From: Scatophagus argus
Lineage: Eukaryota > Chordata > Actinopteri > Scatophagidae
Reading direction: 5' to 3'
NCBI RefSeq assembly: GCF_020382885.2
Contig: NC_058493.1
Location: 22,069,499 to 22,133,498 of the forward strand
DNA: 64,000 nt
Of the stretch, positions 1 to 64,000 are shown piece after piece (position 1 is the stretch's first letter; every line of letters starts with the position of its first letter). The position numbers were made by a program, and so were the translations under genes. The notes below the pieces were generated by a model, which saw nothing but the letters and a program-made list of their open reading frames with translations, had not been told where the DNA came from and made no database searches.

Positions 1-832
1 AAAGAAATCGTCAGAAGAGTGCATGATGAATGAAAAGTTTTTTCTTCGCTTCCACTTCTTACTATTTAACATTAGGCAGCTATGGAGTGGAGAAAATATA
101 ATCTCATTCATTCAAAGGCTACGGGCGGCTACTGACAACTTTTAAGTCGACTTAAGTCGAAGTTAGGTCGACTGTTTTCTTGTATGTGTCTGAATGCACG
201 TGTTGACACTGTGAAGCAATCAATACATCCTATCTGCTCATTTTCTGGGACTGAGGATTTCCGGATGTGTCAGACTTGACGATACATTGTTATATGAAGA
301 GGAAGTAAAAGTAGATGCCACAAGTAGCCAGCTGTTTAAGATTAATTTTGACTTTTTGCTTCCATTAAGCCATTGGGGTTGTTCTGAATATGTTCTTGAG
401 GGCTTGAGAGAAGGCTTTACTCAACCTTTCCCTTCTTTCAAAAGCAGCTTAGAAATTTTCTTTGTTTTTTCAGTTATCCATTTTAAAAACAGAACAGCTT
501 GTCATTCTTGTGAGCTGTATTTGACCTTGTGGCTATGAATAGGTCTGATGTCTTCGAGTTTACTGCAATAATCAGTTTACTTTTCTTTTTACATTTATAA
601 GAACACTTCCTGTCTGGTCAATAAAAATGTAGGGTTTCTCACAGTGGACAAAAGACTTGGATTTCTCTGTCTATGGACCTAAATGCCCTGATATGACTGA
701 CCACCTGCTCATTCAGCCTCATGAATGGGACATATCAGATGTTAACTTCTGTTCACATCAAAGCATCTTGTTCATCTGCTACTGTTTATGTTTTTACATG
801 TGTCTCTATGGGGGTAGAAAAAAAATAATTAC

Positions 833-3800
833 CCCATGGCATATTCCTCCTCTTGCTTCTTCTTCCGGCAGCAGCAGCAATAGATGACAATGACAAGAAC
901 AATCAACGCGGCGACAACTCCGCCGATGATTCCCGCAGTGGAGCCAATGTTCATGGAGGCTACAGGAAGGAGGATAATTATAGGCAAGTTATAATGCAGT
1001 TTTATAAAGATGTATTTACTGGCAATACCAAAGGTGTTGCAAGAAGGTTTTGCTCACGTGGCATGACGGAGAGGGTGATGTTGCAGGTGGCAGAGCGGAT
1101 CTTGTTACTTGAGGTGCAGATGTAGTATCCTGATGTATCTTTGGTGATGTTGTACAGCGACAGGACGCCTCCCACTGGAAGACAGAGAGACAGTCACATA
1201 TACACAACACAGCAAGTCTACAATCCTACTGTTTAGAAAAAATCCAAAGGTGCTCAATCAATAATCAATGTTTTTTTTTTTAAATCATATTTAGTAATGG
1301 AAATATGTATCAGTAATATATTTCTTCAATAGCAAAAAGAAAATTGTTCAACAGGAAGTTCCCAGACATGTTAAATCCCTCACTCAAGTGACACACGAAC
1401 AGCCAATCATTTAACAGACGTGTTGTTCAGTTGTTCCATCAACAAAGGACAAAATAACAACTAGACAATGTGGAGTGAATAAATAAGGCAGAGATTAAAG
1501 GAGTAGTTTATTAAAAAAAACAAAACAAAACAAAAACGACAGGTCAGCTCAGCACTAAAATGTAGTGTGGAGATAGCTCACCCGCATGGCAGGTTTTGGT
1601 GCAGTTAGAGGAATACAGTGAAAGCCACTGCACCTAACAGAAAGACTCAAACTCGTCTTTTTCCCCCCATTTCTTTATCTTTTTAAAAGGACAGTATAAG
1701 TGGTACAACCAACTTCAAATTTTTTCATTAACATGCGATTTTTTAGGCTCTTTTCTGGCATTATCATCATCTTTACAGCCCCACAAGTTAGTAAATTAGT
1801 ATGAAAACTTGTCCCTCTTATTGGCTTCTTCATTTTATAATATATTTTTATTAACATACATTAAGACCTCATACTGTAATTGACTGAATCTCACTTTTTC
1901 TATCTTTCAGTTGCGAATGAGAGAGACATTTCTATACCAGGGCTTGGCTGGGAGGTGCCAGGGGGAGTTTGTTTCTCTATTTGTCTTAATATGTTCACGG
2001 AAAAAAATAGCTTCCTCTCTTTGAGAAAAAAAAGAAAGAAAAAAAGCGGATGAAACTATAGGCATTGATTTGCAGAAGTAAGTAAACCACTATGTGCTGA
2101 CAATCAACTTAGGTTCTTTTCCTGGAATGACAGTCCTGTCAGAAACTTTGTCAGTGATACATACCGTCAGTTGTTCTGGGATCTGCAACACGAGGAAGGT
2201 TCTTGACATCCCGACTTTCCCACTTATAAGTGGGTGGCGGCGAACCTTCCTCAGACAAACACGTCAGTTTGATGTCCTGGCCGTACTCTGCCTTTCCCTC
2301 GATCTTACAAAGTGGAGGAGATGGAGCAACTAGAACACAAAAACATGGAAATATGAATGAAGAATAAACCTGCACAACATTTTTTCTAGTAAGGATGTTA
2401 ATAGACTGTCTGTTGTGACATAATGATGCCGAGTGGCAACACAATAAAGCAGCACATTTGGCAAAGTGGTTAACAAAGGTTGTGTCTGTCTGATAAGCTA
2501 CTTCTTTATATCATCGTCATGGCTGCTTTTTTGCGCTTCATTGTAATAACAATAGCTCACATATTAGAACAGTTCAAAGCTAAATATGACACTAACCGAT
2601 GTTTATGATATCAAATACTTGGAGTGTAATATATATATATATATATGTATATATTGCTAAATTGAAACCAAGAAACAACATGCAGTATTCAACACTTAAC
2701 TGCCATTTTTAAACACTTAAAAGCAAAACTTGTCTTTGAATACAAATGAAAAGTTACCTAAAACCACCAAGCGCGCCGTGTCGGCCGGCTTGCCCTCATC
2801 GTCACCTGGGATCTGTACACGACACTCAAAGACTTTGTTGTCCACTAGTGCGATGGAGGACAGTTTCAGGTCGGCCTTTCCCTTGGCAATGTCTACATCC
2901 AGGGACACCCGATCTTCATACAGCGATTTGATGTCAAGTGTACCAGTAGAATAATAAGTGACGATCAGCGTCTGTGAGACAACAACAGCACCAGAGGAAC
3001 TTTAAAAGAGGACCAAAGAAAAGTTCTCTCGGCCTTCTTTTTGCTCTTCTTCGTAACGCAAAAATAATCAATCAGGATTAACCTGATTATGGCAAAAAGT
3101 TCAGAGAATCATGCACACACAATTAATAAGCACATAACCACATTGCAGTAGTCTGACCTCTTCAGGCTTTGTATTTTCAGCTTCAGCAGACCATGAGATG
3201 ATGACTAAGCTGGGGTTGGCTGACTTGGTTTGAAAGGTGCAGGGCAGTGTGATGTTGTCACCCCTGGCAAATTCATAGAGATCCTGAGGGATGTTCACAT
3301 TGAGAGCACCGACACCTGACAACACTGTCAGAGATTTAAAAACAGGGAATAGATTACCATGTGGCTGCAAATGCAAATCTTTTATAAAAACAGCAAACTG
3401 TGGTTAAGCTTTTAAAATTATTATGTCAATCTCACTGTATTACAAAATGTGCGTAAAATGTACATTTACTGGGAACGATTCAGCAGCTGTTCAGTACTTG
3501 ATGACCCCACCCTCCCAACCACATTCACACTCGGGAAGCACATTTGCATAGAAACTAGGACAAGTTGTCAAAAGCAGTTATTTTGTAGCAAAAACATAAA
3601 ACAAACAAACAAAAAGTTCAGTGCTGATCTGTTAAAATTTTCTGGAATTCCTAATCTTCTACGATAGTAAACTGAACATTTGTTTTTCGATCTTTTCTGT
3701 CAAACAAAGCAAGATATACTAAGACCCTGGTACCCCGACAACTTGTGATGGCTGGACCAAATGTTTTGGCAACTGATTAAGAAAACTAAATTAATTAATA

Positions 3801-4155
3801 TTGTAAATAATGGTTAATTGTAACTTTAGTTTAATTTTACTGATTGCCAAAGAAAGCAGGTGCAGTAAAAAGGATATTAATATTTGATTAGGTTGATTTC
3901 AAGAGCTACCACGACTTTTAGGTTGTAGTTTGGGTGCTTATACAATTTTTAAAAGAAAAGGTAGCTTAACAACAAACCAATGAGAGAAGTCACCTCCATC
4001 AACAGGTTAATGGGGCCTGTAGGCCTAGTGAAGGGCGCAAACAGGTGTGGCAGCTCGGTCAGGCGCAAAAGAAAAGAAATAAATGTCAACGTCTCACACA
4101 AATTGGTTTACTCACCCAGACACAGCACAGCCCAGGTAGAAATCCTCCCCGCCAT
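833..4155 (-). CDS. gpa33: Cell surface A33 antigen-like immunoglobulin-superfamily protein (3'-partial)
   Basis: Coding exons, in transcript order: 4155-4116 (start ATG, signal peptide), 3315-3158 and 2971-2758 (V-type Ig), 2329-2165 and 1174-1058 (C2-type Ig), 959-833 (membrane segment). Phases agree across all five junctions and every donor is GT. The predicted order is a short signal peptide (MAGRISTWAVLCLG), a V domain with LPCTF and FECRV cysteines, a C2 domain with KLTC and DTSGYYICTSSN, then a hydrophobic helix ending in CCCCRKKK. DTSGYYICTSSN and the four-cysteine juxtamembrane run are hallmarks I recall from mammalian GPA33, an intestinal epithelial junction-type protein related to JAM/CXADR/VSIG. 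The model stops at a donor after EEEYAMG. The acidic or charged tail exon is not in the first 832 bases and presumably lies off the left edge. Another CTX-family member is the main alternative, less likely given the motif matches. Confidence 0.85.
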
Positions 4156-4340
4156 GGCCGAGTGTTTTACTGTCTCAAACTAATCGTTCCTGGTGTATGT
4201 AGTTCTTTTCTCCCGAATCAAACAGAGACCCGCAGCCGCACGGCAAGCATTTGCATCGAAACCCGACGGCGTCCTTTGAGCGATGCTCCTGGATGGGTGC
4301 TGCCCGCAGCCTCTCGATGGATGACTGACAGCGCTCTGAG

Positions 4341-4368
4341 CCAATCGCTGCTGCTCTTGCACTTCCGG
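4341..4368 (-). promoter_or_regulatory. Candidate gpa33-like promoter elements (CCAAT and ETS-like)
   Basis: A CCAAT box (4341-4345, read on plus) and an ETS-type core (acttccgg, 4361-4368, which reads CCGGAAGT on minus) sit about 190-215 bases upstream of the minus-strand start codon at 4155. The flanking sequence is more GC-rich than its surroundings. Position and motifs suit a TATA-less promoter. The inference rests only on motif and position. Confidence 0.35.
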
Positions 4369-4369
4369 T

Positions 4370-7300
4370 TAGATTCTTGAACCGCACACCTGGCGTGCGT
4401 CGGCATGTTCTGTATTTCAGTATACTTGGCTTGTCAGGTTTTCTAAGAACTGTTTTGCCAGGACGTTCACATATTGCTTCACTCAGACGTTATTTGTTGC
4501 ACTGTTTCCAAATGAGACTTCACATTCAAACATGTTTATCTTGAGTTCTATGTACACTTCATGGAGTCAGCCTATAATGTTAACAGATATACATACAGTG
4601 GCCTGTAAATGTGTCTATTTATCATATTCTAACAATCAGCTTTATGTTGCAACTGAGAGACAGACAAGTGGTGTTAGGCGATTGTCAAACCAAACAGTCC
4701 ACAGTGTGGGTGGTGCAAAAAACTGATGGTTTGTGCTGCAAGAACAGAAGAGCCTTTTTATCCCGTCAGACTGGTTTGACAAGATTTTTATCACCCTGAG
4801 GCAAACACACACTCACGCACACAGCGAAACAGAAATAGAAAAACAACGAAACAGCATAATGTCTCAGGAATTCAATCATATCTTTCTGTCAGATGTGATT
4901 AAACTTTAAAATAGTTGATTGTAAGTGACGAAAGGTTAGGGCTGCAGCAACCATAAACAGGTCTAACATATGTATCCGAAAGTTCTGGAAGGAAGTGATG
5001 ATACAAGTAGACGACCATTTTAAAAAAAAGAGACAGACGTGCTCCGATTTAGCTGAATTTCCCCACAGCCCCGACTGAAAACGGAAACCAACCAGAAACC
5101 GAACAGCGTCTCTCCTCCATCTACTTATAATGCACAATAAGTGCAGTATTGTGGTTTAAGCACCAGATACAAAGATAACAAGTAATTAAAGTGTCTTCAG
5201 AAGAAAAGAAAAGTCTCAACATGTAATATATTTACATAATATATAACAAAACAAGTAAACAGCAAACATGACCACACCTTGGTGACATAAATACACCGCA
5301 ACCTGGAGCCTCCTGGATTTGAGTTGTACTACAGCGCCGCTCAGTGGATGTGACTGGAAAACTTTTGTCTTTTGCCCACAGTGTATGGCTCCTATTAAGT
5401 CAATAACTTGTATCAGTGAAACTTTCTTCTATGTCCTTATTTTTATTTTATAACATCAAGCTGGCCTATTCAAAAATACTTTAAATACTTGTCGTATTCT
5501 ACACTATTCTTATAACAATCATTTATATGGTTTTTCATTAACATGCCTGTAAAATAAGAGTGAGACAACCATGCTGTTCAGACACCACCTGCTGTTACTG
5601 CTGCTACACTCATCCCATAATATATGAATTAATGACAGTTATCTGATGAGTATAAGCTGATTGCGGTAACACACAACAAGCGTTACCCTCTGAAAAGCAT
5701 GTTGCAGCAAATTTCATATAACACGTTTTGACATGTGCAAACAATTAAATGAATGACGGCTTAATTCCCTTTAGCTGCCACAGTTTCAGGGTCCTAACTG
5801 GCTCACTGTCACACTTGAATAGAACAGACCCAATGTTGTCAAAAATTTATTTAGGTTGAGGTCATTAACTGATACATCAAACAAGCTCCAGTTTGAAAGG
5901 ATGTGGTCCAAGTTCAGGTTTTGACTTCCTGAAGCTGTTTCTGTACATAAGCAACCACAAACAGCCTGTAACAAGTTAAGAGATTTCTTCTCAGTCGTGA
6001 TATGAGAATTAGAGATGCTGTTTGTCATCGTTCATGTCGCACAAATTAGCTGCCACATAATGCACACATGTAACCTCATCAACATCAGCGTCTCATAAAT
6101 GTCTTATGTGTGACTTCCCTGAATCGTGACTGTGAAGGAAAGATGAAACACTGTGCCTTAATCCTAAGTAGGCAAGGACGGAGGCTGTAAAAAAATTCAT
6201 TCAATCACTCAACTTTTTATTTGTCGGTTGAAAAGTTTTCTGTGACTGCTGTGAAATCTGCTGCCTCACCTGTCTGTTAAATGCTTGTATTTCTTGACGT
6301 ATTTTGTTCAAACACACAAGAGGATCTGTATGGCATTTTGTGGCTTACAGTAGCACATTACAGGCAGGGAGCTGCAACAGAAGATAACTAAACTGTGTAT
6401 TTCTGCTGTGAAATTAGACAGCAAGTGCCTGATTATAGTGAGCACGTCTTACCATCTTTGTCTTGATATTTACATGACATTTTCTGTTTCAAGAGGAACC
6501 TTTTCCTTTTGTGAATAATCAATTTCCTTCATTGTATTTTCACAAAAGCCAGGAGCTTTTCTGTATGGAGCGAAAAGTAATCAAAACATGATTGCTTGCA
6601 CAATTAACTCCTTCTTTCAGCCATGCATGAGTATTAATATGCTGAACATATATTTGCGGGAATGTGAATAAGAGTATACAGTTTGTATTTTATCCAGGCC
6701 ACCCCTTCACCTCCATGTTTCTTTTGTTGTCTCTCATCCTCCTTCTCCTCTGCTTAACACTGTGGCCAATTTCATCTCATGTGCTCCTGGCAGTCTTATC
6801 TCGCCTTCGCATAATGACTCCGGACCCCATGACACCTTTCATTTGGTATCTTATACAATTAAAGCACGCAAAATTGCCTGGCAGCTCTTGACAAACCACA
6901 GGGATCAACGGGGATTAGAGATGTTCTTTCTCCGTGGCATATTACACCCTGCTGGATTACTGGTCATCGTTGTTTATGTGTTTCTGTAATGTCTGTATTG
7001 AAGACATTTCAGTGCATAACCTGTAAGGGGTCTTTCATGGATCATTTCTCTACTTGAGTGCCTGCTGATGGCCTGTGAGCCTTTTTCCCCCCCATCTCTG
7101 GTACCTGTGATGTTCCATTATCCTGGGGCACTCGCGGGTCCATAGAGACATCACTTTGTACAGGAACCCCCTTGTGTTGTTGCAGGATGTGGCGTTACCA
7201 GGAGATCATGTAAATGCAACCAGTCAGTCTGTGAAAACTCCTCATCTCATAGCCCTCACAGGAGCATAACATGACTCACTCTCTCTCTCTGGTAATGAAA

Positions 7301-8560
7301 CTCAGACATCTTTGGACCACAGTTTCAAACAAGAATAGTGCACTCAGAAGGGTGCATACCTCTGCCAGGTGTGTCTGGGAGCAAATTGAAGCAGTTGTTC
7401 ATCATTTGCGGGAAGTATTGGCTGGTTACGTGGAGCGAGGAGACAACAGTCGATGGCGGTGACAGAGCAGTCGATAGACAAGGTTGTTAAGAAACTGTGA
7501 ATCACCACAATCATGAGAGGTCCTTGAGTACACAGTCATAAATGTGCAAAAAAAAAAAAAATATCAGGCTGATGTATCCAGCAGTATATGAGATTGGCTG
7601 CAGACGGATACACACACACAAACACAAACACAAGAGAACACACAAACACACGATCAGACGTGTGATAATGACTGAACTAACTAGAAGATAATCGCACAAT
7701 CGGCACTAATAAAATATTACGGTTGTTAAAATGGTTAAAACTGCCAATGATTTTAATTTGTTTAACTTAATTTACAGCCATGCTAGCTGAATTGGCTTTC
7801 CCGCTGCTTGTCCAGGTGGACATATTAGCAACTGCATTTGGGTGGACTGCCGTGAAATGCAGTACAGATATTTAAGGTGCCCAGAGAACCGATCCTAATG
7901 ACTTTGGTGATTCCCTGACTTTTCTTCTTACTCCGATTGAGTCGGAAGTGAGTTGCTGCCCCAAGTGAAGTGAGTTCAAATCTCTGAGTTTCTGCCGTAG
8001 GCAAGCTGGCCCAATATGACAGGCTTAGTCAGTTTCTGGTTTTGGAAAGCCAAAGCTGTAGCATCCGCTTATGTTCTAAAAACAGACAGGTCTTAAATGT
8101 GGGTTTTCACGGTTTTCACAAATATCAACATCTACCGTAGAGGTGGATTAATTCTGTTAATATCTTTTAAAAAAGAAAGAAAATTAGCAGAAAAGAAGCA
8201 GTTTTGTCTCACAAGGTTCAATAAAGCACCTTCTTACAGTAAAAGCTGATGGATGAGATATCACAGAAGGCCTGGTGGCTATAGTTTTTTTAAAAAAAAC
8301 TTAAAATAGTGTTGGGAAATACTAATTCATGGTGTAATCTCTACTGTATATCCACTTTGTCTACAATAGTGAATTTCTAAAGTGCGTTTGCCTTAAAAAA
8401 GAGAGCCTATTTTCAGTCTGAAAATATGACCCACTCTTTTCAGGAATGCCAGCCTTTAAGGACTGGTTACATGAGGCTAAAAGTGACTACTGCCCTTCTC
8501 CCTTTGTAATTCTCCCATTGTGATCTAACATTTGACAAGAGGAAAAGTCAGAAGTCGGAC
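4370..8560. other. Intergenic region between divergent gpa33-like and grpr
   Basis: About 4.2 kb between two divergently transcribed genes. I see no coding exon. Open frames here are short, lack recognisable domains and lack paired splice sites. It contains a 13-A run near 7548, a CA-rich patch near 7612-7650 and otherwise AT-rich unique-looking sequence. Regulatory elements for either gene could be here, but none is identifiable from sequence alone. Confidence 0.6.
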
Positions 8561-8574
8561 AGGATAAGTTCCGC

Positions 8575-8583
8575 TATAAAAAA
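8575..8583 (+). promoter_or_regulatory. Candidate TATA box of grpr
   Basis: The sequence TATAAAAAA lies about 340 bases upstream of the grpr ATG (8918), on the coding strand. If used, transcription would start near 8605-8615 and give a 5' leader of roughly 300 bases. No in-frame coding is seen in that leader. Confidence 0.4.
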
Positions 8584-8917
8584 GAGCATCCAAACTCAAC
8601 AGGCTTCTGACTTTTTTTTTCTACCAAGAGTTTTATCCCCCTTTAAACATCGGAGATATTTATTTTCTCTCATAAATTCAACACTGACACACATATTGAT
8701 TGCTGTGTATATTGTGTACCATTTACGCAGAGCCCCTATGGCAGACCCCCACGCTCAGAGACTGAGGATCTGAACAGAACCTGGTGAATCTGGACACAAC
8801 ACTGTCACCAGAGTTTTGCCTCCTAACCCACAGGACCTGGCCGTATCGTCTCTGAGCTTGAACTTGCACTCAGATGAAGAAGAGCTCTTGAGCAGTCAGC
8901 CGGCTTGGCGGTGACAG

Positions 8918-11900
8918 ATGGAGCATCTGTACCCAAACGCGTCGCGCAGCGTCATTCCTGACCAAAGCTCGGCACGGACGATGTGGCTCACCGGTGTGGC
9001 CATCGCTTCTGTTTACGGCGTAATCAGCGTGTTGGGGCTAATAGGCAACATCACCCTCATTAAGACATTTTGCTCCGCCAAATCCATCCGCAATGTGCCG
9101 AATCTCTTCATGTCGAGCCTTGCGCTCGGGGATGTTTTACTGCTGGTGACCTGCGCTCCGGTGGATGCCAGCCGCTACCTGTCAGAGGAGTGGCTGTTCG
9201 GGAGAGTGGGCTGTAAAGTCATCCCGTTCATTCAGCTCACTTCGGTTGGGGTGTCTGTGTTCACTCTCACAGCTCTCTCTGCTGACAGGTAGGTTACAGT
9301 TTTTTTGTTGTCTGTTATCACCTGCTTGACCATCAGTACAGTAAACATGGCCTGCATTGGGGCCAGTTGATCCGAATCTTGTTTTCTGTCGTTACAAAAA
9401 TAATCAGGCCTACACGTCATACGTGCAAAATTCTTTTGTTTGATCATGACGGAAAGCAAACCACGTCTTGAAGAGAGCTCGTGCCCCTGTTTAGGGCTGC
9501 TGACACGTGTACCGCCAGACAGGCAGTCAGTTTCTACAATCAATTACTGACAATTAATAATTTCAAATTTTTATCATCAAATTAAGACAATTTGTGCATT
9601 TTGGGGGGTTACAAAACAAATCTACGTCACACTGTGGAAGAAATGTTTAATATCAAAATGCTAAAGTCTGGCTGTGAAAAACTTCAGAGGTGTTGCCGTA
9701 ATGTTAATGTGCGCTTAACACGTGTCTAAGGAAGCCTTAAAGTGAATAAGCATTTGTTTGAAACCCTCACAGAAATGTCACGTGTGCGTGATGTATGTGA
9801 TGTGTGAGCGTGCACGAGTGCGTGGACAAGTGTGCGTGAATTTCAGCTCTAAACATCTCTGGCTCAAAGAAGCGGGGATTTATTAAGCAGACCTGAGCGC
9901 TGGAAAAGAGATCCGAATAGGCTGGAAAAAACCTAAAAACCTAACTGACTTTATCCTTGAACTCTGTGAAAATAACTCTGCGGTGTCTTGAGCTGATGAA
10001 CGCGATGCACCTGAAGGGCTAAGTCAGTCGACTTGGTTGCCATATGAAATTTGGCAGTCACGTGACTTATCATACTGCTCATACTGTAATTGCACTTTTA
10101 CAAACGGGTGTGTTTTCCTGCCCCGGCTGTTTTTCTACCGGATCTGAATGGCGGCTGCCTCTTTCACTTTAGCTTAGAAGAACATTATTTCTGAGGAAAA
10201 TTACGCCATCCAACCAGTTTAGCAGAGCAATAATTTAGTGACACTATCAGCTGTACAAGTACAATAAGGTAAGTAAATCTGCAATATGATTTAAGTTTGC
10301 AGTACGACCTACTGATGTGCAGAATACATTTTTTTTAAATCCAGTGGCTTTGGTGTTATGATGAAATCTGAGACTGGTTTCCTCCTGCGATTGTTGCTGT
10401 TCATTGGTGTAAAGCCAAGCTCACTTCTAACTGCAGTATTCAGTGTTCAAACAGGCTGCTAACAGTAAACCAGCTTCAGTTATGACTTCAGTGCTCTGTG
10501 TTTTATTTTCAAGACAAACCTTGGTGGAAAATCTGCTGTCATACTGGATATTTTGAATGTTAATACTGCTGCAAATTGCTTCCATGTTCTTTGTTTTGCT
10601 TATGTTTGTGCATGCAAATGTGCATTTCCGTGCATTGAGCCAGTACTCCCTGATGCCACTGTCAGATGTCAGTAGCTGCCCAGTCTGAGTAGCTCACGCA
10701 CATGTTTATCTACAACCAGGTATGGCAACACCACTTGGACAAACTAGGCTCAGAACTGCAGTAAAACCATCAGTTGTCACCCATGATGCAGTTGTGCTAT
10801 GTAGTTTATTGTATTCTCTACACTGTGGTGACCTTCTCCATCACCAACAATTTCTTGTAGGAAACAAAGACTGACAAAGACAGAGACAACAGCCAGCAGC
10901 AATTGCAGCTGTGTAGATTTAAATGTTGATTTCCTGCTACTCTTTCATCACTGGTTCATGCAATTATTTACATTCATATTATTGTGTATCTGGATGTTGG
11001 GCATATCTTCATTGTTTCCATGGGAATCTGCTCTGTAGGATCGTGAGCTGATTCTGTACTGAGTTATGATTGAGTTATTATATATAAGGACCCCACAGCA
11101 GGTATAATAAGTGATATTAGGCTACAGAAATTAAGTAACTGCCACTTTAACAGGAGACTAACATCAAAACAGCAGACGACACAGAGATGCACGAACAATA
11201 CAAACTCCACAGCGGCTGCAAATTTTTTACACACCGTGTAGCTCGCACACACGATGCCACATTGCCAGGCAACACAGTGGTCGTTGATGTCCCTGGAGTG
11301 GATGCACTCACCTGTCTGAATGTCATTCTGTGAGCTTTGTGCACTCTAAGTCCTAAATAGTTCATATTATGACTAGTTCACTTAGCCTCTCTGTCCCAAT
11401 ATAACCAGTCCTCAAGCTTCTCTGTGCCCACCGTGCTTTTCAAACCTTCTGAGCTGAAGGAGGCTCTGTAGTCAAAACTAAAACTGTGACAGAAATACTG
11501 GAGGGAAAAAGCAGCAGAAAGGCCTCACACACCTCACTGAGCCACTGAGCATTTAGCATTTACGCAAATCACACAAAATATCGGGTGTGTTTGTCGAGTG
11601 GTACATCACATCACTGAATGGCGGAGGTAGAATTGACCTTTTTTAAAATAATCAAAAAAAAACTTCACAGATTTAGAGTACTACTACATTGTGTATACAG
11701 AACAATCAAAGGGAATTTACTTCTGGACCTGAAGACTCCCACTGCAGCTGTATGTGTGAGCGTATGATGTGAACTCTGTCTGTTGATGAAATAGCAAATA
11801 AATGTGGGACCATTCAGAAAGATCTATGACACAAAATCACTATAACAACAAATTATGACAAAGATTACAAAGTGCAAAGAAATGTGATTTGCATTAAAAT

Positions 11901-14542
11901 CAGGGCTTGGCAGTGACTGTGAAGGTTTGCGTTTATGGTAAAAGAAAACATTCAAAACACAGTTAAAATTTTGAATTATGTGAAAGCTGCCTGTCTATGA
12001 TGTTCTAGTTGTGAGCTTGGTCTTCAAACCGTGTGCCCAAAGAAAGAAATTCTGCCATTGTCATAAGTTTGTCACAGTATTTGTCTGCCGAAAGCAGTTA
12101 AAATGTATTTACTGGAGTTATTGGGGAAGGAAATGACCTAAATTTATTACTTGGAAGAGCATCTCTGTTTATTATTGGTAATCAATCATTTTAATTGCAC
12201 ACTGCAGCAACAGGAAAGTGCTCGACATGTGGGTGAGAGAAGAAGTGAGTGTTGACTGGTCTCCACTAACATTTCACATTTCATTAAATCTCTTTGTCTG
12301 TCAGTATGTTCTAAACTTTAACCTCTCCAAATTAATTTCAATTTTTGTTTAATTCAGTTTCTTTTTTTCTGCTTTGCCATTTGGCAGCATACAGAGCAGG
12401 ACCTCTCTTGTAGCGTGAGGTAGGAAGCCTTGGTTTGCTGCTTCCTATTACTCTAACACAGATTAACAACAGAATGATTTTTGTGGAATTGAATTTTGTA
12501 GATTGCTTGAATTTTCCAATGTTTCTAGGGATTTTCAGCATAAGGTCATGGATGACCATCACATATATTTTACAATTTAAAATGCCTTTTCATGTCCACA
12601 CATTGCCTGTAGTGTTAGCTTAGTTAACTGTTGTGTCCAGCTGTTGAAGTGGCCATTAAAGTGGACCAAATTTCACTGAGAATGCTGTCTCTGGGCTTTT
12701 ATTTTACTTGCAAAAGACAGGTAGGTTGAAAATGGAAACATCTTCCATAAACTTTAAATAAAAAAGAAAGAAAAATGACAATGAGTCAACAAACAACAAG
12801 TCACTGCCTTGAAAGAACTTGCCTGTGCCTGTCACAGAGGTTTAACCGCATTCAGTTCGACAAACTTTGTGTATTTTTGATAATTTATGATTTTAATTGC
12901 ATGATGCAGCAACCCAAAGGTGTTCAAGATGCGAGTAACAGTTGATGGATCAGTTTTAAAATGGCTGCTGGGTAGGCTAGTGGGTACAATCCTGGATCCA
13001 GATTATAAATATTTGTAGTTTTGTTTTGGCAGTTTTAGCAGTCTGGGTGCTTCCTAGTTTGTTCTGTAATTGTTAAAATGTGACGACTGCATTGGGGTAA
13101 TTGGAGACTCAAATTTTTTTAAAAATTATTTTTACACAAGAAACAGCAAGTTAAAATGTAGAATAATTTCAGAATACGTCAGACATTAAAGCTGAGCTAA
13201 TTGGCTCCATCAGTGCAGTGTAGTGTAGTTTGATCAGATTGAATTGACGACAACAAAACCGTCATCGCATTCACATGTAGAGTCAGGCTTTGCTGAACAG
13301 GAGTTCACAATATCACAGTTTTCTCACTGAACCTCAGCCGCTTGCCACCGATGAAGAGAGTTCAGAGAAAAGTCTCACTGCCATTCACATGCAGTGGTAA
13401 GGAGCATAATATAGCCAGCACAAGTGGCAGCCAAAGGCAGCAATTCAACATCAAGGCTATTGAATTGTTCATCTGTTCAATTATTTCCTTTTCAAGGTGC
13501 TGAGTTCAAATGAGAAAATTGTCCTTGAATCAAGTATTCAGTTTCTGTTGGACACAGTTAAGAGCAGCAAGTGAAGAGCTCTCAGTAAATTTGAACGAGA
13601 CTAAATGAAACAAACTGTACACATGATGTTGACTGTCTCCTGTCTGAAGCCTGTCTGTTCCTCTCACCAAGTTTAAATCTGTTTTTTTTTTTTATTTGAA
13701 TAGTCATTACTCCCTTCAAATATTCATCCCGGGTTGATGTTATCTTGGCTTGTTTACATTTCCTCTCATTTTCTATATTATTTCCTCAAATAAGTTCAAC
13801 AGGAGTAATGATTTTGCCCCTAATAGATCAGTTATAAGACAGTAAAAACAACCTAACATTTACAACTATGAAAACTCATTAACTCATTAACATTTAGCTT
13901 TAATTTGTTGCTATTGGTTTATACTGCATATTGTTATATATATATATTGTTATTATTGAGTTTGAGATAACTAATAAGCCATTTTTTAGAAACGCATTAC
14001 CCTCTGTAATACAGTAACTTGAGTGTTTAATTTAGCCTTTAAATTGTAATTTACTAGCATTTATAATGGCATTATTTGCAAAAGAAAACACTAAAGCATT
14101 TTATCAACAGAGAACATCGAAGTCTAAGTTTTTGAGCCTTGAAACTGAAACAATACAACACCTTTAAACATAAATAATACTAACAACTCTTACCACAAAT
14201 ATTTCACCTCTAATGTGCAGTTCTCTCTCTGTCTAATCAGCAACGTTTTTATATCAACAATAGACCACATACTAGTATGTAAGAGGATTGTTTAATGTTC
14301 AACTCTGCTATTCCGTAGGGGCTTTATTATTATATCGTCCATTATATTTTCAGCTTATTGTTTTGGTTTTGCCGCTTTTACTACTGTAAAGCTACTGTTT
14401 ATTGTTCACTCTTACTGCGCTCATCAGCATCAATTTTGCCTGCAGCTGGCAGCAGTTCTGAAAAAAAATGAAGCCTTTAAGAAACTGTACATCAGTCGTC
14501 AGCTAGTGAACAAAGTGAAAAAACCCCAGTACACACCACCAC

Positions 14543-14590
<48 letters not shown>

Positions 14591-16594
14591 CTGTATATAT
14601 ATACACACATACATGTTGACAGTAGAAACCAATAACAGCACTAAATATTAAAGTTGCATTCACTAAGTGCCCAGAAACATCTCAAAATTGATAACAATAC
14701 TAAAAAGTTGACTGTCGATATTTTTTGAGCTTGTTTCCACTCAGGTGCTCGGAAATTCATAGTTATTGCAGTTTACGCTGTCAGCTGAACCACCTGCACA
14801 AGTCCTGAAATAAGTTAGCATTTAATATAAAAGGGCAATCAAGTGTTAAAAGGACACCACTTTTTAAGGTAACCTTTGATAGTGATTGTGGCTCACAGTG
14901 AGACTAATTACATCTCTCTCTGTCTCTCTCTCTACCTGTCTGCCTGTCTGTCAGGTACAGGGCCATCGTGAAGCCCCTGGACATCCAAACATCGAGCACC
15001 ACTACCAGCATTGTCCTCAAGGCGGCACTCATCTGGGTCTTTTCCCTGGTCCTGGCTATCCCTGAGGCCATCTTCTCAGACCTCCACACCTTCAATGTCA
15101 CCGCCACCAATGAGAGCTTCACCACCTGTGCCCCCTATCCTCATGCAGGGGAACTGCACCCTAAGATCCATTCCATGGCCTTCTTCCTTATTTTTTATGT
15201 CATTCCCCTACTGGTCATATCTGTGTACTACACCTTCATCGCTCAAAGCCTGATGAGGAGTGCCTCAAACCTGCCTGTGGAGGGGAATGTGCATGCAAGA
15301 CAACAGGCCAGTGTTAAAACTGTCATTCCCAGGGCTCTAGCTGTAAAATGTTTCAGTTATTTGGCTTTCTCCTCGCATTTGGCAGTTGATCGACAGACGA
15401 ACTTTATTGATCCCACAGCGGGGAAATTCGCTTTCCCCCTATTTGATTGGCACGACCTCAAAATTCTGGTCACATCGTACACTTTTGCTTAAGTCTTGAG
15501 TTTTGAATGCAGGACAGATTACTTTATACTTATGCGAAAAACCTGAATACTTCCTCCTTCACTGACAGAAATACAATTAACCGTTAATACTATTAAATGT
15601 CTATTAAACACTAATGTCTGTTATACAATAATGTTCTTCGGTTCAACAGGTTGAATCACGAAAGCGCTTGGCCAAGACAGTGCTGGTGTTTGTTGGTCTC
15701 TTTGCAGTCTGCTGGCTTCCCAGTCATGTCATCTACTTGTACCGCTCCTATCACTACTCCGAGGTAAACAAAAGCATTTTTCTATATTGACATTATTTGA
15801 CAGAGTACGTCTGTTGGTTTGTTTCTGCCCTTTTGTACTGTGTAATTATATATATTTGTTTACTTAAAAAAATAAGTATTTTATTTATACTGTGGTGGAC
15901 TGGTCTTATCGTCAACTGGAAGTTGTTAAAAATCATCAGCTTTATTTACTGTATTTATATGTGTTCTGACATCATTTGTAGTCCTCGCATATGTGTAATT
16001 TTAGCTGCACAAGGAACTCAAATTCACATGAATTTCACTGTATTGCAGAATTTTGATTTAAAAACTGGAAGTTGTCTGGATAATGGGAAGTCCAAATGAA
16101 TTTAAAGTTAATCTGGACTGTCTAATAAATATTTTGAGAAAGCTATTGTTGAAAAACCATTCCACCAGGCCGTAATAGCTTACTGGGGTAGTGAACACAA
16201 TTTTGTTTAATTAAGAAATATGTGCATGTAACTGGAGGCTGTTCAGATAAATAGAATTTATTCTATTTTTATCTGTTGAGAGAGCATTCAAATCTGTCTT
16301 TCGCCATGCCAGGTGGACACATCCCTGGTTCACTTTGTGTTCAGCATTGTGGCTCGTATCCTGGCCTTCACCAACTCCTGCCTCAACCCGTTTGCCCTTT
16401 ACCTGCTGAGCAAGTCATTTCAGAAGCAGTTCAACCAGCAGCTTTGCTGTTGCTGCCGTGTCATCCTGAAACACTCCTCACAAAGCCCAACACAGTACAA
16501 CACACGTGTGACCTCTGTCCGCAGCACTCATCACTCCGTGGCCAGTCTGAGCATGATCAACGGTAGGTGGCTCTATCAGGAGGACTGTGTGTGA
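8918..16594 (+). CDS. grpr: Gastrin-releasing peptide receptor (bombesin receptor BB2), class A GPCR
   Basis: Coding exons 8918-9288, 14955-15306, 15650-15763 and 16313-16594 give 372 residues (human GRPR has 384). Exon 1 carries the N-terminus and TM1-TM3, ending in ADR. Exon 2 resumes with [11 protein letters not shown] (the DRY motif spans the junction) and covers TM4-TM5, with CAPYP and ELHPKIHS in loop 2. Exon 3 holds [10 protein letters not shown] and TM6 (CWLPSH). Exon 4 holds TM7 ([16 protein letters not shown]) and a CCCC palmitoylation-type tail. [12 protein letters not shown] and SYHYSEVDTS match GRPR better than NMBR or BRS3. The receptor binds GRP/bombesin peptides and is expected to couple to Gq at the plasma membrane. 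Two oddities: the exon 2 donor is GC (15307) unless a weak GT at 15313 is used, adding two residues, and an intron separates SYHYSE from VDTS. The AG acceptors at 14954, 15649 and 16312 are clear. Confidence 0.93.
14545..14594. repeat. Compound (CA)n(TA)n microsatellite in grpr intron 1
   Basis: About 28 bases of alternating C and A run directly into alternating T and A, then a short interrupted TA stretch. The tract lies about 360 bases upstream of grpr exon 2. Confidence 0.95.
15386..15445. repeat. Interspersed-repeat tail in grpr intron 2
   Basis: The sequence actttattgatccc followed by a G-rich then gaaattcgc segment is a signature I associate with a common teleost interspersed repeat. 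A second copy of the signature occurs at about 34438-34467 in a pirin intron. It lies about 80 bases past the unusual grpr exon 2 donor. Confidence 0.6.
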
Positions 16595-17636
16595 GGGAAA
16601 AGTTAACCACAAAACACTTGGGGGCCAACTTGGTGTAAATTAATGCATGTATTTCTTTCTTTTTTTTTTTTACAAGCTTACTGCTTTAATATGTTAGCAC
16701 TAATCTCTGTGCAGTCAGTGGCCTTGTTATCCACATCTGAACATGGTTGCACTACTGTGCAAAAGTTTCACCCTTTATACTGATGTAGCAGTACAATCCA
16801 ACAGTATTTTTCCTTTAAGGAGTATTTGCTATTGTAGATTAGTAGTATATGAATTAAATTATAAGGAGGCAGGGAGGTCCTTTTCTATTGTAAGATAACC
16901 TCTTTGCTATTCTTCAGTTTGTTTTACAAACTGTTTAAGGACAGTCTTCGAGACATTATTGAAATGTTTTCACAGACTGCGTTGTACACACCGTGACAAC
17001 TTACCTGAACATCATGAGTAAAATTTGTGGAGTGTCGCTTTAAGGGTTTCATCCAAACTCACTAATTGTGAAAGAGGTGCAGAATTTGCAGTCGGACAGA
17101 CAAGAAAGGATAGCATTTTGCATCTGTGAGGAAAAATCATCTCTAATGAAGCTATAGCTTAGAGAAGTGGCAGAAACCAGCATCAGTCTTTAGGGCCACC
17201 CTTTTAGTATCAACACGACGACATTTCAAAGAATCAGGGATTATCTTTAACGAAGTAAAAAAGCTTTTTGTTGACGATAAATAAGTTGAAGTGCTTTTGC
17301 TATGTTTGCTATGCTATGAAAAGTCAAATCACTTTGCTCTAATTTGTGATGTCTGTTTATATTTCTTGATGAATAGTATTCTGTCTGTATTCTGTCTGAG
17401 TGTAATATTTCTAAATGTTATATTTTGTGACAACTGTGAAATTATTGAGCTGCGATGTACACTGTGAAAAATGAACTGTGATTGTAAACATGTCGTAGAA
17501 ATCACATTTGTAACTCTTTTTGTGTGTGTATTAACACAGGTTGCATTCAGTTCTGCAGTACATTAATGGACACTAAGTGTAGTGTTTTGCTTAAAAATAA
17601 TGCTTCTTTCCAATGGAAGAAACATAATGTATAATC

Positions 17637-17642
17637 AATAAA
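17637..17642 (+). promoter_or_regulatory. Polyadenylation signal of grpr
   Basis: AATAAA lies 1.04 kb after the grpr stop codon on the coding strand, in AT-rich sequence typical of a 3' UTR, and is followed by a GT-rich stretch. It implies a 3' UTR of about 1.05 kb. Confidence 0.6.
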
Positions 17643-20551
17643 AAGGCAGTCAAATTGGTGTGCAGTCCGTCGTTCTCTACATTATTCTGCATATTGAAAG
17701 AGGAGTCTCATGTGCATCCTCGTGCTTTGGTTGAGTCCTGCTGACTGTGTATACACCACATAGTTTCTGCACCACTGTGTTCATTAGACATGATTATTCT
17801 GCAGTGTCACATACTACTTTACAGTCACTAGATCACACCGCAATGTCCTAATTTGGTGGTTCACAGAGGGAGAAGATCATGTCCAGGTTGTGATGAGTGG
17901 GTGTATAAGTCAGTCTGGATACTGTTTGTTTAATTGCAGTGTTAAGGGCCTTGCCAAATTTCTGTCCTGCGTGGTCTCAAACGTCTACTTAACATGTCAT
18001 CTGTATGGTCAGGCCCGTTCTGTGCGAAGTCTGGAATGTAAATAAGAATTAGTTACTTTATTTTTAAATTAAGGAATGAAATATATGCGATCAAGACTTG
18101 TGAAATCATGTTAACAAGTATGTTTGAAATCCCTTTCAAAAAGTCCTACATGTAAAAGTCACTTCATGGTCCTCACGAAGTCAGTCCTCTGCAGGACTTC
18201 CATAGGAATTTAAAAGGTATTCAGGATTTATGAACATGAGAGTAGAAAGAAAAGTCTTTCAGTAGGAGGCTACAATCATCAAATATCAACCATATTCCTT
18301 GTTTTGAGAAAATTATTTAAAGTTTGCACTGAGGCTAAGAAAGAAGGTGGCTTTGTTGAGAGTCTGTCTAAGACTGGATCCAAATATTGACTGAGGTCAC
18401 ATCCAGTCATAACACTGGGGATGGAGGCTGGTGTCATATCAAAAACCTTAATAAAGAAATCAGGACTATATTTGAGCTACTGGGATTAAATTTACATAAC
18501 CTGAAATCAATGGATGTCTGCAATATGGGTCTGCCAACATCAAGTCAAGATGAAATGAACTATTTTACCAAAAACAAATTGCAGCCCCTCTGGTCTTGTG
18601 AATAAAAGGAGCTTGAAAAACCTGAGAAATCCAATTTGCTCTCAGTCTTTGCTGTCCATTTGAACCAGCCTGTGCTTCCTGGACAAAAATGATGTCAGTC
18701 TTCACCGATTTGAAATGCGAGACAATGCAACCCCTTTTGATTAATTATGTCCAAGACCCTTCTCATTGTCTGAGATCGGCGCTAGACTATTATCAGCACA
18801 CAAAGCTGTCTACTGACATTATCTCTGAGATGAAAACGATCTGGCATCAACCCAAAATAACACAAAACATATAGCAAAGTACAGTACATAGAAAACAAAT
18901 GCTGGGGTGTAGACTAACACACTTTAACACAGGAAAACATTCCCTGCCCACCCACAACATGGCAGTCCAATGTTTTGATTTCCTGGTTAGAAAGTCTGAA
19001 ATTTAAATATATATAAGATTTTTCTTGCTTTGTTGAAAAGATCATTCTCAGCTGACTTAAATTTCAAAGTTTCGCAAAGTACTTGTCCATGAATCACAAA
19101 ACTATATAAAGATGTTCTGTTGAAAATAGACTTTTTAAAAAATTATCATTTTTGTTGTGGTTCACCACATACACGCACACATGAATACATACGTTCTTCT
19201 GTCTCAGCTTTTTAAAAACTTAAGCGACAGCCTATTTATAGAGGCATGAAAGTCACTCATTTTGAATGCGAGGTTCAATAAGATGCAATGCTGGTTTTCC
19301 ATTAAATGTTTCAGTCTCATCGAACTGCCTCAAAAAGAAATTAAAAGCAGAAACACCTCCAGCCTCCCTGAACGCCTCACACAGTCACTCTAAAGGTCAC
19401 TGTTGTGTGTAGGTGTTGTACCGGTTCACTGAGCGGGTGCAACCAAATGCAAAGTGTGAGAACCACTGAAAGACATGCCATTGGTTTTATTCCACAGGTG
19501 TTGCTTAATGGGAAATGTTGTTAGCATTTGTAATGGGTGACACTGGAGACTCTTCACAGCATCTCTGCTCGTCCTCAGCAGCAGCAAAGTAAGTCTTGTT
19601 TTGTTTGAAGCTCTGTGTTGTGTGTCAAAATTCAACTTTCCGGTGAACTTTACCTACAAAAGAGCAACACATACAACTGGATGGTTGTGCTACTGCTGAT
19701 TAAAAATTAAAAGAATAGCAGTGAATCAGTTGTGCATGCTACATATTTGCAACTTTTACCAAAATGTAGGGGAAATCATGAAATCAATCTGTTTTCAAAA
19801 ACTGTAAAGCCAAGTAAACCTTCAGACTATCTGAATTACCAAAAAGCACACAGAGCATCAAAATGTTTGACTGTTAACAGAATCGTAAACAGACACTGAT
19901 GATTGCCTCTGTTACTGTGTGAAGCCTTGTGTGAGTTTTCATTTCATATCACTACATTGTTATTTCTACTGCTTTTCCATAATGTGCCAACTTTGATAGA
20001 TTTGTTGTTGTTGGCTGGAATGAGGAAGGGAAATGCTTGCTTTTATGGTTTGATGTCTTGATGTTTCTTTAGTGTATTTTCAGACTTTCAGCAAGCAGTG
20101 TCATGATGGAATATTATTTTATTCTCACTCATTGTGCTGCAGCAGCATTGACATTTACCGAAGCAACAGAGTGCCATTAATAGCACATGCTTTCCTCTGG
20201 GCCAGTGACATGAGCATCAGCTACAGCTTCAAGAAGTCCCTTGCAATGTATGCACCAATCTGGAGGTGTTTGTGCTGAGCCCCTTAGTGTCAGGGATGGG
20301 AAGATTTAATGTACAAGAGACAATTATTTTAAGACTATACTGTACTTCCAAAATTGTGGCAGCAGTTTTGTACACCTGGCCCAATCTCATACAACACCTT
20401 TAGGATGAGTTGAGGTGCCAGTTGTCAGGCCCTAACATCTAACACTGATGAGTGTTGCCTGACAACCCCATGATGACCACAAACTCCAGGAAGACACGTG
20501 TGCCACACATGACCCACAAAGCCTTAATGTGACATTTTTAAACTACAGTTA

Positions 20552-20630
20552 GTTTTAGAGTTTTAGAGGTGCTGGTAGGTGGATTTTATTTCCTTTGGAG
20601 AGAGCCAGGGTAGCTCTTTCTGCATTATAG
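20552..20630. repeat. Fragment of teleost fold-back repeat family B
   Basis: The phrase gaggtgctggtaggtggatt followed by cctttggagagagccaggg and gctctttctgc matches the pattern of a common percomorph repeat that is also present at 25815-26120, 40205-40625 and 50255-50585 in this window. The copy is short and truncated. Confidence 0.5.
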
Positions 20631-20732
20631 TGTTCATAGAGTACATAAGTTTTATTCAAGATCCTTAGGCAATCCATTCTTTTATCATAGCTATCCATTT
20701 TTGTCTCAGCTCATTCTTCAGCTTTAGGGGAG

Positions 20733-21029
20733 TTAAAGGCACCCTGTGCAGTTTCTCACGTATAGCAGAACTATATAGCATTTTTTTTATTGACTAATGA
20801 CAAACCACTTTTGTTCATTTCATGCACGAGGAAGTACACGTGCTTGCGCAGCACACAGGTGATACAACACATTGATATTGATGATATGCACAGTTTTCAC
20901 TACTGATCTGACTTTGGACAAGGGTAAGGGAATTATTTCAGCATGGTTGTTTCACCTCATGCATGCAAACCATGTGTTTAGGTGAGAACTTTTGTTTGTT
21001 TACAGGAAAATTCCACAGAGCACCTTTAA
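20733..21029. mobile_element. TTAA-bounded MITE-like element (non-autonomous DNA transposon)
   Basis: A 297-base segment begins ttaaaggcaccctgtgcagt and ends in a sequence whose reverse complement begins ttaaaggtgctctgtggaat. These are imperfect terminal inverted repeats (about 15 of 22 matching), each carrying TTAA. TTAA at both ends suggests piggyBac-type target duplication. There is no open frame of note inside, so the element is non-autonomous. It sits between grpr and vegfd. Confidence 0.6.
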
Positions 21030-23151
21030 GAAATTGTTTGCGGATCACGGTCTCATATTTTTAGATTAATTTCATATTTATCTCATATTTTCACTGCATT
21101 GTTTCATATTAGGGAAACTACAAAGGCAGAGATAGATATTGTTCTTTTTCTTTGAGCAACATTGGAAAAAAAAACATTTTTGTTTGTGCTTTAAGGAGCA
21201 GTGAGAAAATAGCTGCGCACAAACAATGCAGCAAGGGGGAGACAAAACTCCTTGTAACTTCAGGCTTGCTTAGTATTTTGTATAATCTGGAATATGCAAT
21301 GTCTGAATACTAATTTTATCAAATGTATGCAGAATCAGTTTTTTTTCTATTACCACTAGAACAAGAGGAGTTAGTCCCATGTGAAAACCACAGGGTGACA
21401 GAGGCTCTGCCTGTGATGTTTGCCTCTCATTTACAGCTGCTGACACTTTATTCTGACCTTGGCAACAACCTGTGTGGCTCCTAAAAGCAGGATGTTATGT
21501 TGCTCTTAGAGCCAAAGGAGAGCTTGTCCCATTCACATCTTTATTAATGTATCCACTGAAGGCTCCTAGAAATGATATCTCTATCTATTTTATGATGGGT
21601 GCAAAATCTATTCTGATCACAGCGAAATATCACCTGCACTGCCAGGGAAAAACAAACTAAAAATACCAGGCTGGAAATCAATATATTCACCCAGCAACAA
21701 CACTAAGTGGAGCACACTTACAAATGACACACCTGTTTTATGAGTGGCCATATTTACAGTTCACTTTGTCATCTAAAAAGCTTCAGAAAGGCTGAGTTTC
21801 ACCTGTAAGCTCAAACATGTGGAGGAACAGATTTCTGGCTTCTCTACCACCATTTGAGTAGAAATAAAAAATAAACAAAAAATCTATGAATACTGAAAAC
21901 ACACAAATGTAGCAGGTGTCATGTCATGTTCACCCCCTGCAGGTCAGTGGACTGCACACTCACTTTGCAGTTTCAGCCTTGAGTCTGTCTAGAGACGTGT
22001 CTATCACATTTGCACATGTGGATTCAGCAGATGTGTTGTGCTGTCAGGCTGCATGAGAATCATGAATGAACAGCCTTCCCCTGAGCTTAGCCACATATTC
22101 TCAGCTGGACTGATACCTTGGCTCTTACTCAGCAGACACTCGAGGACATTGTTGTTTTTTAAAACATTTTTGTCTTGCTTTTTGTTTATGCTTGGGCTCC
22201 TCTCCCAAACTGCTGGTTTGTTGCAGACTACATCAGGTGTTCCTCCAGAATCATTCCTGTATTTTGGTGCATTTCGACCTTCCACCCTCACAAGCCCTTG
22301 TGATTCAGGTGTATTTATGCTATAATCAACTGAAACCCTTTGACCACTCACAGGTGACATTTAACCCATTTAACTAATTATGTGATTTTGAACCTAAATT
22401 GGCTGCACTAGGGATAATTTAGACTTTCCTATTAAATAAATACTACCGGTACAATCACATACGCAAACAGAAGTGTTTTACATTTGTAGGATTTTGTTCT
22501 TATTTTTACATTAAATTGTCTTTTTTCTTTTGAATCAGAATTACAAAAAACACATTTAATGTCCTTTGGTTCAAGGTTGTAAAACATGAGAATTTACAAG
22601 AATGGTGAATAATTTTTATACAATCTTTGTGAAGATGAAATACAAGGAACAAGATTATCAAGTTAAAATGAAGGAACGAGAGTTACTGGATGTTGTTCAC
22701 AACTTTTTTCATGACAGGCTTCATTTGCTCTTGTTGCCCATGAAGCATACAAGAAGTTAATTTGGTGTTTTTCACCCTCTAAAGACAAGCTTAGCATACA
22801 GATAAGTTTTGCACTCAATTATTTTGAATAGCAAGAATGAAATTAGAAGTTAAGCAGTAAGTAATGAATTCAAAGCAAGTCCAAATTATAAAAATAGTCT
22901 TTTAATATAAACATATTCAGTGAACAAGAACAAATGTACAAATCAGAAACATCAGAAACTTTACAAATCTATTGAAACCTAAGATAAGCATGTTAAAAAA
23001 ATCAATTAACATGGTCTTGTGAGTTAGTATCATCTTAATTAGTTTAAGTGATTGCCATAAATAGGACCGCAAATAAATTATGAGCTTTTCTTCTCTGCCT
23101 CCAAACACCTTTGGTGAGCAGGTTGTCGTAATGAATTTCCCCAGTGGACTT

Positions 23152-26100
23152 CTACTCGGGCCATTTGCATCTGTCAATAAAGGAGGGATCACTTAGTGTA
23201 TGTATGAAATATACAAGAATTCAAATTATTTAGTACGCATTCACCCTGGATATACCTGAGCTCAGCAGGAGTTTAAGAAACCGATCACTTTGTTTATTCA
23301 GTTCATCCTGCATGTCTGAGTAGCTGCTGGGAATACATTTTCATGTATCTCATACTAGAACTTTTCATCTTCATCCACTTGCTTTTCTTATTTCCCAACA
23401 ACGACTCCATAATGCCCTTTTCTTCTCCACATATCCATTCTGATAGAAAAAGTCTGTCTAATGTCACTTTTGAGTACAGACTGGAGTGTTTAAACAAAAT
23501 GTCCATGGTAAATGAACAGATCATTACACCGAAGCCTCTCTCTAGCCCTACCTGCAGGAAGCTTGGTCAAAATGTTGATGCTTGTGGGCACAGATGGAAG
23601 AGTTGAGTTGACAGCGATGGATCGGTCTCGGCTGGAGTGTTGGCACAGGTTGAGGAAGACAGTCACAGCGTTCCGTGTCTATCTCGCAGTCAGGCATCCA
23701 TGAACTGAGTGGAAAGTCTAAGCAGGAGGTGAAAAATGTCAGTCACAAAGGTTGTATAAGCACAAGAAATGATTTTTCATCTTGAGCTGAATTGCGATTT
23801 CATAACACCAGTTTGTTTGTACTTTGATAATATAATATTTAATATATATAATATTAACTTACAGTATCTTCAGTTCACTTTACTGTGTCCCTTCCACACA
23901 TGTATGAAGGCTGAAGAATTCTGACATAAACACCACATCAAAATCTTTAAAATGGCATTTGTTTTTTTCCCCCTTATTAAAATATATCTGAATATGCTGA
24001 TATTGCGCATTTTTTGCACAAATCTTTCTCGCAAGTGCTACCTCTTAAAATCAAGTTTTCAATGAGCACAGATTAACATTTCACTTTATGTAATGAATGT
24101 AAAAAGCAGCCTTCTGGTGTCAGACTCATACGTACATACGTTATTCTACACAAGGAAGCTTAAACATTCAACTGTAGCAACGAGAAGAAACAACATAGCT
24201 TATTTTTGTGTGGAAGCGGGCTTTAACTGATTCTCAAACTAAAAAATTAAAAAACAAAATCACAAGGACAATGTGAACAAGCTGATGGTGAGTGGATATT
24301 GTTAGCGTGCTAAGTTGTGCTAATTAGCACTAAACACAAAGTACAACTGAGGGCTACTTTGGTCATAAATCAAAAGTTAGAAGTTAGCTATCCTAAAATA
24401 AGCTATGAATGTAAGTTTTGTGCCAGTCAATCAAGGAGTTGTTTAGATATTTTTAAAAATACTCCACTGATTTGCTATTGCACTCTGGTGACATTCTTGG
24501 ACCCCCCCAATACACAGTGGAAAAAAAAAAATAGCCAGACTTCAAAGTGACACCATCACATGTCCAAACGTAAAAAAATATTTACTTTATTGTAATTCTC
24601 AAATTGTCACATTTGAGAAGATGTTTAATGTTTGGCATATTTGCCAGTGAGAATTTATCATTTATCACAATGAATCATTTCTTGATAACAGTTAAGATCA
24701 AACTTTATATTCTATTAGTTATTATTATTATTTACAATGTATCATAAATATTCTTCATGTGATTTATGAATTTTTATTAATTATAAAACCTTGAAAGTGA
24801 AATACTCATGTACAGATACCTCAAATTTGTATTTGTACAATACTTGAGTAATGCACTTGCTTACATTCCACCACTGCCCAGTTGTCTCCACTTTGACTTC
24901 CTGGAGGACACGTGTTAAGTGCAGTTGGCATAAATAATAACTGCCAATAATGTTTTGCACGCTGGTTTTAAAAGCTGTTCCACATGTCCCAAAGGCCTTT
25001 CTCAATGTTTACACACACACACACACACACACACATACACACATACACACACCTGGTGTGCTGGAAGGGTAAGGTATGCATCTGTCAGTTGAGCAATCCC
25101 AAATCAACCCACTTTCACAAAGTCTCCTTGAGTCCTGTGACAGCTGTCGCATCGGAAAGCAGCTGCCAATGAACCAAAAGGATTAGAGCAGACACACAAA
25201 CAGGATACCAAATTCTTATGAGAAATAAGGTCTGAGCCTGAGTCTCCAGACTCACCCACTGCTTCTGTGAGGCTGAGCGTTACGTCGTATTATGGCGGGC
25301 TCCATGCACCTGCACTCTGTATGATTGGCTACTTTAATTAACACAGGTTCTGGTACGGACTTGAATGGGATGACACTAAGGACCTGAAATGCACACACAC
25401 ACACTGGTGTAACTCTAGTGTTGTTCAAAAAGGTCAAAAAGTTCAACCTATCCACTCCCATTGTTTTTAGATCTGGTCACTCACGGTTTTATTCACATAT
25501 ACAGTAGTCGTGTTTCTGCAGGTGACGCCTTCTTGATTGCAGCAGCCACTGCACCTGTCAATGGGAAAACAAATTCATACCTTTGTAAAGTGATGTGCGT
25601 GCCAGAAATATGAATTTAAAACAGTTTCACAGAACATGCGGTTGATTCTGGTGATTTGAGGCTTTCCATGTTTATGGGAGTTTTCTTTATATGAAAGATC
25701 ATTTTGGGTCAGAGGTCAAATTAAATCTACATGGATATGTGACCTGCCTATGATCTAACAGTGAGGATGGTAACTGAGTGTTGATGGAATGAGTTTCAAG
25801 ATATAAGAAGACCTTTCTCAGTGGTTCAGCTACAGCCAGCAGTGGGTTAGCTTAGTTTAGCTACTGTAAAGACGGAGGAACAGCAAGCCTGGCTCTGCTC
25901 TCCTCCTACCAGCATCTTGAAAACTCAACAATTAACACAATATAACTTACTTGTTTAATTTATACAAAAGCCAACATTAAGCAACTCATCATTTCTACTA
26001 TTCTTTTTGTGCAGATTAAACGAATTATATATAATGTTTAATTAGTGTGTTCTACAGATGCTAGCAGGTGGATTTGTTGGTTATTTGTCCCTTTTTCCAG

Positions 26101-27859
26101 TCTTTATGTCAAACTATTCTTTGAGCAATATTCTCAAAAAAAAAACAACAAACATATTAAAACAGGTTTACAGATAGTTTCAAACAGCTGTTAAAGAGAT
26201 TTTCTCTATCACTTTTCAATATGTGTTTGATATGCCCTTGTTGTTTGAGACCTCCACTGGCTCCTAAGCAGGCTTGTAGAGGTCAAATATGGATATTGTT
26301 TAAAAACTTTTTTTTCACGTCAGCATCTGTTCAACATGTTGATGTCACATGAGCGACTGCTGAAACATATTGTAAGCTCAAGTATCAGGTAGGATTCAGG
26401 GAAAGTGCCATCGCCCTCCTGGTTTCATGTTAAACGAACCTGTGGATAGACACACAGGGTGGCTTGAAAAACATTGAGGGGTCCGTGCCGAGCTCCTTGG
26501 CCACATCGACACATGTTTCCCTTGGCATGCATTGAGTCCGCTGCCACTCTTCATCTATGGCTAAATGGGAGACACACAGTGTTCACAGGCACATCAACAC
26601 ACATACAAAGACTTGCATGGAACATGTGTACATTGTTTATCCAACCTTTAAGTATCTCCAGACTGTAAGATTCTGCAGCGTAGCGTGTCGAGCGGTGTGA
26701 GCCGGCTGAAGGTGGAGAGGAGAGGGCCTCTGGCTGCTGCAGTCTCAGACGGCACTTCCATAACTTCCAGTCAGGAAAGTCTGTGAGCTTCAGCAGCTCA
26801 TCCAGGCTGGAGGCTGACCGCACATTCCTCTCCCACTGCTTCTTTACCTGCAGGAGTCATAAAACTGCTTTCAGTAAGCAGACTTGTCTGTATAGTGGGG
26901 CAGGGAGGCCAAATGGACTGGTCAGCCATAGCCTAAAGCGAAGCCAATAGCGAATGGGATGTGAGATGTGATCATTTTAGTGATATAGCCTACCAACTGT
27001 GAGTAAGTTCGAGAGAGGCAGTGTAGGCTGCTTGCAGCTGGCGTGTTGCAGTCTTTATCCTCCCTTTATTGCCATCCTCCTTTTATTGGCCGACAGTGGA
27101 GAGAGCCCTATTTTAATTCTTTTAGACCTTAGTGCAGCATTTGACACTGCAGACCACAACATTTTAATTAACCGACTGTAGTCCCGGGTGGGCATCCTGG
27201 GCACCGCACTCCATTGGCTGTGCTCTTACTTTTTGGACAAAACTTTTGCAGTCACCATAGGTGAGTACATGTCATCCTCAGCCCCACATCATGTGGTGTG
27301 CTGCAGGGCTCAAGTTTAGGTCCGATTATATTCTCTATTTATGTGCTCCTTCTTGGCCAAATTATTCAGAAACACAATGCCTCCTTTCACTGCTATGCAG
27401 ACGACTCACAGATATACCTTCCCTTGAGACCCACTGAGCCAAGAAGCCTAGCTGCCGCCACTGACTGTCTCAGTGATGTAAACTGTTGGATGGCCCGAAA
27501 CTTTCTCCAACTCAACAGTTCAAAAACAGAAATCATGCTGTTTAGCCTCCCACATCCCCAGACACCAATCAGCCTTGGTCTTCTATTTGACTGAAACCCC
27601 AGCTTTGACCCCCAAGTCAAAAAAATTGTCTTATCTTGCTTCATCCAACTGCATATGATCTCAATACTAAAACCACTCCTCCCACGGTATGACCTCCAAA
27701 GTCGAGGTTAAAAACTAAAGGTGACCAGGTTTGTACTGTCAGAGTCCCTCGGCTTTGGATCGAGGAGATAAGGCTTACAAGGTCAGTAACTTCTTTTAAG
27801 TCACTTCTCAAAACACACTTTTACAGACTGGCTTTTACATGATGTTGTCTTTTTACTGT

Positions 27860-27901
<42 letters not shown>

Positions 27902-30585
27902 CTTAAACCTTCACCATTTGTATATTTATATTTTGTTTATTGCATTGTATTCGGTGTACAATTTGTCAGTTTTGTCTTTAATGATTGTTAAGCACTTTGT
28001 AAACCTGGTTTTTGGAAGGTGCTATATAAATAAAGTTATTAATATTATTATTATCCTGTGGTGAAAATGACACACTGCAGGACTACACTGAGTGTTGACA
28101 ATCTGATTTTTTTCACATAATTTATTTCTAATGTTGAGGTGTCTGCAGACAGCACACAAATTTCAAACCGTTAAAACAGTACCATTGGAAATCCTTAGTA
28201 AGTGTCCATTACCAGGAATTACACCCTGCAGCCAATCAGAATCAAGTATTCACCCAGTCCATGTTAAATGAACAAGTGTTTAAAACTCACCCCTTTATCA
28301 TAATGACTTTTAACATCCCTGATTAAAAGGTATGGCCAATAGCTTGTTAGCTGCTAGTCTAACGAAACTCTGAACTACAAAGTCCCAAGGACGCCATTGT
28401 CTGGGTGATCAGTCCACTTGTCTCTATAATGGAAGAGCAGATAAAAATCCTGGCTGACATACACATACCAGCTGTTTTTGCATCAAAGAACCAAAATACA
28501 AACAAAGACACTGCTGAGGGACTTTTGTCCTTCATTCTTGGCTCCCCTGAAATTTTAGTGGCAAATCATAAGTCGAGGAAGATTTTTCCAAAGTGATGTT
28601 TGTCAAAGACGTCTTGTGGGGATTGCTGTGGAGAAGGTCCAAACTGTGAATCTCCTTGTTATCACAGAGCTTGCGAGAGTGCATCATACCCTATCATGTA
28701 AGCAAAGTAAACAAAAAGTATGAGATGGGCAAGGAATCAACTGACACCCTGCAGCCAATCAGAATCAAGCACTCACCCATGCAATGGTACAATTACACTT
28801 AAACATTATTTTGGAAATCTTATGAACAAAATAAAAAACTTGTACAGCAGCAGATTCATATTCCTTTTGAATTATAGGAAAGACTTTCTATCAGTCCTTG
28901 ATTATGGTGGTATAATCTACAGACACATTTCTGCATCCACTCCGAAACCCCTTGACTCAGGTTGTCAGTCTGCCCTCAGATTCGTTACCAGAGATTTCTG
29001 TGATGCTAAGCACTGCTTTCTGTGTAACAAAGTTGGTTGTTCCTTTCTGGCACAGAGACACGATAACCACCTTTATCTTTTCGTCCACAAATCCCTTACT
29101 GGACATTCACCACCTCATATGCCATCTGTGCTGTACTGTTCCACAGGACCCTGCTGACTCAGTTCGTCAGATCCACTGGGTTTACTCTGAACTTGGAAAA
29201 TCTGCCTTCTCACTACTCTCACCACCCCTAAACGATTCAAGATGATGATCTCAAACGACTTCACCCCAGTGTGCAATTGTTTATTGACCTCTTTTGACTC
29301 TTTTAACCCTGCATATTCCCCTGCATTTCAACATCACTGCAAATGAGGGAAAAGTTGATTTTTGAAGCTTAAATACAGGTCTGAATGAATCAATAAACAT
29401 ATGAATGAAGCATACAGCTATCCTTGGCACCTCTCCATAGAGAGAAAGTCAGAAAACTGCCTTGTCATGCTACCACAAAAGGGCAAAGTTCCCATTATGA
29501 CATAAACCAGAACAAAATGTAGGCAGTAAAAAAATTAGATCTGTGGTTTGGACAAGTTATGATGATGTGATCAAATTAAGAAAAAAAAAATCTAAATTTA
29601 TGTCCCACATGAACGATTTTTACTGTTTTGTTCTTGTTTTAACTTGACTGAAATAACCTTTGAAGAGCCACTGTGATCCAGAAGCCAGAAGTCTGATTCT
29701 GGATGACAGATCTACAACCGAGGTGGAGGCACGTCAGAGGACCATCCTGAAATATTGCACTTGTCTGCACAGTGTTTGCCTTATTTCACTTGATGTGCTC
29801 AGTGTGTTTCAGAACAAAGGGTGGAGCAGGTTGGCCGGCTGACTGCTTCCACTTAAATCAGAGAAACAACAGCAGAAAGTGGGGAGGTTTCCCCTCTGCG
29901 ATTTCTACCAGGGGAAAGACCCACTAATGAGAAACAGAAAGGGAGCACGCTGAAGAGAGGGGTGTAAAGAATCGAGGTGTTTAGATATTTAAATACAGAG
30001 AAAAAGAGGAGAGACAAACAGTAACAGAAATGAATGACGGCTAGATAATGAAAATCAGTTAGAGTGAAGAATAGGAGTGGATTCTTTCTCTGTGACGCAG
30101 ATTCGAAGTTGATGTGCATTTCCTCTTTTTGCCACATGCGAGTGCACACATGATTTCTGTCAATTTTGGCTTCAGTGGCCAGAACACAGTGAGCACATGT
30201 GAGTCTACTGCACTGTGAACAGCTGGTCGAGACTGAAGTTTTTATGTGAAGAGATAAGAGGCTACACAATACCGCAAAAATGAACGAAATCAAATGGCAA
30301 GTGCATCAGGAATATGAAAACAGTGACTTTAAATTGTACCTTCTGTTGGATATGAGATGATAAATTAAAGTTATTGTCACTAGACAAAATCAGTGTTCCA
30401 TATCGGCTATAAAAAGCAACCACAAGAGGCTTCTTATTGCTGCGTACATACAAATTACACACACATAAAACACTTACCCAACCTCCTCCCTCTCTGTGCA
30501 TGCTGTGGCCCACGTTTATCCAGCTCAGCTCCACCACCAGACTGACCAAGCAGGAGATTCTGCACAGAGTCCGCTTCGTCTTCAT
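23152..30585 (-). CDS. vegfd: Vascular endothelial growth factor D
   Basis: Coding exons in transcript order: 30585-30478, 26847-26646, 26560-26440, 25554-25485, 25383-25256, 25162-25053, 23717-23552 and 23170-23152. All phases agree and the total is 307 residues plus stop. The order is a signal peptide, an N-propeptide with RSASSLDELL and DWKLWKCRLRL, the VEGF homology domain (AIDEEWQRTQC, PRETCVDVAKELG, PPCVSIHRCSGCC, VLSVIPFKSVPE, KVANHTECRC, IIRR), then a Cys-rich C-propeptide (RRLCESGLIWDC, CQLNSSICAHKH, SCRCKWPE). These match VEGF-D rather than VEGF-C, notably ASSLDELL and AIDEEW. The family ligates VEGFR-3/VEGFR-2 after proteolytic trimming and drives lymphatic and vascular growth. The C-propeptide is short (human VEGFD is 354 aa). 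Intron 1 (3.6 kb) holds LINE remnants. The donor after 25053 is inside a GT repeat. Confidence 0.93.
24297..24390. repeat. Fragment of teleost repeat family A (gctaacat / attagcac type)
   Basis: In a vegfd intron, gtgctaattagcactaaaca, then acaaagtacaactgagg and ggtcataaatc, follow the consensus of a very common fish interspersed repeat. Related copies are at about 54225-54430 and 57415-57890. Confidence 0.6.
24786..24876 (-). mobile_element. Truncated hAT-like non-autonomous element end
   Basis: On the minus strand the segment starts cagtggtggaatgtaagcaa, followed by acttactcaagt-type and tacaaatttgaggta-type phrases. This is the terminal sequence of an abundant teleost repeat usually assigned to hAT. 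Only one end is present, so it is a truncated copy in a vegfd intron. Confidence 0.6.
25011..25052. repeat. (CA)n microsatellite abutting a vegfd donor
   Basis: An imperfect CA repeat on plus (GT on minus). On the minus strand it supplies the GTGTGT donor of the vegfd exon ending at 25053. Confidence 0.9.
25815..26120. repeat. Teleost fold-back repeat family B copy in vegfd intron
   Basis: The copy contains gccagcagtgggttagctta, a cctggctctgctctcctcct stretch, and later gatgctagcaggtggatttg and tttttccagtctttatg. These are parts of the same repeat seen at 40205-40625 and 50255-50585, here rearranged and degenerate. Confidence 0.55.
27059..28050 (+). mobile_element. Degenerate non-LTR retrotransposon (L2/CR1-like LINE), 3' part
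   Basis: This lies in vegfd intron 1 on the strand opposite the gene. Broken reading frames encode reverse transcriptase pieces: LLDLSAAFDTADHNILINRL (catalytic palm A region), then QGSSLGPIIFSIYVLLLG and HCYADDSQIYLPL (the YADD active-site box), interrupted by stops and shifts. The 3' end has aagcactttgtaaacct, ggtgctatataaataaagtt and an (ATT)n tail, typical of LINE 3' termini in this clade. It is dead: there is no intact ORF and the 5' part is missing. A TA microsatellite (27862-27898) sits inside. Confidence 0.85.
27862..27898. repeat. (TA)n microsatellite within LINE 3' region
   Basis: An uninterrupted alternation of T and A, about 35 bases, between the reverse-transcriptase remnant and the LINE 3' tail. 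Confidence 0.95.
28720..29260 (+). mobile_element. Second LINE remnant, C-terminal fragment
   Basis: A plus-strand frame at 28720-29157 encodes SVLDYGGIIYRH, SGCQSALRFVTRD, HCFLCNKVGC and LFVHKSLTGHSPPHM. I recognise this as the region after the reverse transcriptase domain in fish LINE ORF2. It lies about 0.7 kb beyond the tail of the first LINE, so it is a separate insertion or a rearranged piece of the same lineage. It is not a host gene. Confidence 0.75.
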
Positions 30586-32153
30586 CACCGTCCCTCGGCT
30601 CTGCTCACTTTCTCTGAAGCACTCGGCAAGATGGACTTGTCTCCTTGTACTGCTGGCAGAAAGCACTCAGAGCTGGCTGCCTCCCTGACTCGGTTTCCCA
30701 GACCGGCCAAGTCCCGCAGACCACACAAACACTCAGTGTGCTTAGTGCAGGTATGTGCAACACAGACTCTTGATCTTCCAGCTGCACAGTAGAGTGAGAG
30801 TGTGTGTGTGTGTGTAAGCCAAATGGAGGAGGCTAAAGAGGCTTTAAAACATGCACCTCTCACTGCAGAGGCTTTGATGCAGAACCTGAGGTGGTTAAAC
30901 AACGAGTTTACTGGAAGTTACGTCAGACAAAAGAAAAGTCAAGACTCTCTGGAAAACTGCTAGCCTTTTTGTCTAAGTGGACTAAAGGCCTGTGAGGTAT
31001 TTCAGAGGACTGCAGCAAGCTAAACTGAACAAATTCCTCTGTGTTCAAATTCTTTTCTTTCCCCACCTCCTGACTGGCAGCTGACTTCTGGCTTCTATTA
31101 ACTGCTAATTTCAGTGGTTACAATATTTGTACATTAAACTTCCCCCGTGTCTCTCCTCAGGTCTCCAGATCCTACTGTGGTTAGTCCGTTTAAAAAGGCC
31201 CTGAGGTTCGAGAGGAGCCACACAATTACTTCCTCTAAGATGTGAGCAAATTCTGAAAAAGCTATGAGAAACTGTCTTGGTGTCTGCCCTTATGTCTGTC
31301 CCACTGCTGATGGTCCTGCTGCCTCAAGGGTTGCCTTGCTACTCGCTTCTGTCTTCCCGTCTTTCCGTTTTTAAAGCCTGTTTGTCAGGTGATCGAGTTC
31401 CCTACCCGTTTAATCGCCTGTCAGTGTCTCCTCTTCTGGTGCTGCCAAACACACACAGCTGCACACAAGAGCAGGAACATGTGTTTTAAATGTGATCCAG
31501 ACCTCTATAAGCGGGAAAAAGCACCACCCCTGCCCCACCGACACCCCACCCACTCACCCATCCAGGCCCATATGACTCAGGAACTTTCATAATGGACATT
31601 AGAACAGTATTCATAATTTGTATGCAAATGAGGAACAGCAGCTTGGGAAAGTTTTCTGTAATAATAAAACATTTTTTAATAATAATTTAATGTGGTCAGT
31701 AAAGTTTTTTGTTTAAGTGCTGGATAAAATACATCAAGACAGCTAAACGTTTCTAAAACCTACTTGACCGGAAAAGTTATATTCTCTTCATTATCTTCTG
31801 AAAGCACCCTAAAAATAAGCTCTGCTGCTATAGTCTTATTTCAAACAGCAGAATGAAAATGTAATAAAGCTTAAATTTAACAAGGGGAGTGGAGAGCAGT
31901 GTGCACATTTTTACCAAACAAAAGTATTTTACAAGGACGAGAGGGTGAACTACAATGGAGCATGTCGCCCACTCCCTCTTGAAGCACTTGGACATGTAAC
32001 TACATGCACAACACAACCTGAACAGCAAACACCCACACTTCCAAACATCGAACTTTTGACCATTAACACCAAACAAATATGATAAATAGGCTAATTGTGC
32101 TTCTATAACAGCAAACAAGTAAGTCAAACATTTTCACCAGACCAGAGTGGCCT
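30586..32153. other. Intergenic region between vegfd start and pir stop
   Basis: About 1.6 kb upstream of the vegfd start codon and downstream of pirin (both minus), so it should hold the vegfd 5' UTR and promoter. There is a short GT run near 30803 and AT-rich sequence toward pirin. I see no coding exon and no unambiguous core promoter motif. Confidence 0.55.
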
Positions 32154-35100
32154 TCAGAAAGAGCCTCTGATCTTCGACCTCCAGTTTACGGCCCTCTCAA
32201 AGCCATTTTTGCCAGACTGGTAGTCCCTGATAGCCTGCCTGATCTCTTCTTCTGTGGTCATTACAAATGGACCTGAAGACACAACATGGGAAAGTATTAC
32301 ATGACAGGTAGCGTTGATTAAGTTCGATCTGTGAATCTCATGAACAACTTGTCTTTTTGGTGCCTTGTTGCTGACACGAAGGTAAATGACGTACCGTGTT
32401 GTACCACAGGTTCTTTGATTGGTTCTCCAGCGATGAGCACAAAATGGGAAACTTCAGAGCCCTGAGGAGAAAATAAGACATAGTGCTATCATCTTTCATC
32501 ATCCTTTCATTTGTAAATCAGCAGTTCCCAACTGGTACTCGCCAAGAGGTCTCAAGATAAATCTGTGGATAAAGATAATTCTTATTTCTATAATTACAAG
32601 ATGATTAAAGAAAGAAATCAAAGCAAAATGGTTCATTTTTTCTGAGTTTTGTCTAAGCTTGAATTTTTTTCTTGTGAAATACTGGATATTTTCACATTTG
32701 CTGGCTCTAAAAAACCTTCATATTAAACTGTCTGAGAAGAAACTGCACCATTAAGGTCTTTAAAGAAAATCTGGGAAAACCCAGGGTATATTTCTCAGCT
32801 AACATGAGGAAGTCCCAACCCCAAAATCTATGAGAGCACCATCTTAATGTCATCTTAATGTACAATTCTGAAGGGTGGCAGGAGGGATTCCACAAGAGAA
32901 GGCTACATGGTAAGGCCTAACGATTAAAACCTTAGAAAAAACCTCTAAAAAAGGCAGGAACATGATCACTAAAATAAAGCAGACTGTGTAGCGTTGGTTA
33001 TGTCAGGATGGAAGACGACAGGAGGGGTTAAGGTTAAACATGTTGCCAAGAGCTGTAAATAACTGAAAAAAGCTCCTAGTGGCCTGAGGACGAAGAGGAT
33101 TAAGTCGTACTTCTTCAAAGAAACAGGAGTAAACTCCTAAATATGCCTAAAAGGGGTCCTCCAAACGGGGGCATTGTGTAAAAACGTTTTGGGGTCTAGT
33201 GGTCGCAGTAAAGAAAAAAGTATTTTTATGTAACGGCTTTCCTATAAGCCGCGTGGCGTTGCTGGGCCGGCGTATAATTGACGCGCGCCACTGGCTTTCC
33301 TTTGCGTATCAGACACGAAATGACTACAAACGATTTTCGATCTCCGCGATTTTCTGCTTCTTCAGTTTACAACAACAACAACATGCGGATGGACGTATAT
33401 CGCACATTTCCTCTTTTACCGCCGTGACCACGGTCAAAAAACTTTACGCTTCCCCTGCACGTCAACAACACCTGTAGCACCTCGCAACCTTCCGCTTTAT
33501 AAGCACTTCCGCTGCCCTTTACCGGCAAATGCCACCCAGTGTTCAAAACGTGCATTACAGCTCAGTCATTATCACAGGAAAACAAAAAGGGAAAACAAGC
33601 TCTTACATTTATAGTTGTAGTAATTATAGTTTGATTTAAAGTTTCTCACCTTGTTTTGAACTTGGACACAGTCTCCATCTCCAAGCACCACAGTGTGATG
33701 GGGCTCCACCTTCTGTTGCTCCTCATCCGGGCCTCAAAAACAAGAAAACAAGAACACAGTTTTGCCCAGCAATGCTAGAACAATTCATTTTAAACCAGCC
33801 CAGTCTAATACTCACATTTCTATAATTATATTTTGACAGGACTGCGATATTTAGATTTTTTTAATGGTATGTTGACACCTTCTTACCTTCTCTTCACAGT
33901 CACTTTAATTCCCATAAAGGAAATGTAAGCCCACCACTCCCATTATTTTCAGAAACAAACAGTCCAATGCCTCATAAAACCTCATCATTAAAGTAAATTA
34001 TTATACATTAGTTCCAACGACAGTGTGATGAAAGAGAAAGTGAAATGCTGAGCTGGGACAGATATTCACATTCACTTCTGGCCCAACAAGACTCGTATGT
34101 CATGTTAAGAAACAAACCACAGACAAAGCATGTAAGTCAATACATTTGATTTGAGTTTGTGGCCTCTGAGCTTTTGTTGATGTATTTCGGAAAACAAATG
34201 GGACTCTATGATTCCTGGGAGAAGGAGCTTCCCATTGACGGCAACAAAACAAATTAAAGCAGTTAGAAAATTGGCATTAGTGTTTGATTTTTCATCCAGA
34301 ACTGGCTTACTTGGTGCTTATTAGCCAACATGTATCGGTAGTAATGACATACATCTGTTTCACAAATCATCTCAGGACAGCACAGGTCAAAACCGCTGAG
34401 AGTTAAACAGAAATATAGACAGATAGATAGACAGATAGATACTTTATTGATCCTGAGGGAAATCCAAGAAATGCAGGCACGTGTGTGTTCCAGTCAGCTT
34501 GACCTGCTTTAGCACGTTGTTCGCACGCTGCAACACTTAAAGTACTGACGCTAACACTGACACTAAACGCTGAGAAAGCCAGACACTTCCACTGTTGGTG
34601 CATGCATTCATCAAAGCCAGCTGGTCCTGATTTGGCCAGACTGCACGCGGAGCCGGAGACTTCAGATTCAAATTACTTCTTTAATCCTAGTAGCCATTTT
34701 CATCATCTCGTGTCATCAAAACATCTGCCGGCAATTACAACCCCGTCTGAGAGATCTTGCAGTGTAACGATGGATAGTGATCAAATCATAAGAAAATTTT
34801 TATTAAAGAATAATAAAAAGGCGAATTCAGACTGAAAACAACGGGATTCGACGACCAAGAAAAGCCCCTGAAAATGGTTCCACTGTTTGAAAGGGTTTGT
34901 TCTCACACAATGTCCACCAATAAGTCCTTCATAACATATAATATATTCATAATATGTCAGCAGTGCTGATTCAACAGGGTGAAGTTATCACAATGGGTGA
35001 CCGATATGAGGACAAACTCTTGAGGTGGCCGTAGGGTAGCGTGATCATTTTTCCGGTGATGTCGGGTACGTTTCAGACCGGAGTGGTCAGAAGATCATCG

Positions 35101-38100
35101 TTTAGTGAAGCGATCATAGTTCAGCGTCATCCTGCTCGAATCCTTTGAGTTTTAATGTAGAACACAAGGACCTTTTGTCTTCATGTAGAATGGAAGGTGC
35201 AACTGGACTGATATGACACACATTGTTAAGCAGACATGACAGCATTGAAGTGAGTGAGTGAGAGAAGACTGTAAGTATCAGCCTGACTGTTATGGCTATT
35301 ATTGATTTCTTTTTCTTCCTATAATAATATGAAGTGTTGGACAACATGAGACAGGTAATTGTGTGTGTTTATAAGGGAAATAAATTATCAAATAAAAACG
35401 GCACCTTTCTTTTAGCCAAACCTCACCAACATGAAGGGATCCTGATAGTGTGTAGATGAATGCGGTCCATCCTGTTGAACACAGAAATGTTATTCATAAG
35501 TTTATGTGTCATAAAGAACTTGACTATGTGTCATAAAGCTCTTAAGCCTGTTTTTTTAAACCTGGAATAAAAATGCAAGTTGTGGGGACCTGGCAAATAA
35601 ACATTTGTTTATTTACACATCCATCACTTCTGGGATAAAATTATCATTCACATGATGCCATTTATGTGTCCACCTGACGCACATAAGTTCAATAATGATC
35701 CTAATTTTCACTTTTGTACAATGCAAATTTCCTCATTTGCCCAAAATTCGTGGCCACGCACGCCATGTGTGAACACGTGCCTGTACGCCAACACCCAATG
35801 TAGAATAAGCAAAATATGGGTCTGCGATGACAATTTCAAACGTTTAAACCAAAAGTTTCCAGAAGAGAACAATACTGAGGTTTTGTGAACTTTGGAAAGT
35901 CAAATGTGGCACACACTGCAGGCAGGACAGCGACAGCATTAAGAGACAAAGGGCAGATGAACACAGAAGTGTCAGTGGCTAATAACATTTTATTCAAATT
36001 TCCAATAACTGATAATTTCCTGCTTCTTATGGCTGATAACACAACTGGTAATTAATTAGCTTAAGGAAGGCTAAGATGTAGTGCACAAAGATGGATGGCT
36101 AAATATTCCACAGCTCTTAAGAGACTTGCTGTGTCAAAACTCTCCGACTTTTCCCTTCCTCCTCGCCTGTCCTTCCACCTGCTGCAATCATTTAGTCTTC
36201 CTCTGAAACTAAAAAAAATCATCCACGCTGGCAACAACATATTTGGCTCTCTCATCTATACTGTGTGGTTCTACCCAGCTGCAGTTTGACGTCATGAGCA
36301 CGACAAAAGCGAGCGTGCTGCCCTTGATGTTGTTGTTGTTCTTCTTCTATGTGTCTGTTGGCTGAGCACAAACAAATTTAAAGGGTCCACACCTTCACAT
36401 ATCTGTATCTGGGTGTGCGATGCTCTGCTTGTTAAGTCAGTGAAAGCAACTTGGCTTCATATTATGAGCTCTGTTTACTGACATCCAGTACGTAATTCAT
36501 TATGTTTCATTAGATAACTTATCAGCTTGATATACATTGTGCCTCTCCAGTTCATTCATTAAATACCCAGTGGGAACCTGGTGTATACTGACCAAGATCC
36601 TTCTGAACGGAGCCTGTAAAGACTGCACTCTTACTATTAATAGTCTGGAGAAACAGGAAGTAGAGGAGTTATGAAGCAAGACTTACAACAGTCTATCTTT
36701 GAGGTGCCCTGTGGAGTTTTTGACCACTAGTATCACCATGGAGTATTGTTTCACACTACCCCACTGATCTACCGCTAACTCAGCAATGTGCCACCAAAGG
36801 CAGGAGGGAAGAAGACTGCTAGCAAGCAAACAAGGGAAAAGCAGCTCCATGAAATGACATTCAGTCCTCACGGACACGCACACTGCTTTTTGGTAAAATG
36901 GACTGGTCGCATGCTGCCAGACGGAGTAAGGGTGTAGCAGCAAAACCTGTGAGTGTGTTGAACTCATCATGGCCGAGTTGTATTAATTATGAGTTTAACT
37001 GTTCGTTTGTGAGGTGAAGACATCACGCTGCGTTAAAGGTCATCATTATTTTTATATTCTTCTGCAGCTTTTCATAAAAAAAAAAAGAGACTCAATAAAA
37101 AGTAATCAGAGCAGGCTAAACCGATTTTCATTTTCATGTCATGTTCCCTGATACCACTAATGTCCTGCCTCAAGAGGACAATAAGCAATAAGAATTGTGG
37201 CAAACAGAGGCGTCTCGTGGCGAGGACACTTGAGAGTAGACAAATGTTTACAATAACTGGAAATAAAGAGGAAAAAAGAGGAGGGATGTCTCAGGAGCCG
37301 ACAGCTGAAACCAACCACAACATGTTTTTGTGTAAGCATCCTTACAGACACACCACAGTGTATTAATACATGTTGTTTTCCTACCTGAGGGGACTGGCTG
37401 CACATGAAGAGCTCCCATCTGCAAAGTGAAGTCTAGATACAAGGTCGGGGTCCTTGTGAAGACCTTAGACTAAAAAAGAAGAAAAAAAAAGAAAAGAAAA
37501 TGGATTTTTTCTAGTACACACACTCTCTCTTACACACACACACACACACAAACAGCTACAAGCTTTAAATATTTTGCTAAAAACGGGAAACACATTCATC
37601 CAAACTTTGAAATAGTGGAGCCAGTGACCGTCTGGTCACTATTTTAGTTTGTAACCTCAGAACCATCTGCACTTCAGTTCTCTGCAAATGGGCTGTGAGC
37701 AGTAATTTCAAGCTAAATTTTCACAAATACAAAGTCAGGATCTGTTATTGGTAGGTCCATGGTTTAGCCTTCCTGCTCCACAGCGTGGTGCATTATTTTC
37801 TGTGTCTTTCTTTTTATGTTATTTTTTTTTTAATTATTAGTGAGACTTTTTATCAGATAATGTTTCTTTCATGTCAGCATTTGATGCAGATGACCTTGAA
37901 AAACTTCAGCACAGCATTGAGGATCTGCAAATAGGGAACATGGAGGGAAAATGTGAGAAGAATAAAGGGAAAATGTGAGAAGAATAAAGGTCATTAAAGC
38001 ACTTGTATTTTCTTTTGATATGATATGATGTGTTCACAGACTCCCTAGATTAGTTATTTCAGGTTTAAATAATGACACAATCCTGGTGAAAACTGCTATT

Positions 38101-38566
38101 GGACTTAACAGTTTAAAAATGAAATAGTTCTTAAAAATGTAATATCAATGCATACATTCCGCTCTTTCACCATTTATTGATTTTTCATTTTTCCACTTTT
38201 CCACCACTTCCTCTGCTCAGTTTTTATTTCTCCTGGTCTCATCGCAGGAGTGACTTTGTTCACCATAAACTACACTTTACAGTTTTCTTTTTGTAGGAAA
38301 CAGAAATATCCCAAATGTTCGGAAAGTTGAAAATTAAATGAAAAGTTTAAACCAGTCTGTTCTCTTTAAAAAAATATTAGGTATCGTCAATGAAAAGCAC
38401 AAATTATGAGTCATGTACAGTACAAACAAAACCAGTAAAGAGAAACGGATGTTTGAACTTCAGAGGAGAAGAGGAAGAGGAGTTCAATGACCTATAGTAA
38501 ACCAAGCAGTTTTAATGCCAGACAACAATTTGTTGTGGCTTATTGCCCTGCAATAACCTTTAGATT

Positions 38567-38634
<68 letters not shown>

Positions 38635-38754
38635 CAGACATGACTCTTCTACTTTCGCAGGCCAGGATAATCTGCTCCTCATTTGCTGTTTCCTCTTTTC
38701 AAACAGACTCCTCTTACACTCCTACTGGTCAAATAGTGTGGTTAACAGTCATTC

Positions 38755-38786
<32 letters not shown>

Positions 38787-38802
38787 CTTTCTCTCCCCCT
38801 CC

Positions 38803-38840
<38 letters not shown>

Positions 38841-41800
38841 TACACGCATGCATCATTGTTTGTCAGTTTTTCCTGTTTGCCTCGAGCGTCTGGCAGATGA
38901 GCAATCACAATGAGATCAGCAGCTACGAGGACAGCAAACATCTTGTCCAGTTTCAGACTGCTCTTCTGACTGCGGCTTCTTTTAATGATGCTGCAGCTTT
39001 TTCCTTAAAATGCAGAATTATAGAAACGCGCGGACACACACACACACACACACACACCTTTGCTCCTAAAGCTTCTCCAGATATGACCGCGACTGTAACT
39101 CCTCCCTGAGTGGGTTTGGGGATCTCTGAGCCTTTAAGCTCCTGGTACGCTGGTTCCACCATCTTGTCTCGCTTCGGCAGGTTCACCCACAGCTGTAAGC
39201 CCACCACCGGCTCCTCTGACACGGGCATCTCAGCATGGACCACCCCACGGCCTGCAGTCATCCACTGATGGACAAGGACATTTCAAATATGCCAAATACA
39301 CAAATGAGGGTACATTAAGTCCTGATAAAAATGGGCCTGTAATGTAGTTACACTGAAGTGCTTTATGGATGACTAATTAAGTTACAAGTCGTGTAAAAAT
39401 TGCTTCTATGCACTGCCTTTTTGTGATTTTTAAGAAACTCACATTTTCAAATACTGACACCACTTTGAAACACTCCTTGGCATCTCGTACAGAAGCACAA
39501 GGTACCCTGTATAGTCTGTGGGACACCCCGATGTTCACCCCCCTCTTGGGATTTTGTCACTCTGTATAGTACGTCGGGTGGAGCTCTTGCTCCATGTGTG
39601 GATGAGACGCCGAGGGACGTGACAGGACATGGATATCTGACACTGTGGGAATGAGAGTGGGCTGTATATACAGATGTGAAATTAACTGAGACAATTGTTG
39701 AACTGGTTTTCTGTCGACATCCTGTCTTCACCACTTCCTTTAATAAAACCCTGCTTTAGCCTGAGACCGTGTTGGAGCTTTCCCTGAAGGACCGACATGA
39801 CGTCCGAGCTTACAGAAGGTGCATATGGTGGGTTAGAGCAAATTCAGCTGAACTGACTGAACCTCTGCTGCAGATGGAAGCTGAGTCACGTGTGTATGTG
39901 TGTGTGTATGTGTGTGTGTATGAATGCTTTAAAAACACAGGAGATAACCCGCAGGGCATGATATCCAATTAGTGTGAGTGCACAACATTTTAATGCATAT
40001 GTAATGGTTTGGTGGGGATTTGTTTGCCAACAGGCTTAATTAGTTCTGCTCTTTCATTTACGTTAATGACAGGTGGACTGAAAGCTTCTGATTCATGTTA
40101 AAGACTTAGCTGAGAGAGAAAGAGGAACAGACTGATAATGTGTGGACAACAATGATGTTAGATATGTATGTGCATATTAAAAGGGTTTCTCCTTAGCAAT
40201 TTTACTGGTGACAAAGTTACAGAAAGAGTTCAGCAATGTGGGAAATACTCATTAACACTTAATTCCCTTCTCGCTGAGAATCAGACGAGAAGGTCAATAT
40301 CAGTCGTCATCTTGGTACAGTAAATATGAAGGTACAGTCAGGAGCACCTCTGAGAAAAAAGTTACAAAATCCTCCAATCAGCACCTGTTTAAACTAAATA
40401 AAATCGACCAGTTTTATGAAGGCTCACTGACTTCCAGGAGTCTAGTTGTCAAGGTGAAGGTTGCTCGACAATTAATGTCCTGCTCTCAAATCTCCAAAGC
40501 ACCAGCAGCTGGTTAACTTAGACAGTATGGCATATTGGCAAATTTTACAATTTAAACAAAAGAGATCTGGTAAGTGAGCTTTAGATGCACTAGGGGGCAG
40601 GTTTTATTTCCTTTCTGACCGAGTCAGACTAATCACTCCTGTCTTTGTATCAGATCTGTCATTTCCATTGAAGCTGGAGTGACACGAACAAACCTTGTAA
40701 AGTCAAACACCCCCTTTCCCTAAGCTTTTGGTTTCTTCCACAAGTTGCAGGATGAAGTCGGTTCTCAGCAGCAGGTATGCTCACATGCTGGATTGATTTA
40801 GGCTGCAGCTTAATGGGGTGTTGTTGAAGTGGTTAGTAACGTGTGAACAAACCAAACTGTAATTTGGAAATATGAGCATCGCTGCATCTGAATGTATAAA
40901 ATTGCATCATTATTTTCTTTTCTCCAAGAAAGCAGCCCCATGCTCCCTACTCTAACTGTCAAGAAGTTATTTGGAAAATGCTGAAAAAAATAAAAATAAA
41001 AAAACAACATTAAAAATAAACACTGAGTAATTATGTAGTACTTGCAGATCTCCAGGTTTCAGTCTTCCTGAGTGGCCACAGAAGTCTTCATGGGCCGTGA
41101 TCCCCTCTAAAACATACGTTACCTGTTGGAGGAAACATGTTTACATATGTAGCATAAACAGCTGCATGACTGCCTCATACAGATGATTTAATATTTTGTT
41201 ATATTTCAGAACAAATGTAAAGATGTTTTTTTTCCACATTAAGTGAAATATAACCTTCCAGGTTTCTTTAACTCAGGCTACGAGCCTTCAAACAAGTGCT
41301 GCGTCGACTCTAAAAGCACGTGTGCAATGGTTTCACCGCCGCTGTGGTCAGACTGGCCAGGAGGGGAAGTGCTGACTGTGGGGGCTTGTGGGTTCAGAGG
41401 TGAACATCTGTCAAGGGGAGGAAAGCTGAGGTCCCTGCAGTGAGCTGCCTGTGATCTGTCCCCACAGCTGTGTGATTTCAAAAGTCATGTGAGAATGGAC
41501 AAACACACCTGCTGAAAGGCATGCTGGGAGTGTAGGCCCAGTCCAGTCCACCTACACCCGGAGATTTAGGTTGCATCTGCCAAATCAAATATACTTGGAA
41601 CTGGCTTTCTTGTGAGCTCTATTTTAAAGTCACAAGCCCGACCTGCCACATTACCTCCGTTCATCAGTGGGCAGTAGTAGCATTACTGCAATACCATAGC
41701 AGAGTGATAAAAAATTAAATTGTTTTTCCCAGCTAGTCACTAACTTTGTCTTTTGTATTTCTTTCTGAAAACAGCTGCTTTCATCTGCTGGAAATTAAGT

Positions 41801-43654
41801 TAATGAGAACTAAGATGTTGAATCAAAAGCGGCCCAGTCAAAACTGAATGAGCTGAAAAAAAGCAAACTTCCTCTGCAGAGCTGATGAAAACTGCACTGC
41901 GGTTAGTGCTACTTCGAGGTAAAGGCAATGCTGAGGAATCAATTACCACCAGTTATTAAATATTAGAAAAACTGAAATGTTGTGAAAAATACAGCTGCAG
42001 CTCAAGTAGGTGTTACTTTGTTCAGTTCGCATATTGACCAGTGAAAATAAATAAATAAATAAAAACGATGAAGGAAAATTCTTATCACACCAAAGCCCAA
42101 AATGTTCCCATAAAATTGTTCCATTTTCCTTAAAAAAACTAAAATGTGTTGAAGCTAACAGAAAAAAAGGCTCACGTTCAGTCTTTAACCAGCAGAAATC
42201 TGGAACTGGCAGAGGAAGATATGGCAAGATATTGTTCATTTTCAGCATTACTCTAAAGTCAGTCATGAAATAAAAACAGCAGGGGGGGTGGGGGGATGAA
42301 ATGTAGACGAAGGGGAAACTGTGGGCTCTGACTGTACAGTTTTAAATCCAAGCACTGAAACCATGTGAGAGGGCAGCAATAACACTAGACTCCACTGTTG
42401 TATACAGTGAAATAATAATAATAATAATAACAAGAAAGGCAGAATTTCATCAAGAGAGACGAGAGTCTGTGTTTGAATTACGGGATTTTGCTAAAAAATG
42501 TATACTTTAGACAGTTTAGAAGCTACCGCAGCAAAGCGTTGGTATTTTTGGGTTTTGCTTGTGTATTTGATCTTTCAGTTTTCAATAAGCTGTCCAGTAT
42601 GTCAGTCTGTCAGCAACATTCTTTGGTGGAGACATAATACATTAATTTCAAATGCCTAGAATATCAAAGTAAAAAAGAAGAAAACAAACAAACCACAAAA
42701 CCAAGGACAGGGCGATTCCTCTCTTTCAAAATAAGGGACTTTTTTGTGAGTTTTCATCATTAAATCTTCAACTAAAACCTTTCTGGGCTACACTTTGGGT
42801 TGTGAGTACTTTAAGGTACCAGTACATAATAACATCTCTGATATATCAGACTTTCTGTGTGATTTTTTTTTTTTAATCTACAAACATGAAGGCAAAGTGG
42901 CATCATAGCTTACTTTATGAACACTGCCCTGGTGTCGCCACCTAGTGATCACAGTGAGAATTTCACCCCACAGTGTCACCTGTTGGTCCTGTGCTTCTGT
43001 GGTTGTGCTGCTTTTTTGTAATTCTTTGATGAAGGAGTTGCAGCAGTTCAGTGCTGTTATACTGAAATAAGAAGTGTTTTCAAAAACTGATGTCGACAAT
43101 GTGGTTTATATGCTTAGTAATACTAGTACCAGTGGACTGCGTATAACAACAGCAGAAACAACCTCAGACACCAGCCTCATTGAGGCAGCCCGAGGTGACT
43201 AAAACATCCTGGACAGGAATGTTTGACATAAGGACTAAAGATTTCCTGCCTTTTTAATCAACAGCTGATTTAACAACCACCTTATGCACGCTGAACAAGC
43301 CACAGACTCAAACGTTTAACTTTATCCAACTTACCTGCCACACTAGTTTCCTAAAATTATAGTCCAGCACTCACCGTCTCAAAGCCTCTGTGAGGATGGT
43401 CTGGAAAACCTGCCGGCTTGCTCACTTTAAACTCATCCAACATCAGGAAAGGGTCCAGATTTCTCAGCTGGAAATGACAATATGTACAGTTCACATCAGT
43501 TAAAATGACAGCTGTCGCACTGAGATATGGTCAGAGTGGTTGGACATGTCGAGGAACTTACCTCCTTTCTACCAATGCTCCTACGGACCCGAGCACCAAC
43601 TCCCTCTGACTGCTCCACACTCAAAACTGTCTTTTCCACTTTCCTCACATTCAT
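32154..43654 (-). CDS. pir: Pirin, iron-binding cupin protein
   Basis: Coding exons in transcript order: 43654-43562, 43467-43375, 41122-41042, 39264-39058, 37469-37385, 35471-35427, 33732-33650, 32461-32395 and 32272-32154. All phases join and the product is 290 residues, the same length as human PIR. It shows [36 protein letters not shown] (the first two iron-ligand histidines), [23 protein letters not shown] (the other ligands, His and Glu), [21 protein letters not shown] and [13 protein letters not shown]. Pirin is a nuclear Fe-dependent cupin reported to modulate NF-kB and to have quercetinase activity. The start is Met43654, just after a good acceptor (ttttcccag), so the 5' UTR is split: a strong donor at 44788 suggests a non-coding first exon. 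The donor after 39058 is formed by a GT microsatellite. Confidence 0.97.
33180..33555. other. CpG-dense patch inside a pirin intron
   Basis: I count about 30 CG dinucleotides in roughly 375 bases, in the intron between pirin exons at 33732 and 32461, while the flanks have almost none. Plus-strand open frames through it have no recognisable domain. It may be an unmethylated island, an internal promoter or a young repeat. Confidence 0.5.
34414..34467. repeat. (GATA)n-type run plus interspersed-repeat tail in pirin intron
   Basis: Imperfect agatagatagaca repeats are followed by actttattgatcctgaggga. This is the same terminal signature as the repeat at 15386-15445, which suggests the end of a transposed element with a microsatellite-like tail. 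Confidence 0.6.
37945..37988. repeat. Tandem duplication, 2 x 22 bp
   Basis: The unit gggaaaatgtgagaagaata plus aa is repeated exactly twice, head to tail, in a pirin intron. Confidence 0.9.
38568..38632. repeat. Long (CA)n microsatellite in pirin intron
   Basis: About 64 bases of uninterrupted CA on plus, in the pirin intron downstream of the 39058-39264 exon. It is the longest simple repeat in the window. Confidence 0.97.
38755..38841. repeat. Compound palindromic repeat (TG)n(AG)n ... (CT)n(CA)n
   Basis: (TG)10 at about 38755-38774 and (AG)6 at 38775-38786 are followed by a pyrimidine spacer, then (CT)n to 38820 and (CA)10 at 38821-38840. The right half is the reverse complement of the left, so a single strand can fold into a near-perfect hairpin. 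Confidence 0.9.
39034..39057. repeat. (CA)n repeat forming a pirin splice donor
   Basis: A CA run immediately after the pirin exon 39264-39058 in transcript direction. On minus it reads AAG then GTGTGTGTG, so the repeat itself is the donor site. Confidence 0.9.
40205..40625. repeat. Teleost fold-back repeat family B copy in pirin intron
   Basis: The order of phrases (gtgggaaatactcattaaca, cttctcgctgagaatcagac, later gctggttaacttagacagta and tttatttcctttctgaccga) parallels the copy at 50255-50585, with divergence and internal unrelated sequence. Confidence 0.55.
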
Positions 43655-44404
43655 TGTGCTGGGAAAAGGTACCAGCAAAGTTATATTTAGCCTAAAATCT
43701 CAAATCACAATATCTCAGTGGGCTTTACAATCTAAACACCACCCACTATTCTTCACTCCCCCTCCCCAAAACATAAAATAGTCCTTAAGTTTCCTTTATG
43801 GGCAACATAAAATGGTTTGAATTTAGACGACAAATCCCTCTTGTTTCAAGTGGCAAAACAACTTGTTTGACATGATGAAAACTGCCACTGAAACTTTTTC
43901 TTATCTTTCGATGTTGCAGCTTAGACAAGTGTGTGACAGAGGTCACAATTAATCTAAATATATCTAAAAATATATAAATCTAAATATATATAACATGCAG
44001 TGGGCAATTCACCTGTGCCCTGACACATAAAAATTATTTTCTTCTTTAATATTTCTTAGGAAATCTTTGTGGCCTCATAGCTCAAGCTTATAATCTGTAT
44101 ATTGTCATAGTCAAGCTGTGATCCAAAAGCATCTTGTAAAAAAATAAATTAATTAAAAAAACAGATAAATAGGATGCAAACTGGACTGAGTAGGAGAAAC
44201 CACATGTTCAAAAATAAAATACTGCAAAGTGACACGATGACAAAATAACAGAGAAGCTCACGCAATCACAGGATTTTCCTGTTTTTCAAGACACATTTCT
44301 TGATAAATAAGAGAGTCACAGCTGCCGGGTCGCTCCCAAACACTGACACAGACCAACCAATCAGTCAGCAGGACTACAGGAGCTGCCAGTAGCTTACAGG
44401 CGAT

Positions 44405-44447
44405 CAGCTGAGCAATCAGCTGAGCGGATCAGCTGGTCAATCAGCTG
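44405..44447. promoter_or_regulatory. Cluster of four CAGCTG E-boxes
   Basis: ATCAGCTG occurs four times, with the CAGCTG cores at 44405, 44417, 44430 and 44442, so they are spaced 12-13 bases apart. The cluster is in the predicted first intron of pirin, about 0.4 kb inside the promoter. CAGCTG is palindromic and is bound by class II bHLH dimers. The array could equally be a short degenerate tandem repeat. Confidence 0.5.
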
Positions 44448-44782
44448 ATCTCAGAGCTGCTGCTGTCCCCCTCACACACTCACACTTTCTGTAGAATCAT
44501 TTCTGAGAAGTAATGAGCCCACATCCTCATGCTAACATTTACTTGCTTGAGGACCGTAACAGCACTTTGTTTACACAGCTCTGATCTCAGATCGGTTGAT
44601 GTTCGCTTCCTCACGTTGTTACGGGTGACCGAGTTCCTGTTTCGTTACGACCGCACGGTGGCTCTTCGTTAAGGGCATGATTTTATTACATTTTCACTGT
44701 GCATACTGTTATTTACTCTCCCCAGAGAAACCGCACTTTCACCAGTGTTTAAATATGCTGAAATATTCTGTCAAACACGCCC

Positions 44783-44913
44783 ACTTACCTGAAACATATG
44801 ACAACAAATCCCGACAACGTTGCGACTGTTTCTTACTTGTTTATTGTTGTGAAAGCAGCTCTCTTTACTCCCTCAGGTGGGAACACAACCCGGAAGTCGG
44901 ACAGGGGGCGTGG
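44783..44913 (-). promoter_or_regulatory. Pirin promoter and probable non-coding exon 1
   Basis: On the minus strand a strong donor (TTTCAG then GTAAGT, exon end 44789) marks a probable untranslated first exon, paired with the acceptor just before the pirin start codon. Upstream of it lie an ETS core CCGGAAGT (44890-44897 on plus) and a GC/KLF box gggggcgtgg (44904-44913). This arrangement suits a TATA-less housekeeping-type promoter. The transcription start is not determined. Confidence 0.55.
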
Positions 44914-45628
44914 CTTAAGATATTTCCACTGCGTGAAAGGTAAGCAGTGTGTAAAGATTAGAATCCAATGAAAATTTGAAAACACACTGTGCTCACATAC
45001 AACCGTTTTACCAAGTGTTCAGCTCATGTAGTTGGACTGATGTCTTTTACACGATCGTGTTTTTTCACAAAGATCTTTGCTCCATCCTTGCACTTGTTAC
45101 CAAACAGGTGCTTTAGGGGCTTTCCACAGTCAACTTTCCCCAGTCTTTTATTTCCCCAGCTTGTTTGAATTTTTTTTTTAAAAAAAGCACATGCAAAAGG
45201 TCATGAGGTAAAACATTGAACATACTGTCTTTGTGCTGGTTTCCACTGAATATATGTCAAAAACGATTCGTGGGGTACCTGCACCACTTGCACAAGACTT
45301 AAGTCCATAATCACAAGATTTTGTATCAGAGGGCTTTACAATATGAATCATACATACTCAACCCTCAGGTCTTACAACCTTGAATCAGACAAGGAGAAAT
45401 AACTGTCTGTATACATTCATATGTGTATACATGACTTGTTTACATCAGTCATGTCGTAAACACTGGTATAAAACTGATCAGATAAGAAATATGTAAAATA
45501 TAGTTTCTGCGAATAAACATGTGGGCTAATTAATGTTTAAAAATGACTGTGTGGGCCCTCAAGGATGAAAATTTGTGTGTTTGAAAGAGAACTGTTGTTA
45601 AAGTCAATCCAAACAGTCAGTCTCAGTA

Positions 45629-45634
45629 TTTATT
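45629..45634 (-). promoter_or_regulatory. Polyadenylation signal of the flavoenzyme gene
   Basis: TTTATT on plus, which is AATAAA on minus, lies 109 bases past the flavoenzyme stop codon and implies a short 3' UTR. Confidence 0.6.
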
Positions 45635-45742
45635 TAAGTGCAACCCATTCACTCTAGGCCATCATAAGAGTACACCATCTCATGTCCCCTTTAATCAGGA
45701 TAATCAAGAGTAAATGACTGCTTGTCAGCCTAAATGCTTAGG

Positions 45743-48700
45743 TTACAGCCATAAAAGGCCTTGCATCTGTTGAATGTATTCCTCAGTTTTATATTTCTCT
45801 GCACTCAGCTCAGAAGATTCATTGTCCTGTTGCTGACGCTGCATGATGTCCTTGGCGATTCGCATGCTGGCAGCCTGTCCACCAGCCAGGTTTACTGCAT
45901 GAGGTCCAACCTGTGTGTGTGTGTGTGTGTGTGTGTAGGGAGGCGGGGGGACAGGTAGGGGACACAGATTCTGTAAGATAATAGTACAGGTTGTTGCTGA
46001 GACTTTTTTTTTTCCACACCAAAACACACACACACACACACACATCAAGCCTGACCTGAAGAGCAGTGTACTGTCCCATCAGGTAGAGCGGACACTCTTC
46101 TGTCCACTTTAAGCTCTCTGATATGCAGGGCCAACCGTCTATCACCTTCACAGAGGGGCAAGTCGGTCACATTTTATGAATCAATCAGTATCTCCTTGAT
46201 CAGGTTACATCGAGGTTCACCTGTCCAGACTTTTATACATAAGTAAATAGGCTAAAATCATTTGTACGTCCAACTCACCTGAATGGGGAATTCTTTCATC
46301 ACCTCAGAAAGCAGTGGGTCCTGTTGGACATCAAGTTTGCAGCCGGTGGCGAGCCAGATCATATCTCCAGTCCAACGGTCCCCAGCGCTGAGGGAGAGAC
46401 TCCAGACCTGGTTCCTGTAGCACCAGCTGGCTTCACTCACCTGGACAGTAGAATAAGATAAAACTCGTGTAAAAACTTTTGCAGTACCTCATGTCACGTT
46501 ACGTCACCTGTCACACGATTATCAGACTTAACCTCATCTCGTTCACTGGACATGCACCTCACAGTATGTCCTCACATCCACCTGTCCGTTCAAGATGAAC
46601 GGTTGGAGGTTGATGTAGGCCTCCGGGGTGACGGCCCCTCCTTTCCTCGCCTGGCGAATCATAGCCAGCCGTTTGTGGAGGCTCCGCTCATTATAGAACT
46701 GGCGCAGGTAAGCTTGGCCGTCCATCTTGATCCCGTGCTCCACGTGGGAGTAACGACCCACCAGGCTCTCCACGTCGCCCACATCAAACTGTTTTAACTG
46801 GGGAAATCAGAATGTAGACTGACACATGTGTTGGAGGCAGACGGGTATATCAAACGGTAATTCTTGATGATTGGTCTACATGCAGTTTCACACTGTCACT
46901 AGACCTGCAGGTGCTTCCTCATGACCCATGTCACATGGCTGGCACCTTGCTGAAGGGCAATTGAGACGACATGAGCGCTGGTCAGACCTCCACCAACTAC
47001 CATTACTCTCTGCCCTGCCTCACACACTACACACAATTCTAGACACACATAGGCAAACAGTACGCGTAAAGGAAAGTGCTGCAGCCAGGATGGGGGATCG
47101 AATAGCCATTGAAGTCTGCAGAATCAAAGTATTATTGATTATTCTGAAAATCCTGGACAAAAACATAGTGTTTCCTGCAAAGTCCTTCTGTATTAGTGTG
47201 TTGTTACACTAACCTTGAGTGGGAAAAGTCTCCTTCTGACGGTCTGTGTTGCAAAGGTTTGGCCAAAGAGCTGACAAGCTGTGCATGAGCTGCACTGTGT
47301 GTTGCAAACGCTCCTCTGGGTAGCTCTCTGCGATGCTTTTCACCCATGCAGGGATGTTTGCCATGTGGGCTCGGGTTGGACCTGTTGCCACGATGACCCG
47401 GCGGGCTTTTAGGTTGACGCCTTCCTGAAGTTTGACTTTAAAGTATTTCACTCTCTTCCTTGACCCATTTCCCTTCCTTTCAGTGGCTGTCATGGCTTCA
47501 CCCTCTGCTTCCCGCTCGTTTATGCAGTCATTTTCTTCTTCCGTCTCTTCCTCGTGTTCAGTCACAGGGACGATGGTTTCCACTGTTCCCTTTACCAGCA
47601 CTTCGTCCAAGTTGTATCTCTCCACCTGTATGTTCAGATCCACCAATCAGCAACTCAGGACATGTAGCAGTGGTCAGATTTAAGTGCTCATGCTGTTTAA
47701 AGGACAATGTCAGCATTATTCCATTTTCTCCAAAACCAACAATAGAAGACAGATTACTTATAAAGTGTTGTTGGTAATTCTGGTAATTCTGACATAAACC
47801 TGTAATTAGATGATTCTGTTTATTCTTTCTGTAATTTTAAATGTTTCACTTCAGTGTTAATTAAGAAGTAACTCCAAACAAGAGTGAAGTGAAACTCACA
47901 CCACAACAAAGTTTATTTAGCCACTTTGGCGAACTTCTTTTTCACAGAAATACTGCGCCGCTACAGAGAGCAGTAACTTAAACAAATCGAGATGTATATT
48001 CACAAAAAAGTCAAACAGACACAGTGTTTTCAAAGATATTCACTGCTTTTAAGTGTGTGTGCGTGTAAATTAACGTGCTAACAGAACATTAAACATAACA
48101 CACACCTGATCTTTAAAGAAATCCACACTTAGTTTGGTTCCAGGCAGACTGAAGGGTAAACTCTTCTTTAGTGTTGAGGTGACGTTTAGACGCTTCCTTT
48201 CCTTTTTGCCGAGCCGCATGTCATTGAAAAACGCATTTTCATCCAAAATATAAACCTGGTCTGGAAGACTGTGAAGCTCTGCTGTACGATTATGCTTTAA
48301 AACAAACTCCTGCAGTGCTTTCTGTCAAAGAGAGCATACAACACACGTGTGTTCACTCACAGTCATGCTGTAAAATCACATCCCTCCTTTCTGCTTTTAA
48401 TTCGTTTGTGTTTATACCTTATTGAGAGGATCTGTGTGCACCAGAGTGTGTGAGCGCAGATGAGGGATTTTCAGAGCTGTGAACTGACTCTGCCACAGAG
48501 TCGTCCACTCCCCGTAGGAATCTACTACTCGGAGACTCAGCGGGGAGCCAATGACTCTTTCTGATATCACTGATGTTGCTAGTTGGTCCTCCAGTGTCAC
48601 TCCTGCACACACTAATCACAAACCACAAATGAACTGAACTGTGAGCCCACACAGGCAGCAAGTTATGATTACATTATGACACAGGTAAGCTACTAAGAAG

Positions 48701-49529
48701 GACAAAGGATCACTCATTTATTTAGATCACTCATTCATTTACTTGGTGTTTTAGTTTGTAAGTAAGCTGAGGCAGCCTGATTCCAGACTTCTAAATCGCC
48801 ACCTAAAAGTCTCAATTTACTATTATGACTTTGAAATGAGGATTTGAGTCCAAATATAATGATGAAGACTCATTATCTGTGTCTCAAGTCATATTTTTGA
48901 GACTGAATCATAATTTAGATGATCATTTATGAGTCATCAATATTAAACACTAACACTGATTTGCAAATAGGGCTGCAACTAACAATATTTATTTATTAGT
49001 GCTAATCTACCTGTTATTTTCTCAATGAATTGCTCAACAGTGTAGCCAGTAAAAAGTCTCAAAAAACTGAAAAATTCACATCTAAACTGCTCGTCCTCAC
49101 GACCAACCATACAAACCCCCCAAATAATCAGTTCACCACCATGTAAGACAAAGAGGAGCAGCAAATTCTCACAATTTGAAAACCCACCTAGTGAATTTTT
49201 GACATTTTTATCTTAAAAAAATGCTTAAACCATCAATGAAAATAGTTTCCAGTTAATTTTGTGCCTGTCAACCAATCAATAAATTTCAGCATAAGAATGA
49301 AGTGTGCCGTACCAGCATTTGCCCTCCTCTTCTTCTTCTTCGCCTTGCCATTGCAGCTTTTGCTGCTGGATGTTCGCAGGACCTGCTGAGGCCTCGCAGG
49401 GTCCAAGCAGGAGGGGGACAGGGGTGAGTCATGTCCAGGGTCTGAGTTTGGATCAGGGTTGGACAGCAAGCTAGCCAGGGTCAAGGCATGAGGGCCACCC
49501 CCTATTATTAACACATCGAGTATCACCAT
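45743..49529 (-). CDS. FAD/NAD(P)H-dependent monooxygenase-like protein (uncharacterised)
   Basis: Coding exons in transcript order: 49529-49313, 48602-48418, 48321-48106, 47625-47214, 47026-46905, 46797-46558, 46440-46279, 46145-46056 and 45910-45743. All phases agree and the product is 603 residues. The N-terminus VLIIGGGPHALTLASLL is a dinucleotide-binding Rossmann loop (FAD). RRVIVATGPT is the ATG-type linker strand of class B flavin monooxygenases. VMVVGGGLTSAHV is a second Rossmann loop (NADPH). The C-terminus VGPHAVNLAGGQAAS closes the FAD domain. The layout resembles L-ornithine/L-lysine N-hydroxylases and, more distantly, OSGIN/FMO proteins. There is no signal peptide or membrane helix, so it is probably cytosolic. 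A charged insert (EEETEEENDC, later ERKGNGSRKR) splits the middle of exon 4. The substrate is unknown. The start codon directly follows an acceptor, so a non-coding first exon is likely upstream. Confidence 0.82.
45911..46044. repeat. (GT)n and (CA)n microsatellites in the last flavoenzyme intron
   Basis: GT runs at 45912-45936 and CA at 46023-46044 are mirror-image repeats 86 bases apart, filling most of a 145-base intron. The first, read on minus, abuts the acceptor of the last exon (cacacag then GTT). Confidence 0.9.
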
Positions 49530-51240
49530 CTGAAACACACACACACACAGACAACACAGTAAAGGTGTTGCATGTCATACAGTTAGAAACAAGTGTGGGA
49601 CAATGAGTAAACATATTTCAACAGTCCATAAAACATAGATCATCACAGACGTTCTAGTTTTAACATTTTCTGTAAAAGTTTTTGAACTCTGAGTATCTCT
49701 GGAGAAGCCATTAAAAACAACGCAAACATTGTGCAGAATCTCGTGTTCAGTAGGTCGCAGTACCTTGTTTGGCTTGGATTTGTCACCTCACGCCAGCTTC
49801 TGACATGATGGTGGAAACGTGGTCAGCAGCAGCTCCGCCACTCTGCGGTGTGTGCTGGTGGACCTCAAATTTTGCGACAGCGGCGTGTGCCTCTCGTGTA
49901 ACTCAATCCACCTCAGCGTCTACAGATTTAGCTGGACTGACTGACTGAAGGCTCGATGGGGAAAGCTGGAAATAGCTTTAGAGTGTTTGTGTGTGTGTGT
50001 GTGTGTGTTTGTATAAATTTAGTAACACAACCCATTGCAGTTTAAAAAACAGTACTGCACCATTGGATTTGTTGGAAGTCCACTGTAGCATCCTTTCATT
50101 ATTTTCCTCTCCTTTATCTGTCACACTAATTCATTTAATTAAAAGTCTTGAGGTTTAAGTATTTTCATTGAGAGACAGCTGGCTGAGACAGCATTATTAT
50201 TATGTATTATTACAACAATCAAAAAATACAAAGCGGTCATCCAGACCAGTCAGCTAAAGAACTAGTTTGACATTTTGGAAAAGACACTTATTAACTCTTG
50301 GTTTTGTTGTCAAGATGAGAAGACCTATCATACTCTCACATCAGTCCGGTAGCCACAGCCAGGAAATGGTTAGCATAGCATAAAGACTGGAGTCTCTGCT
50401 GGTTGTCTGGGAAACTCACTGTGACATGACTCTAGGACTTCCTGTTAGAAGTCCAGCTCCAAACACCCCGGTTTATTACCTTTGGACAGAGCCGGGTTTC
50501 CCCTGTCCCATGTTAGTCTTTATGCTAAGCTAACCGGCTGCTGGCTGTAGCTTCTCTGTAGCTAGTAGTAAGTCAAACCATTGCAGGGGGAAAAGGCGAT
50601 GTAGTCACAGGTGCACTGTGGAAAGTTTTTGACCTCATGCTGATATGTTTATTCTCTGGTGCTCGGTTATTTATTGTCACAGAGGAAGTCATTTTTCTTG
50701 CAGCAGTTCCCATGTCTAATGGGACATACTGTAAACTGGACTGTTATCACTTCCTCTTTTCTCTGCTCAGGATTTTGTGTCTTTATGCTAATATGAATTT
50801 TGCTTGAATGCAGAACTTGTGATGAATATGAAAGAACAAGTAAAAGTGCTGTTGCAGTGTTGGTATTGCTAAAGATTAAGGAAGTGAGCTCCAAGTGAAA
50901 GAAGAAAACAGTATTTCGTTTGAGATGCTTGTGTGTGTGTGACTTTCATTGCTCTGCCCTGTGCAGCAATTGTTTACATGTAAGAAAAACTAAATGAAGA
51001 GTAAAATAAAATGCTTTACTTAACGGATTCAAACCTCTTCTCACTTTTCTTTTTGCCACAAGCTTTGTGTTCGAACAACATCATATTGTACAAGGGAACA
51101 CCCCTTGTTATTCAAGCTTTTTTAGTCTTTATGACTTCCCCATCAGTCCCTCTGACATCAGTTCCCCATCCATGACTGTTTCAGTGATCCTTTATTTGTA
51201 CTTCCCCTTCTGTTTGTGTAAAGCAGAAGCACAAAGCCAC
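49530..51240. other. Intergenic region between divergent flavoenzyme and IL-1-like genes
   Basis: About 1.7 kb shared 5' region of two divergent genes. It contains a GT microsatellite (49986-50009) and a fold-back repeat (50255-50585). A possible donor on minus near 49761 (CAAG then GTACTG) might end a flavoenzyme 5' UTR exon. No coding exon was seen. Confidence 0.55.
50255..50585. repeat. Fold-back teleost repeat family B, most complete copy
   Basis: Arms at about 50348-50387 (gtagccacagccagg ... ttagcatagcataaagac) and 50515-50553 (gtctttatgctaagctaacc ... ctggctgtagctt) are imperfect reverse complements, enclosing about 130 bases that include cctttggacagagccggg. The palindromic structure and the multiple copies in this window indicate a non-autonomous DNA element. 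Confidence 0.65.
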
Positions 51241-51246
51241 TGAGAG

Positions 51247-51254
51247 CTTTAAAA
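51247..51254 (+). promoter_or_regulatory. Candidate TATA-like element of the IL-1-family gene
   Basis: A tttaaaag motif about 70 bases upstream of the ATG at 51321, on the coding strand, would place transcription start near 51280. The motif is weak. Confidence 0.3.
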
Positions 51255-51320
51255 GGGTGCCACTATCACTGGTGTCGTCTTCGGTCTTCGGCACTAACAG
51301 CAGCGAACACGGCCAGCGCC

Positions 51321-54300
51321 ATGGATTTGAAGGTGGGTGACAAAATCTGAACGTGACAACACCCCTTTTCAAAGCTAAGACTGAGAGTGTTTTCCTGACG
51401 TTGAGTGAAAGTTTGTTTATTTATTGATTCCTAAACATCAGGAATCTGTGGTTAATGGAGGCGTGCTGATCGGCCATAAGGTCCATGAAGGAAAGCACCA
51501 GTATGAAGTGGAAAATGTGGTGAAGATCAAAAACGGGAGCAGACAAAAAACATTCTCCAGGTAAAAGTCAGACTAACGCAGGATCATGTAATGTGGGGTT
51601 TTTTTTTTGTTATGTTATGGTTGAACATGTGGCCACTCAGCACTACCTCAGAGCTTCACCCAGTTCTTTATTTAGTGCTTGTGGGAAACGTATCCAGTCT
51701 CTCACAAAACATTTGTTGCGTCATACTATCACAAGAGAAAAAAAAACAAACAAAAAAAACAAGAATGAGGCTCAGAGCATCTCTTTCCTGTGAAGGTAAA
51801 TTTAACTGCAAAAACAAAGAAATTAACTAATAAATACATAAACAAGCGACATACTCTACAGGATTCTTTAAGAACAACAGCAACTAAATTAATTATTAAC
51901 ATTCATTCATTCACATTAACTGATGACCTGATGTGAAAGAGTGAGAAATTTATGACTTCTTCAGAAAACAGAAATACAAAAGTGTCCTCTTTTTGTTTTA
52001 CAGTGGCTGGCATCCATGTCCACCACTACAGAAGTCTCTGTCTCTAAGTTTATCTTTGGCAGTAAACAAAGAGAATCAATATAGACCCATTTACTCACAA
52101 TAAGAAGCTGATAGACGAAAAAGTTTTTACGGCCTTTAACGACTTACTTGCTTTATAAGAGACCATCATGTCTGCAGGTTTAAGGATTTTAAAGTTGTGT
52201 TAAATGGGCTTTGAACCACATGCTCTGCAGCTCTCTTCATTAAGGTTATGTTTCGTCTCTGGACTGTTAAGAGTCAGAAAAGACAGAAACAAACAAACCA
52301 ACTGTGAGATGCTAACAGATTTTCCTGTGTCTGCTATGTGGTTTCCTTCATTTGAGATGCTGTGCCACCTATTGGTTGCTTTCATTAGAAAATAATATAT
52401 ATAATATATATAACAGGCACAGTAAAATGTTCAGCAGCAGGAGCTTTGTTGTTTTTCAAACAAAACATGTCGTACATAAATCCAGAGTGGACACAGAAAA
52501 ATCCTTAGGAAATACACCAACCAAATTGTGACATGCTGTTTTCCCCTATGAATGACTTAATGCATGAATATTGTTGTTAGGTATACTTAAAAAATCCTGA
52601 ACAAAGTATGTGTCTTACATGTTTTTCACTTTTCCCTAAAAAGAGGAGACAAACTGAGGCAGATAAACAGCATAGACTTGCAGGATGTCACACCTGAGGA
52701 GCTGGCGCAAATATTAGCAGAGGGCAATCCGAAGCTGGTGAGTTCACGGACTTCTCTGTGTCTCTGGGACATACTGCTGCATGAAACTATTCCCCGTTAT
52801 TTCACTCCATAAGTCATTTTCCCCCAAACTAAATGAATGTGCAAGTGCTGTTGAATCTTTTCTGCATCTGTTTTTTTTTTTGTTGTTTTTTTTTTTGTAA
52901 GTGTTAGTAATTGGAATGAATGAAAATAAGACTTTAACTGTTCCTGTTTAAATTACACAAAAATACAGTAAACATTATTTTACGTTAAATTATATTGTAT
53001 TAATCTGGAACCGCCCCCTGCTCATCCCTCTGGTCCTCAGACAGTGCACAAAGTCAGCAAGATGAAGGGACATGTTGGACAGCCCTCCCCAGCAGAGGAC
53101 ACTTTACATCCTGTCTCAATGGAGTCTGCGGTGCTCAGTTTCAGCATGGAGATGAGGAGGGAGGAGGACCTGGAGAAGGACGAAGTCGGGCAGGAGGGGG
53201 AAGGAAGTGAGGATGTTTGCAAAGATGAAGATGAGGAGAATGGGGAGGGGAGGGACATGCTCATTGTTTCCATGATGAAAACCAGCATCTCTGTGGTGAG
53301 AGGGAGGGGCTGCGACGATGGGACAGGATGCGTCCTCAGTGATGTTGTCGTGGTGGCAGAATCCAGCACGGTGATGTTTGGTGAGTAAGTTGGCTTTTAA
53401 TATCCCGTCTTCTCTTTTCTATATAAAAATAATAAATCTAATAGTCACTGTCATGTTGTGCACCACACATGACATCTCCCCAGTCAAGACTGTTGTTTTT
53501 GTCCCCATAAAGACCATATAAATTATGAACTACATCCCCTCTGTTTGATCCTTTAAGTTCCAAGAGGATGTGGAAGTTTCAGAGTGCAAAAGCCATCAAA
53601 TGTTGTGGTTGAACATGTGGCCACTCAGCAGTACCTCAGAGGTCTCTGCTCTCAAGGGATCATCTATGCTTCACCCAATCCAGGTTTGTCATTCAGAGCA
53701 GCACACAGCAACATGGCACATACTAACCGCGTGGATATTTTAAAGGAGGGTAATCACAGATAAGTTTTTATCTTTAGATATACTCTTCAATCAGTATCTT
53801 TTATGTGTAATTTTCTTTTGATTCTTTTGTGTTCAGAGAAGATCACCATCTACTCCTACAAGTCAAACACCGTGGATGAGAATTTCAAAGGCATCCCGGT
53901 GGTCCTGAACTTCACTGAGTCCAACTGTTTCCTCAGGTGCTGCAAGAAAGGGGAAAAGGTGTTCCTACAAGTGCAGGTAAAAAAATATTACTATTATAAA
54001 TTTCAGTTTCAGTCGCACTGAAGCAGAACTTTGATGTCCCGTACTTTTGAACTTTTTGGAGCATCTGTGGAAAGCAGATTTAATTCATTGGCATTCAACA
54101 AACTTCTATATGAAAATTCTCCCCTTATTGTATATTTTTTTTATAATTTCAATGTCTGATTTGTTTTGAGGACAGCCCTCAAAACATTTCATCTTCTACA
54201 CAAAGTGTAGGATTGGGAACTTGGATTTAGGTTTTATGGACACTGGTGCTAAATGCTAACATCAGGATGCTAACATGCTGATGTTCAGCAGCTGCAATGC

Positions 54301-55457
54301 TTAGCTCAAGTTCTGTTTACTGGTTTATGGTTTTAGGGTGTTAATGTGCTAACATTTGCTGATTAGCATGAAACACAAAGCAGAGCTGAGGTGGATATTA
54401 GCTATGCAGGTATGAAAAAAATAATGGACAAATTTGGTTTCTGGCGTGATGATGTCTCTAGAGGCGATGTTTAACCCTGTAAAGCCCAAACCATTAAATA
54501 ACTGACAAAAAATTCTAATTCTTTGAACTTTTCTTTGAAAAGTCTTTATTGGTCCCTCTGAACAAACAAACAAAAAAATTTTCAAATATCATATCTGTGC
54601 ACTGCATGTATCTGAACATCAGGTTTTTCATGGAAAAAATTATTACACTACTCATGTGGAGGGCTGAAAAACTCATGTATCAAATATGATACGTTTGGCG
54701 TTATAGGGTTAAGCGTACTTATACACAGAATTTCATGGAACTCCATGAGCCTTACTGTACTGCTGATGTATGTTACAGGGATCTTTTTCATCGTCAGTTT
54801 GTCTAAAGGATTTACATTATTTATTATCAATATTATTATTTACATTTACCATCAACTGCAGCAGTTACACGTGTTTCTTACAAATATGATGGGAATATTT
54901 CATCTTCAATGAAGCTATGAAGATCATCTCACTCTTGTGTTTTTATATCAATGCAGTATTTAAAACGTATTTATTGGAGTTACATCCTCACAGAAAATAT
55001 TTTATATCAATTTCTCTTAAAGAAGAAAAATCATTCTTTCTCATTTGTTACTTGACTGTGTTGGACCAGGTTTGACTCAACCTGTTTAATTTAAAACCAA
55101 CCAGAGGGGAAAGTCAGTATCATAATGTCATAATAATCTATTGTGACACTTGCAAGTAGAGGAATCAACTGATTGCTGATGTTGAACAGCCACCTGTGCT
55201 CTCTGTGGTGTGTGATGTCCACACGTTTGTTGTTGCAGACATGTGAAAAGCAGAGGCTGAAGCAGATCTCCAAGTGTGATGAGAGCACACTGTCCTTCGT
55301 CTTCTACATGAAGGCCGACCGGACGAAACAGCGGACGTTTGAGTCCGCGCTGCACGGCGGCTGGTTCATCCAAATCGTCGACTCAGACTTAGTAGAAATG
55401 GGAACCATAGATGAGGGGACCAAGGAGCAATCGTTCCTCTTTGTCATACAGAAGTGA
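51321..55457 (+). CDS. Interleukin-1-family cytokine with PDZ-like N-terminal region
   Basis: Coding exons 51321-51332, 51442-51560, 52644-52737, 53041-53380, 53558-53683, 53837-53976 and 55239-55457. All phases agree, the product is 349 residues and there is no signal peptide. Residues about 5-75 contain FSRGDKLRQINSIDLQDVTP followed by EELAQIL and LTVHKV, the GD-x-L-x-x-[IV]-N-[GS] pattern and following helix of a PDZ domain. A 100-residue linker with an acidic run (DEDEENGEG) follows. The C-terminal part is an IL-1 beta-trefoil: VEHVATQQYLRG, FRVQKPS, KITIYSYKS, PVVLNFTESNCFLRC, then FESALHGGWFIQI near the end, a version of the IL-1 family signature with Gly where Pro is usual. Seven exons with a tiny first exon recall IL1B and the teleost-specific IL-1 family member described in fish (sometimes il1fma/nIL-1F), which it may be. 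It is likely a leaderless cytokine precursor. AATAAA lies at 55819. Confidence 0.85.
51607..51668 (+). pseudogene. Partial duplicate of the IL-1-like exon 5 inside intron 2
   Basis: The sequence atggttgaacatgtggccac, continuing ctcagcactacctcagag then gcttcaccca, is nearly identical to part of coding exon 5 (53600-53680), with the middle ~26 bases of that exon deleted. The encoded VEHVATQ-YLR is preserved. The copy has no acceptor of its own and runs into stops, so it is a fragment rather than an alternative exon, on present evidence. Confidence 0.75.
54225..54430. repeat. Teleost repeat family A copy in IL-1-like intron 6
   Basis: The phrases gctaaatgctaacatcagga, tgctaacatgctgatgttca, gtgctaacatttgctgatta and gcatgaaacacaaagcagag are in the order of the common fish interspersed repeat also found at 24297-24390 and 57415-57890. 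Confidence 0.65.
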
Positions 55458-56888
55458 TAGGAGTCAGAAGTATTTTCAGTTCTAAGTCGTCAGTTTAACA
55501 TTGAAAGTTCTTTTGTAAGTCCTAGTTTTAGTTGGGACTTGAAGCTGATTTTGTTTGAGCCACCTGGTCAAATTACAGAAACAACTGTCTGTCAAATTCT
55601 GCTGTTGCAGAAGTGCGTAGATATGTATCATACAGCTATATACAAACATATTTTTGTTTGAGTGTGAGTACGGTCCAGACTTAAATGGAATTTTTGGTAA
55701 TCAGTCTTGTTGTTCAAAGTGACCTTTTCAAACAGATTTTTTTTCTTTTTTTACCAGCGTGAACATTTTGTGCTCAAGTTATAACTTCCATTATGAAAAT
55801 ACTTTCAAAATAATTTAAAATAAAAAAAAGATGTGATTCTAACTTTATTTATTTAACACTTATTGATAGATTTTGTAAGGAAAATTGTATATGGTATAAA
55901 CTATAAACATGAGTCCAATGTCTTGCACAAATTACTTAATGACTGGTTCGTTGATAATGTTTAATACCGACAATATGTGGTAATTCTTTTCATTATTTAA
56001 TCTTCTTATGCACCTATCTACCAGATATGCACTGACAACATTAAACAACATTTCTGATATTTTAAAACCAGTAAAAGTATTAAGTAGCATTAAAAAAAAT
56101 GTCTGAGCATCAAAGCCTTTTACAGTATTAAATATTAAAATGTCATACAGACAAATACAGTTCTTTGGATGAACTCAACTGAATTTGAACTGTATGACTG
56201 GAGGTGATCCTGGAAAAACACTGTACCTCTTGAGAGAGCCTAAATGAAGTTTGAAACTTTAACAATTAAATAACATTTTAAGGTGTTATTAAAATAGTCT
56301 GTATGTATGTAAAAACGGGTTATGATTGTACTCTACAGTGTTCTATGATTTCTGTATGTGCTTATACTAATTTTGTACTGAGTGCATGAACCATATATAA
56401 GTAGTACAAGTACTGAAAATTTACTACATATAAGTGCACCTGACTGTGGTGTCTTGTAGGAAAAAAATAATGTTTGAAGTTCATTTAATGTAGATTAACA
56501 TTTGTAAATTAAATTAATTAAGTAAATTTCATTTAACTATACACAGACTACATAATTTTTACAAAAAAAGTATACTTAAATACACATACATACAAGTTAA
56601 TGATGCATCAAAGTAACACTCAGGTTAACTATATGTCAAATTGTAATACTTATGTATTGATAGTACATTAAGTATCAAAATAGCACACTTTTTGTACATT
56701 CACAAGGAAGTATACTTAGTATACTACAATTAGGTACAATTAAATATATTTTTACTATTTGTACTGACTATACAACTGTATGGACAAAAATCTTTGACAA
56801 CACTTTCACAAATATACACATTTAGCAGTTGTCAATGTTTGATGCATGCAGCACTGGCGAAGGCACTGCTTCAGTGACAGCAGTGGAC
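55458..56888. other. Convergent 3' region of the IL-1-like gene and ace2
   Basis: 1.4 kb between two stop codons facing each other. It contains the IL-1-like polyadenylation signal (AATAAA, 55819-55824). The rest is very AT-rich with many short tatacttaa / aagtatac phrases between about 56390 and 56760, which look like decayed repeat sequence. No coding exon. Confidence 0.6.
55819..55824 (+). promoter_or_regulatory. Polyadenylation signal of the IL-1-family gene
   Basis: AATAAA lies 362 bases after the stop codon on the coding strand. The 3' UTR before it contains ATTTA-like AT-rich stretches typical of cytokine transcripts. Confidence 0.6.
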
Positions 56889-59800
56889 TCAAAATCCAGT
56901 TTGTTCACCGTCACTGTCCTCAAAGGCTTTGTTAGTTTGTCCGTTACGGTCTTCATCGTAGGGATTCTCTGCACCTGCTCCTGCAGATTTCCTGCAAAAA
57001 TATAAGAAAATGTCAGAAATGTTTGACAGTCACGCCGGTAATTAGTCAAACATGGCAGAAATAAAAGCAAACTCACTTTTTGCGCTCTTTGACGCCAACG
57101 ATGACGAGGTAGATGCCTGCTAACACCACAATTCCCATGACCACCCCATATACCACCAACCACACCACCACGGGCTGCTTCACGGGAGGGGCCAGAGTTG
57201 GTGGGATCCCCACGAACTCCAGCGTCTCGTCATCCAGTTGGAAGGCATCGTTGATTCGGCCTCGGCATAACCTGGGATCGGTATCAAAACGGGCTTATTA
57301 TTGCTCACTTCTACAGAAACGTCACACAGAGTTGATTCTATCAATCTTCAAAAATCCGGATGTCAGGAATCATATAAAGACTAGACTAAGTCTGACACTG
57401 TGGCACTGTGCCCTGAGCTAAATGCTAATATCAGCATGCTAACATGCTTTGAATGGTAATGTAATTTGTTTTGCAACTATCTGGTCATAAACTCATGTAC
57501 TGGATAAGGTGAAAGCAAACTGGAAATGCCCTGATGATGGTACAGGACGAAAAGCTGAGGGATAAACAAAATTACAGTAATTCACCCCAAGGAGGACATA
57601 AGCATCTGCACCAAAACAGTCGTCCTATCGGTGTTAGATTCACTGTCTGGTGCTCATGTGGGCCTGTATAAAATTTTGTGTCAAGTCCATCCTTTAGATG
57701 TTGAGATATTTTACTGAATAAGTGAAATCTTTCAACCTGTTGATGGCATTACAGGAAAAATCAGAGGATCATCAGTGTCAGTAGAGTTAGTATTAGTGAT
57801 GTCTGAAGAAAATTTCTTGGCAATCCATCCAGGAGTTGTTGAGATATTTCAGTCAGACAGATCTACATTGCCGACCATAGAGCTGGCTTGACTAAAAATC
57901 AGCTGTGTAATTAGACTTCCAAAGGCTGTTTTGGAAGTCTGAGAAACATTCAAAGTAATGCAAGTATACTGCACTCAATGTGATTAAAATACACTTTGAA
58001 TGAAATTAGTGCCTCACCGTATGGCAGCCTCTACATCCTCCTTTGGAATATTTATGGAAGGAGTTGTTGGGTTAGTGACCACAAAGCTAAAGGAGATCCT
58101 CTCAGTCACCGGAGACGTGAGGACGTCCTTTGATCTGCGGGTGCAAACCGAGAAACGCTCTCAAACAAACGGAACAAAAGGAAAACAAAGCATAAAGCAT
58201 CTTCATATTTTTGGCATGGCAGTTGATACTGACGTGAAGAGGGGCACGGTCCCATTATTTTGGTAGTAGTACTGCCTCAAAGCGTACGCAATGTTGGCCT
58301 TGAAGAGGTACAGCTCATTGTCGTTCCAAGTGTACTGAAACAAATTTTTATTAAAATAATGGACTTTTCATATCAATCACTAAAAAGGTGCAAAATCAGC
58401 CAGATAATTTAACTCCACTATAATTAATAACACTGACAGTGATTAATAATACTCACAGCATTATCACCCATAGCAGCCTTCAAACTAATCCTCACTGTAA
58501 CGGCATACATTGAATCTGAAAATAAATGAATAAATAAATAAAACAAATCATGGCTTTGCTGAACACACTTCTCATTATTGCTCTGTGCCGCGGCCACAAA
58601 CAGGAGCCGCCGCAGCAGCAGGAGTTTCCAGCAATCACACACATTCTCTTCAGGAACCGCACTTTCTAATAAATGAATTTGCTTTGATCACGCTGAAACA
58701 AAAATACCAGTGACCTAAGTCTGTGTTTTTTCTACTTCCCTAAAATTATCTGAAGGGATTTTTTTTTTTTTACTCTGTTGCAGCAAATATTTCCCAAGAA
58801 ATAACATCAAGGTTTAGTCACAGTTCTTACATAATGGTAGAAGACTTGTTTGTCCACTCGTACAGTTTATATGCCTCCGGAGCTGCTTTTCAGATCTATC
58901 CAAATGTTTAATTTACTTTGCTAGGAGTATACTGAACACTACATAAACACAATATGGCAGCTTAAATACACTCAATGCATATGAATTTGGTGGATAAGAA
59001 AGCAAATAAGCATTTTACCCAACATTAATAGTGAAAAGTGATTGTTACTTCAGTGGTAGTTTTTTTGTACTCACATGGATCTATTTTTGTCTTCCAGCCT
59101 ACAAGCCTGCTGTGTTTCTGGTTCTCTGTCTTCAGCCAGTCATGAAGTTTTTGGAAATACTCCAGCAGGGGTCTGGCATCCATCCTAACATCACCAGATA
59201 TTGTATGCAAAGCCTGGGTCCAGGACTTTGACCTTCCCAGTTCTAACATGTTCCTGCCAGAAAACATTGATGGTGATGATGGCGATAGATTACTGCTGCA
59301 CTTGTACACGTGTACCTCAACAGTGTGATATAATGTGCTACAGCAACGCAGAAATGAAAAACTTCAAAAACTTCAAAACAGGAAGTTGTCCATACCTCAG
59401 TTTAGTTCCTGCTGCTGTAGAACCAGTAATGTCACATGATGACAAGGGACCTGTATGACCAGCGGCATCGCAGAGGGCCTTTTGGAACTGAAACTGGTAG
59501 ATGGTTCTTGTGAAGTACCTGAATTCACAAACAGGGACATGAACACACACACACACACAATGATGATACAACCGTTTTCAGCCTGGACCCTGTGGTTCCA
59601 TCTTAATCTTTATATTTTATTCCTTTAGCACTCGGCTAAAGAATCTTCTTCACATTGCCTTCCATATGCAGGCAAAATACACAACCAAAAGAAAATCTCA
59701 AATCCATCCAAAGAATCAGTGAGTCAAAAGATTAAATAAAAATGAAGTTCGGATTTTGTTATGAAGTTTTGATGCTTGAATGTTTCAGCATTTCTTATTC

Positions 59801-62800
59801 ACTTTCGGCCTCTGCTTTGGTTGCTTTCAAACTGGGAATGACAGTGCAAGTATTCATGCCAATTGGGTTATCATCACATGGCAGCTGAAGTTTTACTATA
59901 AGACGCTTTGTAGTGAAGAGGCCACACGTTGGGCCGAACTGTACAGCATCAAAGAAAACAAGGAAGAAAAATAAATATATGTGAGCAGAAAACAGAAGAA
60001 GAATAAAAAGAAGTGCAGCTTTACAGTGGGAGGCTACCTGATGAAAGAATAGTCTCCAGACACATGGAACAGAGCAGGAGGGTCACAGTAGGTCTCATCT
60101 CTTGGCACTGGCTCCACCACCCCAACCAGCTCCCTCCTGTTATGACAACAGAGAGTCAGCACTGATGCAGGCTGATGCTGTAACCGCAGACCTGCAGTGA
60201 AGCAGCCGCTGAGCACACACAACATGAAAAGCCACAACACCTGTCTGCAGTATATCCAGCTTTAACGCCATGACCCCCAGCTGCTGACACTGATATGAGA
60301 TGTGAGCAGATGTTTTTAAATACATGCTACCAGTGAATTTTCACAAGTTATTCACAGATGCTTCACATCTGTCTCTGCTTACTTCATCTCCCACCAGCGC
60401 TTCATCCATTCATCTTTGGTGATGTTCCCTGCAAACGCCTGCCATCTCCATTCCTCCAGCATGTAGGTGAACGGCAGTGTGGCCACAATGGTGAGCGCCT
60501 GTTTCAGGAGGAAGTTGATCTCTGTTTCTGCAAAGGCATAAGAAAATGGTTGAGGATATGCAGTAGTCCAAAGATATCAGCATAAGCTTATCTGATGATA
60601 AGCTTATCTGATGTTTAGCTTTGAACTACAGATTTTTTACTGTGGAAAATAATCCCAGTTGTGTTTAGCACTTTATGACACATGCGTCAGACACTTAAAG
60701 TACATGACAGTTTGCATAACATTTAGCAGAGGGCCCAAGGTCATGTCATGCTTGATTCGTTGAAGTAAACAACTGAACATGGGTGTGACATGGTCCATCC
60801 AGGTGACCAACCAATGATACCTTGGTGTCAAGGTATCACTGATACCCAACCAATGCTGATACCAGTTTTCTCCAGATTTTCATTGGTTTAGGCCAGGAAA
60901 AATAATTACACTAAGCAGCTAAATGTCTGTCTACTGTCTGGTACTGGGTGGGTAGGGTACAATGGAACTTCGTTAGAACTTTCCTGTTTCCCTGCAAGTG
61001 GAAAAGATGTGGAATTTTCAAGGCCAGAAAGACAAAACAAAGAAAGAGCAGATTTGTGATCTGGCTAACGGGATACCCGAGGCAACAGGTGTAAATGAGG
61101 CCATAGTCATTTAATCCTTTGTTACAATTAATCTTTGATTGTAGCAGCTCGAATGTTTTGGAGAGCTGCTGGAGAACTGCCCATCAGAAGTACCATTATC
61201 ATAAATGAAGTCAGCAGGCAGGAGACCCAGGCTCTGCAGGTGTTTGGGAGTCGCAGCAGAGAGGGACATGATTTCTCCGACAGCCTCGTGGAAACCCTCG
61301 TTGGCTCCGTCCCTCAGGAGGTAGGACAGGTTACGGTAAGCCATCTGGTACTGGTTGTGACCCATCTCGTGGTGCACTGTGAGAAAGTCATCCATGTTGA
61401 CCTCTGTGCACATTTTGATCCTAAAGACATTGCAGGAGAAGAGTCGTTGTCAGCAGTTATAATGTGAGACAGACATTGGCATAATGCTGTATCAGACATA
61501 AAAGATCAGTAATAAAGTTTGCGTAATAACATATTTCTGATGAGTCAGAGGTAACAGTGAGGCCCCAGTTCAATAAAATTCAATTCAATTCAATAAAGTC
61601 CTTGACTAAGGATACAAGTCAAGTAACATGGTTTCAGGGAGAATATATTTTCTTTATTTTAACCCAAACCTGAGGAGCCATACAGCCTGACACCTGGACA
61701 GAGATACATTTTGCATGTGAACAAACTTTAAGACACTGAAAACAACCATATGGATTAATATTTGACTTTGGTTATCTTTATCAGCATGACTCAGAGACTA
61801 ATCAATATCATTGTTCCAGGAAGGTCAGATTTATAGCTTTCATGTACTCCTTTTTATATATATTACTCTTATCAAAGCTGTGTAAATATATATATATATA
61901 TCATCTCACGTGGAAATAAGGACAAGAGCTGCATAAAGTCAACTGATATAAATGTAAGCTTTTAAATGATGGCGATAAGGTATCTGCTCTTAATCAGTCA
62001 ATACACAGGTTTTATTTCAGATTCAGCAACTTCAGTTTTAAGAGATTTTGCTGCATCTTTCTGCATGTGTGAATATGTGCATGTCTCTGGATTTGTCCTA
62101 CCTGAAGTCCTCTCTGTTTCCCATGTCCCAGGCTGTGGGGTGACAGACCACTTTGCGTCCATCGTCAGGCTTCACCAGCATGGAGTTGCTCCAGAAGTTT
62201 GGGAACATCTCGTAAAGATCTACAGACATGAAGAATTTCTCTGCTTCCTTGAAAAGCTGAATCTCGCTCCAGCCCTGAAATTTAAGTTGACATTTGGTAG
62301 ACCCGTTTCAGTTTCCAGCACTACATTGTCAAACTTATTCTTAATATTTCATGTTTTGTGTGTGTAAAGTACAAACAGAGTAACAGAATCAGTTAAACTG
62401 CAGTGTACCTTCTCCACCATAGTTTTGCTGACATCAATATCTGTTTTTTCAGGGTAGGGGACTGACAGAGAGTACAGGTTGGTCCAGAATCTTCCCCACA
62501 TGTCACCTGAACAATCAAAATAAAAAGGTAATTAGCTTTCACTCATAACACTTTAATATTTGAACAGGGTTTCCTCAGCTCCCGTTTTATTGAGTCCTTT
62601 GTTTGCTTATAACATAAGCAGCTGTAGTGTGGATGTGTGGGGTTATTGTTTTTTATAGAATAAAGCATTCAGCGTTAAATTATTCTTTGAAAATACACGA
62701 ATAAAGTTTGATTGACTGACTAGAAGTAGACACTGAGATCAAGGTGAGTTTCAAGGTGATCTTGCAAATTTACATCCTACATTGAATGTTTTTATCCCAT

Positions 62801-64000
62801 GTAACAAAGTTTATTTGCATTGTTACAACATCACTAGATAACATTTCCTCTAAATGTTAGAATAATGTTTTTTTTTTACCAAATATCAAAACAGGAGCAG
62901 CTTAAAGCTTCAAAATCAGTACGTAACACTCATTTCTCAAGCTGTCACTCAACATTTTTTCATGCTCTTCAGTCAAACAAGAACAAAGTTGTAGTGACAA
63001 CACCTGGACGACAGAGGGCGCCAAATACAAGTTCTGGACTGACACTTGCTGCTCTGTCTTTCTTTTCTTTTTATCTGTGCCTATTTCTGTTTGTGTTCTT
63101 TTCTAACTTCCTTCTTTACACTTTTAATATATTTGTATTCTGTGGATGACAATCTGAGAGGCCATCAATTAAAGAATTTCATTGTGTGGTGTAACTGTTT
63201 GTACATGGCGATAAAGCTTTCAATTTGAATCTTTAGTGAAGTTAATGACTACGAGATGTTTGCTTTTCCTAAAACTAGGATGAATTTCTGTCACAAATTC
63301 CTTCAAAACACATGTATATATGTATTTGTATATATGTATAGAATGGATCTTTTAGTATGATTAATTTTACATGTCTGGTGTGAATAAAATCCTCAACATA
63401 CCCAGCAGGTGGGCTGGCAGTGGTCCTTCTGGATCAATGTGTCCCGGGTAGACCTCCATAAGCCTGGCTCTCACGTAGGCATGCAGCTCCTTGTACAATG
63501 GCAGGATCTGTGGGAAAAAAAGTAGTAAATTCATGCCATTTCTCACTTCACACAGTCAATGACAAACTCTACATTCTTACTTTCACTAATGTAGATGCTC
63601 TGAAACGTGAGACATACAATCAAATATCACACATACTTGTTTGTATATAGAACGGACGTCTTCCATCAGTTGGTTTCTGGTGTACTTGAACTGAGGGTCG
63701 TCCTCAATGGTCTCATAGTTATATCTCCAGTAAGCTCCATAGTCTTCAAAACCTGCAAGTGTGTGTGTCAGAGATGAACACAATCCAGAGAAAAAGCGTT
63801 GCGTAGTTTATTTTGGAGAATATTGTTGCTGGTATTACATGAGTTAGACATTCAGACGTTAAGATGAACCCCATGCTAGGCCCCAGGATGCAACATTTCT
63901 GTATCAAGTAGCACATTTTCTTTGAGTTGTATCACCGTTAAGTTTGGAAGCTTCATTCTTCAGATCCACATAGTCCTCGTACAGAGACCTCATCCTCTTC
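56889..64000 (-). CDS. ace2: Angiotensin-converting enzyme 2 (5'-partial; peptidase core, collectrin-like domain, membrane anchor)
   Basis: Fifteen exons in transcript order: >64000-63936, 63752-63637, 63507-63402, 62506-62409, 62274-62102, 61420-61194, 60527-60383, 60136-60038, 59518-59396, 59253-59075, 58515-58457, 58334-58234, 58134-58018, 57271-57077 and 56991-56889. All phases agree, giving about 634 residues. The catalytic exon 61420-61194 carries HHEMGH (zinc ligands) and [10 protein letters not shown] (third ligand). It continues with [40 protein letters not shown], then the neck ([35 protein letters not shown]), one membrane helix and a tail with [11 protein letters not shown] single HEMGH plus the collectrin-like domain separates ACE2 from ACE. 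The enzyme is a plasma-membrane carboxypeptidase of angiotensin II, and its neck chaperones amino-acid transporters. The first exons (signal peptide and start of the peptidase domain, about 170 aa) lie past the right edge. Confidence 0.97.
57415..57890. repeat. Long teleost repeat family A copy in an ace2 intron
   Basis: The copy runs gctaaatgctaatatcagca, tgctaacatgct, ctggtcataaactcatgtac, ctgatgatggtacagga, aattcaccccaaggaggac and ggcaatccatccaggagttg, then ttgagatatttcagtcagac. This is the best-preserved copy of the family in this window, between ace2 exons at 57271 and 58018. Confidence 0.75.
60582..60613. repeat. Perfect 2 x 16 bp tandem repeat with GATA motifs in ace2 intron
   Basis: ataagcttatctgatg occurs twice head to tail, in the intron just 5' (in ace2 sense) of the exon at 60527. 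Each unit holds TTATCT, that is AGATAA on the coding strand, a GATA-factor site. Confidence 0.8.

Follow-up and report, generated by a model that had tools for sequence, protein, structure and literature searches.

A seven-exon nIL-1F gene of Scatophagus argus joins a PDZ-like N-terminal module to an IL-1 trefoil

Introduction

Cytokines rarely carry a folded, PDZ-like propiece. The gene described here appears to have one, which raises the question of whether the two parts truly belong to a single protein and, if so, what such a propiece could do. The gene also offers a way to ask whether a propiece can determine the place at which an antagonist is stored and released.

Results and discussion

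Gene model

The gene lies in a 64,000-nucleotide stretch, hereafter the window (C1:22069499-22133498), of a 570.7-Mb genome. Seven coding exons occupy 51321-55457 of the plus strand, and GT donors and AG acceptors flank all six introns. The spliced frame of 1,050 bases encodes 349 amino acids and a stop. Seven exons in consistent phases had been proposed in the initial annotation, and its coordinates are correct, with canonical splice ends and one frame running through.

Exon 1 (51321-51332) encodes MDLK and is supported by the frame, the GT donor and a favourable sequence around the ATG (GCCATGG). Exon 2 (51442-51560) supplies the opening part of the PDZ-like module (residues 5-44), and exon 3 (52644-52737) its second part (GDKLRQINSIDLQDVTPEELAQIL). 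A single open frame, exon 4 (53041-53380), contributes the end of the module (TVHKV), the acidic linker and the stretch before the trefoil. The IL-1 trefoil is divided among exon 5 (53558-53683, first part), exon 6 (53837-53976, middle, placed by a Pfam match and by intron phases) and exon 7 (55239-55457, the end and the stop), all on the plus strand.

Along the protein, MDLK is followed by the PDZ-like module (about residues 5-83). After a spacer come the acidic stretch, a segment that precedes the trefoil and closes with VPRG, and then the trefoil itself. The segment GDKLRQINSID...EELAQIL, residues 45-68, lies entirely within exon 3, and the acidic linker (residues 110-147) has a net charge of -13. 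A C-terminal IL-1-like trefoil containing FESALHGGWFI (residues 311-321, in exon 7) is present as first described, but it does not end with that motif: the C-terminus is 28 residues further on, at ...FLFVIQK.

As a separate observation, intron 2 holds at 51612-51653 (+) a 42-nt partial copy of exon 5 (53600-53641), with 95% identity. After the 42 nt there is a 27-nt gap and then ten further matching bases. The local alignment scores 81.2, and the highest score among 200 shuffles was 32.8. This copy is probably a recent internal duplication, and probably inert.

Membership of the IL-1 family

The Pfam IL1 profile (PF00340) matches residues 231-322 of the 349-residue protein at 36 bits (E 6.3e-9, cut-off 25). 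When the trefoil part was compared with the sequences of solved structures, 37 distinct matches were obtained at E<=1, of which 36 are IL-1 family members by name, the best being IL-36 alpha (E 6.6e-6). We take the 37th, EBI-005, to be an IL-1beta/IL-1Ra chimera. A genome search with the same profile found two other loci, L003 and L004, which we read as IL-1beta-like genes, and missed the window gene itself.

The last three introns of the window gene have phases 1, 1 and 0, the same three as in L004. For L003 the last two of the three trefoil phases were checked, and both agree. Local identity amounts to 34% over 74 residues with L003 (E 3.6e-9) and 27% over 83 residues with L004 (E 6e-7), both E-values being those of a two-sequence comparison. 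Beside the latter gene, at about 7672-8001 of L004, a frame looks by eye like CKAP2L, in which case it would agree with the synteny that PMC7144542 gives for IL-1beta.

The family-signature Pro is replaced by Gly, which the initial annotation took as a possible mark of an antagonistic member. The same position holds Cys in L003 (FESVKCCGWFIST) and Asn in L004 (LVSVPFNNWYIST). Because both IL-1beta-like genes also lack the Pro, the Gly is not a distinguishing mark here, and that suggestion is not supported. The full PROSITE IL-1 signature is matched by neither the window gene nor L004; as the latter is IL-1beta-like, the strict pattern does not discriminate in this setting. A 2025 survey describes the motif FES-PG-WF, Pro included, as universally conserved across seven IL-1 subgroups (PMC12108812). 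All three genes deviate from the surveyed motif.

Identity as nIL-1F

We identify the window gene as nIL-1F (nIL-1Fm), known in fishes as the "novel IL-1 family member". The lumpfish nIL-1F (MN689249, 352 aa), published in 2020, is described as having an IL-1 domain, a PDZ domain reported as an InterPro match, and predicted caspase-1 and thrombin sites; the synteny of nIL-1F is given as identical in all species compared (PMC7144542). The PDZ domain is named in the text and a figure legend of that paper, where it is reported without its function being probed. The core proposal of the initial annotation, an IL-1-family cytokine and a PDZ-like N-terminus in one gene, is borne out, with both domains found here and in the published lumpfish ortholog, and the same architecture is thereby present in another teleost (PMC7144542). 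The combination of PDZ and IL-1 domains is already known in fish, and the window gene adds another species. The earlier statement that no mammalian IL-1 member is known to bear a PDZ domain may stand. What remains of interest is the putative role of the PDZ-like propiece and a proposed switch at VPR↓G, discussed below.

The published lumpfish primers, some of which overlap, allow a direct comparison. Eight of the ten fit the spliced gene better, by 1 to 6 bases, than they fit the rest of the window, defined as everything outside 51101-55600 on the plus strand and all of the minus strand. The other two, F355 and F422, find no better match in the spliced gene than in that remainder. F357 matches exon 4 in 24 of 27 bases. 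R358 spans the splice between exons 4 and 5, with 22 of 26 bases matching the spliced sequence and 17 the unspliced one. R360 hardly discriminates (19 of 23 spliced, 18 unspliced).

It is extremely improbable that exons 1-3 form a separate upstream gene and that exons 4-7 encode the cytokine alone. Such an arrangement would agree with the trout recombinant protein, which consists of the last 169 residues and does not need exons 1-3 (PMC4929537). Against it, all phases fit across the seven exons, and the Pfam PDZ match, which covers residues 14-77, extends into exon 4 by two residues. Furthermore, a lumpfish transcript of 1,322 bp, assembled from two that overlap and verified by Sanger sequencing, is reported to encode both domains within its 352 residues (PMC7144542).

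As for activity, the literature on trout and grass carp describes nIL-1Fm as lacking a signal peptide. The last 169 residues of trout nIL-1F did not trigger inflammatory genes and inhibited those induced by IL-1beta, probably through receptor competition, as shown in grass carp; caspase-1 and thrombin sites are reported for the trout protein as well (PMC4929537). Most mammalian IL-1 members are said there to have no orthologue in fish, and nIL-1Fm to function like IL-1Ra, yet not to be its 1:1 orthologue (PMC4929537).

The protein could instead work chiefly within the cell, or be a weak agonist, and not a secreted receptor antagonist. In mammals, Asp145 of IL-1beta and Lys145 of IL-1Ra separate the two activities. 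In our reading of the alignment the equivalent residue is Ser here, and the two IL-1beta-like genes have Asn and Thr, which is uninformative and leaves room for this alternative. The inhibition by trout nIL-1F and the receptor competition in grass carp (PMC4929537) speak against it, and we regard it as unlikely.

The PDZ-like N-terminal module

The Pfam PDZ profile scores the N-terminal 95 residues at 18.5 bits (E 0.0027) and the whole protein at 15.2 bits (E 0.028). The N-terminal part has two Pfam matches at E<=10, both to PDZ families, with PDZ on top. The profile comparison suggested in the initial annotation has PDZ as its best match and stays under the curated cut-off of 23.2 bits.

A second profile, independent of Pfam, drew on 18 PDZ stretches from this genome. 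On this profile the N-terminal 95 residues reach 19.8 bits, whereas the best of 20,000 shuffles reached 13.4, which gives the PDZ-like region claimed at the outset a specific similarity beyond composition. We also searched 471 frames of the window with at least 50 residues, low-complexity frames left out. The exon 3 frame, at 19.9 bits, is the sole window frame among the 12 best rows, which go down to 9.1 bits. On L003 and L004 (8.5 and 8.0 kb) the genome-built profile gave at best 3.1 bits in 404 frames.

The sequences of solved structures gave 35 matches to the N-terminal part at E<=10. Judged by their names, 32 of these are PDZ proteins, and the remaining three are nectin-4. The best match is MPP7 (E 2.7e-4). 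A direct search of the genome for close relatives of the module found none, and comparison with PDZ domains pointed to no particular subfamily.

The PDZ assignment is thus weak but specific, falling under the Pfam cut-off and standing above all 20,000 shuffles. A likeness arising by chance or convergence, with a propiece as unstructured as that of mammalian IL-1, would sit well with the missed cut-off and with MPP7 being the only solved-structure match below E 0.001. It sits poorly with the shuffles, every one of which scored lower on the independent profile, with the PDZ identity of both Pfam matches at E<=10, and with the InterPro PDZ match reported for the lumpfish ortholog (PMC7144542). 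We hold this explanation to be quite unlikely.

In the profile alignment the match comes from residues 30-74. Over its first third the domain aligns poorly, with LIGH or VLIG in place of the carboxylate-binding GLGF loop. At the alphaB1 position, where many PDZ domains have a His, this one has Pro61, so that the class I His is missing, as it also is from PDZ domains of other classes. Since neither the GLGF loop nor the alphaB1 His is preserved, ligand binding by the module is not assured.

It is quite possible, then, that the module has inherited a PDZ fold but no longer binds peptides, and that its only role is to maintain the precursor in a folded or inactive state. The altered loop, the replaced His and the restriction of the profile match to residues 30-74 all point this way. 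On the other side, some PDZ domains with unusual loops, for example in the p55/MPP group, still bind; one locus of this genome, L038, appears by eye to belong to that group. The presence of the domain in lumpfish also suggests retention. Our reading of the sequence is that the module is a diverged PDZ domain by descent, with uncertain ligand binding.

Candidate cleavage site and proposed mechanism

A candidate thrombin-type cut, VPR↓G (residues 189-192, 53380-53568 on the plus strand), is located at the border of exons 4 and 5, where intron 4 (53381-53557) splits the Val codon. The motif resembles the thrombin consensus LVPR↓GS. It is identified from the sequence and from the match of R358 across the splice, that primer reading VMLVPRGG in one frame at this position. 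A cut here would leave 158 residues, a length similar to that of mature mammalian IL-1 ligands. The thrombin assignment is our own and putative.

Release had originally been placed in the acidic linker. A caspase cut at one of its Asp residues (118-147) is possible, but VPR↓G, which follows the linker, is the more precise and the best candidate.

We consider it reasonably probable that a diverged PDZ-like precursor is held in the cell and, once cut before the trefoil, frees a receptor-occupying antagonist. Without a signal peptide, as in the published orthologs, the precursor would stay inside the cell. The N-terminal module would hold or position it, by docking or simply by folding. A protease would then cleave immediately ahead of the trefoil, with the thrombin-type VPR↓G (189-192) as the likeliest place, or alternatively a caspase would cleave at a linker Asp. 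The freed cytokine of about 158 residues would occupy the IL-1 receptor without strong signalling.

A more specific version is rather unlikely, namely that the PDZ domain is a working, non-canonical dock for an IL-1 antagonist, that a thrombin-type cut at VPR↓G releases it, and that clotting would in this way locally damp IL-1 in fish.

Genomic neighbourhood

The window also contains a gastrin-releasing peptide receptor gene (GRPR; 8915 to about 16585, plus strand, first exon piece matched) and a pirin gene (about 32.2-39.2 kb, minus strand). An ACE-type peptidase gene with a collectrin domain follows at about 56.8-63.7 kb on the minus strand, with matched pieces at 57082-61404. One of its pieces has ACE, then ACE2, as best solved-structure matches, and we take the gene for ACE2. 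It stands tail to tail with nIL-1F, and GRPR, pirin, nIL-1F and ACE2 form one block at 8915-63714. The block resembles human Xp22, where GRPR, pirin and ACE2 sit together and no IL-1 ligand is known.

Several other features were seen in the window. A gene on the minus strand at 832-3313 encodes an immunoglobulin-type membrane protein, with an I-set match under the cut-off at 1062-1175 and a transmembrane-like stretch at 832-960. By eye, a frame at 26656-26856 (-) resembles VEGF-D, with no Pfam match, and one at 27265-27591 (+) resembles a fragment of a LINE reverse transcriptase (YADDSQIYL). Finally, a gene at 45746-49535 (-) begins MVILDVLIIGGGPHALTLASLL, a dinucleotide-binding-like start by eye. 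Its pieces 46546-46785, 47311-47643 and 49299-49526 have no Pfam match at E<=0.01, piece 46276-46446 has none at E<=0.1, and 46546-46785 has no solved-structure match at E<=0.01.

Comparison with known systems

Interleukin-16 also has a cytokine precursor with PDZ domains. There, the cytokine itself is a PDZ fold and has no IL-1 trefoil, in contrast to the window gene. Among PDZ proteins, the likeness to MPP7, and to the presumably syntrophin-like L010 and TAX1BP3-like L011 (named by eye), lies in the GDKLRQINSIDLQDVTPEELAQIL region; the window gene differs from PDZ domains of this type in its GLGF loop and alphaB1 position.

With L003 and L004 the window gene has in common the trefoil, the intron phases and a signature region without Pro, and it differs from them in its PDZ match. 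It is like the nIL-1F/nIL-1Fm of trout and grass carp in being a novel IL-1 member without a signal peptide and with a predomain, as described in PMC4929537. Lastly, no difference beyond species was seen from lumpfish nIL-1F, the sequences being compared through the primers, which match exons 4-7. The two proteins, of 349 and 352 residues, both combine an IL-1 and a PDZ domain.
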